The position numbers and the translations under genes were made by a program. Shown here piece after piece: positions 1 through 64,000 of a stretch of 64,000 nt of DNA. The notes beneath the pieces are model-generated. The model did not search any database, was not told the DNA's origin, and saw only the letters and a list, made by a program, of their open reading frames with translations. The stretch covers positions 3,037,406 to 3,101,405 of the forward strand of contig NZ_SJPI01000001.1 in assembly GCF_007859865.1 (NCBI RefSeq), read 5' to 3'. Source of the DNA: Rubripirellula amarantea (lineage in GTDB: Bacteria; Planctomycetota; Planctomycetia; Pirellulales; Pirellulaceae). The number at the start of each line of letters is the position of its first letter. The stretch's first letter is position 1.

Positions 1-233
1 CGTCCCAACTCGACGAAGTCGAGGTAGGAATCTGTCGCGTTCCAACGCTTTCGCACGATCTTGATTTTCGGATCGATATCCTTGATTCGTTCGAACGTTC
101 CGTCGCTCGAATAGCCTTCCATCACGATGACCTCGTCGGCGAACTGGACATGGTGTTTAAGCATGCACTCTAAGTGATAGTCCAGTCGGATCGCATCTTT
201 AGCGACAGTATGAATTGATATTGTCTTAGTCAA
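1..233 (-). CDS. glycosyltransferase family 2, N-terminal part (cut by window edge)
   Basis: About 77 residues are readable before the window edge. They carry a GT-A style opening: an initial beta strand and helix, then DEVIVMEGYSSDGTFE, which matches the family 2 pattern of hydrophobic strand, acidic residue, and S-x-DGT. In most members the acidic pair is D-x-S; here the aligned stretch is EGYSSDG, a mild variant. The best start is a TTG that overlaps the TGA stop of the upstream flippase gene; the first in-frame ATG lies 23 codons later and would remove the first strand and helix. By context it adds a sugar in exopolysaccharide assembly. Donor and acceptor cannot be told from this fragment. 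Confidence 0.7.
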   Translation of the reverse strand, partial: MTKTISIHTVAKDAIRLDYHLECMLKHHVQFADEVIVMEGYSSDGTFERIKDIDPKIKIVRKRWNATDSYLDFVELG

Positions 234-1729
234 CTTACCGGGGCCTCGGTTCGTGGCAGAAATGCTTTGCGTCGCATCGGTTCTGTCAGACTTATACACT
301 CTTCCAACACCTCACGATTTAGGGTGTACGACAATGCAACATAGCTTGCAATTCCTACTAACACTTGTATCGCGAAGATCAACTTGAGGTCGATCGATGG
401 AAGTAGATAGGATGAGTAATGAGCAACAAGCCCCATCAGCATGCTGCATAGAATGCTGGGAGTGACTCGCGTCAGAAACGATGCAATCGAAATGGAAGCG
501 ATTCGAAACGCGATCAACAACCCAGGTATCGAGACCAAGGCCGTCGCAATCGAAAATGCAATCGCGACCCCTCGTGGACCAAAATGTGTCCCCGTAAGTA
601 GCGCGATGGTCGTAACGAGAGTTCCGATAGCTTGCCATGCAAACATAACGCCGGTTTTTCCCTTACTTTGAAAGATCATCGCAGATGTTGAACCAACCGC
701 TTCAATCATTGCGGCTGGTGCGAGTAGCAAAAAAATATCTGCGGTCGCCTCCCATTCGGAGCCAAAAAAGGCGTCGATAGCGACTCCGATCACTGCGAGA
801 ATCCCCGCGACCACGGGCATCGTCACGAACGCGACCATCGAGACAGTGTCGAGGTAAGCATCATTGAAGCGTTTCTTGTCGTCCTGCAACCGCGAGAACG
901 CAGGAAATGCCACCCGCTTGATTACCTCGCCGCAGCTTTGGACCGGTAGCATCATGAATCCGGCGGCCAACCCATAGATGCCGGCAGCCGACATCCCAAT
1001 AAACTTACCGATGATCAGGACATCCGCGTTTCTGTTGAGGTAATTCACGAACGTATACAACGTCAGGTAGCCACTGTAGGAGAAAATCTTGCGAATGTCA
1101 CCAAGCTTCGCCCGGACGCTGCCTATGTAATTCGAGATCCGCATGTAGGCGATCATCACCAACATTGACAGTATTAACCTGGGGAGAATCAAACTCCAAA
1201 CGCCAAAGTCCAGCAGCGCGAGAACGACCATCGCAACCGATGAGAGCAGCGTCTGCGCGATGTCGATTGCCGCGAGCACGTTAAAACGCATTTGCCGCTG
1301 AAGCAGCGAAGACGGTACCACGGCACACGCCGAAAAAACCAGCACGACGCTGACGATTCGAAGAAAGTATTCCAGTTCAGGGGTCGAAAACCAAAACGCG
1401 AGCGGCTTTGATGCGAGGTATAGTAGCCCTGAAGAAATGACTCCCACCACCATGTTGAAGACGAAGACCGAGTCGATAATACCCGTTTCCAATTCCTTTC
1501 GCTGAATGATTGCCGCGCCGGTTCCTCCGTTGGCGAAGATTTTGCCAAACGCGATAATGGCCCACAGAACACTCGCGATTCCGAAGTCCTGCGGGGTCAA
1601 CAGCGCAACCAAAACCGCGGAACTGGCCATGCGTGCTACGCGATCCGTGAACATCGCGATTCCCAGCCAAGCGGCGCCAGCAACGGTAGCGTCCTTTAAA
1701 CTGTTCGGTTGTGCGACTGCGGATGACAT
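230..1729 (-). CDS. Wzx-type polysaccharide flippase (MOP superfamily)
   Basis: This 499-residue protein is almost wholly hydrophobic, with about 12 to 14 membrane segments spaced as in the MOP (MATE/Wzx) superfamily. The stretch from residue about 14 (ATVAGAAWLG, then a GIASVLWAI segment) resembles WzxC/lipopolysaccharide biosynthesis proteins. Such proteins move lipid-linked oligosaccharide across the inner membrane. It is the only flippase candidate in the 20-kb sugar locus, which fits a Wzx/Wzy type route, although no Wzy polymerase is visible here. Its stop overlaps the likely TTG start of the following glycosyltransferase. The ATG at 1729 is well placed before the first amphipathic helix. 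Confidence 0.85.
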   Translation of the reverse strand: MSSAVAQPNSLKDATVAGAAWLGIAMFTDRVARMASSAVLVALLTPQDFGIASVLWAIIAFGKIFANGGTGAAIIQRKELETGIIDSVFVFNMVVGVISSGLLYLASKPLAFWFSTPELEYFLRIVSVVLVFSACAVVPSSLLQRQMRFNVLAAIDIAQTLLSSVAMVVLALLDFGVWSLILPRLILSMLVMIAYMRISNYIGSVRAKLGDIRKIFSYSGYLTLYTFVNYLNRNADVLIIGKFIGMSAAGIYGLAAGFMMLPVQSCGEVIKRVAFPAFSRLQDDKKRFNDAYLDTVSMVAFVTMPVVAGILAVIGVAIDAFFGSEWEATADIFLLLAPAAMIEAVGSTSAMIFQSKGKTGVMFAWQAIGTLVTTIALLTGTHFGPRGVAIAFSIATALVSIPGLLIAFRIASISIASFLTRVTPSILCSMLMGLVAHYSSYLLPSIDLKLIFAIQVLVGIASYVALSYTLNREVLEECISLTEPMRRKAFLPRTEAPVS

Positions 1730-1792
1730 CTGGTTTGAAGGATCACCGATTGCGATGCGGAAGAGCAGCCGAAGCCAAGGTACGCAAGATAT

Positions 1793-2926
1793 TCACTTTG
1801 CGGGCCTTGGCTTGGTTGCAACGATGTCACGAAGACGATGTCGGAGGACCGGTTCTAGGTAAACCGCCAAAACGAGCGAGACTAGAAGAACCAACACGGT
1901 AGTGATGGCAAGGCTCAATGCGTTTCCAAGCTCAGGAAACATCGAGTTCATGAGCATATACCCAACATTTTGATGCAGCAGATACAGCGGATAAGTTGCG
2001 GTTCCAAGTGTGGTCCAGAATAAAGGTATCCTTGAGACCCATCGGAACACCACCGGCACAAAGGCACAATAGATTGTCGTGACCAAACCAACAACAATCA
2101 ATGGGTTCAGGGTCTCACCATAGCGGTCACTCAACACTGCGGCCTTCTGGATGGCGTAGTAGTTTGCCGCCAACATCGAGAGCACGATTCCGCTAATCCG
2201 TGTGATGCTTGGACCGTCACGATAACAGAGGAAGAATAGGATTCCCCCAACGAACAGCGGAGCGTATTGGGCTAGTACCATTTGGCTGATGGTGAAGCTG
2301 GGAAAAACGATTAACAGACCTGAAAGAACGAGCCAAAGGTAGGCTAGGTATTCAAGCCGATCGATCTGCCTCAGCCAGATGCAGATGCCAACAAAACAAT
2401 AGAACTGGATCTCAACGTATAACGACCAATAAACACCGTCGATTGAGTTGAAGCCCACGAATTGCGCAAGCAAAGTCAAATTCACGAGATAGGTCAAAAT
2501 ATCGGCATTGTACCGCTCGCCACCTAATAGTTCAGTCACAACAAAGGTGATCGAACAGCAGATCCAAAATGCCGGATATAGGCGAATCGCCCTTGAAATG
2601 GCGAACTTTCGGATGCTGCGATCAAACGCTGTGTATGCGATGACAAAACCGCTAATCACAAAGAAAAATTCAACGCCCAGATAGCCATACCTGACAACAC
2701 CATGCAAAGAGGGGAGCGAAACGTCGCACAAGTTGCCTGCCGCATTCCCGCGAAACGCATAGTGATACATCACTACTGCCAGTGCAGCGACCACCCGAAA
2801 TACATCAAGCAAGACAACACGATCCCGATTGCATTTCGCCGGGATGTAGTTGGTTGCACTCTCCACTTCGTCGGACAATCTGGGGTTTGTAACCAGAATT
2901 GCAGGCAAAGCACGTGATCCACTCAA
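1793..2926 (-). CDS. acyltransferase family 3 (OafA/YrhL type) membrane O-acyltransferase
   Basis: 377 residues. The segment RVVAALAVVMYHYAF near residues 44-58 has the conserved Arg and His of the acyltransferase-3 family, followed by GYLGVEFFFVISGFV, another hallmark. About ten membrane helices follow. Family members move acetyl or other acyl groups onto surface sugars from the cytoplasmic side. The start is a TTG whose bases overlap the TGA of the upstream SGNH hydrolase gene, so the two are probably translationally coupled. AT3 and SGNH domains are often fused in OafA-like proteins; here they are adjacent separate genes, which suggests they work as a pair on the same polymer. Confidence 0.85.
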   Translation of the reverse strand: MSGSRALPAILVTNPRLSDEVESATNYIPAKCNRDRVVLLDVFRVVAALAVVMYHYAFRGNAAGNLCDVSLPSLHGVVRYGYLGVEFFFVISGFVIAYTAFDRSIRKFAISRAIRLYPAFWICCSITFVVTELLGGERYNADILTYLVNLTLLAQFVGFNSIDGVYWSLYVEIQFYCFVGICIWLRQIDRLEYLAYLWLVLSGLLIVFPSFTISQMVLAQYAPLFVGGILFFLCYRDGPSITRISGIVLSMLAANYYAIQKAAVLSDRYGETLNPLIVVGLVTTIYCAFVPVVFRWVSRIPLFWTTLGTATYPLYLLHQNVGYMLMNSMFPELGNALSLAITTVLVLLVSLVLAVYLEPVLRHRLRDIVATKPRPAK

Positions 2927-3687
2927 TGTGCTGTTTGTGATCCTATGTTCGCCTGGTCACTCACTTTTCTTTCTGGTGATTCAGGCAGCGAACGTGCAAG
3001 CTGGTCAATCCATATGGCATACCCTTTTCGACTTAGGTGAATTCCGTCTCCAGTGTGATATGGGTCTGCAAGTCCGTTGCTTTGATCAACTAACTTTTTA
3101 CCGACATCAACAAATCCACACTTTTCATTTATGTTGGCCATATTTTTTAGTTCGCGGTTGATGGACTGAATTCTTAAATTATCACCCATCCGATCGCTTG
3201 TCTTTTCATCGATGGGCAGAATTGCGCTGATTAAAATCCACGGTACGTGTTCAAGACGCGACAGAATCTCCTGGAAATTGTCAACGATCTCTCGATCGTT
3301 TCTCACCTTTAGGTCGTTGACACCAATTGCTAGAACGAGGCAACGTGAGCGACCAAGTGATTCGTAAATCGGCAGTCTTTGAAGCACTCCGCTCGTCGTA
3401 TCATGCCCAATACCGTAGTTGACTGCATACGGCGTTATAGCCGTCACAGCAAGCCCCTGGGTGATGGAGTCGCCGATAAAAACAACGGCACCTGGTGGCA
3501 AGTGCGGATCAATCCGTGAGTGAAACGAAACCATCTGACGATAATGCTCGGATGCGACTGAGGCCCCATCGTCGAAGCGGCATAGGAATGCGGTGAATAT
3601 GCCACCCGTCAGCGCCGCTGAGATCACTGCGACACGCCACATATTTTTACTAAGTTTGAACTCGGGTTTCGTTTGAACAATTGCCAT
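2923..3687 (-). CDS. SGNH/GDSL-family hydrolase, membrane anchored
   Basis: 254 residues with one N-terminal membrane segment (about 18-36), so the catalytic part probably faces the periplasm. SGNH blocks are all visible: VVFIGDSITQG with the nucleophile Ser74, the oxyanion Gly in block II, GVND (122-125) with the block III Asn, and DGIHLSRKGY with Asp214 and His217. Families with these blocks act as carbohydrate O-acetyl esterases or as SGNH partners of acyltransferase-3 proteins. It overlaps the acyltransferase-3 gene by 4 bases. I infer it helps place or remove acyl groups on the exported polymer; the direction of the reaction cannot be decided. Confidence 0.85.
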   Translation of the reverse strand: MAIVQTKPEFKLSKNMWRVAVISAALTGGIFTAFLCRFDDGASVASEHYRQMVSFHSRIDPHLPPGAVVFIGDSITQGLAVTAITPYAVNYGIGHDTTSGVLQRLPIYESLGRSRCLVLAIGVNDLKVRNDREIVDNFQEILSRLEHVPWILISAILPIDEKTSDRMGDNLRIQSINRELKNMANINEKCGFVDVGKKLVDQSNGLADPYHTGDGIHLSRKGYAIWIDQLARSLPESPERKVSDQANIGSQTAH

Positions 3688-3734
3688 GCAAACATCAACA
3701 AGCCTCGTTAGCCAGCAGTGGTCGAACGAAAGAT

Positions 3735-5624
3735 TCAGATAGCATTGAATGCATACTCGCCCTTTCGTTGCTTGGTGTTTTCAGCAAGATTCGGATGGGG
3801 CACTAGGCACGATCCGATCGCGAGGTAGTCGATGTTTCCGAGCAAGAAAGCTCGCACCGCGTCGGCCGGTGAGCAGACGATCGGCTCTTCGTGCATGTTG
3901 AAACTGGTGTTGATCAAGACCGGAATGCTTGTGAGTGATTCGTAATGCGCGAGTATCTTGTAAAAACTCTCATTCGATTCAGGAGTGACGAGCTGCGGTC
4001 GGGCGGTTCCATCAATGTGGACGGCTGCCGGGCTGTGGCGTTTCATTTCGTCGGTACAGTCAAACGTGATCGTCATATACTCTGACGTTTTTTCGCATCC
4101 ATCCATCTCGATAAACAAGTCATTCGCCCTTTCGCCCAGGCAAGCCGGGGCAAACGGCATGAATTCTGTGCGGCCGAGTTGATTGTTCAACCATTGATTG
4201 ACTTCGGGTTCACGGGCGTGATAAAGAATCGACCGGTTGCCCAATGCGCGTGGACCATATTCCATCCGCCCATTGAATCTCGCAACGATGTGGTTTTCCG
4301 ACAGTACCTCCGCGATTCGTTGCTCGATCTCGTCGTGCTGTTCGTATTCGAGGTTCTCTGCGTCGAGGGCTTCTTGGATTTCGTTCTCGGAATAGTCCGG
4401 TCCGTAATAAACGTTTGATACTTCTGCGACACCAGCACCTGCTTTCTCGTTGCCAAGGGCGAGCAGAGCCGCACCTGTCGCGCATCCTCCATCGCCCATG
4501 TTGGGATAGACAAACGCCGAATCGATTCCATCGATCTCGAACAGGCGCTGGTTGAGCTTTACGTTCGCGTGAACGCCTCCCGACATGACAAGGCGTTTCA
4601 GGCCTGTTTTTGCTTGCCAGTAGCGAAGGCTCTCTACGGCCACTTTCTCAAGGACGTATTGGTACGCCGCTGCGACGTCTCGCTTCGAGAAGTGCATTGC
4701 TAGTGCTCGCCCAAACAACACGTTCTGTGCGCCCAGAATCTTGATGTCGCCGTCTTCGACCAAGAACCGGCTGTAAAGTAAGTCGCCCAGCAATTGCGGG
4801 TCGCCGTAAGAAGCCAAACCCACGATTTTTCCTTCATGGCGACTAGGCCGGAATCCGAGAGCGCTAGTCACCTGTTCGTAGAATATGCCGAGCGAGTAGG
4901 GGAACTTATATCGGTGCAGACATTGGATCCCATTCTTATCGGCGGTGTAGACTGCGCCACAGCAACCCGATCCGTATCCATCAAGAACCACGACCAGCGA
5001 GTCAGCGAAGCCAGATGCGTAGAACGAGTTTGCTGCGTGGGTGTCGTGATGTTGAAACCGTTGAAGCTTGTCGCCGATTCCCAGTTCGCCCAACCGCCTG
5101 GTCAACAAATCACTCCATTGATGATGGTCATGGATTGCAGTGTCGATCCATTGGTTGAAATAGTGTCGGTGAGCCGCAAGATCCCATCGTCCGCTTCTGG
5201 CAGCCCGCTCGTAAACGAAGGACTTGGACCAAGTCTTGGCTGGCATGAACTCCATTGCGAGATCGTCGAGTCCAGGGATTTTCGTTGGCGGAGAAAATGG
5301 CGTCTTGTCTCGAACCAATTGCTGGTAGCGTTCGCTAGATTGGCCAAGTCGCTTTGCCGATTGCACTATGCGATCCTGAGCGGCCGCATCACGGATGAGA
5401 CGTTCTTCTTCGCTACCTTCAAAGAATGGATAGGCGACGACATCAATGTCGCTCAATTGCCAACCGGTTCGCTGCAGCCCAAGTTTCAGTGCTCTTTCCG
5501 GAAACCCGTCCTGTAATTTCTTCCGCGAAAGCCTTTCTTCCCCACAGGCGAACAAAACACGTCCGTCTTCCACAAAAGAAACGGTCGAGTCTTTGTCTAA
5601 CGGACTAATTCCCAGAATGCGCAT
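3735..5624 (-). CDS. NodU/CmcH-family carbamoyltransferase
   Basis: About 629 residues from the internal ATG (MRILGISPLD). An upstream in-frame ATG at 5654 exists, but the internal one starts exactly where the family does and reduces overlap with the preceding gene to 20 bases. The N-terminal part is the TsaD-like carbamoyl-adenylate domain (GYGSGCCGAVY; SGGVHANVKLN; MGDGGCATGAALLA); the C-terminal part has RMEYGPRALGNRSIL and FMPFAPACL, typical of NodU, CmcH and TobZ. These enzymes make carbamoyl-adenylate from carbamoyl phosphate and ATP and pass the carbamoyl group to a hydroxyl, often of a sugar. In this locus the acceptor is probably a sugar of the exopolysaccharide (inference). Confidence 0.9.
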   Translation of the reverse strand: MRILGISPLDKDSTVSFVEDGRVLFACGEERLSRKKLQDGFPERALKLGLQRTGWQLSDIDVVAYPFFEGSEEERLIRDAAAQDRIVQSAKRLGQSSERYQQLVRDKTPFSPPTKIPGLDDLAMEFMPAKTWSKSFVYERAARSGRWDLAAHRHYFNQWIDTAIHDHHQWSDLLTRRLGELGIGDKLQRFQHHDTHAANSFYASGFADSLVVVLDGYGSGCCGAVYTADKNGIQCLHRYKFPYSLGIFYEQVTSALGFRPSRHEGKIVGLASYGDPQLLGDLLYSRFLVEDGDIKILGAQNVLFGRALAMHFSKRDVAAAYQYVLEKVAVESLRYWQAKTGLKRLVMSGGVHANVKLNQRLFEIDGIDSAFVYPNMGDGGCATGAALLALGNEKAGAGVAEVSNVYYGPDYSENEIQEALDAENLEYEQHDEIEQRIAEVLSENHIVARFNGRMEYGPRALGNRSILYHAREPEVNQWLNNQLGRTEFMPFAPACLGERANDLFIEMDGCEKTSEYMTITFDCTDEMKRHSPAAVHIDGTARPQLVTPESNESFYKILAHYESLTSIPVLINTSFNMHEEPIVCSPADAVRAFLLGNIDYLAIGSCLVPHPNLAENTKQRKGEYAFNAI

Positions 5625-6585
5625 GATATTCCGATTCCAAATGGTGTGCGACATCAGTGATGGTCGACGGTGAACACTCAGCCCAAGGCTTCAACAGATT
5701 GACTGCCTTTTCCAATCGATCGTAAACACGCTTCAGGTCAGACGCGGTTCGGACGTATGGATTGAGTCCAGCAACGAGTGATGAGGAGTGCATGGTAAAA
5801 TTGATACATTGCAAGCCTGAATTGCGAAGGACGGGCAACAGCAACTCAAGAGAATCTCCAAGCGGATGCTCAAGATTCAACCAAACGCGTTTCACAGCCG
5901 TACGCTCCGCAATGCCAATCAATCGCAAGTGTTTCAGGCTGGTTCGTTCACAGACTTGATAGAAACGGCTCCAGAACCACCAAGGTTTCCGAGTGAATGC
6001 TAACGTCAGCGGTATTTCCCAAAGCCCCATGGACTGATCGCCCATTGAGCGGCGACGCGGCGTCAAGTCGCGCGTTCGAAAGTCCGGTGCTCCGTGATCA
6101 TCCCAAGTCGTGAAAGGCAACACCGAGGCGTCTGCAATGCACCCATGTTGAAATAGGAAATCCTGAATCCAATCACTCGTCGAATACCGACCGCCTCGAA
6201 AGCTAGTGGCCGAGAGATCGTTTTCCTCAAAGGCGCGTAACACAGTGCTCAGTTTCTCAATAGCGAGCTCTCGAGACAGATTGTGCAGGAAGCTATGTTG
6301 CACTTCGACAACGTCCTCTTCAGCAAGAGGCGGCGTATTCCAAGGATGGATGTGAAGTCCTATTTCCACATTTGGGTTCTTGCTCAATGACCGAATCGTT
6401 TGGGCGGATTTCGGGTCCTTTAAAACCGCATGATTGACGAAGTAGGTGACGCATACTCCTAGTCGATCACAAGTTTTCTGAAACTCGGTGAGTGCATCGA
6501 TGTTAGCAACCGATTCGTTATCAGTGCGAAAATCGGAAGCCCAATCCCACTCCTCTTCTGTGTCAACTGTGATCGTATACAGCAT
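5605..6585 (-). CDS. NodB-like polysaccharide deacetylase family protein
   Basis: 326 residues. It begins with a strand ending in DTEEEWDW, giving the catalytic/metal Asp of the NodB fold; GLHIHPWNTPPL supplies the paired His of motif 2; SFRGGRYS resembles motif 3 (R-x-x-G/F). It is a single-domain protein without an obvious signal peptide, so it may act in the cytoplasm on lipid-linked sugars, or it may be a family member with another substrate. It is distinct from the deacetylase domain fused to the sugar transferase further upstream in the operon. The gene overlaps the carbamoyltransferase start by 20 bases. Confidence 0.8.
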   Translation of the reverse strand: MLYTITVDTEEEWDWASDFRTDNESVANIDALTEFQKTCDRLGVCVTYFVNHAVLKDPKSAQTIRSLSKNPNVEIGLHIHPWNTPPLAEEDVVEVQHSFLHNLSRELAIEKLSTVLRAFEENDLSATSFRGGRYSTSDWIQDFLFQHGCIADASVLPFTTWDDHGAPDFRTRDLTPRRRSMGDQSMGLWEIPLTLAFTRKPWWFWSRFYQVCERTSLKHLRLIGIAERTAVKRVWLNLEHPLGDSLELLLPVLRNSGLQCINFTMHSSSLVAGLNPYVRTASDLKRVYDRLEKAVNLLKPWAECSPSTITDVAHHLESEYHAHSGN

Positions 6586-6778
6586 TACGATAGGGCAATG
6601 ACATTCGGCAAGTCCGCCACCGTGTCGGTGCGTGCGACTTCGGCTCGTATAGATAGAATTATGATCATGTTCGTTTTGTCAGCGCGGACTCCGTCCACTT
6701 GGGTGACAGAGCACCTTTCAAGCGGTTGATTTTAGTTGGGTTTGAATGGTTGATCAGGGCCGGGGCCGCTGATGCGTT
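6586..6778. other. short intergenic gap inside the sugar locus
   Basis: About 190 bases separate the acetyltransferase and deacetylase genes. I see no gene in it and no clear terminator. It is the widest break between genes in the 230-20,885 run, so an internal promoter here is possible but not evident. Confidence 0.4.
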
Positions 6779-7504
6779 TTAACTGCGTTGGGTCAGCACT
6801 TTGGCTGGGTTGCCCGCTGCGATTCTTCGTGGTGGCAGGGGTTTGGTGACGATGCTGCCGGCACCGACGACGGTTTGATCGGCGACGTTGGCAAGCACAA
6901 TGCTGGCGGCGCCGATCCAACAATCGCGGCCAATATAAATCTGTTCTTGCCGTCCTGGTTGCAGACGGATCGGCGTGTCGAGTCGCTGGATTCCGTGCGT
7001 GTGTCGGCCGCTGGGGATCTGGACCGAGGGCCCAATCAATGTGTCTTTGTCAATCACGACAAGTCCAATCATGCATCGAGGTCCGATGTAAACGTTGTCG
7101 TGGATCTGTGCGCCGACTTTCGAGAACATCGTGCCGAAGCTGATCGTGGCACTCGGGTCGCAAAGCTTCAACGTGAACCGATAAAAGGCGACTCTTAGGT
7201 AGCTGCCGGTGGTTCCGGGCAGCAGCGACAACAGTTGCGAATGAGACTCAAGGGATGCGTCGGGCGACGTGATGCGACTGCCCAATCCAAACGAAATAAG
7301 CAGCGGCGACACAAGGATCACGCTGATGCCTCGGCACAAGGATTTAACTACTTGCTTGATCTTTGACCTCGCAGCCGAGGGCAAGTCTTGCTCTCGGGAA
7401 GCAAGGGGGTATTCGCGCGATAGACAATCACCAAGGCTTGCTTCGTCTCGATCGAAAAAACCGGGCGTTGCATTGCGAGTGGTCGTGGCATGCAGGTTAT
7501 TCAT
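6779..7504 (-). CDS. left-handed beta-helix (hexapeptide) acetyltransferase, WcaF-like
   Basis: 241 residues from the ATG at 7504, whose ATGA overlaps the stop of the upstream glycosyltransferase; an ATG 18 bases earlier would be inside that gene. The C-terminal half has hexapeptide-repeat coils (ISFGTMFSKVGAQIHDNVYI, GPRCMIGLVVIDKDTLI) ending in IAAGNPAKVL, a common signature of O-acetyltransferases such as WcaF/NodL. Such trimers use acetyl-CoA to acetylate sugars. The N-terminal 60 residues are variable and contain a hydrophobic stretch (GISVILVSPLLISFGLG) that may contact the membrane. Role here: decoration of the repeat unit (inference). Confidence 0.85.
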   Translation of the reverse strand: MNNLHATTTRNATPGFFDRDEASLGDCLSREYPLASREQDLPSAARSKIKQVVKSLCRGISVILVSPLLISFGLGSRITSPDASLESHSQLLSLLPGTTGSYLRVAFYRFTLKLCDPSATISFGTMFSKVGAQIHDNVYIGPRCMIGLVVIDKDTLIGPSVQIPSGRHTHGIQRLDTPIRLQPGRQEQIYIGRDCWIGAASIVLANVADQTVVGAGSIVTKPLPPRRIAAGNPAKVLTQRS

Positions 7505-8760
7505 TCGGTGCCTACCATGCATGTGGGGCTACTGGACGCGTTGTCGTGTCCAGCGTGGTGGCTGACTTGAAGCGGACGCGTCGTGTTCGATTCCGAAGCC
7601 GGCAAGGAGCGGTTGACGCAGTCGAGGTACAAGTCGCGGTACTTGGCGATGATGTCACTGAGTTCAAAATCAGCAATCACGCGCTGTCTTGCTGCGGTGC
7701 CCATCTCAATGCACAGAGACTTGTCGCTAAGCAGTTGGGTAAGGCGTGTGGCAAGGGCCGAATCATCGGCTCGTGGAACCAAGAATCCTTCGACTTCGTC
7801 ACGCACGTGCTCACCGTTTCCTCCGACGTCGGTGACCACGGCCGGGCATTGGCTCGCCATCGCTTCCAGCAAGGTCAACGATGCTGCTTCGCTGACGCTT
7901 GTCAAAGTGAAGCAGTCCACCGCTCGCAGGATCGAAGCGACATCGCTTCGGATGCCCCAGAACTCAATCGACGAGGCAAGGTCGCTGGATCCGGCATGCG
8001 TTTGGATGGCGGATTCGATGTTTTGGCGTTCCGGCCCGTCGCCCACCAGAAGCAGTTTTGCGTTGGGAACTTGCTGATGCACGCGAGCCCAGGCGCGTAT
8101 CAACGTCGAATGGTCTTTGACGGGATGGAACCTTGCAACGCAGGCGGCGTACGGACGATACAGGTCCAGCCCAAGTTGACGTCGCAGGTCCATTTGCGCA
8201 TCGTCGGTGCCTCGCGGCGGTAGTCCACACAGGTCGACGCCATTGCGTAATGTGAACGTTGATGGGAACCCTTCAATGTCCTGCACTGCCCGCGTGCTGA
8301 AGTCGCAGCATGCGGTTGCGGCGGTGCAGCAGTGTTGCAGCAGGTAACGATTGGCGAAGCGTCTTTTCTTCGAAACGACGTCAGGGTAGTGACGTCCATG
8401 CTCGGTGAAGATCACTTTCACGCCACTGCGGCCGCGGATTTTAGACAGTGCGGAATAAAAGAATGGTGTGTATTGATGAGCGTGCAAGACTTCGATGCGG
8501 CGAGATTTGACATCGGATGCCAGTCGCTTGGCAACGCTTAGATCGAGTCCAGGTTTGCGGTCAAGCACCACGACGGGCGTGCCTGCATCGCGAAGTTGCT
8601 GGCCGAGTTCGCCTAGCCCATCGAGGCAATAGACGGTTGCATCGATGTTGCCGCTGAGTCGCTCGATGATCTGTTTGACCAATACTTCGGCGCCTGCGAC
8701 TTGCATCTTGTGCATGACGAAGCCAACGCGAACCGGGGTAGCCACTTTTGAGGTGCGCAT
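7501..8760 (-). CDS. glycosyltransferase family 4 (GT-B)
   Basis: 419 residues with the two-Rossmann-domain GT-B plan. The N-terminal domain has VGFVMHKMQVAGAEVLVKQ, the glycine-rich acceptor loop seen in many GT4 enzymes; the C-terminal domain has KLLLVGDGPERQNIE and EAASLTLLEAMASQCPAVV, the nucleotide-sugar binding E-x7-E region. It starts 3 bases after the stop of the preceding sugar transferase gene and ends with a 4-base overlap with the acetyltransferase. It presumably adds one sugar of the repeat unit; the sugar is not predictable. Confidence 0.9.
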   Translation of the reverse strand: MRTSKVATPVRVGFVMHKMQVAGAEVLVKQIIERLSGNIDATVYCLDGLGELGQQLRDAGTPVVVLDRKPGLDLSVAKRLASDVKSRRIEVLHAHQYTPFFYSALSKIRGRSGVKVIFTEHGRHYPDVVSKKRRFANRYLLQHCCTAATACCDFSTRAVQDIEGFPSTFTLRNGVDLCGLPPRGTDDAQMDLRRQLGLDLYRPYAACVARFHPVKDHSTLIRAWARVHQQVPNAKLLLVGDGPERQNIESAIQTHAGSSDLASSIEFWGIRSDVASILRAVDCFTLTSVSEAASLTLLEAMASQCPAVVTDVGGNGEHVRDEVEGFLVPRADDSALATRLTQLLSDKSLCIEMGTAARQRVIADFELSDIIAKYRDLYLDCVNRSLPASESNTTRPLQVSHHAGHDNASSSPTCMVGTE

Positions 8761-8763
8761 GTC

Positions 8764-10074
8764 CTACCAGGCTCCCGCGTCGACAGCCAAAGACAATTCG
8801 TCATCGCATCGCGGATTCGGATCAGTGTCCGTCTGGCCGTTTAGCGAGGCTGGCTGAGTCAATGTCAAGAACTTGTTGAGTCTGGCGTTCCAGGAATACT
8901 GCTGCGAAACGAGTTTCGATGCGCTGCGTCCCATCGATGTTCGTAGTTCCGCATCGTCGGAAAGTTTTAGGATCGCGTGTCGCCACTGTTCGACGGAATC
9001 GGCGATTTGGAAATCAACGCCCGTGGTCGCATCGATACCTTCGGCAGATTCCGTGGTCAGCACGACTGGCAGACGTGCCGCCATGGCTTCGAGCACTTTG
9101 TTTTGAATGCCGCGAGCCAGCTTAAGTGGCGAGATCGCGATATCGGCGTTGTGCAAATAAGGACGTACATCTTCGACTTCCCCAACAAGGTTTACTCCTG
9201 GCAACAAAGCTAAGTCCTTCACTTTGCCGCAGGCTCTTCGCCCCACGATCTCTAACTCAATCGGCTTGGATTGACGTAATTGAGGAAGCAGGTCGCGGCA
9301 GAACCAAACGAGTCCTTCGACGTTGGGGTGATAGTCAAGGACGCCGGTGAACACCAACTTGGTAACCTTGCGGTTGGCATTGGGACGATGGACTGCGTCG
9401 TGAGGATAAAAGAAATCACTGTCGACGCCGTTGCTGATTCCCAATGGCGATTTCGCAACGCAGACAGTTCGTTCAAACAGCGATGCCTCAAGATCGCTAA
9501 CCAGCGCGATCCCGTCGGCGCGATCCGCGATTCGTTGCTCGAGCCTTTGCACTCGTTCGGCTTCGCATCCATAGATCCAGCGTTTGAGTCGCGTGGACTG
9601 TTGGCTCATTTGTTTCCACTTTCGGCTATCGACATCCACCACATCGACAATCTTTCGAGTGTCACGAAATGATGGCTGGTCGACGTAGGGAAACATGCTT
9701 GAGCAGTAAACCAGTGCCGTCTGGAAAGGTGTTTGAGCGTGCAGCGATTTAACTTGCCGTTGAAGCGAAGACGAAAAGAACATTCCTTCGGACAAGCTCT
9801 TGCCGTTTGCGTAGGACCGAATCGCGTGAGTGAGGCGGCCTACCTTCGAGAGTGGCGCGACCACCGATCTTTCGCAAAACGCATTCACATGATCGAGCTG
9901 AGACTGCGAAACGGGTTCGTCCGTAGGGCAACAAAGCGTGATGCGATGATATTGTGAGAGCAGCCTAAGCAGGTTGTACGAACGGATCCGGTCTCCACGA
10001 TTAGGTGGATAGGGGAACCGATGTGTCAACATCAGCAGTCGTGGAAGGCAAGGTTCGGGCATTTGGCTAGGCAA
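8764..10074 (-). CDS. PEP-CTERM/XrtA-associated sugar transferase (GT-B, Stp1 type)
   Basis: 436 residues. The opening MLTHRFPYPPNRGDRIRSY is characteristic of the glycosyltransferase family found in exosortase (XrtA/EpsH) exopolysaccharide loci. The C-terminal half has the GT-B donor domain (LVFTGVLDYHPNVEGLVWF, and LKLARGIQNKVLEAMAARLP with its conserved Glu). The family tie to exosortase loci is established knowledge; the match here is by eye. It lies directly between the fused initiating transferase and the GT4 gene. Enzymes of this group extend the lipid-linked sugar in the cytoplasm. Confidence 0.88.
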   Translation of the reverse strand: MPSQMPEPCLPRLLMLTHRFPYPPNRGDRIRSYNLLRLLSQYHRITLCCPTDEPVSQSQLDHVNAFCERSVVAPLSKVGRLTHAIRSYANGKSLSEGMFFSSSLQRQVKSLHAQTPFQTALVYCSSMFPYVDQPSFRDTRKIVDVVDVDSRKWKQMSQQSTRLKRWIYGCEAERVQRLEQRIADRADGIALVSDLEASLFERTVCVAKSPLGISNGVDSDFFYPHDAVHRPNANRKVTKLVFTGVLDYHPNVEGLVWFCRDLLPQLRQSKPIELEIVGRRACGKVKDLALLPGVNLVGEVEDVRPYLHNADIAISPLKLARGIQNKVLEAMAARLPVVLTTESAEGIDATTGVDFQIADSVEQWRHAILKLSDDAELRTSMGRSASKLVSQQYSWNARLNKFLTLTQPASLNGQTDTDPNPRCDDELSLAVDAGAW

Positions 10075-10151
10075 ATCAGCTCTAAGTTATCGCAATGGAC
10101 GAAGGGACGATGAAGGTCTGAATCGTCGATGGGTCATGGGGTGAATCAGAC

Positions 10152-11918
10152 TTAAGAGGTTGCCGCAGCAAAAGTAGTTTCGCGAGGTGTCGCGGGTGAT
10201 GCGGTTTTCAGCGCTGTGTACTCGGCCATGACGGTTGAAACTTGATCGAACGGATGCGACATCAGCAGTCGGCGAAGGCGATCTTCGGTGTTTCGCAGGC
10301 CAACGTAGTGACGAAACTGATTGGCTCGACCTGCGTTCTTGACGCGAGGCTGTTGCGGATCAAGTTCCCAAGGGTGAATGTAGAACATGGCTGGCCGTCC
10401 CTGACTTCGCACTCCTTCAATTGCGCGGCTAGTGACGCTTAGCGGGAAGAGGCGAAAGTAGCCGCCGCCTACCGGAACTTGCAGAGGCCAGCGGTTCCAC
10501 AGCGAAGGAGGGAATTCGTTGATAGAACCGTTCTCGGTCTGTATTTTGTGGATGTCTTTCCTCGCCGATTTCATTCCATAGCGATGATGGCCCCTGATAG
10601 GGAAAATGCTGGAATCGGTCGTAAAGCCATGCTCCACCAAGATATCCAGGGCCCAAAGCGAATCTTCGACAATTGAAAAACTAGGAGCTCGGTAGGAATC
10701 GACAACCACATCGCAGGCATTGGCGATCGCTTCGCGGCTGTTGCTGATGTCCTCTGCAAACTCTTCGGGGGTGAGATCATAGACTAATTGGTGCCAATAT
10801 CCGTGCGACGCAATTTCGTGTCCTGCGTCAGCTATTCTTCGCACCAGATCTGGATATCGATCGGCAACCCAGCCAAGGATATAAAACGTGCCACGAACCT
10901 CGCAGTGATCGCAAATTGAAAGCAGTTTGTCAGTGTTGTCTTCGACTCGGCATTCCATTTTGTCCCAGTTTTTTCGAGACACTCGATTGCTAAACGCCGT
11001 CACCTGGAAATAGTCTTCAACATCAACCGTGAATGCGTTGCTGACAACCTGAGACAGCGGATTCAAATTCAGTGGAGTACCGTGTGACGAATCAAAACGG
11101 TCGACACGAGTTGGCATTTTGTTCCAGCTTTCCGCAACGCGAGTAGCCACATTGGGGTAACAAGGTTCGGGAGTATCTGGTTGTCTGTCATCCGACGAAG
11201 GAATGTGGGCAACCAGATGCAGGCGACAAAGTCTCATCCACCGGGTAACCGTTTCACCTCGCACCCCAAACATTCTTAGCGCTGTGGCGAACAAGATTCG
11301 GAGATCGAGCCAAGAGTCGACTTCTTCGATGTACTGCAAATCCAGAATCTGCTTGCGACGCACATCATCGACGGTTTCATCGGGCGGCAAGTTGATCTGA
11401 GCCAGGCCGGTCACTCCCGGTCGGACGCAATTGCGATTGAAGTAATTAGGAATTTGACGTGCGAGTTCTTTGCAGATGACAGGGCGTTCGGGTCGTGGTC
11501 CGACTAGCGACATCTCACCGCGTGCAACGTTCACCAGTTGCGGGAGTTCGTCCAGGTGTAGCTTTCTCAATAATCGGCCTAGCGGGGTCACTCGCGGATC
11601 ATTCTTTACGCACCAAACGGCTTTGCCACCTTTCTCGGCGTCGATGCGCATGGATCGCAACTTAAGGATATGAAAATGGCTGCCATTGAGGCCCACTCTT
11701 TCCTGGCGATAGAGGCCAGGGCCTCGTGAGGTCACCTTCACGAGAAGGATAAGCAGCAGCACCAACGGAGAAGTCGCAATGAGCAGGACTGTGCCGCTAA
11801 GTCGATCCAGGACGTACTTGCGCCGGAAGAACGCCGCTTGATCCTGGTCAAGGTCGGTCGCAAATTCGATGTCGTACGATGACTCTACGAATTCAAACGT
11901 CTGCGAGGTATCAATCAT
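10152..11918 (-). CDS. fusion: initiating sugar transferase (WbaP/WcaJ type) plus XrtA-type polysaccharide deacetylase
   Basis: 588 residues in two clear domains. Residues about 30-220 are a bacterial sugar transferase: KYVLDRLSG, a membrane segment (about 43-62), then [20 protein letters not shown] and [10 protein letters not shown], the signatures of enzymes that move sugar-1-phosphate to undecaprenyl phosphate. A linker of about 70 residues follows. Residues about 295-570 are a NodB-type deacetylase of the kind found with exosortases: [39 protein letters not shown]. These are usually two separate genes; a single unbroken frame joins them here. The sugar transferase part lies on the cytoplasmic face, so the deacetylase would too unless a second crossing exists, and I see no other membrane segment. 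Confidence 0.9.
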
Positions 11919-11962
11919 TGTTGAATGTCGTTGTTACGGAAAACGGAATGGGCACGTTTGGC

Positions 11963-12631
11963 TTACTGCACTATTTCTTCGAGATGTGGCAAAAACGCTT
12001 TTAGGAAGTCTTCGCACGGTTGTTCGGAATCACTGGTAACTGGCCCAGCGACTTGGATCTTGTACAGCGTGTCTGTCATCCAAAATCGAGGATGATTTCT
12101 TGCTTGCCAATCTCCTCCGTCACTCCACGCGTACCACACGTCGAGTGCTGGTTTGGGATCGGGTGCCAACGAAAACTGAACGGACCACAGTTGGTGTTTC
12201 GCGTTCTTCGTTGAAATGCTTTTCTTCGTCGTTTCATTCGCCTGCTTGGTGCCCACGGAGCTGTAACAAACCTCAGGCGTGTGTACCGCAATGGGGCCTC
12301 GGGGACCGAACAAAACAGCGACGTTCACATCGGTGTCTCGTTTTTCGTTGTGGTAGACGCGAACACTTGATCCGTAGCATCGCAGCAACTCGGCTGCTTT
12401 CGTGTTTAGTGATTGGTCCTCTTTAAGAGTCCAGTCGCCGCACCGATCCGGGATCAATTCCAAGCGATCACCGATCAAGTTAAGGTCTTCGGCTTTGGAC
12501 CATCGTCCATCCATGAATCCGTGAACGACGCCGGAGAAGAGCGTCAGCCCAAGCACAACCGCGCCGGCGATCCTGCGGTTACTCAGGTGCGCCGATGGTT
12601 GTGACGGTGAGTTGTTTTCGTCGGTATTCAT
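11963..12631 (-). CDS. EpsI family exosortase-associated protein
   Basis: 222 residues with one N-terminal membrane segment (about 21-40) and an extracytoplasmic part. LELIPDRCGDWTLKED and the region VAVLFGPRG to HTPEVCYSSVG match the EpsI/DUF3485 family found next to, or fused to, exosortase A. Its molecular role is not established; it is linked to exopolysaccharide production. In many bacteria the EpsI domain is fused to the exosortase C-terminus; here it is a separate gene, about 7 kb downstream of the exosortase in the same direction. Confidence 0.85.
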   Translation of the reverse strand: MNTDENNSPSQPSAHLSNRRIAGAVVLGLTLFSGVVHGFMDGRWSKAEDLNLIGDRLELIPDRCGDWTLKEDQSLNTKAAELLRCYGSSVRVYHNEKRDTDVNVAVLFGPRGPIAVHTPEVCYSSVGTKQANETTKKSISTKNAKHQLWSVQFSLAPDPKPALDVWYAWSDGGDWQARNHPRFWMTDTLYKIQVAGPVTSDSEQPCEDFLKAFLPHLEEIVQ

Positions 12632-12668
12632 GTCAAGTCGAACGTTGAATCAAAGGTGGGGAATGCGG

Positions 12669-15600
12669 CTACGAGCTGTACTTCTTAGCCATCAAGTCGA
12701 GTTGGTCTCGTTCTTCTACGGTCAGGCCCGATCGGTCCAGTTTCTCGATGTCCAATCGTTTCCAAGCCTTCGCGGCTTCTTGTTCTTTGTCTTGTTGCAG
12801 CAGGGCAACGATCAAATGGAACTGGTATCTCGGTTCGTTGGTGTCCAAGACGGCCTGTTGAAACACCTGCTGTGCTTCGACTGGATGGCCGGCCTTCAAC
12901 AAAACGACCCCTTTGGTGTCCAACAGCTCGGGGGCTTCACCGGCCAATTGGATCGCGCGGTCGATCCAGTTGACTCCCTCGTGAGCGCGATCGGGCATTT
13001 CCGATAGTGCCATGGCGAGGTTGTTCAACGAACGCAAGCGAAGCGGGTCAATCTTTAAAGCTCGTTCGTAGTACTGAACAGCTTCGCGATTGTTCCCTTG
13101 TTGAAGTCGAAGCGTTGCCACCGCTTCGATAAGGCCGGCATCGTTGCTGAATCGATCCAGTGCCGATTCGATCACTTGTTGGCATGGTTCGGTCTGCGCG
13201 TCAGCCATGCTGTTCATGAGGGCTTCGGCTAACAGCACCGCGGACGTCAGGTCTTCATGCTCTAAATAGTGCTCGGTGCATACTTCAACGCTTTCGTGCG
13301 TTTTCCCTACGGCGGATAGTGCGACGACGTAATGCGGCAGTCGCTTCGGATCCTTTTCGTAGGATTGTTTGTGCCAATTGAGTCCTTCTTCGATGAATCC
13401 GAGTTTGATCAAGGACGAACCTGCAATGCCAGCGACCATGGGGTCATCCATGGATTCACTGGCAACGGCATCGTTGGCCCATGAGTTAACAATCTCTGGT
13501 GTCTTGGCCTGATCGCCAGTGCGTTGAGCGTAGCGAACGCCAATTTCCAAGGCGGCAACCGTTCCTCGCCTCGTCGATTGCAATTCATCGAGCAAGTTCT
13601 TTACACGAGGCAGGTCTTCGTCATTTTCAGAATCAAGTAAAAAGTCCGCGAATCGGTAAAGGTCGCCTACTTCTGGAAGCGTGCGTCGCACCAGTGATTC
13701 GTGAGTGGAACGTATTTCGGACGTGATCGAATCACGCTGCTTTTCGTCTGCGGAATCGCCAAGTTGCTTGAGCTGTTTGCCCAGCAATGCTGCCAGGAAA
13801 CGTGCGGCGTCGTCGCTGCTGCTGTTTCGTTCGCGAACCAGTGCCCGCAATATCTTGAACGCTTCAGTTTGTTGTTCAGAGTTGCCTTTGAGTCCCAGTA
13901 GCACAGCATGCAAATAACGATTGCTGACGGAAGTCTTGTCGGACTTCGCAAGCAGTTGTTCCAGTTCGTTCCAATCGACATCTTCGCCATCGCGAGCTGC
14001 CAGAGCGCGGGCAAGATCATTTCTTATTTCAGTGTTATTCGAATCGCGAGATTGCGCCAGTCGCAACGCGTTCACTGCCTCATCTTGTCGATGCAAGAGA
14101 CGATAAAGTTCCGCCAGAGCCCGCTGGGTGGTGGCCGTCGGTTTCAGTTTGTCTGCGGCTTGTAGTAGCGGTAAAGCCGCTTGGTAATCTTTCAGTGCCG
14201 TCAGGCCATGGCTTTGCAATACGAGCTGAACATGCTCGGCAAGCTCGCTGTTGTCGATGTCCGCGATCACGCCTCGAGCGGACGCTTCGTCTCCGTGAGC
14301 GAGTTCCAATTCTAGGTGAGCGGCAAAGACGGCAAGCTCTGGCTTGGTTGCCAACTCTGCAGCCTTTTGGATTGCCGACCGAGCTTTTTCAATCAGACGT
14401 TCTTGTTGGTCACTGTCCGTCGTGTTCACCGCGGCAATGGAAGCGGCTTTGCACATGACAACGTGACAGATGAAATCAGTGGGACGCTGATCGATGGCGT
14501 CTTGCGCCACATCTACGCTTCTTTCGAATTCACCTTGCCGCTGAGCAAGCTGGATTTTCGTGGTCGCGTATTGGTCAAGGGGGATATCGGTCGACATCGA
14601 AGCGAGATGCAGTTCTCGTTCAGCGTCCGCATCAAGCCCGACTCGACACAGTTGTTCAATCAAGCACTGACGAGTCATCAGCCGGCGGTCGCCCGCTGCG
14701 ATGCCGCGACGCAACTTCGAGATGGCCTGTTTGGCATTTCCTTCGATCGAGGCGATCCATCCTTCAAGAGAAATCGCCTCTCCCCATCGAGGTCGCAAGG
14801 AAACAAGTTCACGGACCAGAGACCTTGCTTCGACTAAACGGGGGTCGGTGGGTTCAATGGGACCCTTGCTCGAGCGAAGTTCAACGATCAATTCACTGAC
14901 GCGTAGGAATTTCCAGTACGAGCCCGTTTCGCCTTCTTCGGTGCGTAGTGTCTGTTGCCATTGGGAAGCTAGTTCGGACGGCGTTAGCGTTTTCCCGTCG
15001 ACTTTCAAATGCTGCGAATCATGGGGCAGAGCGATGGCCGTTTTTGCCAATTGAAATAACAACGAATGTGTTTTGTTGGCATCGGAAATCGAAGAGAGTG
15101 CTTCGTACGCCAGGTTGGAGTCACGGCCGCGAGCAGCAATTTCAAACGCACGGAATCTCAGTTCATCCGCATGGACCGGGTCCGCTTCCGCGCGATTAAG
15201 GAGCTGTTTTCCCGCATCGGCAATGTTGCCACGTTCGGCTTCGATTCTGGCTCGCACTGCGACTAAGGACACGTCATCTTTGCCAACGAGTTTCTCAAGC
15301 TGAGCGAGTCTTTCTTTTGATTGTTCGTCGTGTCCGAGAGCCGCGAGACGTTCCGCTGCGAATGCCTGGATCGTTCCATCGTCTTCATAGCGAACGGCGA
15401 GTTCATGAATCTTTTCTGCGAAGTCTTGCGAACGCAGATGGTCTTCCGCAATCGTTCCTGAAGGAGGCAAAGAGGCTTCCACCACGGCCAGTCGGCTGTT
15501 AGCGGCTGCCATGGCGGCAATCGTTTTCGGATCGTCCGACTCCTGTGACGGTGCAAAACTTCGCTTGATTCGTGCAACGGCCGTTCGTACACCACTGAAG

Positions 15601-17453
15601 TCTCGTTGCTCGTGCGGCAACCGCAATTGGTAATTAAACAGAGCCTCGATGCTCGCGGCTTGGATCGCTGGTGAATCAGAAGCACCGAGCACTCTCCAAT
15701 GCTCCATCGCTTGCATTCGGTTACCCGATTGCATCCATGCATCGGCAGCTTTGATTCTAAGTTCGAGGTCATTCGGGACAAGGTCGACGGCTCGATCGTA
15801 TGATGACGCGACTTGGTCCCAGATGCCTTCGTCCGCGTAGATCGCTGCCAACTGCAACGCGACGGCGGCACGTTCCCTGGCATCGACGACAATCGAAGCA
15901 CTTAGGGCCGCTTCTAGGTGGACTGCCGCATCCGCGGATTGTCCGTTTTTCGCATCTAGAGATCCTTCCAAGACTTGCAAACGCCATTTCGCAACTTGGA
16001 TTTTTCCTGACAGCGCTGTTCTTGCGGCGTGTGATATTTCGTTGTCGCTCGTGCGTGAAAGACGAAGAGAGTACGTCTCAAGAGCGTCGCGGAAACGGTC
16101 AAGGACGTCGGAGAACTCTTGATCGGATTCTCCTTGGTTCTTAGCGTTGGCAAGCAAGCCGAGTAGATCCAAGCTATTGGCATCGACCTGCTCAAGACCG
16201 CTTTCCCAAATCGCAATTGCGTCATCAGGGGCACCACTGGCGTTTGCCAGCAGCCCAGCATTGGCAAACACGTTCTCGCGAACTGCGTCAGGAATGGACG
16301 GGATCTGCAGCGACATCAGGGTCTGATACCACTGACGCGCTTTCGTCGCATCGGAGGTGGCGAGGATTGGCGCCGCTTCTTGAATGAGTACGAAATCCCA
16401 GTAGTGATCAGGTAGTTTGCCACCTAAGGGCTGATCTTCGGTCTGGTCTTCACTCTCACTGATGGATTGAAGTCGTTGAAGTGCGACATCCGCGTTTTGA
16501 ATTAACCATTGGTTAGCTTCATCCGACTTGCCATTGTTTTGATAGAAATCAAACAAGATCAGCTTGGATCGGCTGTCGTGGTTCTGGGTCAACGTCTTCA
16601 ACGCGACCTGCAATCTTTGTTGATGTTCTTCCAAATTCGCAGCGTCAAACAGATCAGACTGCTTAGGGAAAACCGAAAGCAGATTCGCGATCAAATCAGT
16701 GTCGCCGGGGTTTCGGTCAACGGCGGTCGCGAGTACTTCGCCAATGGGTTGGCTTGCCAGCCACCGCCAATAGCCTTCGGCGATGTCGACTTCGGGTCGG
16801 TTGGTCTCCGTAAATCCCGCTGCTTTGGCTTGCCCCATCAGCGAGACGGCAAGCGATTTAGTGGCTTCGGCATCTTCCGCGTCAGCGTCAAGTAGGACGA
16901 CTTGGCGTTCGGCCTCGCGAAGCCATGGACCGCCTGCTTGAAGTAACCTTTGAATCAGAAGTTTACGTAACGTCTTGGCATCGTCGGGCCGTTTGGCACT
17001 GATGCGAGCGATAGCGATCCCCAACTGCTTGCGGGCCGCATGCAGCGCCATCGTGTAACGTTCAGGTTCCGCCAAGTTAGCCGCCGTGTCAGCAGCAATG
17101 GCCGTGTCGATGACCACTTGCAGATCGTCTGGCCGCAGCAGTGAATACCGTGAGAGCCACTTCGCTTGCGCTTCGTGGTCTTCGACGTCAGCGGCCATTT
17201 TGGCGCGACTTAAAAAGGTCGTGGCTGCCGTTGTGGAATGGTGATAGTAAGAAATTGCCGATGCGGTGAAAATAATCGCGAGCGCAACGACCGAAATTCC
17301 TGCCAACTTCGTGTTGATTTGCCAGTGTTGCCGACGTTGTAGTTCCTTCTGCGCAAGCTTTGTCTTCGCTTCGAGCAATAGCTGAGCTTGTTGTGCAGCG
17401 CTAGGTTGTCTGTCGAGGACAAAACGCTTTCGGTCGTTTGCAGTTTTTGACAT
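12669..17453 (-). CDS. very large TPR-repeat membrane protein of the exosortase locus
   Basis: 1,594 residues. After a charged cytoplasmic start there is one membrane segment (about residues 47-69, LAGISVVALAIIFTASAISY), then about 1,500 residues of helical repeats, with clear TPR units near the end (GNNREAVQYYERALKIDPLR; AGHPVEAQQVFQQAV). TPR proteins, such as PrsT, are common in exosortase polysaccharide loci and are thought to act as assembly or export scaffolds. The length is well above the roughly 900 residues usual for PrsT-like proteins. The gene sits between the Wzc-like kinase (33-base gap) and EpsI (37-base gap). Most of the protein would lie in the periplasm or the paryphoplasm-like compartment. 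Confidence 0.85.
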   Translation of the reverse strand: MSKTANDRKRFVLDRQPSAAQQAQLLLEAKTKLAQKELQRRQHWQINTKLAGISVVALAIIFTASAISYYHHSTTAATTFLSRAKMAADVEDHEAQAKWLSRYSLLRPDDLQVVIDTAIAADTAANLAEPERYTMALHAARKQLGIAIARISAKRPDDAKTLRKLLIQRLLQAGGPWLREAERQVVLLDADAEDAEATKSLAVSLMGQAKAAGFTETNRPEVDIAEGYWRWLASQPIGEVLATAVDRNPGDTDLIANLLSVFPKQSDLFDAANLEEHQQRLQVALKTLTQNHDSRSKLILFDFYQNNGKSDEANQWLIQNADVALQRLQSISESEDQTEDQPLGGKLPDHYWDFVLIQEAAPILATSDATKARQWYQTLMSLQIPSIPDAVRENVFANAGLLANASGAPDDAIAIWESGLEQVDANSLDLLGLLANAKNQGESDQEFSDVLDRFRDALETYSLRLSRTSDNEISHAARTALSGKIQVAKWRLQVLEGSLDAKNGQSADAAVHLEAALSASIVVDARERAAVALQLAAIYADEGIWDQVASSYDRAVDLVPNDLELRIKAADAWMQSGNRMQAMEHWRVLGASDSPAIQAASIEALFNYQLRLPHEQRDFSGVRTAVARIKRSFAPSQESDDPKTIAAMAAANSRLAVVEASLPPSGTIAEDHLRSQDFAEKIHELAVRYEDDGTIQAFAAERLAALGHDEQSKERLAQLEKLVGKDDVSLVAVRARIEAERGNIADAGKQLLNRAEADPVHADELRFRAFEIAARGRDSNLAYEALSSISDANKTHSLLFQLAKTAIALPHDSQHLKVDGKTLTPSELASQWQQTLRTEEGETGSYWKFLRVSELIVELRSSKGPIEPTDPRLVEARSLVRELVSLRPRWGEAISLEGWIASIEGNAKQAISKLRRGIAAGDRRLMTRQCLIEQLCRVGLDADAERELHLASMSTDIPLDQYATTKIQLAQRQGEFERSVDVAQDAIDQRPTDFICHVVMCKAASIAAVNTTDSDQQERLIEKARSAIQKAAELATKPELAVFAAHLELELAHGDEASARGVIADIDNSELAEHVQLVLQSHGLTALKDYQAALPLLQAADKLKPTATTQRALAELYRLLHRQDEAVNALRLAQSRDSNNTEIRNDLARALAARDGEDVDWNELEQLLAKSDKTSVSNRYLHAVLLGLKGNSEQQTEAFKILRALVRERNSSSDDAARFLAALLGKQLKQLGDSADEKQRDSITSEIRSTHESLVRRTLPEVGDLYRFADFLLDSENDEDLPRVKNLLDELQSTRRGTVAALEIGVRYAQRTGDQAKTPEIVNSWANDAVASESMDDPMVAGIAGSSLIKLGFIEEGLNWHKQSYEKDPKRLPHYVVALSAVGKTHESVEVCTEHYLEHEDLTSAVLLAEALMNSMADAQTEPCQQVIESALDRFSNDAGLIEAVATLRLQQGNNREAVQYYERALKIDPLRLRSLNNLAMALSEMPDRAHEGVNWIDRAIQLAGEAPELLDTKGVVLLKAGHPVEAQQVFQQAVLDTNEPRYQFHLIVALLQQDKEQEAAKAWKRLDIEKLDRSGLTVEERDQLDLMAKKYSS

Positions 17454-17486
17454 TTTAAGTTCTGACGATTGTTACCGAAGCCCAAC

Positions 17487-19814
17487 TTATTCTTGAACGG
17501 CCAAACCGGCGGCTGAGTAGTGATAGTCGCCATAGCGATAGCTGTACTGACGTGGTGTGACGCCACTGAAGACCGTGCCAGCGATCGATGCGCCTGAGGC
17601 TTGAATGCGACGCATCGCACGGCCGACGTTGTCCAATCGGCTGACATCTCGCATCACGCACACCAATGTTGATTCGACCACGGAAACCACCGCGAGCGTT
17701 TCGCCGGCAGCCAGTACCGGAGCGGTGTCGAAAACGACGAAGCTGTAGCTTTCCAGTGCTTGATCCAAGAACTTCTTCATCGACGCTTGATTGATTAAGC
17801 GATGCGGATTGGCTTTCAATGGGCCGGCGGGCATTACATGAATCAAGTGCCCGAGAGTCGAGTCAATCGCTTGTTCGAACTCGACTTCCCCAGAGAGGAC
17901 ACCGGCGAGTCCCGGACCAATATCAAGACCGAACAAAGAATGTTGATCGGGGCAACGCAAGTCCGCATCGACCAGCAGAACCGTCTCGCCAGTTGCCTTG
18001 GCAATCGAAATGGCCAACTGGGACGCGACGCTGCTTTTGCCTTCGCTCGTCATGCTGCTTGCGACCGCGATAGAGCGAATGTTCTTCGTCGCAAGCGAAT
18101 GAAACAGATTAGAGCGAAGGGTATCGACGCTCTCTTCAAATACTCGTCTCGCTCTACCGCCGTGAGTCCCGGCGGGTAGCCTTGCAATTTCGCCAACAAC
18201 GGGGGCCATGCCGAAATGCTTTTGCACCGCGTTGCCATCGGTCACTCGTTGAATTCGTAATTCGAGTAACAAGCCCAGCAGGAACGGAGCAACGAATGCT
18301 ACCGTCGATGCCAGTCCTAACTGCTTGACCGGGATCGTTTCAGTCGGATTCTTGGGAGGCGTCGCGGAAGCCAATGTTCGAACCGCGCCATCTTGCCGGC
18401 GTTCAGTCTGAATCGCTGCAGTTCGATCTCGCAGTTTTCGCAAGACGTCTGTTGCGACGGATAGCTCTTCTTGGGCAAATTGAAGCGCTGCCGTTGCACC
18501 GCCGAATTGCTCCATGCGGTCGCGTTCTTCGTCGTACTGCTTCTGCAAGATTCCAAGCTTCGCGACCAACGCGGCACGATCCCTCTTTTTGAGAGCGGTA
18601 TTCATGTTGTCTTGGTGGTTGCGTTTCAACGAATCGTGACTTCTGGCGGCGTCCAGCTCAACTTCGTGCAGTTGTTTCATTGCAGTCAGCTTTGCTTCCG
18701 CCTCCGCCATTTGCCGTTGATAATCCTCTTCAGCACGTTTAGTAAGAACTGCGATGGCAAGCTTTTCCGCTTTGCTTTTTTTCGCCTCGAGAGAATATTC
18801 TAGGGAATCTCGTTTCGCCTTTATTTCAAGGTAGTAGTCACGACGAACGCGAACGAGGTCGCTTATTTCCATTTCTAACACCATGCCTTGGTACTTGCGA
18901 TAAACCATTTCGGCTTCGCGGACTTCGGCATCGTTTGCAACGAACTGTGCGATCTGACTTTCGGTGGGGACTTGCTTTTGGATGCTGATCGCTGGAGGGA
19001 CAAAAGGTGTCGACGCGACAAGACTAGGCAACGGTTCCGAATCATCTTGCATCGCAATTTGGGCGTCATCGATGGCCAGTTGAACACTTAGATCTGCAAT
19101 CTGAGATCGCAGGTGAGTCATCAACGAAAGGCTGCTTTGGTCCTCGATCACATCGAGACGTTGGCCGGGGGCGAATCCGAGCGTTTGTTCGCTCAGTCGT
19201 GTCACCTTTAGCTGGCGTTCTTCAACCTGTTGTTCCCAACGCTGAATCTCTGGTTCTAACCACATTTCCAAGTTCGTCATTCGTGCGTTGTCGAACGCAT
19301 CTCGTTGGCGAAGATAGGAATCGACCACCGCGTTGCAGACCATTGCAGCGGCTTCTCGATCCGAGTCTTCGTAACTTACGACTAGACGTGCTCGGGTGCC
19401 GCCATTTCCCACGGTAAGGTTCTTGCGAAGGTTGACTTCTGCGGTGTCGGGATCGGCTAGGCTCGGCGCTCGGCGAATTTCGGGATCCGCCAGAACAGGA
19501 TCAATCACAATGGGGTTAAAGAACAGTGACTTTTCCGTGTTCGCTAGATCGTCTACCGTTGGCATCACTCCTTTGAAAACCACGAAATCATCGTTCGCTT
19601 CGAGCAAATGACTCGCACGGTAAGTAGGGGTGAAATTCTGAAGTACTACGAAAGCCGTGATGGCGGACAAGATGGCACCGCATGGCACGGCCCACGGCCA
19701 GCACTGTCGGAACGTCACCCATAGAATCCACGGGTCGAACTGATTCTCCGGACGTGCCGATGGACGATACGATGTTTCAGTCGCGCGTTCCGACGAGATG
19801 TAATTAGTGTTCAT
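17487..19814 (-). CDS. Wzc-like chain-length regulator with tyrosine autokinase domain
   Basis: 775 residues. An N-terminal membrane segment (about 34-57), a Wzz-type domain, a long coiled coil (about 180-480, rich in E, K, R, Q), a second membrane segment (about 500-520, LASTVAFVAPFLLGLLLEL), then a cytoplasmic BY-kinase domain: Walker A SSMTSEGKSSVAS, Walker A' VLLVDADLRCPDQH, Walker B FVVFDTAP. The C-terminus is tyrosine rich (RQYSYRYGDYHYS), the usual autophosphorylation cluster. Such proteins control polymer length and export by cycling phosphorylation. The partner outer-membrane channel (Wza) and phosphatase (Wzb) are not in this window. Confidence 0.92.
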   Translation of the reverse strand: MNTNYISSERATETSYRPSARPENQFDPWILWVTFRQCWPWAVPCGAILSAITAFVVLQNFTPTYRASHLLEANDDFVVFKGVMPTVDDLANTEKSLFFNPIVIDPVLADPEIRRAPSLADPDTAEVNLRKNLTVGNGGTRARLVVSYEDSDREAAAMVCNAVVDSYLRQRDAFDNARMTNLEMWLEPEIQRWEQQVEERQLKVTRLSEQTLGFAPGQRLDVIEDQSSLSLMTHLRSQIADLSVQLAIDDAQIAMQDDSEPLPSLVASTPFVPPAISIQKQVPTESQIAQFVANDAEVREAEMVYRKYQGMVLEMEISDLVRVRRDYYLEIKAKRDSLEYSLEAKKSKAEKLAIAVLTKRAEEDYQRQMAEAEAKLTAMKQLHEVELDAARSHDSLKRNHQDNMNTALKKRDRAALVAKLGILQKQYDEERDRMEQFGGATAALQFAQEELSVATDVLRKLRDRTAAIQTERRQDGAVRTLASATPPKNPTETIPVKQLGLASTVAFVAPFLLGLLLELRIQRVTDGNAVQKHFGMAPVVGEIARLPAGTHGGRARRVFEESVDTLRSNLFHSLATKNIRSIAVASSMTSEGKSSVASQLAISIAKATGETVLLVDADLRCPDQHSLFGLDIGPGLAGVLSGEVEFEQAIDSTLGHLIHVMPAGPLKANPHRLINQASMKKFLDQALESYSFVVFDTAPVLAAGETLAVVSVVESTLVCVMRDVSRLDNVGRAMRRIQASGASIAGTVFSGVTPRQYSYRYGDYHYSAAGLAVQE

Positions 19815-19865
19815 TGAGTGTTTAAAGAACTAGGACTGGTGGTTGATGAGATCGCGAATGATCCA

Positions 19866-20885
19866 TCAAGAAGTACTGCCCGAAGCAAAGTGTTGGAGTT
19901 CGTGAGAAGCATTAAGAACGTCTTTCGCGGTCATCGGTTCGACCGGTTGATAGAGGTTCTGCCAGTAGGTCTTGGCGAGCCAAAGCAATCCAAATGCAAA
20001 GGGGATCATCAGGTAGCCGGACCAGTCATGAATGCTGGTCTGCGTCGCGGGATCGGTGAAAGATTGATACAGCAAACCCACGCACGTGATTCGCACCGCG
20101 TTGACAAACACGGCCAGGGGAATGATCAACGAGATAAGAATGATTCGGTCGATCCACCCTCGTTGTCGATTGACGGTCGCAGCCCAGAAAAATGCTAGCG
20201 CCCCGATTCCCATAAAGATCCGAAGTCCCGAACACGCTTGTTCGATAAGTAATCGCTGGTCATTGACCCAGATCACGTGGCCTTCCGATACCGCCGGCTG
20301 ACCAAGGACTCTTAGGAAGGTGGTGCTTAAACTTGTTGCAACGCCTTGCAGTTTCCAACTCAACAAGGATTCCGCTTGGTAAGGCATAGGAATCATTAAC
20401 AGCAGGAACGCGAGTGATGGCAGGCTCCATCGCATCGCCTTGAATCCGAACAGAATCCAAACGCATCCGGCAAGCAAAGGAAAGAGCGACCAACCATCAA
20501 GAAAGTCTGCATAGATCAAGCGACTTGAAAATCGCATGACGATGGCGAGGACGATCAGCCAAACGCCTGACCAGCTTGGCATCGAGCGGATCCCGGGAAA
20601 GGAATCGGCACGAACCCAGCAAAGCATCGCAGCCAAAGGAAGGATGAGATATCCATGCGAATAGTCTGGTTCGTTGCGCCACGCATCTTCAGCCCACACG
20701 AAGGTTGGCCAGTAGGCGTACAACACGATCAGCGCTAGTCCTATGAAGACCGCCCAATAGTTTTGGACAACCGCACTCAATTGAGACACGTAAATCTGCT
20801 CAATAGACTCGTGTTTTCCCTCATCAGTAGTGCCCAAATCTTTTCGGCCTGATTGTCTTTTCGGTCGCAAATTTCGCTTGGCCAT
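19866..20885 (-). CDS. exosortase (EpsH/Xrt family transpeptidase)
   Basis: 339 residues with about eight membrane helices. The family triad is visible: Cys in ACSGLRIFMGI, Arg in NAVRITCVGLL, and His in IHDWSGYLMIPFAFG. Exosortases cut proteins at C-terminal PEP-CTERM signals and are thought to attach them to a surface polymer or lipid. I chose the ATG at 20885 over a TTG one codon upstream; AGGGGG lies just ahead of it. It is first in the long minus-strand sugar locus, and a PEP-CTERM protein is encoded divergently 600 bases away. Which exosortase subtype it is cannot be settled by eye, and EpsI is separate. Confidence 0.9.
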   Translation of the reverse strand: MAKRNLRPKRQSGRKDLGTTDEGKHESIEQIYVSQLSAVVQNYWAVFIGLALIVLYAYWPTFVWAEDAWRNEPDYSHGYLILPLAAMLCWVRADSFPGIRSMPSWSGVWLIVLAIVMRFSSRLIYADFLDGWSLFPLLAGCVWILFGFKAMRWSLPSLAFLLLMIPMPYQAESLLSWKLQGVATSLSTTFLRVLGQPAVSEGHVIWVNDQRLLIEQACSGLRIFMGIGALAFFWAATVNRQRGWIDRIILISLIIPLAVFVNAVRITCVGLLYQSFTDPATQTSIHDWSGYLMIPFAFGLLWLAKTYWQNLYQPVEPMTAKDVLNASHELQHFASGSTS

Positions 20886-20923
20886 CAATCCCCCTCTGGT
20901 GGATATTGCATAGCGCGGTAGGG

Positions 20924-20974
20924 GAGAGGAAAGGGTAGTCCGGCTTGCGGGTTTGCGAATAGCCTTTCCCTCTC
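20924..20974 (-). promoter_or_regulatory. imperfect hairpin in the leader of the exosortase operon
   Basis: The bases 924-935 (GAGAGGAAAGGG) and 963-974 (CCTTTCCCTCTC) of this 20-kb block are complementary apart from one bulged base. They lie between the candidate promoter and the exosortase start, so the transcript could fold into a long stem here. No known riboswitch class is recognised. Confidence 0.3.
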
Positions 20975-20984
20975 AGTTGCGTTG

Positions 20985-21013
20985 ACGATATTCCTGGCAT
21001 TCTCGAACGTCAA
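20985..21013 (-). promoter_or_regulatory. candidate sigma-70-type promoter of the exosortase/EPS operon
   Basis: Reading the minus strand, TTGACG is followed after 17 bases by TATCGT. The spacing is ideal and the -35 is five of six. Transcription would start near 20,978, giving a leader of about 90 bases before the exosortase ATG. Assigned by pattern only. Confidence 0.35.
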
Positions 21014-21500
21014 GCGAATAGATCTCAGATTCTCGTAGACAGGGGGGGTGTCTGCATCGGGAAACCCTGCAAAGTACGGGTGATATCAGAATGTAGGCAT
21101 TCAGAATAAAACTTTGAGACGCAGCGCTGCGAGATACCAAAATGAACGTTATGGGCGTGTTATGTACACATGTCGTGAACACAAGTTCGAGCAAACAAGT
21201 GAACACTTAGTGGCAAAGCGACGCGATCGGACCACTTGTAATTTGTACAGCCCCTTTTGGGATGCGAGAAATCGCGGGTTAGTCGTCCAGCGGAGGGATG
21301 TTCATCGCTTAAGAAACATACAGTCCGAGCTGGCCCCCAGGTAGGTGTTTGGGTGTTGGTCTGGCGAATTAGCTCTAATGGAGGTGATTAGGCAAATTTG
21401 GGTCTTGATTTGGGCATTTGACCCACTACCATCTGGGGGTGTGACACTTGTCCACTCTGGTTCAGACTGATCAGACGACGCCAATTCATTGGGTGATTTT

Positions 21501-22217
21501 GTGAATCGACTTTCCGCTCTTTCTTGTTATCTGCTTTGTTTGCTTTTGGCATCGAGCAGCGTTGCGCATGCGGGTGTGATGGTTCCCGACATTGCGGTAG
21601 GTGGGCTGGCTGGGATGTACAACGCGGATTCGGATGATCTGTATCTGCAGGGTGCTGCAGGCTCAATAAAAATGACGACCGATCCTTCGGATGCAGGGCA
21701 AACAATCTATCTCGGTACGGGTGGCGGTGGGCCGAAGCGGGCGAGTGGGTTATTCATGCTCAATGCAACGGTGCAAGATGCAGGTCTTGTTCAACCAAGT
21801 GCGACTGCCAGAAGTGCGACTGCAAACCAGCATACGTTTTCGATCACGGGCGCTTTTAATCAAAGTGCCGGTACGCTGGGCACGGCGGACGATACGAATG
21901 TGGTGCTCTTGCAAGGCACACTGACCGAAGCACGACTCGCCGCGTTTGAAACACTTAGTCGCATCGATTTCGTGGCGACCGTTACTGGCGGAGCTCTGAG
22001 TAATCTCTTCGAGCCAGAGATTCTTATCAAAGTAGACACGGGAAGTAGCTTTAACAGTTTCGCTTACACGGTAAATGGGTTTGGCGCAGGTAGCGCTGAC
22101 GTCGGCAAGCCTGTGCCCGAGCCCGCGTCGCTTGCCATTTGGTCAGCGATTGCATTTGCCGCGTGTTGTTCGCAGAAACGACGCAAGCGCGTCAGCACGA
22201 CGACCGCTGCTTTTTGA
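21501..22217 (+). CDS. secreted protein with C-terminal PEP-CTERM sorting signal
   Basis: About 238 residues. The N-terminus is a signal peptide (RLSALSCYLLCLLLASSSVAHA, cleavage after AHA). The C-terminus has the complete tripartite sorting signal: VPEPAS, a hydrophobic stretch (LAIWSAIAFAACC), then a basic tail (QKRRKR). The middle is Gly/Ser/Thr/Asn rich with beta-strand character and no family I recognise. I chose the GTG at 21501, which has GGGTGA seven bases ahead; a TTG at 21489 is also in frame. It is the only PEP-CTERM protein in the window and lies beside the exosortase gene, so it is the likely local substrate. Confidence 0.85.
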   Translation: MNRLSALSCYLLCLLLASSSVAHAGVMVPDIAVGGLAGMYNADSDDLYLQGAAGSIKMTTDPSDAGQTIYLGTGGGGPKRASGLFMLNATVQDAGLVQPSATARSATANQHTFSITGAFNQSAGTLGTADDTNVVLLQGTLTEARLAAFETLSRIDFVATVTGGALSNLFEPEILIKVDTGSSFNSFAYTVNGFGAGSADVGKPVPEPASLAIWSAIAFAACCSQKRRKRVSTTTAAF

Positions 22218-22343
22218 TTCAGCTAGGTGCAGCTTTGCTTCGTCAAAGTATGCCGAGCTTCCCTTCCCTCGTTCCTTCCTTTGACAAACACCATTTCAAC
22301 GCATGTGCCTTGGTCACTTCGTTGAAATGCGTAGAGGTGCTCC

Positions 22344-25300
22344 ATGTTTTCACGCGCACGCCGCCGTCCTCGTTCCAAGCAATCCCTGTCCAACAATCGA
22401 CTCAGAAGCAGATCTGATGTGCGACGTCGAATTCGGATGGAACCTTTGGAAGATCGTCGCCTGTTGGCTCTGCTGGGAATTAGCCCCGAACTGCCGACCG
22501 TTTTTTCCAACGGAACACTTTCCTACGATTCGAGCACGAATCAGTTCGAAGCAACCGCGGTTCCACAAACCTTTTCGACGACGCTGTTTGGTTTTTCGCC
22601 TCTCGTAGACATGCCGAGCAGCTTTAGTTTGCAGGCGGAGGTTGACGAGTCTGGCGACTTAGTCGGCAGTGGGCCGCATCCCTTTGCGTTGACGGGCTCC
22701 ATCGACATTGACTTTGATGGCACCGCCGATGTTTCTGGCGATCTGTTGACAGGCAACGTTGTTGAATTTGGATTTCTTGATGGTGGATCCCTCTCAACGA
22801 GCGACACCTATGATTTTCGTATTGTCATCACAAGCGGTGCACTCGCCCAAAGTGGCACGCTAAGTGATGGTGGACAATTCCCGGCCTATTTTGCTGGTCG
22901 CGATATTGGTCTGCGAATCAACAGTGAAAACTCTACCTTTAACAACGACTTCAATGTTGATTTCAGCGGCGGAAACAAAGCGACCCTTGGTCCCATCGAT
23001 CCGGCGCCGGAACCACTCGCCGAGCTAGGCAACTTCGTTTGGCTCGACAGCAACGGCAACGGCATCCAAGACGATGGAGATACCGGAATCAATGGCGTCG
23101 AAGTCAGTCTGTTCGTCGACGTCGATGGCGATAGGATCGCGGAGCCGGGCGGCGACGATGGAGCGCCGATCGCGACGCAGTTGACCCAGAATTCGGGAAG
23201 TTTGGCTGGCTACTATCTCTTTGAAGATTTGGCTGCTGGCGATTACTTCGTGCAGTTCAATCCAGCGACCATCCCTGCAGGATTTGAATTCACTGCGACG
23301 GGGATCGGAACAGATGACGGTATTGATAGTAATGCGGATAGCACGACTGGTCTTACCGAAGTGACAAGCTTGATCGCAGGTGAGAGTGATTTGACATGGG
23401 ATGCAGGGGTCATTACCAGCATCAATCCAGCGATCGCTATCACCAAGTACGTTGATAAGATCATTACCACGAACGAAATGACGGTCCTTGATTTCGATTC
23501 GTTGTCCTCGGGAGACATCGTTTCAACGCAGTATCCAGGGGTCGTGATTAGCGCAGTGAACGCGAGAACGCCGGGAGCGGGAAATCGAGCGATGGTCTTT
23601 GACAGTTCCAACCCGACGGGCGGAGACTTTGATCTAGGGTCACCTAATTCTGCCTTTGGAGGTCCAGGGTCGGGAAGCGGCGGCAAACCAAGCGGGGGCG
23701 GTCCCAACGATCAGGCGTTAGGAAACATCCTGATTATCTCCGAAGACGGTCACTCGTATGATCCGGACGACGAAGCACAGGGCGGTACCTTCACCTTTGA
23801 CTTCGACTCGCCCGCGACAGTCAATTATTTGGACCTTCTTGATATCGACAGCAATGAATCCGGAGGTTCGGTCGTGACCTTAACGACAACTTCCGGAACT
23901 CAAACGGTTAGCATTCCTGCTGTCGGCAACAACAGTTTCCAACGCGTTGCCATCGACGCCACGGACGTGACATCCATGGAAGTACACTTTGTCAGTAGCG
24001 GTGCTATCGCTGCGATGAAGTACACCAGCTTTAGCGAAACGAAAGAGTGGTTCGATGCAAACGATGCACCTGGGGTAAGCTTTGAGTACGACGAAACCAT
24101 TGAGTTTTCCTACCACGTTACCAATCCTGGCGATGTATCGCTTTCACCGGTCTTAGTTACCGATGACAATGCAACGCCAGGCAACACGGCCGATGACTTT
24201 GACCCGCAACCGGTATTGGTTGATGTGAGCGGAACGTCGTTCAATCAGGGTGACGTCGATCACGACAACCAGCTAGATCCCGGCGAAGAGTGGATCTACA
24301 CCGCGACAATTGTTGCGACTGAAGTGGGGCAGTTCACCAATATCGGAGACGTCGTGGGGACGCCGGTCAACGAGAACGGCGATGTGATTGGCGATGATGT
24401 ATTTGATGATGACCCTGCGAACTATGTCGTTAATGGTCTGCCTGGGATCGAAATCGAAAAGTTGACCAATGGTCATGATGCTGATGAGCCGGAACAAGCC
24501 GCTCAGATTCCAGCAGGCAGTCCGGTGAGTTGGACTTTTCAAGTGACCAACACAGGTTCGACTTCGTTTGCTTTTTCTGATGTTGATGTCGTCGATGACA
24601 ATGGCACACCTGATGACGAATCGGACGACTACATTCCTGAGTTCGTTTCACTGTCCGATGTGAATAGCGATTTGATCCTTTCTCCTGGGGAGGTCTGGGA
24701 ATACACCGCTTCGGGGACGGCGCAATCATTAACCGAGACCGGCGGCACAAGTACGTTTTACTTTAACGGCAACAGTGGAAGCGACGGAAGTGATGGCAAC
24801 ATCCGTCACTTCGAAGTCGACGGTGTTTCCGCCAAGGCGAGCGCATTTAGCAGAGATGACTCTGGCAACTGGCGTACCGCGTTTCTGGGGATATTCTCCG
24901 GCGGACTAGGGGTCACCGATTCATCGGAGGGCAACGGAGGCAACGGCACCCATCGCGTCGACAACGTTGGCCGAGACAACTTTGTTCTGTTTGAGTTTTC
25001 AGAGGACGTCGTCGTCGATCAGGCGTTCTTGGACAGCGTGGTCACGGACAGCGACTTATCGGTATGGATTGGAACGGTCCCCAATGCTTACGCCAATCAC
25101 AATTCGCTAAGCGACTCCTTCCTTTCGAATCTAGAGCTTAACGAGGTCAATGACACATCGAGTTCCTCATCACGTTGGGCCAACATCAACGGCAGTGAAG
25201 TGGCGGGAAACATTCTCGTTCTTGCAGCGTCCACCGTGGATCAATCACCGGAAGACCGATTTAAGATTCGAAAAGTCAAGTTCCAAAACGTGACACCCGG

Positions 25301-26621
25301 AATCTTTAAGAACACCGCGACCGTGGAAGCGGGGGCAGTGTCCGATGCCGACGCTAGTCACTATGTAAACCCGGTGGAACAGCCGACGGCGCGGATTGGA
25401 AATTTCGTGTGGAACGACACTGATCGCGACGGAAAACAGGACGACGATGAAGTCGGAATCGACGGAGTCACTGTGAACCTGCTTAACGAGGCCGGTCAGG
25501 TACTGCAAACCACGGTATCAAGTGGTGGCGGGGCCTACGGATTCAGTGGACTTGAGGCGGGCAACTATTATGTCGAGTTTCAATCGCCTGACGACTTCAC
25601 CTTTTCGCCCCAGGGACGCGGCGATCATGCCGACCACGGTAGCGATGCCGATCCGAGTACAGGAAAGACTTCTCTGATCCAATTGGACGCCCATGAAGTG
25701 AACCATACGGTTGATGCGGGGCTTTACGCATCGGTCGTTGACCTGATGTTTGAAGCCGAAGACTATGACTGGATCAACGATCCGTGGAAAGTCTATTCGT
25801 CCAGTAGCGCATCGGGTGGCGAGTACATCATGGCGCCCAACGGCTGTGGTTCTCAGTACAACTCGCCGTCATCACACTCCGGTGTGAAGTACAGCTTTAC
25901 GGTCAGCGAAGCTGGCAACTACGAAATCTCTGGCCTTGTTCGGGCTTCGGATTCGACCAATGACTCTGTCTGGGTGAAGGTCGACAACCAGCCTTGGGTG
26001 CAGTGGCACATGGATGTTACAGGAAGCAGTTTCCAATGGCAGTCCGTTACCGATGGTTGGAACAAGGATATGACGAGTTTCCAACTGCAACCTGGTCAGC
26101 ACTCCATGGAAGTCCGCGTTCGTGAAGACGGAACGAAGTTGGACAAGTTCATGGTCAGCAAGCTATCGACAAGCACCGTCGTCATCGACGCAACGGACTT
26201 TGATTCCAAGCGAGGCGATTGGCAGGTTGAAGTAGACGATGATGGAAACGAGTTCCTAATCGCTGAAAACGGAACAGGATCGCACTATCGAGATATCCCT
26301 CGCAGCGACGAGTTGAGCTACAACTTCTCCGTTGATTCATCGGGTGAGTATCAAATGCACGCCTTAGTCAGCGCGCTTAATAGCAACGACAATTCGTTTT
26401 GGATTTCGATCGACGATGGATCATGGGTTGAGTGGCATTTGGATGTCACCGGCGACGCTTGGCAGTGGCAGACCGTTACCGATGGCGCAGCACAGAACGC
26501 CGTGAGCTTCCAACTTGAATCTGGCGACCATACTTTGCGAATCAAGGTTCGCGAGGACGGTACTAAGCTAGACAAGATTGTCATTACCAATGACAGTCAA
26601 ATCGATTTGGACAATGTGTAA
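22344..26621 (+). CDS. large planctomycete surface protein with SdrD-B domains and a duplicated C-terminal module
   Basis: 1,425 residues. Residues 35-42 are LEDRRLLA, the N-terminal motif typical of planctomycete extracellular proteins. SdrD-B-like domains occur at about 225-355 (GNFVWLDSNGNGIQDDGDTG) and 1015-1130 (GNFVWNDTDRDGKQDDDEVG), with Asp-rich calcium-type loops. Between them are DUF11-like beta domains. The last 290 residues are two copies of a jelly-roll-like module (about 1132-1275 and 1283-1418), each with V-x-WH-x-DVTG and VREDGTKLDK. This layout suits an adhesive or carbohydrate-binding surface protein. No PEP-CTERM tail is present, so it does not look like an exosortase substrate. 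GAGGTG precedes the ATG. The region near 640-700 resembles a separate Gly/Asp-rich domain. Confidence 0.88.
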   Translation: MFSRARRRPRSKQSLSNNRLRSRSDVRRRIRMEPLEDRRLLALLGISPELPTVFSNGTLSYDSSTNQFEATAVPQTFSTTLFGFSPLVDMPSSFSLQAEVDESGDLVGSGPHPFALTGSIDIDFDGTADVSGDLLTGNVVEFGFLDGGSLSTSDTYDFRIVITSGALAQSGTLSDGGQFPAYFAGRDIGLRINSENSTFNNDFNVDFSGGNKATLGPIDPAPEPLAELGNFVWLDSNGNGIQDDGDTGINGVEVSLFVDVDGDRIAEPGGDDGAPIATQLTQNSGSLAGYYLFEDLAAGDYFVQFNPATIPAGFEFTATGIGTDDGIDSNADSTTGLTEVTSLIAGESDLTWDAGVITSINPAIAITKYVDKIITTNEMTVLDFDSLSSGDIVSTQYPGVVISAVNARTPGAGNRAMVFDSSNPTGGDFDLGSPNSAFGGPGSGSGGKPSGGGPNDQALGNILIISEDGHSYDPDDEAQGGTFTFDFDSPATVNYLDLLDIDSNESGGSVVTLTTTSGTQTVSIPAVGNNSFQRVAIDATDVTSMEVHFVSSGAIAAMKYTSFSETKEWFDANDAPGVSFEYDETIEFSYHVTNPGDVSLSPVLVTDDNATPGNTADDFDPQPVLVDVSGTSFNQGDVDHDNQLDPGEEWIYTATIVATEVGQFTNIGDVVGTPVNENGDVIGDDVFDDDPANYVVNGLPGIEIEKLTNGHDADEPEQAAQIPAGSPVSWTFQVTNTGSTSFAFSDVDVVDDNGTPDDESDDYIPEFVSLSDVNSDLILSPGEVWEYTASGTAQSLTETGGTSTFYFNGNSGSDGSDGNIRHFEVDGVSAKASAFSRDDSGNWRTAFLGIFSGGLGVTDSSEGNGGNGTHRVDNVGRDNFVLFEFSEDVVVDQAFLDSVVTDSDLSVWIGTVPNAYANHNSLSDSFLSNLELNEVNDTSSSSSRWANINGSEVAGNILVLAASTVDQSPEDRFKIRKVKFQNVTPGIFKNTATVEAGAVSDADASHYVNPVEQPTARIGNFVWNDTDRDGKQDDDEVGIDGVTVNLLNEAGQVLQTTVSSGGGAYGFSGLEAGNYYVEFQSPDDFTFSPQGRGDHADHGSDADPSTGKTSLIQLDAHEVNHTVDAGLYASVVDLMFEAEDYDWINDPWKVYSSSSASGGEYIMAPNGCGSQYNSPSSHSGVKYSFTVSEAGNYEISGLVRASDSTNDSVWVKVDNQPWVQWHMDVTGSSFQWQSVTDGWNKDMTSFQLQPGQHSMEVRVREDGTKLDKFMVSKLSTSTVVIDATDFDSKRGDWQVEVDDDGNEFLIAENGTGSHYRDIPRSDELSYNFSVDSSGEYQMHALVSALNSNDNSFWISIDDGSWVEWHLDVTGDAWQWQTVTDGAAQNAVSFQLESGDHTLRIKVREDGTKLDKIVITNDSQIDLDNV

Positions 26622-26690
26622 CCTTGATCCGCACAACGTGTGACCGCTAACAAGAGATCGTCATCGACGCGGTATTACCACAAGTCGCGA

Positions 26691-27473
26691 CTACGACGGG
26701 GTCAGAGTGTTAGTCAAAACAGCCCAGTTGTAGTAGCCTTGAATTCCGCTGAGCGACGAGATCTTGTTGTCTCGGTCCAGTATTTGTTTGAAGAATTTTC
26801 TCGTGTCTGGTTCCCAGCGGTACGGGGCAAGTTCATCCTGCGGGATCGGGTCGCCAAAGTACAAGTCGTGCAACGGTGTCCCTTCATGCTCTTCAAATTT
26901 TAAGACTAAGGCGACCGCGGGGTTTCCGTTGGCGTACGGGCAATCCGAAAGATCACCAATTTGTCGAAAACCCAAAATGCGTTTGTAAAGACGAGCGTGC
27001 TTGGGATGAGTGGCGACAACGAACCCATCGGTTTCACGCGACCTAGCGACCTGCGCTAACAAACGTCCAAGTTGCGCAAACGTTTTTAGAAAACGGATTT
27101 GGGAATCTCTGCGATCCGCCAAGCAACCAATTTCAGCAAGCCTCAAACCTTCGTCACGCAGGCGTCTGGTTTCCACGGAATACATAGAATCCATTGGCAA
27201 ACCAAGGTATCCATCGCCGAACATGGAAAGGGTTGTCGTGACCGTATTGCCCACTTTGGCCAACAACACTTCCGAAGTGGGCAACAGATGGTGCGGAGTC
27301 AGTCGCATGCCGCTCGGCTTTTCAATGGCCAACCCAGCCTGCAAGTAAGACTGGAAGACTAGCCGAAACGCTTGGCACAACTCCTCAGGAGATCGCGCAA
27401 GACAAAACGTTTGACGTTGAATGTTGGCGCTACGATAGAGATCATCTGACGCGTTGCTGAGCGCGTTAGTCAT
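26691..27473 (-). CDS. exosortase-associated N-acyl amino acid synthase-like acyltransferase (FeeM/GNAT type)
   Basis: 260 residues from the ATG at 27473 (a TTG five codons earlier is also in frame). It resembles the PEP-CTERM/exosortase-associated acyltransferase family, related to the FeeM N-acyl amino acid synthases with a GNAT fold. Visible signs are RLRDEGLRLAEIGCLADRR (the E-I-G strand common to FeeM-like proteins), and HPKHARLYKRILGFRQIG, the GNAT-like cofactor helix region. FeeM enzymes join a fatty acyl group from acyl-ACP to an amino acid. Genes of this type often lie beside exosortase loci; the product's purpose there is unknown. The gene converges with the SdrD-B protein gene. Confidence 0.8.
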   Translation of the reverse strand: MTNALSNASDDLYRSANIQRQTFCLARSPEELCQAFRLVFQSYLQAGLAIEKPSGMRLTPHHLLPTSEVLLAKVGNTVTTTLSMFGDGYLGLPMDSMYSVETRRLRDEGLRLAEIGCLADRRDSQIRFLKTFAQLGRLLAQVARSRETDGFVVATHPKHARLYKRILGFRQIGDLSDCPYANGNPAVALVLKFEEHEGTPLHDLYFGDPIPQDELAPYRWEPDTRKFFKQILDRDNKISSLSGIQGYYNWAVLTNTLTPS

Positions 27474-27880
27474 GGAGGAGACTTTCAAAGATGAGATGCT
27501 TAGTCTGGTCAGCCCTTGGCCAGCACTTCAGCCGCTTGCCTTCCCCGTAAAGCATCGCCGCTACTGAGAACGTAGGGCGGGAACGATTCGAGAGCCGCGG
27601 TCAGGGGGGAAACCCGCCCCGAAATATGAAAGGTTCATTGGGGGTGAACCAGTTGTGCGGATCATCGGGCCGGCGGTAAGGGCGCGTCGGTAGGTCATAA
27701 CGGTTGTAGGCTTGCGTTCGTGTTCTCGATCGCAACTTGATTCGCTTTGACTGCGATCGCTATCCCCCAAGAACACCGTTGGGTTTCGGTAGGCTCTCGC
27801 ACTCAATTTTGATTGAAATTGCATCAGGTTGACCTTCGATTGCCGTTCTCGCGATCGTCGTTAGGATTCTCACAACTTGG
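27474..27880. other. intergenic region, possible repeat remnant at about 27,590-27,830
   Basis: No convincing gene. On the minus strand two frames read as protein-like but neither has a sound start. One ends in YDLPTRPYRRPDDPHNWF followed shortly by a stop; the other runs through 27561-27824. Proline/arginine-rich text of this sort in overlapping frames suggests a dispersed non-coding repeat rather than a gene. Confidence 0.3.
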
Positions 27881-29014
27881 ATGCCTGGTCCTGTTATGAT
27901 GCCTAAAGGGAGGAGGCGAACGCATTTTTGCCATCCAATGTTTGCGTGCCGCAGCGGTACTTTGGCAATGAATGATTCGGTGATGTTTGGAAATCAAATT
28001 CGAAGTGAACTCGTGACGAGCGGCGCCAATGAAGCCAGGTCAGCCATGCATTCTCAACCGACACTCTGGGAGTCAAGCGGCTATCGAGTGAAGGTGGTCA
28101 TTAACGGTGTAACGTCATGGATCGTTCCGGATCGACCTTACGTATTGATCGGCTCGGCGGATCACTGTGACATTACTTTGGAAGGTGCTGGCAAGGTGCC
28201 GCCGGTCGCTTACATCGTTTGCTGTCTGCGCGATCGCATTGAGGTTTGGCCGACTTCGGCGATTGCCTATTCGCGATGGGGAGCTTTGAAACCCAACGAC
28301 ACAATCCAAGTCGTTAATGCCCTTGTTAGTGTGCGGTTGGATTCGGCTGAAACTGAGTTCGCGGATGATGATCCAGCACCTGCGGATTCGACACGCACGG
28401 AGGTGTTGACTGCTGAATTGGCTTGCTTGAATAAGAAGGTGGTGAGAAAGCGCTTTCGTCGTTCTGTCACCATCATCGGTGATCGACATCCCAGCACTCT
28501 TCGTGTGCGCGGCCAAGGACTTCATCGATGTCACTTCGCCGCTGTTGCGCAGGACTCGAAGATTTGGATTATCGACTTAAGCGTCGGTGATCAGTTGCCG
28601 TCTCAACGCATTCAACTGTTGGACAACGCGGACTCCGTCGCACGAATGTTGGACATAACGATCAAGCTTTCCGACCCGGTCGACGTAGGCAACGAAACAA
28701 GGCTGCCTATCGTAAAGCGAAATATGTCTCGCAACGATATCGAAGCGAGTGAGCCATCCCCGAACAGCGAGGATGAGGGCGCGTCGACCACTTCGACTTC
28801 GTTGCGCCGAACCGATGCAGGAAACCAGCCGTTTGGTACCGAAAGAACTGATCTCTCACGCAAGCTTTCGTCGGCTTTGACAGATCGGCTGATTCATCGA
28901 TCGCGATCGTGGAAAAAGATAACCTTGCTGATCATCAGCCTCGTCGTGATATTGCTTTCCGCAGCGTTCGTATGGTTTGGAATGCTAAGTGAGATCTATC
29001 TCGACTGGTTCTGA
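27881..29014 (+). CDS. FHA-like, tail-anchored membrane protein
   Basis: Up to 377 residues. The body reads as two forkhead-associated-like modules: residues about 67-150 (YRVKVVINGV, then RPYVLIGSADHCDITLEG) and about 190-265 (RSVTIIGDRHPSTLRVRG, LHRCHFAAV), each with the G-S/D-x-x-x-x-D/R pattern and a following H. A low-complexity Ser/Thr/Asp region follows, then one membrane segment close to the C-terminus (about 350-372), so the FHA part would be cytoplasmic. FHA domains bind phosphothreonine. The start is uncertain: ATGs at 27881, 27938 and 27968 are all in frame, and the domain only begins near residue 60. I do not recognise a closer family. Confidence 0.65.
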   Translation: MPGPVMMPKGRRRTHFCHPMFACRSGTLAMNDSVMFGNQIRSELVTSGANEARSAMHSQPTLWESSGYRVKVVINGVTSWIVPDRPYVLIGSADHCDITLEGAGKVPPVAYIVCCLRDRIEVWPTSAIAYSRWGALKPNDTIQVVNALVSVRLDSAETEFADDDPAPADSTRTEVLTAELACLNKKVVRKRFRRSVTIIGDRHPSTLRVRGQGLHRCHFAAVAQDSKIWIIDLSVGDQLPSQRIQLLDNADSVARMLDITIKLSDPVDVGNETRLPIVKRNMSRNDIEASEPSPNSEDEGASTTSTSLRRTDAGNQPFGTERTDLSRKLSSALTDRLIHRSRSWKKITLLIISLVVILLSAAFVWFGMLSEIYLDWF

Positions 29015-29220
29015 TGCGAAGCCAGCGGTTCTGTTTCGCTACTCTCAATGTCCGCGCCACGGACACAGGGACGGCCTTCTGCTTCCATTTTGCACTGCCG
29101 ATTTCCAGAGATCGTTTCGCAGTCACAGGATTCAATCACTGGCGCTCGCTTGCTGATCACCATGACGGCGATCGCAGATGCGATGCAAATGACGAGAATC
29201 GTGAGCGTATACGTCAGCAC
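28996..29220 (-). CDS. small membrane protein with a Cys-rich tail
   Basis: 74 residues starting with GTG. One membrane helix (TLTILVICIASAIAVMVIS) is followed by a short tail with four cysteines (ESCDCETISGNRQC and GRPC). GGAAAGG lies about eight bases ahead of the start. The arrangement recalls NqrM, the small Cys-rich assembly factor of the sodium-pumping NADH dehydrogenase, but the match is only by layout; a metal or iron-sulfur role would be inference. Its 3' end overlaps the end of the FHA gene by 19 bases in convergent orientation. Confidence 0.6.
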   Translation of the reverse strand: MLTYTLTILVICIASAIAVMVISKRAPVIESCDCETISGNRQCKMEAEGRPCVRGADIESSETEPLASHQNQSR

Positions 29221-30034
29221 GAGAAAGCCTTTCCGACAATCTAGAGGGAGCGTTGTCCTATCTTACCTTCTTAATACACCGTCAAGACGATTCGACCAAA
29301 CGGGTTTTGGGGAATTGAGTTGGGTTTGGCTTGCTGTCGTCTTTTTATCCTCACATTGTGCGTTTTCCGGGGTTGTGAAGATTGTACGCGGCGTGGTCAT
29401 GCGGATCACAGTTGAGTGTTTTGTTTCAGCCGAGCCTACCGTAGTTAGTTAACCCCTCTTTGGGCGGGGCGATTGGGTCGGGGACAATTCAGCGCTGACA
29501 ACATCTTCGAGACTCTGTGCCAGCTTGAGCTTCGCTATGCAAAAGCATTAACTTGAACCGCAATTACGATCGCGACTTGCCGCAGATTCTTTGTTTCGAG
29601 ACGGCGTTTCATTGCATCATGCCGCGTTTGATAACGTTGCTTTCGACCCCACGTCGATTCGAAGCGACAGGTGTTTAACGCTATGGGTTTCGCGGCTTGT
29701 CCTGCGCCGAACTGATGCAGGAACTACGTCGGCTTAGTTGATCCGTCGGCTACCATCGGCCGCGTCAATCTGGCTCACTGGACAACGGAGTGAGCATGGC
29801 GGCGGTTCGTAACGGACAGTGCCTCGACACGAGCATGGGTTTCACTCCATCGGCGAACCAAGCCGCTTCGAACACGGCGAGAATCGCCTTTTTAAGTGGC
29901 ATCGGGAAGCTTGGGCCACGCAGCTACGAGTTCAGTTAACTCGACCGGCATTCTTGCGGTGATGGACATGCCTGTGGACATGTACCCCCAAAGGGGAGAC
30001 GACTCCGTTTGAGGTAAGTCGTTGCAAGATAAAG
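29221..30034. other. long intergenic region without a recognisable gene
   Basis: About 800 bases. Open frames here are short and do not look like proteins on either strand. I see no repeat array and no RNA gene other than the adjacent tRNA. A small stem (CCCC-AAA-GGGG near 29,987) could lie downstream of the tRNA-Asp transcript. Confidence 0.4.
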
Positions 30035-30108
30035 CGACGCGGACGGGACTCGAACCCGCAACCTCCGGATCGACAGTCCGGGGCTCTAACCAATTGAGCT
30101 ACCGCGCC
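30035..30108 (-). tRNA. tRNA-Asp (GTC)
   Basis: 74 bases on the minus strand. The acceptor stem GGCGCGG pairs with CCGCGTC (one G-T pair), the discriminator is G, the anticodon arm is CCGGA-CTGTCGA-TCCGG giving anticodon GTC, and the T arm has the usual GGGTTCGAGTCCC. CCA is not encoded. Confidence 0.97.
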
Positions 30109-30155
30109 CTGCAAACGAGATGATCTGAACCAGATTTCTCGTTGCTGGAGCAGGG

Positions 30156-30183
30156 ATTATATCGACCGACTTGCCGCTCGCAA
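30156..30183 (-). promoter_or_regulatory. sigma-70-type promoter of tRNA-Asp
   Basis: On the minus strand TTGCGA is followed after 16 bases by a perfect TATAAT, 48 bases ahead of the mature tRNA 5' end. It has the strongest -10 hexamer noticed in the window, as expected for a stable RNA gene. Confidence 0.7.
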
Positions 30184-30417
30184 GTGGAGCTAGCAACAAA
30201 TGCGCGCTGATCTGTGAACTTGTGAGGACCGGTGGTAACGATTGGGCGGAATCTGCAAGTATCAGCGGGCTGACCCAGCCCACTTTTAGCCAAACTTAGC
30301 CCCTCTGGCTCCGTGGCAGACCTACGTTTCGTTAGGAATTTATCGCCTGAACGTACTGGCGAGGATTCCAAATTCCCACTCCCACTTTGACGCTAGCCTC
30401 GGCCCGAGGGGTTCACC

Positions 30418-30585
30418 ATGACTATCGATATCCTCGCTTTTTCGTTGACCTTATGGTTGTCTGACGCTTGGGGTGAATTAGTACGATACCTTGCCAATTT
30501 GAACACTTGGCAGTGGGGCATCGTTTCCGCGTGCGCCGTGGTGTTTGGTTTCCTTTGTTTGAAGGGCACTGGTATCAATCGCTAG
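30418..30585 (+). CDS. small hydrophobic protein (55 residues)
   Basis: A 55-codon frame with ATG and AGGGG seven bases upstream. It codes for two hydrophobic segments (ILAFSLTLWLSDAWG and WGIVSACAVVFGFLCL) separated by a short loop rich in W, N and R, and ends in KGTGINR. The layout is that of a two-helix membrane peptide with little outside the bilayer. I recognise no family. Good ribosome binding site, membrane character and isolation from other genes support it; the short length keeps the call tentative. Confidence 0.55.
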   Translation: MTIDILAFSLTLWLSDAWGELVRYLANLNTWQWGIVSACAVVFGFLCLKGTGINR

Positions 30586-30952
30586 GGTTGAACAACTAGG
30601 ATTGGGGTCCGCAGCTTTTAGCTGGGCCTGATTGCGCTTGGACCCATTTGCGTCTGAGTCAACTAGCTGGGCCAAAATAGCAGAGGTTCAGATAGCGGCG
30701 ATTCCGAAGGCTGACCCGTTAGCGTCTGAACCCATGCAGACTGAACCCTGGGCAGGCTGAAATATTGGCGCCACAAACACTGGACTGATCCGCCGCGGCG
30801 AAATTCCGCCTCAGTCATTGGCTATCTTTCTTCGAGTATCCAACCGGGTGTTGACGACAAAACCATTGCCTTTCTTGGTAAGCTAGGTGAATCCCGGTGG
30901 TTCCCCATGGGCGACCCGCCGATTTCGATAATCTACCAAGAGGATTCCTGCG
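30586..30952. other. intergenic region
   Basis: About 370 bases without a convincing gene. It has several scattered copies of TGGGCC/CTGAACC-like words (30,626-30,750), perhaps a degenerate repeat. The end of the region provides AGAGGA, the ribosome binding site of the next gene. Confidence 0.35.
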
Positions 30953-31279
30953 ATGCCGCTTTACGAAATTGAAACTGAATCGCACATCATCATCACTTGG
31001 GCCGACAACGAAGAGTCGGCTCGAGAAGTCGTCGCGGACGCTTATCCGCAAGACGATGTCTTACGACTGACCAAACGCCCCCGTGATACCTGGGTTATCA
31101 GCAAAGGCGTTCTTGGATTGTCCACAAAAACGATCGACCCTTGCGCGGTCGCTCGCGAATGTCTGAACCGGTCAGCCGGCGACAAGGTCAACGCGATCCG
31201 TTTGTACCGAATGGAAACGGGCAGCGACCTCGAGAACGCCAGAAAGGCCATCGAATCCAACATGGTTCTAGGTTGGTAA
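30953..31279 (+). CDS. small conserved protein with an L7/L12-like C-terminal helix motif
   Basis: 108 residues, ATG preceded by AGAGGA. The first half (YEIETESHIIITWADNEESA, then VVADAYPQDDVLRL) is a short alpha/beta unit. The C-terminus AIRLYRMETGSDLENARKAIE resembles the ribosomal L7/L12 C-terminal motif (hydrophobic-x-x-R-x-x-T-G-x-x-L-x-x-A-K/R), which also occurs in non-ribosomal bacterial proteins. Two cysteines lie in the central part. No function can be assigned; it appears cytoplasmic. It stands alone, with a lipoprotein gene 130 bases downstream. Confidence 0.75.
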   Translation: MPLYEIETESHIIITWADNEESAREVVADAYPQDDVLRLTKRPRDTWVISKGVLGLSTKTIDPCAVARECLNRSAGDKVNAIRLYRMETGSDLENARKAIESNMVLGW

Positions 31280-31407
31280 GAGTAGGTTTCAGGTTTCAGC
31301 AAACAGGCAACAGGCTGACGACGGTTGGAGTTTCAGTCTGCTGGAAATCTATATGCTGAGACGTATTGGCAGTTTCCTTTTTGTCGAAACCACTCCTCCG
31401 ATTTTTC

Positions 31408-33792
31408 ATGCCGCGAATATCTTTTCTTCTAGTGGTGCTGTGTCTGCCTCTCATCGTGGGCTGCGAGGGATGTCGACGCGACCCACAATCGCAACTCGAT
31501 GAAGAACAGAAAAAGAAGGAAGCGGCAAAGGAGGACTTTTCATCTCGACCGCCTCTGCCTTTTCCCGCTGACGCATCATTAGGAACCAACGCGATTAAGC
31601 CTGGCCACTGGACGACGGCCTCGCAAACACTTCAGGCCAACAAGTTCGATACTCGTGGTGACTTGGTAAGTCGTGTGGGCCTTAGTGGTGTCTCGATGCG
31701 ATCGGGAAGCGACACGACCTTGGACACGACGGTTCCCAATCAGCGTCCGGTCGTAATGCCCAAGGGACAGCGGCGTCGTTTCGATTATCGCTTGTTGCCT
31801 CCGCTGCCAACGTCGGTTGATCAGAAACGTTGTTACTTGAGCAGTCGTTTCGTTTCGGCTGGTCAAGGGACGTTCTATGAAGGCGGTCGGCAACCATTCG
31901 TGATGATGCGGCCCGAAGAGTACTTCTTTGTGATTTTGACATCACGGCCTGAGCGATTCTCGAAGTTTAAAGACAGTGATTGGGCGCGACCTTATCGTGG
32001 CGAGTTTGATCAGCAAGCCGAGACGGCAAACTATCGAATTATCATTCCCGACACCAACGATGTCTTGCCGCTTGCGGAAACGATGCTCGATTGGACCAGC
32101 ACCGCGGTCGTGTTTTGGGATGACTTACCCGCCGAATCACTGACGCCGGATCAATTAACCGCGCTGCGTGATTGGCTTCACTTCGGCGGACGCCTGATCG
32201 TTAACGGGGCTGACGCAACGGATGCAGTCGCCAATACGTCGCTACGAGACTCGCTTCCCTTGGTTCCAACCGGCAACATAGAACTGGACCCAACGGCGGC
32301 AGCGGAAGTGCTTAGCAACTGGCAGGTCAAAACAGATCCATCCACGCAAAAACAGATTGCGATCATGCAGGGACAATCTGCTCGCGTCGCCGTCGATGGA
32401 AGAGTGGCCGAGGATGCTGGGGTGGTTCCCGAAACGGGCAACCTAATAATGCGCCGAAAAGTTGGACGTGGTGTCGTGGTTCAGCCACGCTTTGATGTGA
32501 CAAGCGATTGGATTGCGAATTGGCAATCGTACGACTCATTTGTGAACGCCGTTCTAATCGAACGTCCGCGTCGTGCTTACTTCCAAGCGGAAAGCGATGG
32601 GGTAGTCCGACAACGCTACCCGTCGCTCGGTAGGCTCGACGCCGATGCCGAGATGAATACTCAATTGCGGCTATTTTCACGTGATGCTTCACTGCGACAA
32701 GCACGGCCCTCGCGTGGTGTGTCATCTAACGCGAATATCGCCAGCCAGGTAATTCCAACGGAGTCCTTTGTGACACGAGCGGGTTCCGGGATCGGCGGAT
32801 GGAACGACAGCAGCGACGTGATCAACTTGTGCCGTGACGTTCTGCGTAGCGAGTCGGGCATCGAAATTCCAAAATCGGATCTGGTAATCAAGTCACTGGG
32901 GATCTACCTGATTCTGCTCGTTCCCGTGAATTACCTCATCTTCCGTTTGATGGGACGTCTTGAATACGCGTGGCTTGCCGTGCCGGTAATTGCGATTGGG
33001 GGTGCAATCTGGGTCGCGCGTGCGGCGAGATTGGACATCGGGTTTGCTCGCAGCCAAACCGAACTGGCGGTGCTTGAATTGCAACCTGACTATCCTCGCG
33101 GGCATCTGTCGCGTGTCATCGCGATCTATAACTCGCTTTCGAGTAGCTACGATATCGACTTCAAGACGGTTGACGGCGCTGCGATGCCCATGAGTGCCGA
33201 TCGTGTACTCGATGGCGAGCGATCTGGTGATGATGCCACGTTCAGGACTTCGTACAACGAAGGGCCGAGTTTGTCAGGTATGGCGGTCGGGTCGAATCAA
33301 GTTCGGTTGTTAAGGACGGAACAGATGATCGATGTCGGCGGTGGCGTGTTTGTCAAAGACGACAAATTCGTGAACGACTCTAGCCTGGACTTGTTGGACG
33401 TCTTTGTGGTTGAAAAAGACGTTACCGGTGACGTGCGCGTGGCAGTGGTGGGAGGTTGTTCGCCTAGCCAAGCAAAGACTCTACGATTTCGAGACACCGA
33501 CTCGTTAAACGTTGATTCAGAACTTCCGATGCAGACGAGCAAGATTATCCGCCAGTTTGCTTCCGAAGAAACAATGACCATGGGAACGATGCGAATGGTC
33601 GGGCGTGCAAGTGAGCGCCTTGGCGGAATCGAAATCTCACCGGGAGCCAACCAGCAATCATCGCAAACCATCGTGGTTGCGCACCTGAAGCACGCCAACG
33701 GTTTCGAGCAAGAACCCGATGAGAACTTTGTCACGGACTTTCGAATCGTAAACACGCTACTTGAAGAACCAAGTGACGTGACCTCCGAATAA
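31408..33792 (+). CDS. large lipoprotein, probable partner of an ABC exporter ATPase
   Basis: 794 residues from the ATG at 31408; a TTG 42 bases earlier is less likely because the signal peptide starts at MPRISFLLVVLCLPLIVGC, with lipobox Cys at about residue 19. The central part (about 235-390) has GATase-like text (LRDWLHFGGRLIVNG), as in GldG-like and DUF4350-like proteins linked to ABC-2 systems. Two membrane segments follow near 500-545 (IYLILLVPVNYLIF; AWLAVPVIAIGGAIWVA), with a further soluble domain behind. The ABC ATPase gene follows after 68 bases on the same strand, so they are likely expressed together. The exact function is unknown. Confidence 0.75.
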   Translation: MPRISFLLVVLCLPLIVGCEGCRRDPQSQLDEEQKKKEAAKEDFSSRPPLPFPADASLGTNAIKPGHWTTASQTLQANKFDTRGDLVSRVGLSGVSMRSGSDTTLDTTVPNQRPVVMPKGQRRRFDYRLLPPLPTSVDQKRCYLSSRFVSAGQGTFYEGGRQPFVMMRPEEYFFVILTSRPERFSKFKDSDWARPYRGEFDQQAETANYRIIIPDTNDVLPLAETMLDWTSTAVVFWDDLPAESLTPDQLTALRDWLHFGGRLIVNGADATDAVANTSLRDSLPLVPTGNIELDPTAAAEVLSNWQVKTDPSTQKQIAIMQGQSARVAVDGRVAEDAGVVPETGNLIMRRKVGRGVVVQPRFDVTSDWIANWQSYDSFVNAVLIERPRRAYFQAESDGVVRQRYPSLGRLDADAEMNTQLRLFSRDASLRQARPSRGVSSNANIASQVIPTESFVTRAGSGIGGWNDSSDVINLCRDVLRSESGIEIPKSDLVIKSLGIYLILLVPVNYLIFRLMGRLEYAWLAVPVIAIGGAIWVARAARLDIGFARSQTELAVLELQPDYPRGHLSRVIAIYNSLSSSYDIDFKTVDGAAMPMSADRVLDGERSGDDATFRTSYNEGPSLSGMAVGSNQVRLLRTEQMIDVGGGVFVKDDKFVNDSSLDLLDVFVVEKDVTGDVRVAVVGGCSPSQAKTLRFRDTDSLNVDSELPMQTSKIIRQFASEETMTMGTMRMVGRASERLGGIEISPGANQQSSQTIVVAHLKHANGFEQEPDENFVTDFRIVNTLLEEPSDVTSE

Positions 33793-33860
33793 ACGCCACC
33801 GGGTGTCCGACAACAGACTGCCTTGGCTAATTCCATTTTCCTTTTCTTCGCGACCGCTAT

Positions 33861-34793
33861 ATGTCCATGATCAGTTTGACCGGTTTCGGCAAAGACTACG
33901 GTGACTTCACAGCCGTGGAAAGTATCGATCTAACGATCGAGGCGGGTGAAACGTTTGGCTTCATCGGTCCCAACGGTGCGGGTAAAAGCACCACGATTCG
34001 CTTCTTGGCGACACTGCTTCGCGCATCACGCGGTGGTGGTGTGGTCGCGGGATGCGACGTGATGGGAGACCCCGTCGGCGTTCGCCAAGCGATTGGCTAT
34101 ATGCCCGACAATTTCGGCGTCTATGACGGAATGCGTGTCTGGGAATTCTTAGACTTCTTTGCCGTCGCCTATCGCATCGGACGTACCGAGCGAAAGCAGA
34201 TTATCGACAACGTGCTGGAGCTCTTGGACCTAACTCACAAACGCAACGACTTCGTGAACGGATTGTCGCGAGGCATGAAGCAACGATTGTGTTTGGCGAA
34301 AACCCTTGTTCATGATCCGCCAATTTTGATTCTTGATGAACCGGCCAGCGGTCTAGACCCTCGGGCTCGCGTGGAAGTGAAGGCGCTTTTAAAAGAGCTT
34401 CGAAAAATGGGCAAGACGATCTTGATTAGCAGCCACATTCTTACCGAGCTGGCTGATTGTTGCACATCGATTGGGATCATCGAGCGAGGTCAGCTACTGA
34501 TGCACGGACCCATCGACAGCGTTTACAAGCAGATTCGTCGTAACCGAATCGTGCAAATCCAGTTCGTTTCTGGCGAAGAAGCTGGCATGTCGATCCTGCG
34601 CAGCAATCCGCACCTAAGAAGTCTTGAGCATGAACCAACGGGCGTGATCGCGGAATTAGAGACTGGCGACGAAGGGCTAGCCGAGTTGCTTGAAGAGTTG
34701 GTTCGAGCAGGGGTGCGAATGAAGTCGTTTAACGATCGCGACCCCACGCTCGAAGATGTCTTCATGACGGTTACAAAGGGTTTAGTAACCTAA
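33861..34793 (+). CDS. ABC transporter ATP-binding protein (ABC-2 exporter type)
   Basis: 310 residues. Walker A GPNGAGKST, signature LSRGMKQR (an ABC-2/NatA-like variant of LSGGQ), Walker B ILILDEPASGLDPRA and the switch His in ISSHILTEL are all intact. The C-terminal 70 residues match the extra domain of NatA/CcmA-like ATPases. No ABC-2 permease gene adjoins it: the gene upstream is the lipoprotein and the one downstream is a convergent LRR gene. The permease is either elsewhere or its job is done by the two-helix lipoprotein. Substrate unknown. Confidence 0.92.
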   Translation: MSMISLTGFGKDYGDFTAVESIDLTIEAGETFGFIGPNGAGKSTTIRFLATLLRASRGGGVVAGCDVMGDPVGVRQAIGYMPDNFGVYDGMRVWEFLDFFAVAYRIGRTERKQIIDNVLELLDLTHKRNDFVNGLSRGMKQRLCLAKTLVHDPPILILDEPASGLDPRARVEVKALLKELRKMGKTILISSHILTELADCCTSIGIIERGQLLMHGPIDSVYKQIRRNRIVQIQFVSGEEAGMSILRSNPHLRSLEHEPTGVIAELETGDEGLAELLEELVRAGVRMKSFNDRDPTLEDVFMTVTKGLVT

Positions 34794-34849
34794 CGAAGTA
34801 CGCATAGCCGGCGTGAACCGGCCACGCGAACCGTCCACTCGCTGTGGTC

Positions 34850-36214
34850 CTACTCGACAACTTCTAAGTCTTCTCGAAGTTCGAACAGTTCGTCGAGCGT
34901 GTCGTAGCTAATGCCCGTGTTGGTGACCACCATTTTCTTTAGACTCGGCATGCTGCCGATTTTCATGAACGCTTCGTCGGTAAACTGAGTGCCGATCAGG
35001 TTAATCGTTTTCAGCTTGTCCATCTTCAGAATGACGGGCAGCGATGCATCAGTCAGCGAAGTGGATTCCAAGTTCAATTCGGTCACTTCGGTTAACTTGT
35101 CATAGTTGGCGAAGGCCTCGTCGTTGACTTTGGTTTCCCACAGACCCAAGACGGTTAGTTTCGTGAGTTTGCCAATTTGAGCGAGCGACTCGGCGGAAAC
35201 AAGTTTGCATTCGCTGATGTCAAAGAAAGTCAGTTCGGGAAGACCGACGATGATGTCCATGCCTTCGTCATCGAATGAGGACGCTCGCAGTTCAAGTCGA
35301 TTGATCTTCTTGAGTTCAGCAATGTTTTGCAGGCCTTTGCCAGTGACGTCGGTCCCGCGAATGCGAAGTCGCTTGAGGTCTTTCAGATTTTTGACCGCAG
35401 CCATACCTTCGTCTTTGATTTTGGAATAGTCCATTTGCAAAGACTGTAGCGTGGTGGTTTTTCCGAGGGCTTTGAGTCCCTCGTCGGTGATCGCGGTGCA
35501 ATAGTTGACGTTGAGCGACTTAAGCGGCAGTGTAGAAATTGCAATGACGCCGTCATCACTGACCTTTGACTTTTCAAGTTGCAGGTCGGCAAGTCGAGGA
35601 AGCTTCGCCAGCGCGGGCATGCCAGCGTTTGAGATATTGGTGTTGCGAAGGTCAACGGCTCGAAGTCGTGTAAGTCCGGAAAGATTGTCGAGTCCTTCGT
35701 CACTCACCCCCGTTCGACGAGCGAAGAATACTTCCAGCGTCTTGAGATCCTTAATCGCTTGAAGTGCACCGTCCCCGATGGATGAATTTGAGAGGTCAAC
35801 GCGTTTGAGATTGGTCAATTTGCTAAGGACTTCGATACCGTTATCGGTTAGTCCGGGACCGGAAAGTTGAAGTTCGGTGACGCTGGGAAGCTTGGCCAAG
35901 TTGGCCAGCAATTCGGGGTTTTCTTCGCTGAGTAGACCGCCCACTTTGATCACATTTCCCGCAGCATTCTTGGTCAGCAAGAACCCGGCCGTGTCCAAGG
36001 CGGCGACCGCTTCGGCATCATCGGGTTCGACAGGGGGTGCTGGCTTTGGCTCCACGGCGACATCAGCCGTTGATTCTGGGGCTGGTTTTTTTTGCGTTTC
36101 TGACTTGCAGCCCGTGATGGCGCTAAGGGGAGCGATGAAAAGCAGGCTCGAGATGAGGGTAAGAATTGCGTTGTGTGACGTGACGTGGAGTCGACGACGA
36201 GGGGATAAAGTCAT
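34850..36214 (-). CDS. leucine-rich repeat lipoprotein
   Basis: 454 residues. The start has a signal peptide ending in LSAITGC, a lipobox, followed by a Pro/Glu/Ala-rich linker (about 38-65). From about residue 85 to the end there are about 14 leucine-rich repeats of 23-25 residues (for example LTDNGIEVLSKLTNLKRVDLS), of the cysteine-containing / GALA-like type common in planctomycetes. Such proteins are thought to bind partners at the membrane; no catalytic part is seen. It converges with the ABC ATPase gene, with 56 bases between. Confidence 0.85.
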   Translation of the reverse strand: MTLSPRRRLHVTSHNAILTLISSLLFIAPLSAITGCKSETQKKPAPESTADVAVEPKPAPPVEPDDAEAVAALDTAGFLLTKNAAGNVIKVGGLLSEENPELLANLAKLPSVTELQLSGPGLTDNGIEVLSKLTNLKRVDLSNSSIGDGALQAIKDLKTLEVFFARRTGVSDEGLDNLSGLTRLRAVDLRNTNISNAGMPALAKLPRLADLQLEKSKVSDDGVIAISTLPLKSLNVNYCTAITDEGLKALGKTTTLQSLQMDYSKIKDEGMAAVKNLKDLKRLRIRGTDVTGKGLQNIAELKKINRLELRASSFDDEGMDIIVGLPELTFFDISECKLVSAESLAQIGKLTKLTVLGLWETKVNDEAFANYDKLTEVTELNLESTSLTDASLPVILKMDKLKTINLIGTQFTDEAFMKIGSMPSLKKMVVTNTGISYDTLDELFELREDLEVVE

Positions 36215-36455
36215 GTGAAAGCAGCAGGTTTAGGGGCAGGAAGAATAGGGGAGGCAGGCTTGATTTGAACAGTATTCTACTGGTCCTTTGCTAGCGCCCA
36301 AGGCGTCAATCGGATTGATTGTCGCTTGAGGCATCCATTGCTAAGGTGGAAGGGGCGGTCATTCCGCCAAAACGGCCTGCATCTAGATTACAATCTCAAG
36401 CGTCCATTTGCATTCCGCCCTCCAAATTCTCTCACTTTCTATCTAAGGAAACTTG

Positions 36456-37895
36456 ATGGCCAATAAGACGACGACCCGTCGAAAATTTCTCGGTCAATCT
36501 GCTGCCCTCACTGCGATTGCCGGTACCGGGTTCTACGCTAGTTCCGCGCCTCACCGACTGCATGCTCAAGACACACCAATGAGCGGCCTTTCCGCAGGAT
36601 GCATCGGCGTCGGTGGCAAGGGAGACAGCGACACCACTCACATCGCCGAACAAGGTGTTGAGGTCGCTGCGATTTGCGACGTTGATAAGGACACACTGAC
36701 CAAGAAAGGTCGCGAACTGCCGAAGGCTGTGCATTTCACTGACTTCCGCGAGATGCTCGATCAGCTCGGTGACAAGCTAGACATCATCACGTGCAGCACT
36801 CCCGACCACACGCATGCTGCGGCCTGTGTCAAAGCCATGCATATGGGCAAGCACGTGTATTGCCAAAAGCCACTGACATGGTCGATTGGCGAAGCTCGTA
36901 TGATGCGAGAGGTTGCAGCCGAGACCGGCGTCGTGACTCAGATGGGCAATCAAGGCACCAGCCAAGACATCCTTCGTGAAGGCGTCGAAGTCATTCAAAG
37001 CGGCGCCATCGGCGAAGTGAAGGAAGTTCACATTTGGTCGAATCGTCCAGTATGGCCACAAGGAAAAGGTCGGCCTGCCGGTTCAGATCCGATTCCTGAA
37101 AGCTTGAACTGGGATGCTTGGATCGGCCCTGCTCCTATGCGTCCCTACAAGGCCGGCGAATACCACACGTTCAATTGGCGTGGTTGGGTTGACTTCGGAA
37201 CTGGCGCTCTCGGCGACATGGCCTGTCATACAACCAATCTGCCCGTGATGGCATTGCAACTTTGGGATCCGATCGCTGTAACGGCGATCACAAACCCAGG
37301 AATCGTTGAAGGGGAAACGTTCCCTGCGAATACGGCGATTAAGTTTGAGTTCCCAGAACGAGACGGACTGCCAGCTTGTAACTTCTTCTGGTACGACGGT
37401 GGTAACCTGCCACCGGATGAAGTCATCAACCAATTGCCGAAACGCGAATTGGCAAAGATCCAAGAACAAAAGAAGAAACCCGGACAACGTGGCACCAGTG
37501 GCGCGATGGTCATGGGTAGCAAAGGTGTCTTTTACTCGGGTGACGATTACGGCGGACGCTATGCGTTGTTGCCTCGCGATAACTATCGCGACTACAAGGT
37601 TCCCGAGCCGACCTTGCCGCGTATCCCATTCAAGGGCAACGTTGATCAAAACCAAAAGTGGGAATTTGTCAGCACGGTTAAGGGCGAATACGAGCCTGGC
37701 ACTATGTCGAACTTTGGTTACGCCGGTCGTTTGACCGAAACAATCTTAGTTGGCAACTTGGCGCTTCGTGCAGGTGAAGGCCAACGCATCGAGTGGGATG
37801 CGAAGGAACTCAAGAGCACCAACGTTAGTTCAGTCAATGAGCATGTGATGCGAGAAGCACGCGAAGGTTGGGAAATCGCTCAACCGGTAGCCTAA
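36456..37895 (+). CDS. TAT-exported Gfo/Idh/MocA family oxidoreductase
   Basis: 479 residues from the ATG at 36456, with AAGGAA six bases ahead. The N-terminus has a twin-arginine signal (TTRRKFLGQSAALTAIAG). After the signal a Rossmann strand leads to GCIGVGGKG, and CSTPDHTHAAACVKAMHMGKHVYCQKPLT has the conserved EKP-like QKP of the family. These enzymes oxidise or reduce sugars and cyclitols with NAD(P); exported TAT versions are abundant in planctomycetes. A hairpin terminator follows 46 bases after the stop. Substrate unknown. Confidence 0.93.
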   Translation: MANKTTTRRKFLGQSAALTAIAGTGFYASSAPHRLHAQDTPMSGLSAGCIGVGGKGDSDTTHIAEQGVEVAAICDVDKDTLTKKGRELPKAVHFTDFREMLDQLGDKLDIITCSTPDHTHAAACVKAMHMGKHVYCQKPLTWSIGEARMMREVAAETGVVTQMGNQGTSQDILREGVEVIQSGAIGEVKEVHIWSNRPVWPQGKGRPAGSDPIPESLNWDAWIGPAPMRPYKAGEYHTFNWRGWVDFGTGALGDMACHTTNLPVMALQLWDPIAVTAITNPGIVEGETFPANTAIKFEFPERDGLPACNFFWYDGGNLPPDEVINQLPKRELAKIQEQKKKPGQRGTSGAMVMGSKGVFYSGDDYGGRYALLPRDNYRDYKVPEPTLPRIPFKGNVDQNQKWEFVSTVKGEYEPGTMSNFGYAGRLTETILVGNLALRAGEGQRIEWDAKELKSTNVSSVNEHVMREAREGWEIAQPVA

Positions 37896-37941
37896 GCATC
37901 GCTTCCATGTCTCGGGTTGAGACCGAGCAATAAACTTACGA

Positions 37942-37983
37942 AACGGCGAGAGAGCATTCCGTGCTCCTTCGCCGTTTTTTTTA
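37942..37983 (+). terminator. intrinsic terminator after the oxidoreductase gene
   Basis: The inverted repeat AACGGCGA ... TCGCCGTT encloses a GAGCATTCCGTGCTC inner stem and is followed by a run of eight T. It lies just beyond the oxidoreductase stop and before the convergent acyl-AMP ligase. Confidence 0.85.
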
Positions 37984-38087
37984 TGGCCGAATGTTCGCCA
38001 AGGATTCGCGACGAACCAAAAGCGGGTGCCTGGCTCTATCAGCGGTGAAGAGCAGAAGTGTATCGGTCTCGAATTGAGTCCGACGTC

Positions 38088-40352
38088 TTAGGATTGACGC
38101 TTATCAGCAAACGCATGTGCGTCGTCAGCTTCAAGCGTTGATTCATCGTCGTTGTTGAAGTTCTGTAGCGATGGTACTGAGTCCATGTCGTCACCCATTA
38201 CTTGCGCGACGATGAATGCACTTAGTTTTGACACCGTGGGATAGTTCCAAGCATCAATCGGCGTAAGTTCGGCTCCGGACCAATCTTCGATCTCGCCGCT
38301 CATCTCGACGGCAGTCATCGAATCCAGGCCATACTCGGCGAAGAGTTTGTCGAAATCAATATCGCGCGGGTCGACTCCCGCGCGAGCGATCAGCCATTGA
38401 GTCATCCACGATTCCGTATCTTGCAAGAATCGCTCACGCTGTTTCGGTTCATTGCCAGTAGGAACGACGGGCATGTCCAAGGGCACCTGTGTCGATCCCG
38501 ACGCGCAGTCGTATCGGTACTTCGACTCGATTGAGTTGTCGTCGAACATTTGACGGCAATGGCTGCGTTTGACCTTGCCGCTGCTGGTCAATGGCACGGT
38601 TCCTTGGCGAACAAGTAGCACGTGCCGAGGATCAACTTCATGGACATCGATCACGGCGCGACGGATGGAACGGACGAGTCCCGGTAGCGAGATTTCTTTG
38701 TGGTGCCGAGGTAGCTCTGCAACGATCGCAAGAGCTTCACTTCGAACTCCGTCCACCGCAATCGCAACGCACTGCCCGCCTTCGCTTCCGATCGTTTCGG
38801 AAACCGTGTCTTCAATATCGTTGGGAAAGAAGTTACGGCCGCGCAGGATGACCATGTCCTTGAGTCGGCCGGTCACAAACAGCTCGCCATCGTGCAGGAA
38901 TCCGAGGTCTCCGGTGCGACAAAAGCCACTGCGACCGTCGGCGGTTTGGGCGTGAAAGCGTTCTTCGTTCTCTGCTTTTCGGTTCCAGTAGCCTGCAGTG
39001 ACGCTGGGACCGCGAAGCCATATTTCGCCGACTTGCCGCGAGTCTTTTTCTTCAAGTGTTGCCGGATCTACCACCAGCAATTCCATGTTGCGGGCGGGCA
39101 ATCCGCAGGAAACAAGGGCACGAACATTTGCACCGCGACCCTGCGACATCACTTCCGCATCGCCCTCGCCCAGTCGTTGGCGGTCGACCTTAATGACTTG
39201 GGGTTTATGAGGCCCCTCGCCGCCAGCGGCTAATAACGTTGCTTCGGCTAGACCGTAGCAAGGGTAGTACGAATTCTCGGAGAACCCGGACGACGAAAAT
39301 CGTGCGTCGAAGTCGTGGAGCGTGCGAGCCAAAACTGGTTCGGCTCCGCTGAACGCGATCTTCCAACAACTAAGGTCAAGGTCGTCTGCCTGGGCAGGTG
39401 AAATTCGATCAACGCAAAGCTGGTACGCAAAATTGGGAGCACCGCTGATCGAAGCTTTATGGTCGCTAATCATTTGCAACCAACGCAAAGGCCGCTGCAG
39501 AAACGCACGCGGGCTGATCAAGATTGTGGTGCAGCCCAAGTAAAGCGGTGCGAGGATCCCACCAATCAATCCCATGTCGTGAAAGAATGGTAACCAGAAG
39601 ACCGCTTTCTCGACCTGTTCAGCATCATCTGGCTGCATCGGGATGCGAAAACCATAACCGATCGCGTGAAGATTCGCTACTAGATTTCGATGACGAACCA
39701 TCACTCCCTTGGGCTCGCTGGTACTTCCGCTGGTGTACTGCAGTAGTGCAAGCGAGTCCGGGTCTATGTCGAGCGTCGCGGGGTCCACGTGCGAGCTAGA
39801 CGTCGCCGATGACGAATCATCGGTTGCGATGTGAGGAATATTCCGCGCGGCGTCACAGAGTAAGTCATGCTCAAGACCCTCTATTGCCGTCGCGTCACCT
39901 AGCAATGCGGCCGGACGGCAATCTTCCGCGGCTGAATCAAGCCTTGGAACCTTACGGCCGGGACGGGGATAACACGTTGGCACCGGGATCCAACCAGCAA
40001 TCTGGCATCCCAAGAATGCAGCCAAGAATTCAATCCCGGGTGAGTAAAGCAGCAACGCTCGCGGTGCTTGGAATCCGTGATCAAGTTTGGCGCTGCTATC
40101 GCTACCTAGGTCGGCATCGCCATAAGCTCCATTGGTTTGCGTCGAAGGAGGGTCAAAAGTCGAAGCCGCTTGTAGTTGGTTGAGTTGTTCGGCGACTTGG
40201 CAAGCTCGCGACCAGAGTTCGGTGTAAGTCCAACTCGAGGTGGTTCCGTTGTCGCTGACGAATGAGATAGCCAGTCGATTTCCGTGACGCATCGCGCGAT
40301 TGCCGATCCACTCGGGCAGCGTTGCGTTGGGGGAAAGGTCAGAAACTGGCAT
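38088..40352 (-). CDS. fatty acyl-AMP ligase (FAAL) with a C-terminal acyl carrier domain
   Basis: 754 residues. The adenylation domain has LLQYTSGSTSEPKGVMVRH (P-loop), CYGLAEATLLAAGG, and FCRTGDLGFLHDGELFVTGRLKD, as in FAAL/acyl-CoA synthetase enzymes. The close similarity of RHRNLVANLHAIGYGF to FAAL text, and the lack of the usual FACL insertion, point to acyl-AMP ligase. Residues about 650-725 are an acyl carrier domain with the Ser in EYGLDSMTAVEMSGE. Such enzymes activate a fatty acid as adenylate and load it on ACP. No polyketide or peptide synthase is in the window; the FeeM-like acyltransferase 11 kb away is the only visible candidate user (speculative). Confidence 0.9.
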   Translation of the reverse strand: MPVSDLSPNATLPEWIGNRAMRHGNRLAISFVSDNGTTSSWTYTELWSRACQVAEQLNQLQAASTFDPPSTQTNGAYGDADLGSDSSAKLDHGFQAPRALLLYSPGIEFLAAFLGCQIAGWIPVPTCYPRPGRKVPRLDSAAEDCRPAALLGDATAIEGLEHDLLCDAARNIPHIATDDSSSATSSSHVDPATLDIDPDSLALLQYTSGSTSEPKGVMVRHRNLVANLHAIGYGFRIPMQPDDAEQVEKAVFWLPFFHDMGLIGGILAPLYLGCTTILISPRAFLQRPLRWLQMISDHKASISGAPNFAYQLCVDRISPAQADDLDLSCWKIAFSGAEPVLARTLHDFDARFSSSGFSENSYYPCYGLAEATLLAAGGEGPHKPQVIKVDRQRLGEGDAEVMSQGRGANVRALVSCGLPARNMELLVVDPATLEEKDSRQVGEIWLRGPSVTAGYWNRKAENEERFHAQTADGRSGFCRTGDLGFLHDGELFVTGRLKDMVILRGRNFFPNDIEDTVSETIGSEGGQCVAIAVDGVRSEALAIVAELPRHHKEISLPGLVRSIRRAVIDVHEVDPRHVLLVRQGTVPLTSSGKVKRSHCRQMFDDNSIESKYRYDCASGSTQVPLDMPVVPTGNEPKQRERFLQDTESWMTQWLIARAGVDPRDIDFDKLFAEYGLDSMTAVEMSGEIEDWSGAELTPIDAWNYPTVSKLSAFIVAQVMGDDMDSVPSLQNFNNDDESTLEADDAHAFADKRQS

Positions 40353-40590
40353 GCTTCACAATGGCCTGTGCGAAAGAGGCATACTGGCAAACAACCGACT
40401 CGGATCGTCGTCGCGTGTTTGCGGAAATGCTAAACACGCGAAAAACCAAACGGTCGCAGGATTGCACATTTTAAGCATGGACCACGCCACTCTGCCGTAC
40501 TGAAAAATACTTCCTCGGCAATAAAAGCGCAAACGGCTTGCAGAATCAGTCCATCCGGACTGATTTAACATCTGCCAGCCTGTTTTTCTC
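40353..40590. other. intergenic region
   Basis: About 240 bases between the acyl-AMP ligase and the next minus-strand gene. I see no gene and no hairpin of note. Confidence 0.4.
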
Positions 40591-41124
40591 TTACCAACCT
40601 ATCGCTGGCGATGCCGGCGATACCGGAACGTAGTTCGGAGTCGACGACATTGGATAGACAGGTGTCGTCAACGGCTGGGCGCTTGGGTAGATGACTCGTG
40701 GAGCGGGCGAGTAACCTGAGCTTTGCGGAAAGCTCGGGTAGGTGACACTGGCGCGGTTGGCCGAGTACGAAGGTGTGGCAGGCACGGAGCGAACGCTTGA
40801 ACCATACGACTGAACCGGGGCCGACTCTAGCACAACGCCACCTTGCAACGATTGGTTGACGATCGTCATTCCTTGCTGACGCTGAACGCGCTGTGATGCG
40901 TCTGTGCCTCGATAATAGTTTCGACGGACGGTGTTGCCATAAAAGTGCAACGGTCGATAAGGCCGCTGTTCGATTGGCATCGACTTTATTTGGTCGCGGT
41001 ATTCTCCGGTTGCAACAATCACCGGCGACCAACCTGGTTGCTGGGCGGTCACTGAGGTGGGTAATAACGCCGAAGTTACTAGGCTGGCAGCAATCAAGGT
41101 TATCGGCGAAACAAAGCGAGGCAT
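40591..41124 (-). CDS. exported hypothetical protein, proline/serine/tyrosine rich
   Basis: 177 residues from the ATG at 41124; an upstream ATG at 41208 would run through a tandem repeat and give no signal peptide. The N-terminus MPRFVSPITLIAASLVTSA with cleavage after VTA is a good signal peptide. The mature protein is a low-complexity chain rich in Pro, Ser, Tyr, Val and Arg (for example SPAPRVIYPSAQPLTTPVYP), with no catalytic motifs. Likely an envelope-associated or structural protein. I recognise no family. Confidence 0.65.
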   Translation of the reverse strand: MPRFVSPITLIAASLVTSALLPTSVTAQQPGWSPVIVATGEYRDQIKSMPIEQRPYRPLHFYGNTVRRNYYRGTDASQRVQRQQGMTIVNQSLQGGVVLESAPVQSYGSSVRSVPATPSYSANRASVTYPSFPQSSGYSPAPRVIYPSAQPLTTPVYPMSSTPNYVPVSPASPAIGW

Positions 41125-41159
41125 GGCAAAAACGCTCCAGTGCGTAATAAGTCGTGAGG

Positions 41160-41189
41160 CCAAACAGGGAGTACCCAAACAGGGAGTAC
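41160..41189. repeat. 15-bp tandem duplication
   Basis: Two exact copies of CCAAACAGGGAGTAC, upstream of the exported protein gene. The unit is a multiple of three. Confidence 0.9.
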
Positions 41190-41521
41190 ATTGAGCGCTG
41201 TAGGACATTGCCTAGGACAGCGGCGACGTTTGGTAGTTTGATTGACTCGCCTGCATTTTCTATGCCCCAACCGAGGCGAAAACGCGGAATCACGCGAATG
41301 GCAGGCTTTTGACTGTCCCAGGTCCGGCAAAGCCATATCGGTAAGTCTCAACTCTGACACCAAATCTTGTTTTTGGGAACCAGATCAAGACTGCGTTCAG
41401 GACTGAGTCGCTTGGCTTGCGGCTCCGAACCGGTAGCAGGGTCACCCAATGATCGACTAGTCTAATGTTCAGGCAATCTGATTGGCCAGATTTGCCAGCT
41501 AGGATTACTGAGGGAAATTTT
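41190..41521. other. intergenic region between divergent genes
   Basis: About 330 bases with no gene. The end carries GAGGGA, the ribosome binding site of the next gene. No regulator site recognised. Confidence 0.4.
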
Positions 41522-42418
41522 ATGACCGAGTCGTCATCTCACGACACCGATTCAGCGGGAAAGACAAAGTCGCCTTCCCAGTGGTCTCATCGGAATAAGT
41601 CAAAGCTAGGCGGAATCGCTGTCGTTTTATTGGTGGGGCTTTACTCGTTTGCCGCGCCAAAGGTGAACGAGCGAATGGGCTGGAACCTGCCCGCACTGAA
41701 AACGGACGCGGCAGGCAATGTTCGATTAGCTGACAAGACGAAACAGCCAGAGCCCACCAGGGCGACCAATGCAAAAACGTCGACCGACGTTGCTTCCCGT
41801 CAGAAAACGGCGTCGTCATCTACCGACTCGTCGAATTCGGGCACAGCAACTTCGGGTGCGGCAACTTCGGGCACGGCAACTTCGGGTACGGCGACTTCGG
41901 GTACGGCGACTTCGGGTACGGCGACTTCGGGTACGGCGACGAGTGGCACACCGCTTTCTGACGCCGCACCCACCGAAAGTCCTGCCGCGAAAGCATCCGC
42001 TGGCGATTCGTCTGCCGCCAATGGTGACCTGCGGTACGGTCTCCTTCGCGAGGTTTCCCGCGACCGGTTTCTTTCGCCCGAAGGGCTACTCTATACACCG
42101 GGCAGCGCAGAAGGGCATCGCCTAGATCACCTCGCCCGCCACACCCGAGACCAGCCCAACCGTCCAGGCAGTCACGGTGTATTTGACGGGGAAATGGAAG
42201 GCGCTTTGAAGACAATCGACCGCGCCTACGCACGCGCCAAAACTGGCCAGCGGACAACCAAGAGCGTTGATCAGGGACGCACGATCTACACCGTGGATAT
42301 GGGAGGACGTGTTGGATTTGTGGGCGGGCAAGTGGGCAAGCGAAAACGAAATCCCATGGCCAGACGGGTTCGATTGGTGCTCGACGGTGACCGAGTGATC
42401 ACGGCCTACCCGATGTAA
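41522..42418 (+). CDS. membrane-anchored hypothetical protein with a Ser-Gly-Thr repeat stalk
   Basis: 298 residues from the ATG at 41522, preceded by GAGGGA. One membrane segment (about 32-48, GGIAVVLLVGLYSFAA) leads to an extracytoplasmic chain. Residues about 105-140 are an uninterrupted SGTAT repeat from seven copies of a 15-bp unit. The C-terminal half (about 190-298) is a compact domain with HRLDHLARHTRDQPNRPGSH and RTIYTVDMGGRVGFVGG, probably a small beta-rich domain. I do not recognise the family. The repeat is probably a flexible spacer whose length can vary between strains. Confidence 0.7.
   Translation: MTESSSHDTDSAGKTKSPSQWSHRNKSKLGGIAVVLLVGLYSFAAPKVNERMGWNLPALKTDAAGNVRLADKTKQPEPTRATNAKTSTDVASRQKTASSSTDSSNSGTATSGAATSGTATSGTATSGTATSGTATSGTATSGTPLSDAAPTESPAAKASAGDSSAANGDLRYGLLREVSRDRFLSPEGLLYTPGSAEGHRLDHLARHTRDQPNRPGSHGVFDGEMEGALKTIDRAYARAKTGQRTTKSVDQGRTIYTVDMGGRVGFVGGQVGKRKRNPMARRVRLVLDGDRVITAYPM
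41837..41941 (+). repeat. 15-bp tandem repeat, 7 copies, in frame
   Basis: Seven copies of TCGGGTACGGCGACT with a few silent or near-silent differences; each adds the five residues SGTAT (one copy SGAAT). The copies 4 to 7 are almost identical, which suggests recent expansion. Confidence 0.95.
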
Positions 42419-42451
42419 CCAGCCCCGGTACGGCCGAGGAACATTCGCCTC

Positions 42452-42478
42452 GTTGTTGTTGTTGTTGTTGTTGTTGTT
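42452..42478. repeat. (GTT)9 microsatellite between two genes
   Basis: Nine exact GTT units, 34 bases after the stop of the repeat-stalk gene and 45 bases before the TTG start of the zinc-ribbon gene. It lies in the likely untranslated leader of the second gene. Confidence 0.95.
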
Positions 42479-42523
42479 CGATACTGATCTCGTTCGTTTC
42501 TGATTTTCTGGGAGTAATCCACC

Positions 42524-42853
42524 TTGAGCCCTCGACACTCGATTGACTTCTGTCCCATTTGCGGCGGAGGCTTGTGTGGCCTTCGGATCTACGGCATCGG
42601 TGAGAACTCGCCTGCAAATACGCCACCTCACGGGCTCGTCATTTGCGACGAGTGCGAAGCGATATGGCTGGAACCGGATACGTCCACCGTCCACGTTTAT
42701 CCCGACCTTGAGAATCCAGTCAGTCCCGTAAGCGGCGAACCCTTGTGGGGCGAAACGAGCCGTTGGGCGACGATCGAAGACATCAAACAACTCGGTTGGC
42801 TAGACGCGGTCAATCGAGATCTCGATGTGGGTGGCGAAGAAAAGATCGTTTGA
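42524..42853 (+). CDS. small zinc-ribbon protein
   Basis: 109 residues with a TTG start preceded by GGGAG. Residues about 10-13 are CPIC and about 42-45 are CDEC, giving a four-cysteine zinc-ribbon-like site with a hydrophobic core (GLVICDECEAIWLEPD). The C-terminal half is an acidic, largely helical tail (DIKQLGWLDAVNRDLDVGGE). The gene ends 9 bases before the methyltransferase ATG, so they are probably in one transcript. The function is unknown; zinc-ribbon proteins of this size often act as adaptors. Confidence 0.7.
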   Translation: MSPRHSIDFCPICGGGLCGLRIYGIGENSPANTPPHGLVICDECEAIWLEPDTSTVHVYPDLENPVSPVSGEPLWGETSRWATIEDIKQLGWLDAVNRDLDVGGEEKIV

Positions 42854-42862
42854 TTGTCGCAC

Positions 42863-43573
42863 ATGTCTGATATTCAAGAACAAACCGATCGTCCCTCCAT
42901 CATCCGACACGTCGCTGCGGGGCAACTGTGTTGCGATCCAGAATGGGAGGACGCTTACAAGCGATTTGAAACGCCGGATGAAGAACTCGCAAAGTTCATC
43001 AAGCGGCTCACGCGATTTGGTTTTCACCAATTAGACCGCGACGCGCGGATTGTCGAAATCTTCTGCGGACGTGGGGTTGGCTTGACCGCTTTGGCCAAGA
43101 TGGGGTTCCGTAACCTCGAGGGCGTCGATCTGTCCGATACGTTGCTCGAAGAGTACCGCGGCCAAGCCACCTTGCACTTGGCCGATTGCATGGACCTGCC
43201 ACTGGAAAACAACACGTACGACGCCGTCATTGTTCAAGGCGGGCTGCATCACTTACCGAGCCTGCCCGATGACCTCGATCGAACGCTTGCTGGCATCCGA
43301 CGGATTCTCAAACCGAGCGGCAGGTTTTATGCGATCGAACCTTGGCAAACCCCTTTTTTGACAATGGTTCATGCGATCGTCCAGAATCCACTTGTGCGGA
43401 AGTTCTATGCCAAGGGTGATGCGTTGGCAGCGATGATTGACCGCGAGCGTCAGACCTACGAGCAATGGCTCAGTCAACCAAGACTAGTGTTGCAGAGTTT
43501 GGACGACCACTTCCGTTGCGAAAAGCGCGAGACGAGTTGGGGCAAACTCGCTTACGTAGGGCTGCCACGATAG
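42863..43573 (+). CDS. class I SAM-dependent methyltransferase
   Basis: 236 residues from the ATG at 42863. Motif I is IVEIFCGRGVGLTALAKMG, motif II/acidic loop is EGVDLSDTL, and motif IV-V region is YDAVIVQGGLHHLPSL, followed by GIRRILKPSGRFYAIEPW, as in UbiE-like small-molecule methyltransferases. It lies 9 bases behind the zinc-ribbon gene. The substrate is unknown, and no biosynthetic cluster is seen around it. Confidence 0.85.
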   Translation: MSDIQEQTDRPSIIRHVAAGQLCCDPEWEDAYKRFETPDEELAKFIKRLTRFGFHQLDRDARIVEIFCGRGVGLTALAKMGFRNLEGVDLSDTLLEEYRGQATLHLADCMDLPLENNTYDAVIVQGGLHHLPSLPDDLDRTLAGIRRILKPSGRFYAIEPWQTPFLTMVHAIVQNPLVRKFYAKGDALAAMIDRERQTYEQWLSQPRLVLQSLDDHFRCEKRETSWGKLAYVGLPR

Positions 43574-43749
43574 TCATCACCATTACAAACGGCATGACCG
43601 TCAAGCTTTCGTGGATGGTGCACAAAATTACGCCTAAAGCTGGGTCTCACCAAGATCAATAACTCCCACGGCCAGATTGAAAGCCATGTTTATCATGCCA
43701 AGCCACAAGGGGCTGGATTGGTGCTTTCTTTTTCTAGTAGTGGTTTCCG
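43574..43749. other. intergenic region
   Basis: About 175 bases. No gene or strong hairpin seen. Confidence 0.4.
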
Positions 43750-44781
43750 ATGAATTTGCATCCACTGGATACAAACGTTTTCGATGTTAAGCAGTTGGTG
43801 GCCGACGCTGTAAATAGGGTCGCACCCGTCGCTGAGATTCTGGAACCAAGCAAACCTCGCGCGGTTTCATCCATCCGATTGCTGTTGATCGAAGATGACG
43901 AGCTCGACGCGGCCATTCTATTGCGGACGCTCCGGAAACAAACCTTGATTAGCTTTACGGTTGATCGGGTGGCGTCCATGCACGAAGCCATCACCAAGCT
44001 GCAAGTCAACGATTACGACGTTGCATTGGCCGATATAAATTTGCCCGATGCCATGGGCGCCGATTCATTTGAACAACTCACCGCATTCGATTCCTGCTTG
44101 CCGATCATCGTATTGACGGGGCACGAGGACGACGACTTGGCGCTTCGCGCTGTCCAAAGCGGAGCCCAAGATTTCATATCCAAAAGCAATTTATCGACTC
44201 AGGGTATTGTCCGCACGATTCGTTTTGCCATCGTTCGACAACAAATGTCACTCGGCTACCAAGCCGCCGCCCAAACCGACTCATTGACGGGAATGCCCAA
44301 TCGTCGAACGCTAGACTGCGAATTCTCTGGCGCCGCTAAAGTCGCGAAGCATTTGGGGACACCGCTATGCGTCGCCATGATTGACATCGACCACTTTAAG
44401 AACGTGAACGAGCAATTCGGGCACTGCATCGGCGATGCGGTTCTTTGCCAAGTTGCTACGCTGTTGATGCGGCATATCCACGGTGATACTTGGGCTTGCC
44501 GATTTGGTGGCGAAGAATTCGCGCTCTTGATGCCGCAGTATGACATCGTTGAAGCGCAAAACTTTGTCGAAGAATTTCTTAACCGTTTGCAGTCGCAGCA
44601 AATCATGGTCGGAAATCAGCGGCTGGAGATCACCGCCAGCGCAGGACTAAGCTGTGTTTCGTGTGACGAAAGTCGAGCTGTTGCCTTCGCACGTTGTAGC
44701 CAGGCGCTGCGAGTGGCGAAAAGCAATGGTCGCAACCGCATCGAGTTGTTCACAGAGTCCGACTCACCGAAGGTGTCTTAA
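43750..44781 (+). CDS. receiver-GGDEF protein, probable diguanylate cyclase
   Basis: 343 residues. An N-terminal extension of about 40 residues precedes a response-regulator receiver (about 43-155): acidic E48-D49-D50, phospho-acceptor Asp95 in VALADINLPDA, and Lys near 150 (QDFISKSN). The GGDEF domain follows: SLTGMPNRRTL, FKNVNEQFGHCIGDAVL, and GGEEF at 253-257, so the active site is intact. No RxxD product-inhibition site is evident upstream of GGEEF. It should make cyclic di-GMP in response to phosphorylation by a kinase not found here. Cyclic di-GMP is a common regulator of exopolysaccharide, but no direct link to the sugar locus is shown. Confidence 0.9.
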   Translation: MNLHPLDTNVFDVKQLVADAVNRVAPVAEILEPSKPRAVSSIRLLLIEDDELDAAILLRTLRKQTLISFTVDRVASMHEAITKLQVNDYDVALADINLPDAMGADSFEQLTAFDSCLPIIVLTGHEDDDLALRAVQSGAQDFISKSNLSTQGIVRTIRFAIVRQQMSLGYQAAAQTDSLTGMPNRRTLDCEFSGAAKVAKHLGTPLCVAMIDIDHFKNVNEQFGHCIGDAVLCQVATLLMRHIHGDTWACRFGGEEFALLMPQYDIVEAQNFVEEFLNRLQSQQIMVGNQRLEITASAGLSCVSCDESRAVAFARCSQALRVAKSNGRNRIELFTESDSPKVS

Positions 44782-44898
44782 TCTAGAAGCGGCCGTTCAA
44801 CGTGGTGGATCGTTGAACACTCCACTGATGGGTAGTTGCGCGCTTAACGATGATCGCCGCTTATCGTTCGCCACGTGCTGACGATTGCCTGCGGATCA

Positions 44899-45294
44899 TC
44901 ACTTGCTAATCACCGTGCAGGTCGAAGTCGCCGTTGCGATTCGTTTGCCGCGATCATTGGTGATCTCACAGTCGACGAAGCCGATCCGTAGACCTCGTTC
45001 GACCACTTTGGCTTTCGCTAGGATACGACCTTCACGAACCGGACGGATGAAGTTGATCTTCATTTCAATCGTCGAGAAATCCTGGTCATCCACGAGCGTA
45101 CGCCCAAACGCGATGCCCATTGCTGCATCTGCCAACGCGGCGATCAGCCCGCCGTGGACCCGTGCCATCGGATTGTGATGACGCCGGTCACACTGGATAC
45201 CAACGGTGGCTTCACCTGGCGGTCCCGGTTCGACGTCAAAGCCAACGAGACGCGAAATTGGCGCTTCGGAAAATTCAAACGACGATTCGCTCAA
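44899..45294 (-). CDS. PaaI-family hotdog thioesterase
   Basis: 131 residues with a TTG start. The conserved segment NPMARVHGGLIAALADAAMGIAFG carries the HGG motif and the acidic residue of PaaI/YbgC-type hotdog thioesterases. Such enzymes hydrolyse acyl-CoA thioesters. It is a lone minus-strand gene between a signalling protein and a BBP7 gene. The exact acyl group is not predictable. Confidence 0.85.
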   Translation of the reverse strand: MSESSFEFSEAPISRLVGFDVEPGPPGEATVGIQCDRRHHNPMARVHGGLIAALADAAMGIAFGRTLVDDQDFSTIEMKINFIRPVREGRILAKAKVVERGLRIGFVDCEITNDRGKRIATATSTCTVISK

Positions 45295-45365
45295 CGGTAA
45301 CTCGATTCAAATCTTGGGCAGGGAAGACTCAGCCCGCGGAATCGTAAGCGAACGCGGGAAGGAAA

Positions 45366-46928
45366 CTAGTACACGTACTGTATTCCAAAGTGAATGCCCT
45401 GCACATAAAACGTATCGAATCGCAAATCAGGCGAAGGGCTTTGAGTGCCGGTCGGATTGTCCGCCAAGTTTGTTGCTAAATTCGGGTCGATGGTTCCCGA
45501 GGTCTGCAAGGCGTCCGTCATCGCGATGATGTGGTAGCCCACCGTGAGTTCATAGGAGGGGAATCGTTGGTACCCGATGGTAAAGTCGAGTTCCGGAACC
45601 CAACCGAACGTGTGGTCAGTGGTCTTTCCTGAATTGGTGTTGCGAACGAGCAGTCCCTGATCACTTGTCGCTGATATTCCACCGTTGCTAGTCACCGTCG
45701 CACCCGTTCGAGTCGCCGTGCGTCGCAACGAGCCGAATCCAGCTTTTGCCAAACCGCTGAATGACCAGCATCCTTCGCGGTACTTGGTGGCGATGCCGAG
45801 TTGGCCACCGTGGAAATCATTTTCAGCTTCAAAAGCATCTCTCGATGCAATGATCGTTCCCACTGGAGCGAAATCGTCGTCAAGGGATACAGTCGATGAT
45901 CCGATTCGCAAGTCTTCGTTCAGCCGCATGTACTGGTAGCCATACAGAACGTCCACCGTGCCGCCATAGGCACCGTACAGATATTGACGTACTGAGACGT
46001 CGCCGCCGAAGACGTTGCTGGTAGCATCGACGTTGATTGATCCGTTCGCTCGGCCTGGGGAGGCGATGATTTGAACATTGTCGCCGGGTGTTTCACCATC
46101 AGTCACGTCAAAGAAGGGGCGACCGAGAATCGACGTTTGAGTTTGATCGCGGCTGAAGTGGTAGGACTCTTCTGCTGCACCCCACCCACGAAAGACGAGG
46201 CTTCGACATTGGGAATCGTCAAGCCATGTGCCCAACGTCAAGCGGCCGCCGACAGTGATGTCTTTGAGCAGCGTTTCGCCGCCAGCAAGCACTTGAGCGT
46301 CAGCGGTGGCTTCGGCTGGACCAGTGGTCACTAACTCAGGCAAGCGATCGCCGTTTCGGAACATCGTTAGCAGTTCAAGACTGCCAAACCAATCGCAACG
46401 TGACAATCGAATCTTCGAGTTAGCCCAACCGCAGGCTCCTCCCATCGAATCACAACCTGCGTCGTCGCAGTACTCACCGCCGTAGTGAGCGTAGCCTTCG
46501 TCATAGATAATTTGGCCGTCGTCCTGAATCACTTCATACGATTCGTACGACACGGGAACGCCGTGACGGTCTTGATCACTATCGGCAATGGCATCGTCAT
46601 TAGCATCGTCAACCAATGGCGTCATGCTCGACAGCGAACGCAGTTGGACGTTCTCATGCGCAACACGCCGCAAGTTCGTGGAAGCGTTTTCAGTGTCTTG
46701 CATCGGAGTCGGAGGTTCCAACTCGACCGTGTCGAGCGGCAACGTTTCCATTTCCGGGGACCGGTACGTGCCGCGGTCTGGACGTTTCGTGCGCACTTGC
46801 GCGTGAACGGTTGACGCCGTGGCCACGCCTGCAATTGCAATCGCAAGCAACATGTTCATCCGTGACGCGTTTTTGCCCCAACCATTGCGGCACATTTTCG
46901 TATTCCGTTTCATCGGAGATGCTTTCAT
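45366..46928 (-). CDS. BBP7-family outer-membrane beta-barrel protein
   Basis: About 520 residues. I chose the ATG at 46928; another at 46913 is equally possible, and an ORF-initial ATG at 47087 is unlikely. The signal peptide is MNMLLAIAIAGVATASTVHA with cleavage after VHA. The region from about residue 180 (CDWFGSLELLTMFRNGDRLP) to the end is the planctomycete BBP7-type barrel: alternating beta strands with the YLYGAYGGTVDVLYGYQYMRL and GWVPELDFTIGYQRFP segments, ending in an aromatic C-terminal strand (YVQGIHFGIQYVY). Probably an outer-membrane protein; its function is unknown. Confidence 0.82.
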   Translation of the reverse strand: MKASPMKRNTKMCRNGWGKNASRMNMLLAIAIAGVATASTVHAQVRTKRPDRGTYRSPEMETLPLDTVELEPPTPMQDTENASTNLRRVAHENVQLRSLSSMTPLVDDANDDAIADSDQDRHGVPVSYESYEVIQDDGQIIYDEGYAHYGGEYCDDAGCDSMGGACGWANSKIRLSRCDWFGSLELLTMFRNGDRLPELVTTGPAEATADAQVLAGGETLLKDITVGGRLTLGTWLDDSQCRSLVFRGWGAAEESYHFSRDQTQTSILGRPFFDVTDGETPGDNVQIIASPGRANGSINVDATSNVFGGDVSVRQYLYGAYGGTVDVLYGYQYMRLNEDLRIGSSTVSLDDDFAPVGTIIASRDAFEAENDFHGGQLGIATKYREGCWSFSGLAKAGFGSLRRTATRTGATVTSNGGISATSDQGLLVRNTNSGKTTDHTFGWVPELDFTIGYQRFPSYELTVGYHIIAMTDALQTSGTIDPNLATNLADNPTGTQSPSPDLRFDTFYVQGIHFGIQYVY

Positions 46929-47181
46929 CTTCCCGAGTAACCACCGCGATGCGACAACTCGCGCATCGTCCCCCGAAACAGGTATCGACCTTGCGGGATG
47001 TTCGGGTTGAATAAATTTGGCAACCTTTGCGGGTTGCGAAAGAAGTGACGCGAAGGATCGCCGTCGTGAAACACAGCACGTGTTCAAAGGTTGCGTTGCA
47101 AACTAGCTTCGCGTCGTCGCGATTCGATATTTTGCCAAGCGATGGTAAGCCAAATCGACCGAAACGCTACGCGACGATTTC

Positions 47182-47841
47182 CTACGAACGCAGGACTCCG
47201 TCGTCGGATGCCTGCCAATACTTTCGCGTCTTTAGATCGACAGCGGTCAGCCATCCGCCGCCGTAACAATAGGTATCGATGCAAAGCAGGTGTCCGACAT
47301 CGAGTATCTCGCCGTGGCGGTTGGCCGTGTGACCCACGACGGCTGTCTTACCGCTGATGTGTTGGGGAGGCACGCCTTCGGTCAGCGAATACCACCGCAG
47401 CATTTCGGTGCTCTGTTCTTCTAAAGGCAAGCCCGGATCGTAAGCTGCGTGAGTGAAGAAATAATCGTCGGTCACAAAATAGTCACCCAGCGAATCGAAA
47501 AACCGATCGTGCTCGGGAGATAGGAAATCGAGGCCACCGTCAAAGTTGTAGCTTTCCAGCGTTTCGACCCCGCCGTAACGCAACCAATTGTGGTGCGGCT
47601 CGCCATGCCGGACCACTTCCAACATCATTTCCTCGTGGTTTCCCATCAGGCTGACTAACCGCGTGCGTTTGCCCAACGCGATCAGTTCGTCGATCACGCC
47701 GGCTGAATCAGGCCCACGATCGACGTAATCTCCCAACGTCACCACGATGTCCTGAGGACCGGGATCCACCGCCTCTAGGAGCGTCTTCAAGGCATTTCGG
47801 CATCCGTGGATGTCTCCGATTGCGATCAAACGCTCCGTCAA
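47182..47841 (-). CDS. PPP-family metallophosphatase (serine/threonine or Ap4A type)
   Basis: About 219 residues if it starts at the TTG giving MTERLIAIGDIHG; a GGAG lies ten bases ahead. The frame is open upstream to 47946, but the extra 35 residues have no family similarity. The three PPP motifs are intact: GDIHG, GDYVDRG and GNHEE, with a fourth, GHT, near the end (VGHTANRH). Such enzymes use a two-metal centre to cleave phosphoserine/threonine or diadenosine tetraphosphate. Which one cannot be decided. Confidence 0.88.
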   Translation of the reverse strand: MTERLIAIGDIHGCRNALKTLLEAVDPGPQDIVVTLGDYVDRGPDSAGVIDELIALGKRTRLVSLMGNHEEMMLEVVRHGEPHHNWLRYGGVETLESYNFDGGLDFLSPEHDRFFDSLGDYFVTDDYFFTHAAYDPGLPLEEQSTEMLRWYSLTEGVPPQHISGKTAVVGHTANRHGEILDVGHLLCIDTYCYGGGWLTAVDLKTRKYWQASDDGVLRS

Positions 47842-48176
47842 TGTTTCGTCTCCACCGTGGAATAGGGGGGGCCTGAGGATGGCAGTCCAACGACGAGACA
47901 TCGTCCATTGCGACCAAAACCAAAGATAAATTACCCGACGGCTCACAGTAATCGAGTACAGCTATTGCCAGAACATCGTTCATCCGATGACGGGTTAATG
48001 TTGAAAGTTTGGCCTGAGTCGACGAAACTGTCTATATGGCACCTGGCACACTGATCTAGGCTTACTGCATTGCGGAACGGCAGCGAGATTGGTTTGCCAC
48101 CCGATTTGCCCACGGTGATTCACTTTTGGTGACCCACCGTCGGTGATCCGCTCACTTCATTCCTTTTGGTTCGCTC
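47842..48176. other. intergenic region
   Basis: About 330 bases between divergent genes, if the TTG start of the phosphatase is right. No other gene is seen; the promoters of both genes should lie here but none is clear. Confidence 0.4.
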
Positions 48177-50246
48177 ATGACCGATTCTGATCCAAAGCCA
48201 GATACGACGTCGCGCCCATCACCTGAGTCTCTCGACTCGGCTGAACCGGTCGATTCGTGGATGCCCGACGAATTGGAACCGATGGGTTTTTTTGAGAACG
48301 CTGAGAATGTCGCTCTGATCGGCAGCATGCTGGTTCACTTGATCATCATCCTGTCGCTTGCAATGGTCCCGCTAGCCATCCGGCTTGAAGATGAAGCAGT
48401 CGTGATCGTGTCGAAGACTCCTGAATACGAACAGGAAGAAATCGAGACGATTGACGATATCACCTATAGCGACATCCCGCAGGTGCAGGTGGGGGCTGCG
48501 AGTCTGGAAGACGCTGGCATGGCTGAAGCATCCGCTGAGATGTTTGCCGAGGTTTCAGAGATCCCCATGCCGCTTGATCTCGAACCCGACGACTTGGGTG
48601 ACATCATGGTCAACAAGATGTTCGATCAAGCTGTTGCGCCGCTCGACAAACTCGAAGATCAAAAAGGAAAAGTTGGCCAAGGTGCGGCCGGTGCCGTCGG
48701 CGCGGTTGATCGAATCACGTTTGAGGTTCTTAAAGAAATGGAAGAGAGTCCCACGCTTGTCGTGTGGATGTTCGATTTGAGTGGATCGCTCGAACGTCAA
48801 CGTCGTGACATCCGCAATCGCTTTGATCGAATCTACAGCGAACTAGGAATCGCCGAGGCGAGTGGATCAAAGAGCTTTGCCAATAACGAAGATAAAGAGT
48901 CGCCGTTGTTGACCTCGATCATGGGATTCGGACAAGAAGTCAAGCTATTCACCCCAGAGCCGATTAGCGACCTTGATGAAATCAAGTCGATCATCGATGA
49001 AGAGTTTACCGTCGATACATCGGGGGAAGAAAAAGTATTCACGGCGATCGCTAGCGCCGCCAATCAATACAAGAGTCTCGCCAAGCCACGCGGCAATCGT
49101 GGTCCGCTTCGCAAAGTCATGTTCATCGTGGTCACAGATGAAAAGGGTGACGATGAATACTTGCTCGAAACTTCGATTAAGTCATGTCGCAATCTTGGAA
49201 TACCGGTCTATGTCATTGGGGTTCCTGCTCCCTTTGGTCGCCAACACACCCTGGTCAAGTATGTCGATCCCGATCCAACTTACGATCAAACTCCTCAATT
49301 CGCCCAAGTCGATCAAGGGCCGGAAACGTTTTACCCTGAACATGTCCAAGTTGGCTTCACGGGTGACTTCCAGCAGGAACCCGTCATCGACAGTGGTTTT
49401 GGACCGTACGCGCTGACACGCTTGTGTTATGAAACCGGTGGAATCTATTTTACGGTCCACCCCAACCGAAACGTCAGCCGCAAAGTTCGGCGGGGCGAAC
49501 TGGACGCGTTTGCCTCGGAACTCGAATACTTCTTTGATCCTACGGTGATGCAAAAGTATCGACCCGATTATTTGACCCAGCGGGATTACGAGAATCAAAT
49601 CAAAGCCAGTCCGCTTCGCATGGCGTTGAAGACCGCAGCGGAGATGAAACCTGTTACGGGCCTCAGTCGCCCGCGAATGCGTTTTGTTCGTCGTGAAGAT
49701 GCGCAGCTTGTCGGCGATTTATCCGAAGCACAAAAGGAACCTGCCAAACTCGAGTACGACCTGAGGGTGATTAGCGAAACGTTGATGCGTGGGTTCAAGC
49801 ACCGAGAGGACGAAACCAGCCTTCGTTGGCGTGCCGGTTACGACTTAGCGATGGGCCGCGTCTTGGCTCAAAAGGTTCGTACGGAAACCTATAACGCTAT
49901 TCTTGCCGAAGCGAAAAGCAAAGCATTCAAGGATCCCAAGAACAATACGTGGGTTCTGGAACCAAGCGAGGACATCACCGTTGGCAGTCGTTGGCAAAAC
50001 GAAGCGGCAATGGCGAAGAAGTTGCTGCAGGGAGTGGTCGACGATCATGCCGGAACGCCATGGGCATTGCTGGCTAGCGAAGAGCTAAAGGTGCCGATCG
50101 GTTGGAAGTGGACCGAAACTTACACCGATTTGAATCCGCCGAAGCCAAACCCCGGCAATGGCAACAACAATCCTCCTCGACCCCCTAAGGACGACAAAGC
50201 CAAGATGCTGAAGAAACGTCCTAAGGATGCTGTCCTGCGACTGTAG
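48177..50246 (+). CDS. membrane-anchored vWA-domain protein
   Basis: 689 residues. The N-terminal 40 residues are acidic and cytoplasmic, followed by one membrane segment (about 42-63, VALIGSMLVHLIIILSLAMV), then an extracytoplasmic body. Residues about 190-340 form a von Willebrand A-like domain: TLVVWMFDLSGSLERQRRDI has a D-x-S-x-S metal site, and VMFIVVTDEKGDD gives the later strand and Asp. The C-terminal third is helical, ending in a Pro/Asn-rich tail (NPGNGNNNPPRPPKDD). Proteins of this layout are common in planctomycetes, with no known role. The sulfatase gene starts shortly downstream. Confidence 0.78.
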   Translation: MTDSDPKPDTTSRPSPESLDSAEPVDSWMPDELEPMGFFENAENVALIGSMLVHLIIILSLAMVPLAIRLEDEAVVIVSKTPEYEQEEIETIDDITYSDIPQVQVGAASLEDAGMAEASAEMFAEVSEIPMPLDLEPDDLGDIMVNKMFDQAVAPLDKLEDQKGKVGQGAAGAVGAVDRITFEVLKEMEESPTLVVWMFDLSGSLERQRRDIRNRFDRIYSELGIAEASGSKSFANNEDKESPLLTSIMGFGQEVKLFTPEPISDLDEIKSIIDEEFTVDTSGEEKVFTAIASAANQYKSLAKPRGNRGPLRKVMFIVVTDEKGDDEYLLETSIKSCRNLGIPVYVIGVPAPFGRQHTLVKYVDPDPTYDQTPQFAQVDQGPETFYPEHVQVGFTGDFQQEPVIDSGFGPYALTRLCYETGGIYFTVHPNRNVSRKVRRGELDAFASELEYFFDPTVMQKYRPDYLTQRDYENQIKASPLRMALKTAAEMKPVTGLSRPRMRFVRREDAQLVGDLSEAQKEPAKLEYDLRVISETLMRGFKHREDETSLRWRAGYDLAMGRVLAQKVRTETYNAILAEAKSKAFKDPKNNTWVLEPSEDITVGSRWQNEAAMAKKLLQGVVDDHAGTPWALLASEELKVPIGWKWTETYTDLNPPKPNPGNGNNNPPRPPKDDKAKMLKKRPKDAVLRL

Positions 50247-50312
50247 TCGAGTCGTACCAACGCATTGAGTTTCTTTGCGTTCTCATCAACCGATCGGCTA
50301 GCGCGAGTCTTG

Positions 50313-51806
50313 ATGGAACGAGCTTGCCGAAACACTCGGAGCCTACGATTGAATATTCGCTTTGTTTTTGGCTGCTTGCTCGCCATCGCGGTGGTTGGTC
50401 CGGCATTGGCAGATGCTTTCAAGCGTCCCAATATCGTTGTTTTACTTTGTGATGATCTTGGTTACGGGGATTTGGGTTGCTATGGGCACCCTCATATCCA
50501 AACGCCTCATCTCGATCGACTTGCATCCAACGGAATTCGTTTCACCGACATGTATTCCGCGGCACCGGTTTGTTCGCCATCGCGAGTTGGATTGCTGACC
50601 GGTCGCAGCCCGAATCGCGCTGGCGTTTACGATTGGATCCCCGAAGTTGGTCAGCGAGGAAGTGTTGGGCGATCGATGGTCCACATGCGTGCGAGTGAGA
50701 CCACGATTCCATCTCTGCTTAACAATGCGGGCTATCAAACCTGCATGGCTGGAAAGTGGCACTGCAATTCGCACTTCAACAGCGATGTTCAACCGCAACC
50801 GGGCGACTTTGGTTTCGACCATTGGCTAGCCACTCAGAACAATGCAGCCCCGAGCCACGAGAATCCTCGCAATTTCGTTCGCAACGGCCAAGCGATCGGC
50901 CGAGTCGAGCGGTTTTCTTGTCAATTTTTGATCGATGAGGCGCTCACGTGGCTGCAATCGGCTGACCGTGATGCTCCGTTCTTCTTGTATGTTCCCTTTC
51001 ACGAACCTCATGAACCGGTGGCGTCTCCCGAAACGCTTGTATCGAAGTACCGCGATGTTGCCCGAGACGAAGATGAAGCACAGTACTTCGCCAACGTTGC
51101 GAATGTTGATGATGCCGTTGGTCGCTTGATTGACGGGCTCGAAAGGATGAACGTGCGGGACAACACGCTCGTCATCTTTACTTCTGACAATGGACCCGAA
51201 ACGCATAATCGCTACGCGTCGGCCAATCGATCGTATGGCCGTCCTGGTAAGTTGCGAGGCATGAAGCTGCACACGACCGAAGCCGGTTTCCGAGTGGTCG
51301 GTATTGCTAATTGGCCTGCGAAGATCTCCGCGAATCAAACGGTCGCAACGCCCATCAGTAGCCTTGATTTCTTGCCCACGTTTTGCCAGCTCGCCGATTG
51401 CCCTTCGCCATCGCAAGGACGTCTCGACGGAATCAATATCGAGCCCGTGTTGACGGGTTCGCCATCAAACCAAGTTACCGTCGAACGAGATCGGCCGTTG
51501 GTGTGGGCTTATTACAACGCTACCAACGAGGCACGCGTTGCGATGCGAAGCGGCAAGTGGAAGGTGCTGGCCAAGCTTGACAATGGAAAGTTAGCCAAGC
51601 TTCAAAACGTGACCTCTAAAAACGTCGACTTGGTACAAGCAGCCACCCTGACGGACATCGAAATCTATGATCTTGATTCTGATGTCAGTGAAACCATCGA
51701 CGTCGCCGGACGTTCTGACGTTCCTACTGAATCGTTGACAAGTGAACTTGAAAACGCCTACCAGCAACTTTTAAGCGATTCTCATGTCTGGTCGGGTGAC
51801 AAGTAG
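50313..51806 (+). CDS. exported sulfatase (arylsulfatase / sulfated polysaccharide type)
   Basis: 497 residues from the ATG at 50313. A hydrophobic stretch (IRFVFGCLLAIAVVGPALA) is a signal peptide. The catalytic core begins with NIVVLLCDDLGYGDLGCYG, giving the metal Asp pair, and has CSPSRVGLLTGR with the Cys that is converted to formylglycine (C-x-P-S-R). TSDNGPE supplies the later Asp-Asn site. Such enzymes remove sulfate from carbohydrates and are abundant in marine Rhodopirellula, which feed on sulfated algal polymers. It lies 66 bases behind the vWA gene. The substrate is not predictable. Confidence 0.93.
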   Translation: MERACRNTRSLRLNIRFVFGCLLAIAVVGPALADAFKRPNIVVLLCDDLGYGDLGCYGHPHIQTPHLDRLASNGIRFTDMYSAAPVCSPSRVGLLTGRSPNRAGVYDWIPEVGQRGSVGRSMVHMRASETTIPSLLNNAGYQTCMAGKWHCNSHFNSDVQPQPGDFGFDHWLATQNNAAPSHENPRNFVRNGQAIGRVERFSCQFLIDEALTWLQSADRDAPFFLYVPFHEPHEPVASPETLVSKYRDVARDEDEAQYFANVANVDDAVGRLIDGLERMNVRDNTLVIFTSDNGPETHNRYASANRSYGRPGKLRGMKLHTTEAGFRVVGIANWPAKISANQTVATPISSLDFLPTFCQLADCPSPSQGRLDGINIEPVLTGSPSNQVTVERDRPLVWAYYNATNEARVAMRSGKWKVLAKLDNGKLAKLQNVTSKNVDLVQAATLTDIEIYDLDSDVSETIDVAGRSDVPTESLTSELENAYQQLLSDSHVWSGDK

Positions 51807-51845
51807 CGAATGGTTGTGTTCTCGCTTCGTTTTCACTCAAAGCGA

Positions 51846-51988
51846 TACGAGTGATTGCTACGAGTGATTGCTATGAGTGATTGCTATGAGTGATTGCTAT
51901 GAGTGATTGCTATGAGTGATTGCTATGAGTGATTGCTATGAGTGATTGCTATGAGTGATTGCTACGACTGCTTGCTATGAGTGATTAC
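51846..51988. repeat. 13-bp tandem array, 11 copies
   Basis: Eleven head-to-tail copies of TATGAGTGATTGC, exactly 143 bases. Units 3 to 9 are identical; units 1, 2 and 10 carry TAC for TAT, and the last has TTAC at its end. The array lies between two convergent genes, and the stop codon of cardiolipin synthase falls in the last unit. Confidence 0.97.
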
Positions 51989-53463
51989 AGAACAGGACTG
52001 AACAGCCGGGCAACCGCGGTGCCCGCCCGCCCGACCCAAGGGCGAGCCGGTTTACCGGTTCCGTTGCTTTCTTCCGATGCAGCCAAGTCTTTTTGGAACA
52101 TTGTCTCCACTTGGTTCACAAATTCACGATCGTCAACGGCCAACATCATTTCGAAGTTCAGGTAAAGCGAACGGTTGTCTAAATTGGTCGAACCAATCAA
52201 TGCGAGTGAATCGTCAACTAACACGCACTTTTGATGAAGCACGCCGTCCTTGTAGCGAAACACCGGAACCCCGAGTTCAGCCAGTTCGTGTTCATAGTGG
52301 AAGCTAGCCAAGTAGGCGCCCCAGTGATCAGCGACCGCTGGTATTAGCACTCGAACATCAACGCCACGAGTTCTTGCCATGGATAAGGCAACAAGCAAGG
52401 CATCGTCGGGAACTAAGTACGGTGTACTAATCCAGACACGCGTTTTGGCGGCAACAATCGCCGCCGTAAACATCATGGTCGCTCGTGGTCGCGAATCCGC
52501 TGGGCCTGTTGAACAAACAGCGGTCAATCCATCGGTCTGGTCTCGATGCTCCGCGTGATTGACCACCTCTGCCCATTGGGCCTCAGGTAGACTGCGTCTG
52601 GCCGCCCAGAAATAATCGCCCGCGAAAACAGCTTGAATCTTTCTTGCCGCAGGACCTACAACTTCCATGCTGGTGTCACGCCAACTGGATGCCAGGGTTG
52701 TTTTGCCCAAGTATTCATCGCCAATGTTCAAGCCGCCCACGATCGCCCGTTCGCCGTCCGCAAGGACAAACTTTCGATGATTGCGGAAATTAATTTGAAA
52801 GCGATTCGCCCATCCTTGCCGGGTGTTGAACGCGTGGACGTCGACACCAGCTTCGGTTAAGTGTTCGATAAAGCGATTGGACAAACGTAAGCAACCAACT
52901 TCGTCGTAGAGCAATCGAACCGTAACGCCGGCACGAGCACGCTCCACCAGCGCGTCTGCAAAACGGCGACCCGTTTCGTCGTCACGAATGATGTAGAACT
53001 CGGCATAAACGTATCTCGATGCCGATTTGATTTGGTCAATGACTGCATCAAGAAAGGCTTGCCCGTCAATCAACAATCGAAACTGGTTGTTGCTGCTAAT
53101 GGGAGTGTCCAAGACATCGGCCACCTGTTGCAGCGGTGTTTCGAGCGAAGTGGTGCGTTGGCAGGAACCCGTAAACAATTCGCGGCGAATCGAGGTGACC
53201 GACTGTTCGTGCTGGTTGCCGACTTCACGAATCGCTTCCCGATAACCCGAAAAACGATGGCGAGCAAAAACCCAGTACAGCGGAAGGGTTAGATAGGGTA
53301 CCGTTACCAACCCGACGACCCAGGCCACGGCAGCTTGTGAGGTGCGAACGTTCTGCAAAGCATGAAATGCAGATACGAAAGCGGTAAGGTGAACCAACAA
53401 CAGGCTCGCCGTGATAATAAGCGCTGTCCATCGAAGGTCGAGTATTTGCCAGTAGAAATCCAT
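51985..53463 (-). CDS. cardiolipin synthase (two HKD motifs)
   Basis: 492 residues. The N-terminal 65 residues contain two membrane segments. Two phospholipase-D catalytic motifs are present: HRKFVLAD in the first half and HQKCVLVD in the second, each with H-x-K-x4-D, so both half sites are intact. These enzymes condense two phosphatidylglycerols, or PG with PE, to cardiolipin. The length and the PD-type layout fit ClsA/ClsB of other bacteria. Its stop codon is inside a 13-bp tandem repeat array. Confidence 0.93.
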   Translation of the reverse strand: MDFYWQILDLRWTALIITASLLLVHLTAFVSAFHALQNVRTSQAAVAWVVGLVTVPYLTLPLYWVFARHRFSGYREAIREVGNQHEQSVTSIRRELFTGSCQRTTSLETPLQQVADVLDTPISSNNQFRLLIDGQAFLDAVIDQIKSASRYVYAEFYIIRDDETGRRFADALVERARAGVTVRLLYDEVGCLRLSNRFIEHLTEAGVDVHAFNTRQGWANRFQINFRNHRKFVLADGERAIVGGLNIGDEYLGKTTLASSWRDTSMEVVGPAARKIQAVFAGDYFWAARRSLPEAQWAEVVNHAEHRDQTDGLTAVCSTGPADSRPRATMMFTAAIVAAKTRVWISTPYLVPDDALLVALSMARTRGVDVRVLIPAVADHWGAYLASFHYEHELAELGVPVFRYKDGVLHQKCVLVDDSLALIGSTNLDNRSLYLNFEMMLAVDDREFVNQVETMFQKDLAASEESNGTGKPARPWVGRAGTAVARLFSPVL

Positions 53464-53771
53464 AGTTCAAGGATAAGCAAAACTCGGGCCGCTCGTTGAT
53501 CCCATCTTCTCGGGAATTAAGAATGCACTAAGTTTGAAGTCGGTTCGACCGACATGATACGATTGGAATTGATCGGTGGCGTACCATCGTATGTGGCGGA
53601 CGATATTAGGTGGGGCCCTGGTATTTCGCCCCGCAATACTTAAGCACCCAGCATTAAAGCACCCAGCATTAAAGCACCCAGTATTTAAGTATCCAGTATG
53701 CAAGCCCGCGAGTATGTCGTGTTCGTCGAGGCAAAGGGACTATCATCCGAGCTGACTCAGTGAACCTCTCC
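53464..53771. other. divergent intergenic region
   Basis: About 300 bases. Apart from the 15-bp array no gene is visible. Confidence 0.4.
53640..53699. repeat. 15-bp tandem repeat, 4 copies
   Basis: Four copies of TTAAGCACCCAGCAT-like units; the first three differ by one or two bases and the last is more diverged (TTAAGTATCCAGTAT). It lies in the gap between the divergent cardiolipin synthase and hydrolase genes. Confidence 0.9.
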
Positions 53772-54401
53772 ATGGACGTACAGACGGAACCGCAGCGTGA
53801 CTCGTCGGTGACATACATCCCGCGGTCGGTGATCTTAATTCCCGGATTGTTCGAACCTAGCATTGCCCTGCTGCCGCTGCAGATTTCGATGCAGACGCAT
53901 GCGGAAACGATCGAGCGCTGGCACGATCGAATTGCTTTTCGTTCCTTCGAAAAAAGCGTTAGTCGGCTCGCTGATGCGATCGCCGGCGATCCCGACGAAC
54001 TTGGTTCCATTGGTCTTGTCACGCATAGCTTTGGCGATTGGGTCGCTCGCGCGGCGATTGCGAAGTCCAGTCATCATCGCGTCCGTTCAATGGTTTCGCT
54101 CGCCCCCGTAATGCGATCGGGGTTCTTGTCTTGGCTTGCTTATGCACTGACATGGAAACTCATTCCCGAAATCAAAGTCATCATGGATCGCGAACTGGCC
54201 TGTGCGAATCTCAATTGCGATCAACGAGTGAGGCGTCTCGTGATCTGGTCTCATTTCGACGAGAGCCTACGGCAGATGCCGCTTGATCAAGTTCCCAATG
54301 TTCGTGTCGAAAAAGTTTGGGCAACCCACCTTTCCATTGCCTGGCAACCAAGAGTGCTTCGTCTTGCCAAAAACTTTTTGTTTTTCCCGACGGAAAATTA
54401 G
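53772..54401 (+). CDS. alpha/beta-hydrolase-fold protein
   Basis: 209 residues from the ATG at 53772 (a GTG four codons upstream is in frame). The strand SVILIPGLFEPS and the nucleophile elbow LVTHSFGDWVAR (T-H-S-F-G, close to G-x-S-x-G) point to an alpha/beta hydrolase, lipase/esterase-like. A catalytic His may be in WATHLSIAW near the end. The catalytic acid is not clear; the fold is shorter than usual. It lies 26 bases before the phosphoesterase gene. Substrate unknown. Confidence 0.72.
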   Translation: MDVQTEPQRDSSVTYIPRSVILIPGLFEPSIALLPLQISMQTHAETIERWHDRIAFRSFEKSVSRLADAIAGDPDELGSIGLVTHSFGDWVARAAIAKSSHHRVRSMVSLAPVMRSGFLSWLAYALTWKLIPEIKVIMDRELACANLNCDQRVRRLVIWSHFDESLRQMPLDQVPNVRVEKVWATHLSIAWQPRVLRLAKNFLFFPTEN

Positions 54402-54427
54402 TGCCATTGCGGTCTTATAATAATGAC

Positions 54428-55189
54428 ATGTTGCACCAACACGCTCCCATGATCATGCGCTGGCCGAATGAAGCTAATTCTTCAACGCGGTTTTGCTTTG
54501 TTTCGGATTTGCATTGTTTTAGCAGTCGATCGACGGCCACACAGCATGAGTCTTTGATCGAACAAGTCATTGATCGAAGCGATGTCTGCGTTTGGGGCGG
54601 CGACCTTTTCGACTTTCGATGGAGCCAGGTTGGACATGAAGACGATTCGATCGAAGCGGCACTGGAATGGTTGAGCCGATTTTACGAAGCGTACCCTACC
54701 AAGCAGTTTGTTTTCCTAACAGGAAATCACGACGCTCATGGGGGCTTTGCGGAGCGATTGCGTGAGTGGGGACATGATCGAAATCGGTTTCTTTGTGGGC
54801 TCGATGCGCTAGTGGTCCGCGACACAGTTTTCTTACACGGTGATGTGATCGAGGGGGGCGGTACCGATATCGCGTTTGCGAACTACCGCCGAACGTGGCA
54901 GGGCAAACCCGTCGCTCATCCTCACGCTAGCAAGTTTTATGACGCAGCAGTCTCGGCGAGGTTGCATCAAGCCGTCGCAATGAGTGCGCACCGCCGGCGA
55001 AGGACCTGCCTGAGACTCGCAAGATGGATCAACCGGCAAGACTCAGCCTTACTCGAACCGATTGAACGTGTCGTCTTTGGTCACACTCACCGCCAGATTG
55101 AACGATACCACAATGCCGGCTTTGAATTTCACAACGGAGGCGCGGCCATCAAGCACGTCAAATTCAAGCCTGTCGAACTCGTGATTTGA
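54428..55189 (+). CDS. calcineurin-like metallophosphoesterase
   Basis: 253 residues from the ATG at 54428; the frame is open upstream, but that part overlaps the hydrolase gene and has no similarity. The motifs are intact: CFVSDLHCF (D-x-H), VWGGDLFDF (GD), LTGNHDAHGG (GNHD), and VVFGHTHRQIE (GHTH). It is of the UDP-2,3-diacylglucosamine hydrolase / YkuE type by layout, but the substrate is not certain. It follows the hydrolase gene by 26 bases, so both are likely on one transcript. Confidence 0.85.
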   Translation: MLHQHAPMIMRWPNEANSSTRFCFVSDLHCFSSRSTATQHESLIEQVIDRSDVCVWGGDLFDFRWSQVGHEDDSIEAALEWLSRFYEAYPTKQFVFLTGNHDAHGGFAERLREWGHDRNRFLCGLDALVVRDTVFLHGDVIEGGGTDIAFANYRRTWQGKPVAHPHASKFYDAAVSARLHQAVAMSAHRRRRTCLRLARWINRQDSALLEPIERVVFGHTHRQIERYHNAGFEFHNGGAAIKHVKFKPVELVI

Positions 55190-55473
55190 CGATTCTCTCG
55201 CGCGACGTGCATGTGTGGGACGAGCATGCAGTCGAGTCCATGTCTGTGTTCGTGTCTGTGTTCGAGCAGGCACCTATGTGATCGCTAACACTCGCAATCG
55301 CTGACACACGCATCGCTGACACGCTCACCGTGACACGCGATATCGCTGATGCACGCAATCGTGACCCATGCGAATGCGAACGTTGACCACGGCAATTGGT
55401 TTGACTGTGATTGTGATTATCGCGATTGGCGTTACAACACCTGCTTTTACGCCCATCCTGCAAGCGAAACTTA
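55190..55473. repeat. degenerate short repeats between phosphoesterase and MFS genes
   Basis: About 280 bases with no gene. At 55,240-55,265 a unit TGTGTTCGTGTC is nearly duplicated; from 55,280 to 55,370 the words ATCGCTGAC, CACGCA and GTGACACG recur in loose order. It looks like a decayed tandem repeat. Confidence 0.5.
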
Positions 55474-56862
55474 ATGCTCCATCGAGCTTCGGACACACTG
55501 GCTGCAAAGTTGCCGTTCTTCTACGGCTACTTGATGATTCCGCTTGCGATGATGTTGCAGATCACGACCAGTCCCGGCCAAACGTTTGCTTTTAGTGCTT
55601 TCACGCCATCCTTTCGCCAAGCGTTTGCGATGAGCGACAGCCACCTTACGTTCGCCTACATGTTGGGGACGTTCTTAGCGGCCATTCCTTTGACCATCGT
55701 TGGGCCTTTGTCAGATCGTTTCGGATTGAAGGGGTTGTCGACCTTGGCCGTCTTGGGAGTGTCGTTGACATGTTGGCTGGCATCATTCGCAACAGGTTGG
55801 TGGAACTTGTTGCTTGTTTTTTTCTTGCTACGTCTGCTAGGTCAGGGATCGCTCAGCCTGCTTGGCGGAAACGCAATTTCGATGTGGTTTCGAAATCGAA
55901 TAGGGCGGGTATCCGCACTGATGAGCATCGGAACTGCCTTCGCGTTCGCCTGGGTTCCTGGCATGATTCGCAATTCCATTGACGCCATTGGCTGGCGTGA
56001 CACGTATCAAGTGATCGCCGTGCTAGTTGCCGCAACCACCCTGCCGCTAGTGCTCATCTTTTTCCGCAATCGACCGGAAGAAATCGGGCAGAGTGTCGAC
56101 GGAGGGCATACCCATCGCACTCCAACTCAAAACGACAAAACACCTTTGGCGGGTTCTCAACAGCCGACTCGAACCGAACCCGACGCAATCGCAATTGCAA
56201 TCGAAACCGAGCCGTCGATGACATTCGCTCAAGCGATTCGGACGCCCGCCTTTTGGATTCTGGCAGTTACGAATCTTGCCTGGGCATTGATAGGAACCGG
56301 AGTCGTGTTCTATCTCTATATCATTTGTCAGCAGCGGGGCTTCGAGGTCGACGTTCCCAGCAACCTATTCAAAACGTTTGGCCTGTGCATGCTGGCTGGA
56401 CAGCTTGGCGGTGGAGTGCTGGCGGACTTCGTGCGACTGAACCGCATGCTCGGCTTAGGCACTGCGATGCTATGTCTTGGAATTAGTTCGTTGTTGGTGG
56501 GGCGAAGCGAAACGACCTTGCAAGCCTTCGCCGTTTTTTTTGGTGGTGGCCAAGGATTGCTCTTGGCTGTCGGATCCGTGGTCTGGGTTCGCTACTACGG
56601 TCGCCAATCCTTAGGGTCAATCCGTGGCAGCGCTTGGTGCGCCACGGTGGCTGGCAGCGGTTGCGGTCCTCTTTTGATGGGCATGTCGCTTGATCGATAC
56701 GGTAGTTTCGATCCGGCGATCAAGTTGTTTCTCGTCACCATGGGGATCCTCGCGGTCGCATCCTGGTTCGCTATTAACCCGAGTAAAGTTTTGAACCCAG
56801 AGCCAAGCTTGATAGTCCCCGACAAAGACTTGATAGTCCCTGGCAAAGAAATAGATGGCTGA
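55474..56862 (+). CDS. MFS transporter
   Basis: 462 residues from the ATG at 55474. About 12 membrane helices in two groups of six with a longer cytoplasmic loop (about 205-245, acidic and Thr-rich). The first loop has GPLSDRFGLKGLS, the D-R-x-G pattern of the major facilitator superfamily. The C-terminal tail contains a near-duplicated 21-bp unit (LIVPDKD, LIVPGKE). The substrate is not predictable; the opening is like the oxalate/formate antiporter and MCT-like branch (inference). Its upstream neighbour is a phosphoesterase, 280 bases away. Confidence 0.88.
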   Translation: MLHRASDTLAAKLPFFYGYLMIPLAMMLQITTSPGQTFAFSAFTPSFRQAFAMSDSHLTFAYMLGTFLAAIPLTIVGPLSDRFGLKGLSTLAVLGVSLTCWLASFATGWWNLLLVFFLLRLLGQGSLSLLGGNAISMWFRNRIGRVSALMSIGTAFAFAWVPGMIRNSIDAIGWRDTYQVIAVLVAATTLPLVLIFFRNRPEEIGQSVDGGHTHRTPTQNDKTPLAGSQQPTRTEPDAIAIAIETEPSMTFAQAIRTPAFWILAVTNLAWALIGTGVVFYLYIICQQRGFEVDVPSNLFKTFGLCMLAGQLGGGVLADFVRLNRMLGLGTAMLCLGISSLLVGRSETTLQAFAVFFGGGQGLLLAVGSVVWVRYYGRQSLGSIRGSAWCATVAGSGCGPLLMGMSLDRYGSFDPAIKLFLVTMGILAVASWFAINPSKVLNPEPSLIVPDKDLIVPGKEIDG

Positions 56863-57365
56863 CTGACAGAGTCATCACTCTGGGGTCTGCCTTTGATAAG
56901 TCTGCTGTCAACGGTTGGCATGAACGACTGAAATTAGGGCCAGCATCAAGGCCGGCATGAGAAAGTCCGACCGTCGTTGTCAACAACGGTGAATGATCTC
57001 AAAATGGACGGATCGCACCCTCAGCAGATTTGGGAAAACAAGGTCGATCACAACTACCGCTCGTTACCCCGTTTTGCTCTCACCGCCTTGCCCCGTTTTG
57101 CTCCCACCGCCTTTTGTCTCACAAAGACCCTTGGTCCACAGCAAATCAATGAATATCTGCGGGTAGCCAATGGGGTGCCTCTCAGAAGCAGGCATTAAGG
57201 TCGTGCTTCTTCGCCCTATATCGGATATTCCCCGTCAGCATCGCCGTTTCGCTGGACGGAGCATAGGATAGGTGGACGGTCGACAACGCATGAGGACGCG
57301 CAAAAGAAGCATGTTGACCCTCAATTTTCGATCACATCTTCACGACTAAAGAATCGAGTTCTTCA
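56863..57365. other. intergenic region with a 24-bp tandem duplication
   Basis: About 500 bases with no convincing gene. At 57,066-57,113 a 24-base unit (CCCCGTTTTGCTC-CACCGCCTT) is duplicated with two differences. A 73-codon open frame across it reads as repeat translation and I do not accept it. Confidence 0.5.
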
Positions 57366-58088
57366 ATGCTCAAGACGCTGACCTGCACTTCCCTGCTCAT
57401 TTCTCTCATGGCGATTTCCACGATGGCGCAAGACAACTCGGCCCCCGCAACACTTTCGCAGCAGTTGGCTGAAAAGGCCGCTGGGTTTGCCAAGAAAGCA
57501 CCGGCCGACCGACTCGCGGCCTTCACCAAAGGCATCGACGACGTGCGAGCGAGCGGAATTGAAGACTCAGCAAAGCAAGTCGGGGACGATGCGGTGGATG
57601 GAACATTGGCTGGATGGAAAGGTGATTCCGTTACGCTGAGTGAGTTATGGAAAGAAGGCCCCGTGGTGTTGATGTGGTATCGCGGCGGTTGGTGTCCGTA
57701 CTGCAACATTCAGCTTCGAGCGATGCAGCAATCGCTCGACAAGATCGAAAATGCGGGAGCGAGATTGGTTGTGTTGACTCCAGAGTTGCCAGAGAAAGCC
57801 AAGGAGACGGCCGAGGCAAGCGGCATTTCAATCGTGGCCTTGCACGATCAGGATTTAGCCCTAGCGAAGAAGTACGGAATCGTTTTTGAACTGCCCGAAG
57901 TGATTGCTCCGATGTATCAAGCTCGTTTGCCAGAGTACAACGGCAACAGCGCACTCGAGCTTCCACTCTCTGCGACCTACGTCATCAATTCGTCGGGGAA
58001 GATCACTTACGCATTCTTGGACGCTGATTACAAGAAGCGAGCAGAGCCCAGCGAAGTCATCGAAGCTGTCAAAGCCGCAGCCAAATAG
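57366..58088 (+). CDS. exported peroxiredoxin-like (AhpC/TSA) protein
   Basis: 240 residues. Signal peptide MLKTLTCTSLLISLMAISTMA with cleavage after TMA. The thioredoxin-fold domain (about 75-235) has WYRGGWCPYC (Cys110, Cys113), the vicinal pair of AhpC-TSA-like proteins. The CxxC in place of the usual P-x-x-x-T-x-x-C motif fits the two-cysteine 'peroxiredoxin-like' subgroup. It probably reduces peroxides or acts as a disulfide reductase outside the cytoplasm. It is isolated from other genes. Confidence 0.88.
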   Translation: MLKTLTCTSLLISLMAISTMAQDNSAPATLSQQLAEKAAGFAKKAPADRLAAFTKGIDDVRASGIEDSAKQVGDDAVDGTLAGWKGDSVTLSELWKEGPVVLMWYRGGWCPYCNIQLRAMQQSLDKIENAGARLVVLTPELPEKAKETAEASGISIVALHDQDLALAKKYGIVFELPEVIAPMYQARLPEYNGNSALELPLSATYVINSSGKITYAFLDADYKKRAEPSEVIEAVKAAAK

Positions 58089-58689
58089 TTCGCCGCTTAG
58101 CGAGATCAAGTGACAAGCCAAAGGCTCGCCGCAACGGTTCACACAGATGGAATTGAGGAGTTTGCGAGTCGATAGCTCGAGTCCGCCTTTGCCGTCCTTT
58201 GGGATCTCGATTTGATGAAAACTAAGGTAGTTCATGGTCGCCGATACCAAGAACGCTTGCCAACGGTAGCGAATGGTTGATTGCCTTCGTGTCGACCGCC
58301 TTTGTGCTAGCTGCTTTTCGGGAAAGCGAAACACCGGCAATCTTGTCGATCGCCATCCGAACGCATGGGGAGGCGAACTCCACCATGACGCCTTCGGCGA
58401 GGGAAGAGTCACATGAGAGGTTACGCGTGGCGTTTCCTTGCCTGCGAACGGTGTCTCTTCGTCTTGTCACTGTGCTTTGTGGGTTCGTTTTCACGCATGC
58501 CCAAGATCATGCGACCCATGAAACCTTGGGACCAATGAAATCGTAGCTATCACTGCATATAAAAGACGAAGTGTCTTTGTCCTTACGATATTGGCTGCGT
58601 CTGGCCCGGTTCACCAGCGATGACGCGTAGGTTGCCGTTCACTCTTATATCAATGTGATAACGACCCGGATGCCGCCGCGTTCCACGAA
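58089..58689. repeat. gene-free region, possible dispersed repeat at about 58,108-58,500
   Basis: Minus-strand frames 58222-58494 and the overlapping 57861-58412 read as protein-like over part of their length (MVEFASPCVRMAIDKIAG; GGLELSTRKLLNSICV), then switch frame. Protein-like text in two frames with no start suggests a degraded or non-coding dispersed repeat; I cannot compare copies here. The rest up to the tRNA fragment has no gene. Confidence 0.35.
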
Positions 58690-58724
58690 AAAACCCCGCA
58701 AAACGCTGGGTTTTACGGGGTTTT
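58690..58724 (-). terminator. intrinsic terminator of the original tRNA-Val
   Basis: Reading the minus strand, a perfect 9-bp stem AAAACCCCG/CGGGGTTTT encloses a second AAAAC/GTTTT stem, then a run of six T. It lies seven bases downstream of the tRNA-Val fragment, as expected of its native terminator. Confidence 0.85.
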
Positions 58725-58730
58725 CGATGA

Positions 58731-58775
58731 TGGACGATACAGAACTCGAATCTGTGACCTCCACGATGTCAACGT
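58731..58775 (-). tRNA. 3' fragment of tRNA-Val (GAC): attachment-site half
   Basis: About 45 bases on the minus strand match the 3' part of a tRNA-Val: anticodon loop TTGACAT with anticodon GAC, 3' half of the anticodon stem CGTGG, variable loop AGGTC, T arm ACAGA-TTCGAGT-TCTGT, and acceptor ATCGTCC with discriminator A. The 5' half is missing: upstream there is no GGACGAT to pair with the acceptor, and the anticodon stem keeps only three pairs. This is the typical scar left when an integrase inserts an element into a tRNA gene, the fragment being the att repeat distant from the intact gene. Confidence 0.88.
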
Positions 58776-58980
58776 CTCTGCACCTTGCGAGAACAGCGTA
58801 AATTGCGAAGTCAAAAGCAACGACGCCGAATGGTTGCACCACTGGTTGCACCTGATTGCCGAATCGGGTCAAAGGTCGGGCGCTTCGGTACTGGTCGATA
58901 CGATCGCCGAAACGCTAGGGGCCGACGCTGTTGGACGGTTGCTAGATGCTTTGCAAAAACAAGCCAAGGCGGTTGATTGA
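58776..58980 (+). pseudogene. protein-like tail without a start, possible integrase C-terminus
   Basis: The frame is open from 58,624 to the stop at 58,978-58,980 and has no ATG. It first reads through the tRNA fragment (RYRTRICDLHDVNV, known as tRNA-derived text) and then becomes protein-like: SNDAEWLHHWLHLIAESGQ, then VLVDTIAETLGADAVGRLLD. This is what the 3' end of a gene that spans the attachment site would look like once the element is integrated. The integrase beginning at 63,316 reads toward the other att and would join this tail in the circular form (inference). Confidence 0.5.
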
Positions 58981-59500
58981 GAATGAACGGCGGCTGTCTG
59001 AGTGCATCGCACGACTAACCGAGGGACAATCGCGCCCGTTGATAAACTGGAACGATGCAGAGATGCGGGGGGCAATACGGCTTTCGGGTCCCGTACAGGT
59101 ATCGCTCCGGTCGCGGTATTGCTGAGTCGCAACTACTGGTAGACACAGTCCGACGCAGTGATGCAAGCGGGGAGGGGGCCGGTGCGTGATCGTGCTTGGC
59201 ACCCCCGGCACAAAGGTACTTCGACGCGACTGCTTGGCGGGCACCGCTATTCCTACTTCGTAACTTTCGCACGAACGACGCATGAACCAGGACCACCCCC
59301 ACCACCAATTGATTGCGAGTACGGGGGGCGGGTATTTTCTGCGGGATGAATTGCTTACGACCGATTGCTCCTGATGTTTGTTGTGCGTGCAGCAAAGTGA
59401 TTTTGCGGGTCCTTTCCAGGTAAAGGCTGGGAGCGGGTAGGGGCACCGCGAACTGTGTCTGGTTGCAAAAAATGAAAACTGGCTTCCCTTTCCTATATTG
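58981..59500. other. element left-end region without a clear gene
   Basis: About 500 bases. Two overlapping minus-strand open frames (58942-59511 and 59015-59539) look like low-complexity translation and I do not accept them. A G-run (AGCGGGGAGGGGGCC) and C-runs occur at 59,167-59,300. Confidence 0.4.
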
Positions 59501-59503
59501 GGA

Positions 59504-59823
59504 GATACCAACGATTCGCTGTGTTTTCAGCAATGGCAAGGGAAGTCGGCATCGCCGAACGAACTCTCTCTATGAGAGCGGGGCTCGGGCATCGCAGAGG
59601 ATCGGAACCAAGACCCCGGAAGGACCCCGCAAGGTTGCTTCGTCGCGTTTCTTGCCCAACAATGACACCAATGCGGGTCTGATCGCCCGCTGTTTTCGTC
59701 GTCGCCTGATCCGCGATGACTTCCAAAGGTACGCCGTTCGCTACGGCCGCACGATTCCACCGGTCGCTGACGCCCTTTCCGTCACGGCCGGTCGAATCGG
59801 CCTATTGATTGAAAGGATTGAGA
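59504..59823 (+). pseudogene. degenerate helix-turn-helix gene (frameshifted remnant)
   Basis: The frame around 59,510-59,570 reads FAVFSAMAREVGIAERTL, typical of a helix-turn-helix found in replication or helicase-like proteins of mobile elements. It then breaks at a CTCTCTCT run and protein-like text continues in another frame (YESGARASQRIG to DALSVTAGRIGLL). A one-base gain or two-base loss at the CT run would join them. A separate 134-codon frame from 59463 covers the second part. Treated as a broken gene. Confidence 0.3.
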
Positions 59824-60876
59824 ATGCGCCAAGACTTCATAGATCAAGTCGCTCACCATTGCCATGATGTCCCGCCGGAAGATCGAACTTTCGCCGATTT
59901 GCTTTTGGGAATGCGTTGTATTGAATCATCGAAAAAAGCAGCAATTGAGAGCCAAGAAAAATCAGAGTCATTCCCAGCGAACGATAGAAGCGGCCATCGC
60001 GATTACTACATGCTTGCAGCGATGCGAGAAGATCGTATAGCGAGCAAATTGCTTGGGGACCTTTTGACTTGGCCGGGAGTCGATCGAATCAAAATAGAGT
60101 TTGAATCAAACGGGGACCGATTTTCTTCTGAGTCGTTAATCCGCTATCGGGCCGTTTTTTGCAAGACAGCGAAAATCACAACGATGGATTTCGACAAAAA
60201 GAAAATCTTGGACTTGGCAAGTTTGCTCGATGAAGAAGCTGATAACCCCACCGAGTCGGAAACGGAAAGGCAGTTAGACGTAGTGAAATCTGAACGGATG
60301 CGACGGCAACTTGCAAAGGAAACATCCGCGTTGGCGCTGCAAAAAATTGTTGATTTGATTTCAGTTTCGCAGTCTGGTTTGGTTGGTGTTATGCGGCACG
60401 GAGAGGAAGCGATAACACATTCAAATATGGAGACGAGAACCCACGTTGGAACGTCGCCGCTCAGTTCGACAACTGCACTACAACCCCAAGCATCGGAGGC
60501 CAAGAACGCGACATTTGAAAAGATGACCGCCGATGCGGAGGGCTGTGGTCTATCTGTCGTGCAAAAGCTCGAAAAGATTGTCCCTGAACTGAAAGCCGAC
60601 GCGCCGTTTTGGAATCAAGCCAAGTCTGTGAAAGGAACGTCCGAAGGCACCCTGGCAAATAAGCGTTCCGAGGCACGCAAGCCTGATGGGTTCGGTGATG
60701 AAATCGCAGATGGGACATTCGGCTACCACGTCCCGGTGAACTCGAAAGAAAGGGGTTTTGTTGTTTGGCGATTGAATAAAGGTAAGGCTTACTACCAGTG
60801 CGATGCGACCGGGAAGCATCTGATCTATCCATTAGACTCGCTGCCTGACTCACTATCTCCCTCACTCCCTCACTAG
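59824..60876 (+). CDS. hypothetical protein of the integrated element
   Basis: 350 residues from the ATG at 59824, with AAGGA nine bases ahead. The chain is hydrophilic and helical (for example EETDNPTES-like acidic stretch near 140-150), with no membrane segment. A C-terminal domain (about 290-340, GTFGYHVPVNSKERGFVVWR) has a compact beta character, ending in repetitive PLDSLPDSLSPSLPH. I do not recognise a family. Position suggests an element-specific function such as replication control. Confidence 0.65.
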   Translation: MRQDFIDQVAHHCHDVPPEDRTFADLLLGMRCIESSKKAAIESQEKSESFPANDRSGHRDYYMLAAMREDRIASKLLGDLLTWPGVDRIKIEFESNGDRFSSESLIRYRAVFCKTAKITTMDFDKKKILDLASLLDEEADNPTESETERQLDVVKSERMRRQLAKETSALALQKIVDLISVSQSGLVGVMRHGEEAITHSNMETRTHVGTSPLSSTTALQPQASEAKNATFEKMTADAEGCGLSVVQKLEKIVPELKADAPFWNQAKSVKGTSEGTLANKRSEARKPDGFGDEIADGTFGYHVPVNSKERGFVVWRLNKGKAYYQCDATGKHLIYPLDSLPDSLSPSLPH

Positions 60877-61003
60877 TCTGCCTCACTTGCCTCATTCTCG
60901 CCAAAACGGCGATTGAGTGACATTGCAAGACAGCATCTAACGACGACTGAACGCCAGCAACTTCGCTGGTCTTCATTACCCGTTGTTGGATGGAGTTAAA
61001 CCA
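60877..61003. other. short gap with serine/leucine-coding repeats
   Basis: A CTCACT-type simple repeat spans about 60,845-60,895, part inside and part after the hypothetical gene. No other gene. Confidence 0.4.
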
Positions 61004-61270
61004 ATGACAAACTCAATGATGCCCAAAGCATCAGAGGCGATCGTGGACACTGTTCGCGATGGCCACAAACGAGCAATGATGTCAGTTGATGATGTCGCTG
61101 CCGAACTCGGTTGTTCGTCTCGCCATGTTCGCAGAATGATCGACGGTCAAAGACTACCGAGGCCGATTCGACTTGGGTCGCTGGTCAGAATCCTTCGCTC
61201 GGATTTCGACCGCTGGTTAGCCGATGGCTGTCCAAATGTTCGCAACGCAAGTAAGCGGGGGCGGACATGA
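61004..61270 (+). CDS. excisionase/AlpA-like HTH DNA-binding protein
   Basis: 88 residues from the ATG at 61004 (a TTG seven codons upstream is in frame). The stretch MSVDDVAAELGCSSRHVRRM is a MerR/AlpA-type winged helix-turn-helix, followed by LPRPIRLGSLVRILRSDFDRWL, the family's wing and helix. Proteins of this type often act as excisionases or regulators in integrated elements. It overlaps the next gene by ATGA. Confidence 0.85.
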   Translation: MTNSMMPKASEAIVDTVRDGHKRAMMSVDDVAAELGCSSRHVRRMIDGQRLPRPIRLGSLVRILRSDFDRWLADGCPNVRNASKRGRT

Positions 61271-61758
61271 ATGCCAACGAAAACCAATCCGAAGCAAAGC
61301 AGGGTTTTCTATTCGACGGTATCGGATCCGAGTTTGATTTCTTTGTTGGCGTAGCTGTCTTGGTTCACAGCGACGACGACCGGATTCGTGTCGCGAAACT
61401 AGCGTTCCTGGAATGCTTGCTGAGCGACGGAACCGTATCAATGGATTCGATTGTTAGGGACTCGCACGCAACGTACGAGTCCGCGTCGCTGTCCAAAAAG
61501 ATCGGTCCTGCGATTCGAAATTTACAACACGACGGTTTGATACGTTTCGTGACCACGAAGCACAGTAGTCGCAAGTCACGTAAGGGTGGCTGGACTGGTG
61601 TGTGGGAACTCTTGGACCGAAAAGCCGCCGAAGCCAGAGCAAGCCGACTACGCCTTGCTCTTTCAATAAAAAACGACCCAGCGAGGGCAATCGCTGAGTC
61701 GCCAATTTCAACAAACTCAAAACCTGATGGGAATCAAAATCATGAGACTGCTAAGTAA
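61267..61758 (+). CDS. hypothetical element protein, probable winged helix
   Basis: 163 residues; the ATG overlaps the HTH gene stop (ATGA), so the two are translationally coupled. The middle reads as a winged-helix-like unit (VAKLAFLECLLSDGTVSMDS, KIGPAIRNLQHDGLIRFVTT), followed by a charged tail (AAEARASRLRLAL). It may bind DNA and act with the HTH protein. No family recognised. Confidence 0.65.
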   Translation: MNANENQSEAKQGFLFDGIGSEFDFFVGVAVLVHSDDDRIRVAKLAFLECLLSDGTVSMDSIVRDSHATYESASLSKKIGPAIRNLQHDGLIRFVTTKHSSRKSRKGGWTGVWELLDRKAAEARASRLRLALSIKNDPARAIAESPISTNSKPDGNQNHETAK

Positions 61759-61933
61759 CATTCTACACCCTGAGAAGCTCGACGACGACACCAGCTTAGA
61801 CTTGCAGAATGCGGGTTGCGTCCGTACGACCAGCCAGGGAATCGAAGTGCATCCAGAGCGACGAGCGACTCGTTTCGACGTTCGTGGTTTTCTTGACCGA
61901 CTAGCAAAGCATCAGTGCAGAATCCCTGCCTGA
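61742..61933 (+). CDS. small hypothetical protein
   Basis: 63 residues from the ATG at 61742 (68 from 61727), overlapping the end of the preceding gene. The sequence (IMRLLSNILHPEKLDDDTSL; ERRATRFDVRGFLDRLAKHQ) is soluble and mixed alpha/beta, with no motif known to me. A strong terminator follows 20 bases later, which supports the end of a transcript here. Confidence 0.5.
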   Translation: MRLLSNILHPEKLDDDTSLDLQNAGCVRTTSQGIEVHPERRATRFDVRGFLDRLAKHQCRIPA

Positions 61934-61952
61934 TCTGCTGATCGTCTTTGGT

Positions 61953-61987
61953 GCAGCCCGAATCACTCGATTCGGGCTGCCGTTTTC
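61953..61987 (+). terminator. intrinsic terminator within the element
   Basis: A perfect 12-bp inverted repeat GCAGCCCGAATC ... GATTCGGGCTGC with a 4-base loop ACTC, followed by CGTTTTCTT. It ends the HTH-to-small-protein run and lies upstream of the prim-pol gene's chosen start. Confidence 0.85.
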
Positions 61988-62010
61988 TTGCATCTTTGGT
62001 TCCAAGGCAA

Positions 62011-63177
62011 ATGCACACAACACGACAACACGCCGAAAACTACCTTGCACTCGGATGGTCAGTCTTTCCATGCAAAGTCGCAACGAAGCGACCAGCGGTT
62101 CGATCCTGGAAGCCGTATCAATCGACACGTACCAACAGAGATAAACTTGCGAGATGGTTCGACGGTGCTGACCGAAATATCGCAATTGTCTGCGGTGATG
62201 TTTCCGACGACTTAATCGTGCGGGATTTCGATTCTAAGGGCCAATACGAGCAATGGTCGGCGAATCATCGCGACTTAGCAAAAACGCTTCCTACGGCTCG
62301 CACAGCGAATGGACACCACTGCTACGCTCGGATGTCTCCATGCCCAAGAGTGAGAGTCAACGGCGTTGGTGATGGGGAACTGAGAGGGAACGGTGCGTAT
62401 GTCATCGCACCACCAAGTGTGCATCCAAGTGGTGCAGTCTACGAATGGATTGTCCAACCATTCGCAAAGCTACCATTGGTCGAATTGAGCGACCTTGACC
62501 TGGTACACCTTGAAGGAAAGCTCTCCTATGGTGAGGTGTTACAGAGCCAACAGAGTCAACGTAGCCAACAGAGCAAACTAAGCCAACAGAAGCCAACCGA
62601 TGTCGTAGGCGAAGTGAGCGTTTTTCGCTCGCAAGTTTCCGACGCTATTGGTGCATCGGTGCCAACAACATCCGGTCAACGAAATCGGTGCTTGTTTGAC
62701 CTTGCACGAAGGATCAAGGGGATTTCCAGCGAACCAATGCTAACGGACGATCTGATTGCCATCTTCGATCACTGGTACGATTTGTCGGAATCAAGACTAG
62801 GCACGAAGGACTACGCCACGTCGCTCGACGACTTCCTAAGAGCGATTGAGAACGCACAGACACCGTACGGTGCGACTATGGAAGAACACTTCAATCAAGC
62901 AATTCGGGATGGCTGCCCGCCTTGGATATCGTCGACGAAATTCGATCCTAAATGCAAGGTTCTTGCTTCACTATGCCGAACTCTGCAACGCGCCAACGGC
63001 GAGGATCCTTTCTATCTATCGGCACACGTCGCTGGTGAACTGATTGGCGTTAAGCCGATGCAGTGCTGGCGTTGGCTTGATTTGTTCGTGCGACTGGAGC
63101 GGATTCACAAAGTTGAAACAGGAAACTTTACGCAACGAAAAGCAACGCGATTTCGATATGTCGCGAATGACCTTTGA
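62011..63177 (+). CDS. prim-pol type bifunctional primase/polymerase (element replication protein)
   Basis: 388 residues from the ATG at 62011 with AAGG six bases ahead; an in-frame TTG or ATG at 61948 would lie inside the terminator. The N-terminal part (about 1-165) matches bifunctional prim-pol N-terminal domains: LALGWSVFPCKVATKRPAV, VRDFDSKGQYEQW, and GNGAYVIAPPSVHPSG with YEW. This family makes primers in many plasmids and prophages. The C-terminal part (about 210-388) is a helical region, with a Ser-Gln repeat linker (QSQQSQRSQQSKLSQQ) between. A separate helicase is not seen. It probably initiates element replication. Confidence 0.85.
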   Translation: MHTTRQHAENYLALGWSVFPCKVATKRPAVRSWKPYQSTRTNRDKLARWFDGADRNIAIVCGDVSDDLIVRDFDSKGQYEQWSANHRDLAKTLPTARTANGHHCYARMSPCPRVRVNGVGDGELRGNGAYVIAPPSVHPSGAVYEWIVQPFAKLPLVELSDLDLVHLEGKLSYGEVLQSQQSQRSQQSKLSQQKPTDVVGEVSVFRSQVSDAIGASVPTTSGQRNRCLFDLARRIKGISSEPMLTDDLIAIFDHWYDLSESRLGTKDYATSLDDFLRAIENAQTPYGATMEEHFNQAIRDGCPPWISSTKFDPKCKVLASLCRTLQRANGEDPFYLSAHVAGELIGVKPMQCWRWLDLFVRLERIHKVETGNFTQRKATRFRYVANDL

Positions 63178-63315
63178 TCTCGGTCGATGAATCACGGTAT
63201 GATGTCGAAGCGACGGCTAGGAACGGCTTAATTACCCGCTCTGAAAAGTCGGCATCACCACTGATCTGCCGTCGCAATTCTATTTCAATGGTGAACGTGA
63301 AAAGGTGAAACACTG
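63178..63315. other. intergenic region before integrase
   Basis: About 140 bases. The AAAGGTGA ribosome site of the integrase is at its end; no hairpin or gene seen. Confidence 0.4.
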
Positions 63316-64000
63316 ATGGGAACGCTAATTAAAAAAGTCGTCACCCGGCCTATGCCGACCGATGCAAAGATTGTCACCCGCAACGGCAAGCAGATTGCCC
63401 AATGGAAAGACCGACGCGGCAAAAAACGAACCGCCGAAGTGACCACCGGCAAAAGCGGAACGCCACGAATCAGAACCGAAGCGGCAACGTGGACGGCGAA
63501 GTACCGCGACGGGGAAGGGGTCGTCCAAGAAGTCGCGACGGGATGCAAAGACAAGCAATCGGCGTTGGCGGTGTTGAATGATTTGACGACACGGGCCGAA
63601 CACGTCAAGTCAAAGATTAAGTCACCAGATCAAGACCGTATTGCCGATCACGCTGGCACACCGATCGCTGAACACATCGAAGCGTTCTTAGAATACCAAC
63701 GTCAAAAAGGGACGCACGTTGACCGGGTCAAGCACTACAAAACGAAGCTCTACGAAACCTCCGACGCTTGCCGGTTTCGCACGTTGTCAGACTTGTCGGT
63801 CGATCGGCTAGAAAAGTGGTTGTCCGAGCAACGTAAAGGCGACCGTAACCTTTCGGCATCGCTCTACAACGGCTACCGCGAAACTTGGATGGTGTTCGGC
63901 AATTGGTGCATAGGCAAACGGCAAAGCCGAAAGCAAACTCACTTTAACGGCGAAAAGCGTTTGATCGCTAACCCTTTCGATGGCATGACGCGGCTGAACG
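63316..64000 (+). CDS. site-specific tyrosine recombinase (integrase), N-terminal part
   Basis: 228 residues are visible before the window edge, ATG preceded by AAAGGTGA. An N-terminal basic domain (about 1-90, KKVVTRPMPTDAKIVTRNGK, rich in K and R) is followed by a core-binding, SAM-like region (about 115-228: IAEHIEAFLEYQRQKGTHVD, FRTLSDLSVDRLEKWLSEQ, ASLYNGYRETWMVFGNWC) typical of phage integrases. The catalytic domain is not visible, so the family assignment rests on these N-terminal features and on the position beside an att-bearing element. Confidence 0.88.
   Translation, partial: MGTLIKKVVTRPMPTDAKIVTRNGKQIAQWKDRRGKKRTAEVTTGKSGTPRIRTEAATWTAKYRDGEGVVQEVATGCKDKQSALAVLNDLTTRAEHVKSKIKSPDQDRIADHAGTPIAEHIEAFLEYQRQKGTHVDRVKHYKTKLYETSDACRFRTLSDLSVDRLEKWLSEQRKGDRNLSASLYNGYRETWMVFGNWCIGKRQSRKQTHFNGEKRLIANPFDGMTRLN

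Follow-up and report, generated by a model that had tools for sequence, protein, structure and literature searches.

Integration into a tRNA-Val gene would exchange the C-terminal end of a tyrosine integrase in an element of Rubripirellula amarantea

The locus analyzed here raises the question of how a reading frame without an ATG codon can cross a duplicated 3' portion of a tRNA gene and continue beyond it, and of which protein such a frame would belong to. The frame occupies positions 58,624-58,980 of the window (the whole stretch of 64,000 nucleotides that was analyzed, G000:C1:3037406-3101405), comprises 118 codons, ends with a stop codon at 58,978-58,980, and crosses a duplicate of the tRNA-Val(GAC) 3' part. 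Beyond this attachment (att) copy both ATG and GTG are absent, and the sole in-frame start codons are TTG codons located inside or after a repeat described below. An earlier reading made from the sequence alone had proposed that the frame, open and without ATG from 58,624, becomes protein-like beyond the tRNA copy. The frame was indeed found to be open to 58,980 without an ATG, and the part from 58,776 onward (the tail) was recognized by a tail profile in 24 of 241 Pirellulaceae genomes, but the opening part (58,624-58,683) proved to be flanking sequence unrelated to the tail protein.

The genome runs on beyond the window end, and its continuation after position 64,000, which was retrieved, is numbered here onward from the window. 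The window was found to hold most of an integrative element of ~6.2 kb, which extends from ~58,731 to ~64,952 and is located in the tRNA-Val(GAC) gene beside infC (Table 1). The 3' part of the tRNA gene is present as a direct repeat at both ends of the element, with the intact tRNA gene at one of them, which identifies it as a tRNA-targeting element. About 45 bp of the 92-bp att block belong to the tRNA, and the remainder is a terminator-like hairpin (CCCCGCAAAACGCTGGGTTTTACGGGGTTTT; 58,684-58,733 and 64,861-64,903), which immediately precedes the tRNA core and is part of the integrase coding sequence. Hairpin-like stretches before the core were observed again in relatives. The hairpin may form the end of the tRNA transcript, could also end the int transcript ahead of the int stop codon, and is also translated.

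Table 1. Features of the element and of its att copies (numbers above 64,000 lie beyond the window)
Feature	Position	Strand	Remarks
Left att copy	58684..58775	+	92-bp block; 97% ungapped identity to 64,861-64,952
tRNA-Val 3' half within left att copy	about 58,731-58,775		rest of the copy is the terminator-like hairpin
Headless tail	58776..58980	+	predicted codons of the integrase C-terminal helical domain, split off by integration
Candidate arm-type site	58827..58856	+	tandem TGGTTGCACC; read WLHHWLH in the tail
Element gene, 350 aa	59824..60876	+	ORF; no Pfam, PHROG or NCBIfam match
Excisionase-like HTH protein, 88 aa	61004..61270	+	HTH_17 E 2e-11; TIGR01764 above cut-off; PHROG 66
Element gene, 163 aa	61267..61758	+	ORF; no Pfam, PHROG or NCBIfam match
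Bifunctional primase/polymerase, 409-aa frame	61948..63177	+	start codon uncertain; Prim-Pol PF09250 E 5e-25
Tyrosine integrase, 548 aa	63316..64000 in the window, on to 64,962	+	PF00589 E 5e-16
Exact 30-bp twin of the arm repeat	64,753-64,782, beyond the window		inside the integrase linker; read VAPLVAP
Intact tRNA-Val(GAC)	64,908-64,981	minus	overlapped by the right att copy, 64,861-64,952

The integrase ORF reaches the right att copy and stops inside tRNA-Val(GAC), with ...HEKTPQNAGFYGVFGNGRYRTRICDLHDVNV-AL* at its C-terminus; the translation of the left frame is ...HEKTPQNAGFYGVFDDGRYRTRICDLHDVNV-SAPCENSVNC...KQAKAVD*. The integrase did not end short of the right att copy, and it enters that copy in the same frame in which the tail leaves the left copy. 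When the ends of the element were joined in silico, a single ORF of 613 aa was obtained, whatever the crossover position within the 92-bp block. The proposal that the integrase of the circular element would continue over attP into the tail, and that integration would alter its C-terminus, was therefore borne out at the level of predicted products, of 613 aa for the circle and of 548 aa ending in AL* for the integrated element. Very probably, attP lies within the integrase coding region, such that the circle would encode a long form of the enzyme and the integrated element a short form.

A natural fusion of this kind was found on contig JAGQOY010000008.1 (86.7 kb) of the Planctomycetales MAG HKST-UBA26, a low-coverage metagenome assembly, in which one ORF of 582 aa begins at the integrase start, passes a tRNA-Val-like core and goes on into a tail; the surroundings contain no tRNA gene. 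Of this att, 70 bp have an exact copy on another contig of the same MAG, at a tRNA-Val and a contig end. The uninterrupted junction fits a circle or a tandem array that is present alongside an integrated copy; the two ends of the fusion contig show no overlap. PLSDB, INPHARED and an initial scan of IMG/VR yielded no free circular forms, and a relative found later in IMG/VR (L170) runs through tRNA-Pro and has no tail match. Contig C516, considered as a complete circle, was rejected as its ends do not overlap.

The frames of the two halves were compared across the att block by pairing the tail and the integrase of the same genome, TBK1r included; for G130 and G112 the frames were read from a separate att-block comparison, where the automatic choice of block missed or mis-chose the att. 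Both halves entered the att in the same frame in 17 of the 18 pairs, a few of which span contigs or distant places in one draft genome. The integrase of the sole disagreeing pair (G193) stops before the tRNA and looks broken. At a one-in-three chance of agreement the probability of this result is near 1e-7, a generous estimate given that the elements are related; counted by distinct tRNA/frame classes, nine out of ten agree (about 4e-4). These classes included 1) Val(GAC), read as RYRTRICDLHDVNV or ELESVTSTMST; 2) Pro(CGG), read as RFELATSTSRT or DLNLRPLRPE; 3) Pro(GGG), read as GFEPTTSTTPR or DKIRTCDLCTPS; and 4) one class each for Ala(GGC), Gly(CCC), Val(CAC) and Leu(GAG), the last being the class that disagrees. 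Val(GAC), Pro(CGG) and Pro(GGG) are thus each read in two frames, and the integrase and the tail change frame jointly. Such coupled frame switches within one tRNA are hard to explain unless a single protein spans the joint.

The same arrangement was approached from the integrase side. Among the 34 integrase ORFs with a nearby tRNA, 33 enter the tRNA, with 30 ending inside and three running through it, and one stops before it. Left copies of the tRNA 3' half were sought upstream, and all 15 loci found stay open in the integrase frame for 61-96 codons past the att. Five of these loci (L113, L114, L117, L118 and L120) carry open in-frame tails that are not matched by the tail profile and that have a similar helix-like pattern at their end. 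Judged from these comparisons, the frame-matched arrangement of integrase, att and tail, seen again in about two dozen related elements, is more than chance.

The tail behaves as a protein in its own frame. With only the 67-aa tail as the query, tblastn gave matches in 20 of 199 Pirellulaceae genomes, with internal stops only in two weak matches; outside the Pirellulaceae, no convincing match was found in genome samples from the order and the phylum, which included some family members. The tail family has no convincing Pfam or PDB sequence match, and divergent tails have only the pattern of the final helix in common. Over up to 60 codons past the att, 15 tails contained no in-frame stop codon, vs 32 and 34 stops in the alternative frames. 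When all pairs were compared over the part that follows the arm repeat, pN/pS was 0.69 in frame vs 1.00 and 1.18 in the shifted frames, the direction of this difference weighing more than its size since the tail substitutions are near saturation, and variation was highest at the third codon positions of the tail frame. These substitution patterns indicate that the tail frame is under protein-level constraint. An open tail frame by chance was rejected on the basis of the stop counts, the codon constraint and the recurrence.

The catalytic part of the enzyme lies entirely before the joint. The R, H-x-x-R, H and Tyr motifs of tyrosine recombinases (PF00589) are all present upstream of the att, as invariant TGLR, HA-RH, RHS and YTD columns in the alignment, and the fold search matched the integrase to XerH, lambda Int and Brujita Int. 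In the AlphaFold model of the natural long form, the N-terminal and catalytic parts were confident, residues 447-526 were of low confidence, and helices 523-543, 547-559 and 563-572 were of middling confidence; the tail modeled alone gave three helices with low confidence. The models suggest that the tail is a helical C-terminal domain carried on a disordered linker. Integration would then swap this domain for a few tRNA-encoded residues and leave the catalytic domain intact.

The repeat in the tail and its twin in the integrase linker were examined for co-variation. The two copies of one element match at 21.1 of 22 positions on average, vs 18.5 over all pairs; none of 20,000 permutations was as high, and divergent elements carry their own version of the repeat on each of both sides. 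Position and co-variation point to the 30-bp repeats as candidate arm-type sites.

The reading that we prefer, at a probability of roughly 0.45, is that these elements carry a bacterial family of integrases in which recombination exchanges the C-terminal domain of the enzyme, and that integration and excision are carried out by two isoforms of one gene in two DNA states, the long form integrating and the short form excising. In the circle, one ORF would encode a 613-aa protein, Int-L, with the N-terminal and catalytic domains, the linker and the helical C-terminal domain. The DNA encoding the Int-L linker would also bear one arm-type site, the hairpin and the tRNA-derived core, and the DNA encoding the C-terminal domain the second arm-type site. 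Recombination with the tRNA gene would leave the tail codons lacking a start codon at the opposite end of the element, and the 5' half of the tRNA would provide a new end and a stop codon ('AL*' here), giving the 548-aa Int-S with its catalytic domain intact. Int-L might be the form for integration, its tail aiding the assembly of the attP complex or binding a partner. The integrated state would produce Int-S only, which might be poor at repeat integration and able to excise together with the Xis-like HTH protein, and excision would bring back Int-L. The state of the DNA would in this manner set the isoform of the enzyme and bias the direction of the reaction. If this is true, direction is set partly by gene architecture, and the host tRNA gene supplies an alternative C-terminus and a stop codon.

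It is possible, with a clearly smaller chance, that the architecture is the same and that the tail acts as a brake or destabilizing tag, which keeps Int-L weak while the circle exists, comparable to the tag on the repressor of mycobacteriophage BPs. The integrase of BPs is likewise tagged (PMC4557955). By inspection, however, the C-termini of the tails are mostly polar (KAVD, VADR, SRME, TRKD, AERD, QPMD and so on) and not ssrA-like, and the conserved part is the helical domain rather than a terminal tag.

It is rather unlikely that attP is simply internal to the gene and that the tail, a tolerated end without a separate function, is present because the ORF cannot stop before or inside the att without losing the arm site or the core. 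The linker must fit the arm site, the hairpin and the core at the DNA level, and sequence change is faster in the tail than in the integrase body (67% vs 86% identity between G000 and G198), both of which agree with such an end. On the other hand, a stop codon could precede the arm site, as in P22, where 30 bp separate the int stop codon from the attP core that follows it, and the protein-level constraint on the tail extends past the arm, the tail frame being kept across changes of the tRNA.

Two further explanations are disfavored. That the tail is the non-coding DNA of a second attP arm, open by chance, would agree with a DNA repeat that is clearly common to both arms and translated in a different frame on each side, but is made very improbable by the stop counts, by a pN/pS lowered in frame only and beyond the repeat, and by the frame agreement of the pairs. 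It is equally improbable that the tail forms a small gene of its own, with a start codon of its own, or is what an older integrase left behind on the chromosomal side: in-frame TTG codons are present, and scars of older integrases occur to the left of the tRNA core both in the window and at L034, L035 and L037, but the tail lacks ATG and GTG, the TTG codons lie in the repeat, the scars account only for the part before the core, and the tail has the arm repeat of the element itself, forms a conserved family and occurs fused to the integrase.

Integrases whose attP lies inside their own gene are known from archaea, where the SSV-type 'suicidal' integrases (SSV, pTN3 and pT26-2) are split and inactivated by integration, and a 2021 review described self-disrupting recombinases as exclusively archaeal (PMC8371274). 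The enzyme analyzed here is likewise a tyrosine integrase with attP inside its own gene. In SSV-type elements, however, the N-terminal part is parted from the catalytic part and the enzyme is killed, whereas here only the C-terminal tail past the catalytic domain would be exchanged, and the hosts are bacteria. In the integration-dependent immunity of mycobacteriophage BPs, attP lies in the repressor gene and integration removes C-terminal residues (PMC4557955). The two systems share an attP in a coding region and the loss of C-terminal residues on integration, which ties the form of a protein to the integration state; the gene in BPs encodes a repressor and its lost part ends in an ssrA-like tag, in contrast to the tails found here. 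In ICEKp1 and ICEclc, the int promoter changes on circularization and the protein does not (PMC13023037), so that integrase output is set by the circular or tRNA-gene-integrated state as in the present element, where the C-terminus of the protein would change instead of the promoter. P22 (BK000583) also has a lambda-type tyrosine integrase beside attP and an Xis partner, but 30 bp separate its int stop codon (21,353) from the annotated attP core (21,300-21,322) beyond it, and therefore integration of P22 leaves its integrase unchanged.

No bacterial precedent was found in the open-access literature; single overlaps of an int 3' end with attP may exist in subscription papers. The elements analyzed here would represent a bacterial and non-lethal counterpart to the self-interrupting integrases that were described as exclusively archaeal and as split and inactive once integrated (PMC8371274). 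Their frame is kept through changes of the tRNA target and even through changes of reading frame within one tRNA. One stretch of DNA appears to combine several constraints, namely the protein frame, paired arm-type DNA sites in other frames, the hairpin, and sequence identity with the host tRNA on the opposite strand. The question of whether a recombinase needs a different C-terminus for going in and for coming out is thereby made testable.

The remaining genes of the element are listed in Table 1. The excisionase-like HTH protein is a candidate for the directionality factor. None of the six element proteins tested against PHROGs matched virion or packaging genes, the matches being to integrase, excisionase/regulator or primase only, or absent, and the element could not be classed as a phage or phage satellite. 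About 840 bp without a convincing gene follow the tail (58,981-59,823) in an element that also carries the Prim-Pol gene, and this gene-poor region is a candidate replication or control region.

The tRNA-Val beside infC appears to have been used more than once. Remnants of the C-terminal part of another integrase precede the left att in L034, L035 and L037, indicating reuse of the same tRNA-Val, and in other genomes the infC-adjacent tRNA-Val is accompanied by an integrase or integrase remnants. In two members of the genus (G142 and G193), the infC-adjacent tRNA-Val site is empty and lacks the hairpin. The hairpin on the left side of the core (58,684 to about 58,730) therefore looks like a scar that an older, related element left behind, and this hairpin and the longer remnants in the three loci are probably the 3' ends of earlier integrases. 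It is possible that tandem arrays form, in which the integrase of one element gains the tail of another.

A second insertion was observed in the same genome (L007, G000:C2:40000-54000) at tRNA-Val(CAC), with att copies at C2:45387-45433 and C2:48416-48470 and a transposase-like ORF between them. Its integrase-like ORF, which is outside the integrase/tail family, enters the tRNA and stops inside the shared att, so that integration would leave the end of this integrase unchanged, and the locus serves as a negative contrast.

Larger arrangements were also observed. At L040 (G138:C1:5851100-5871026), about 9 kb of large ORFs lie between a tail and a tRNA-Pro(GGG) and by eye resemble a type I restriction-modification system; no integrase was found there, and the locus is possibly a stranded island with the tail as the only trace of its integrase. 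In G155 (L139-L143, C1:4691000-4785000), the tail and the integrase are about 91 kb apart, and the 87-kb contig G137:C516 (L136-L138, L127 and L128) has several large ORFs in common with G155 at 23-65% identity, some of which by eye look helicase- or defense-like. Besides 6-kb elements, the family may comprise large cargo islands.
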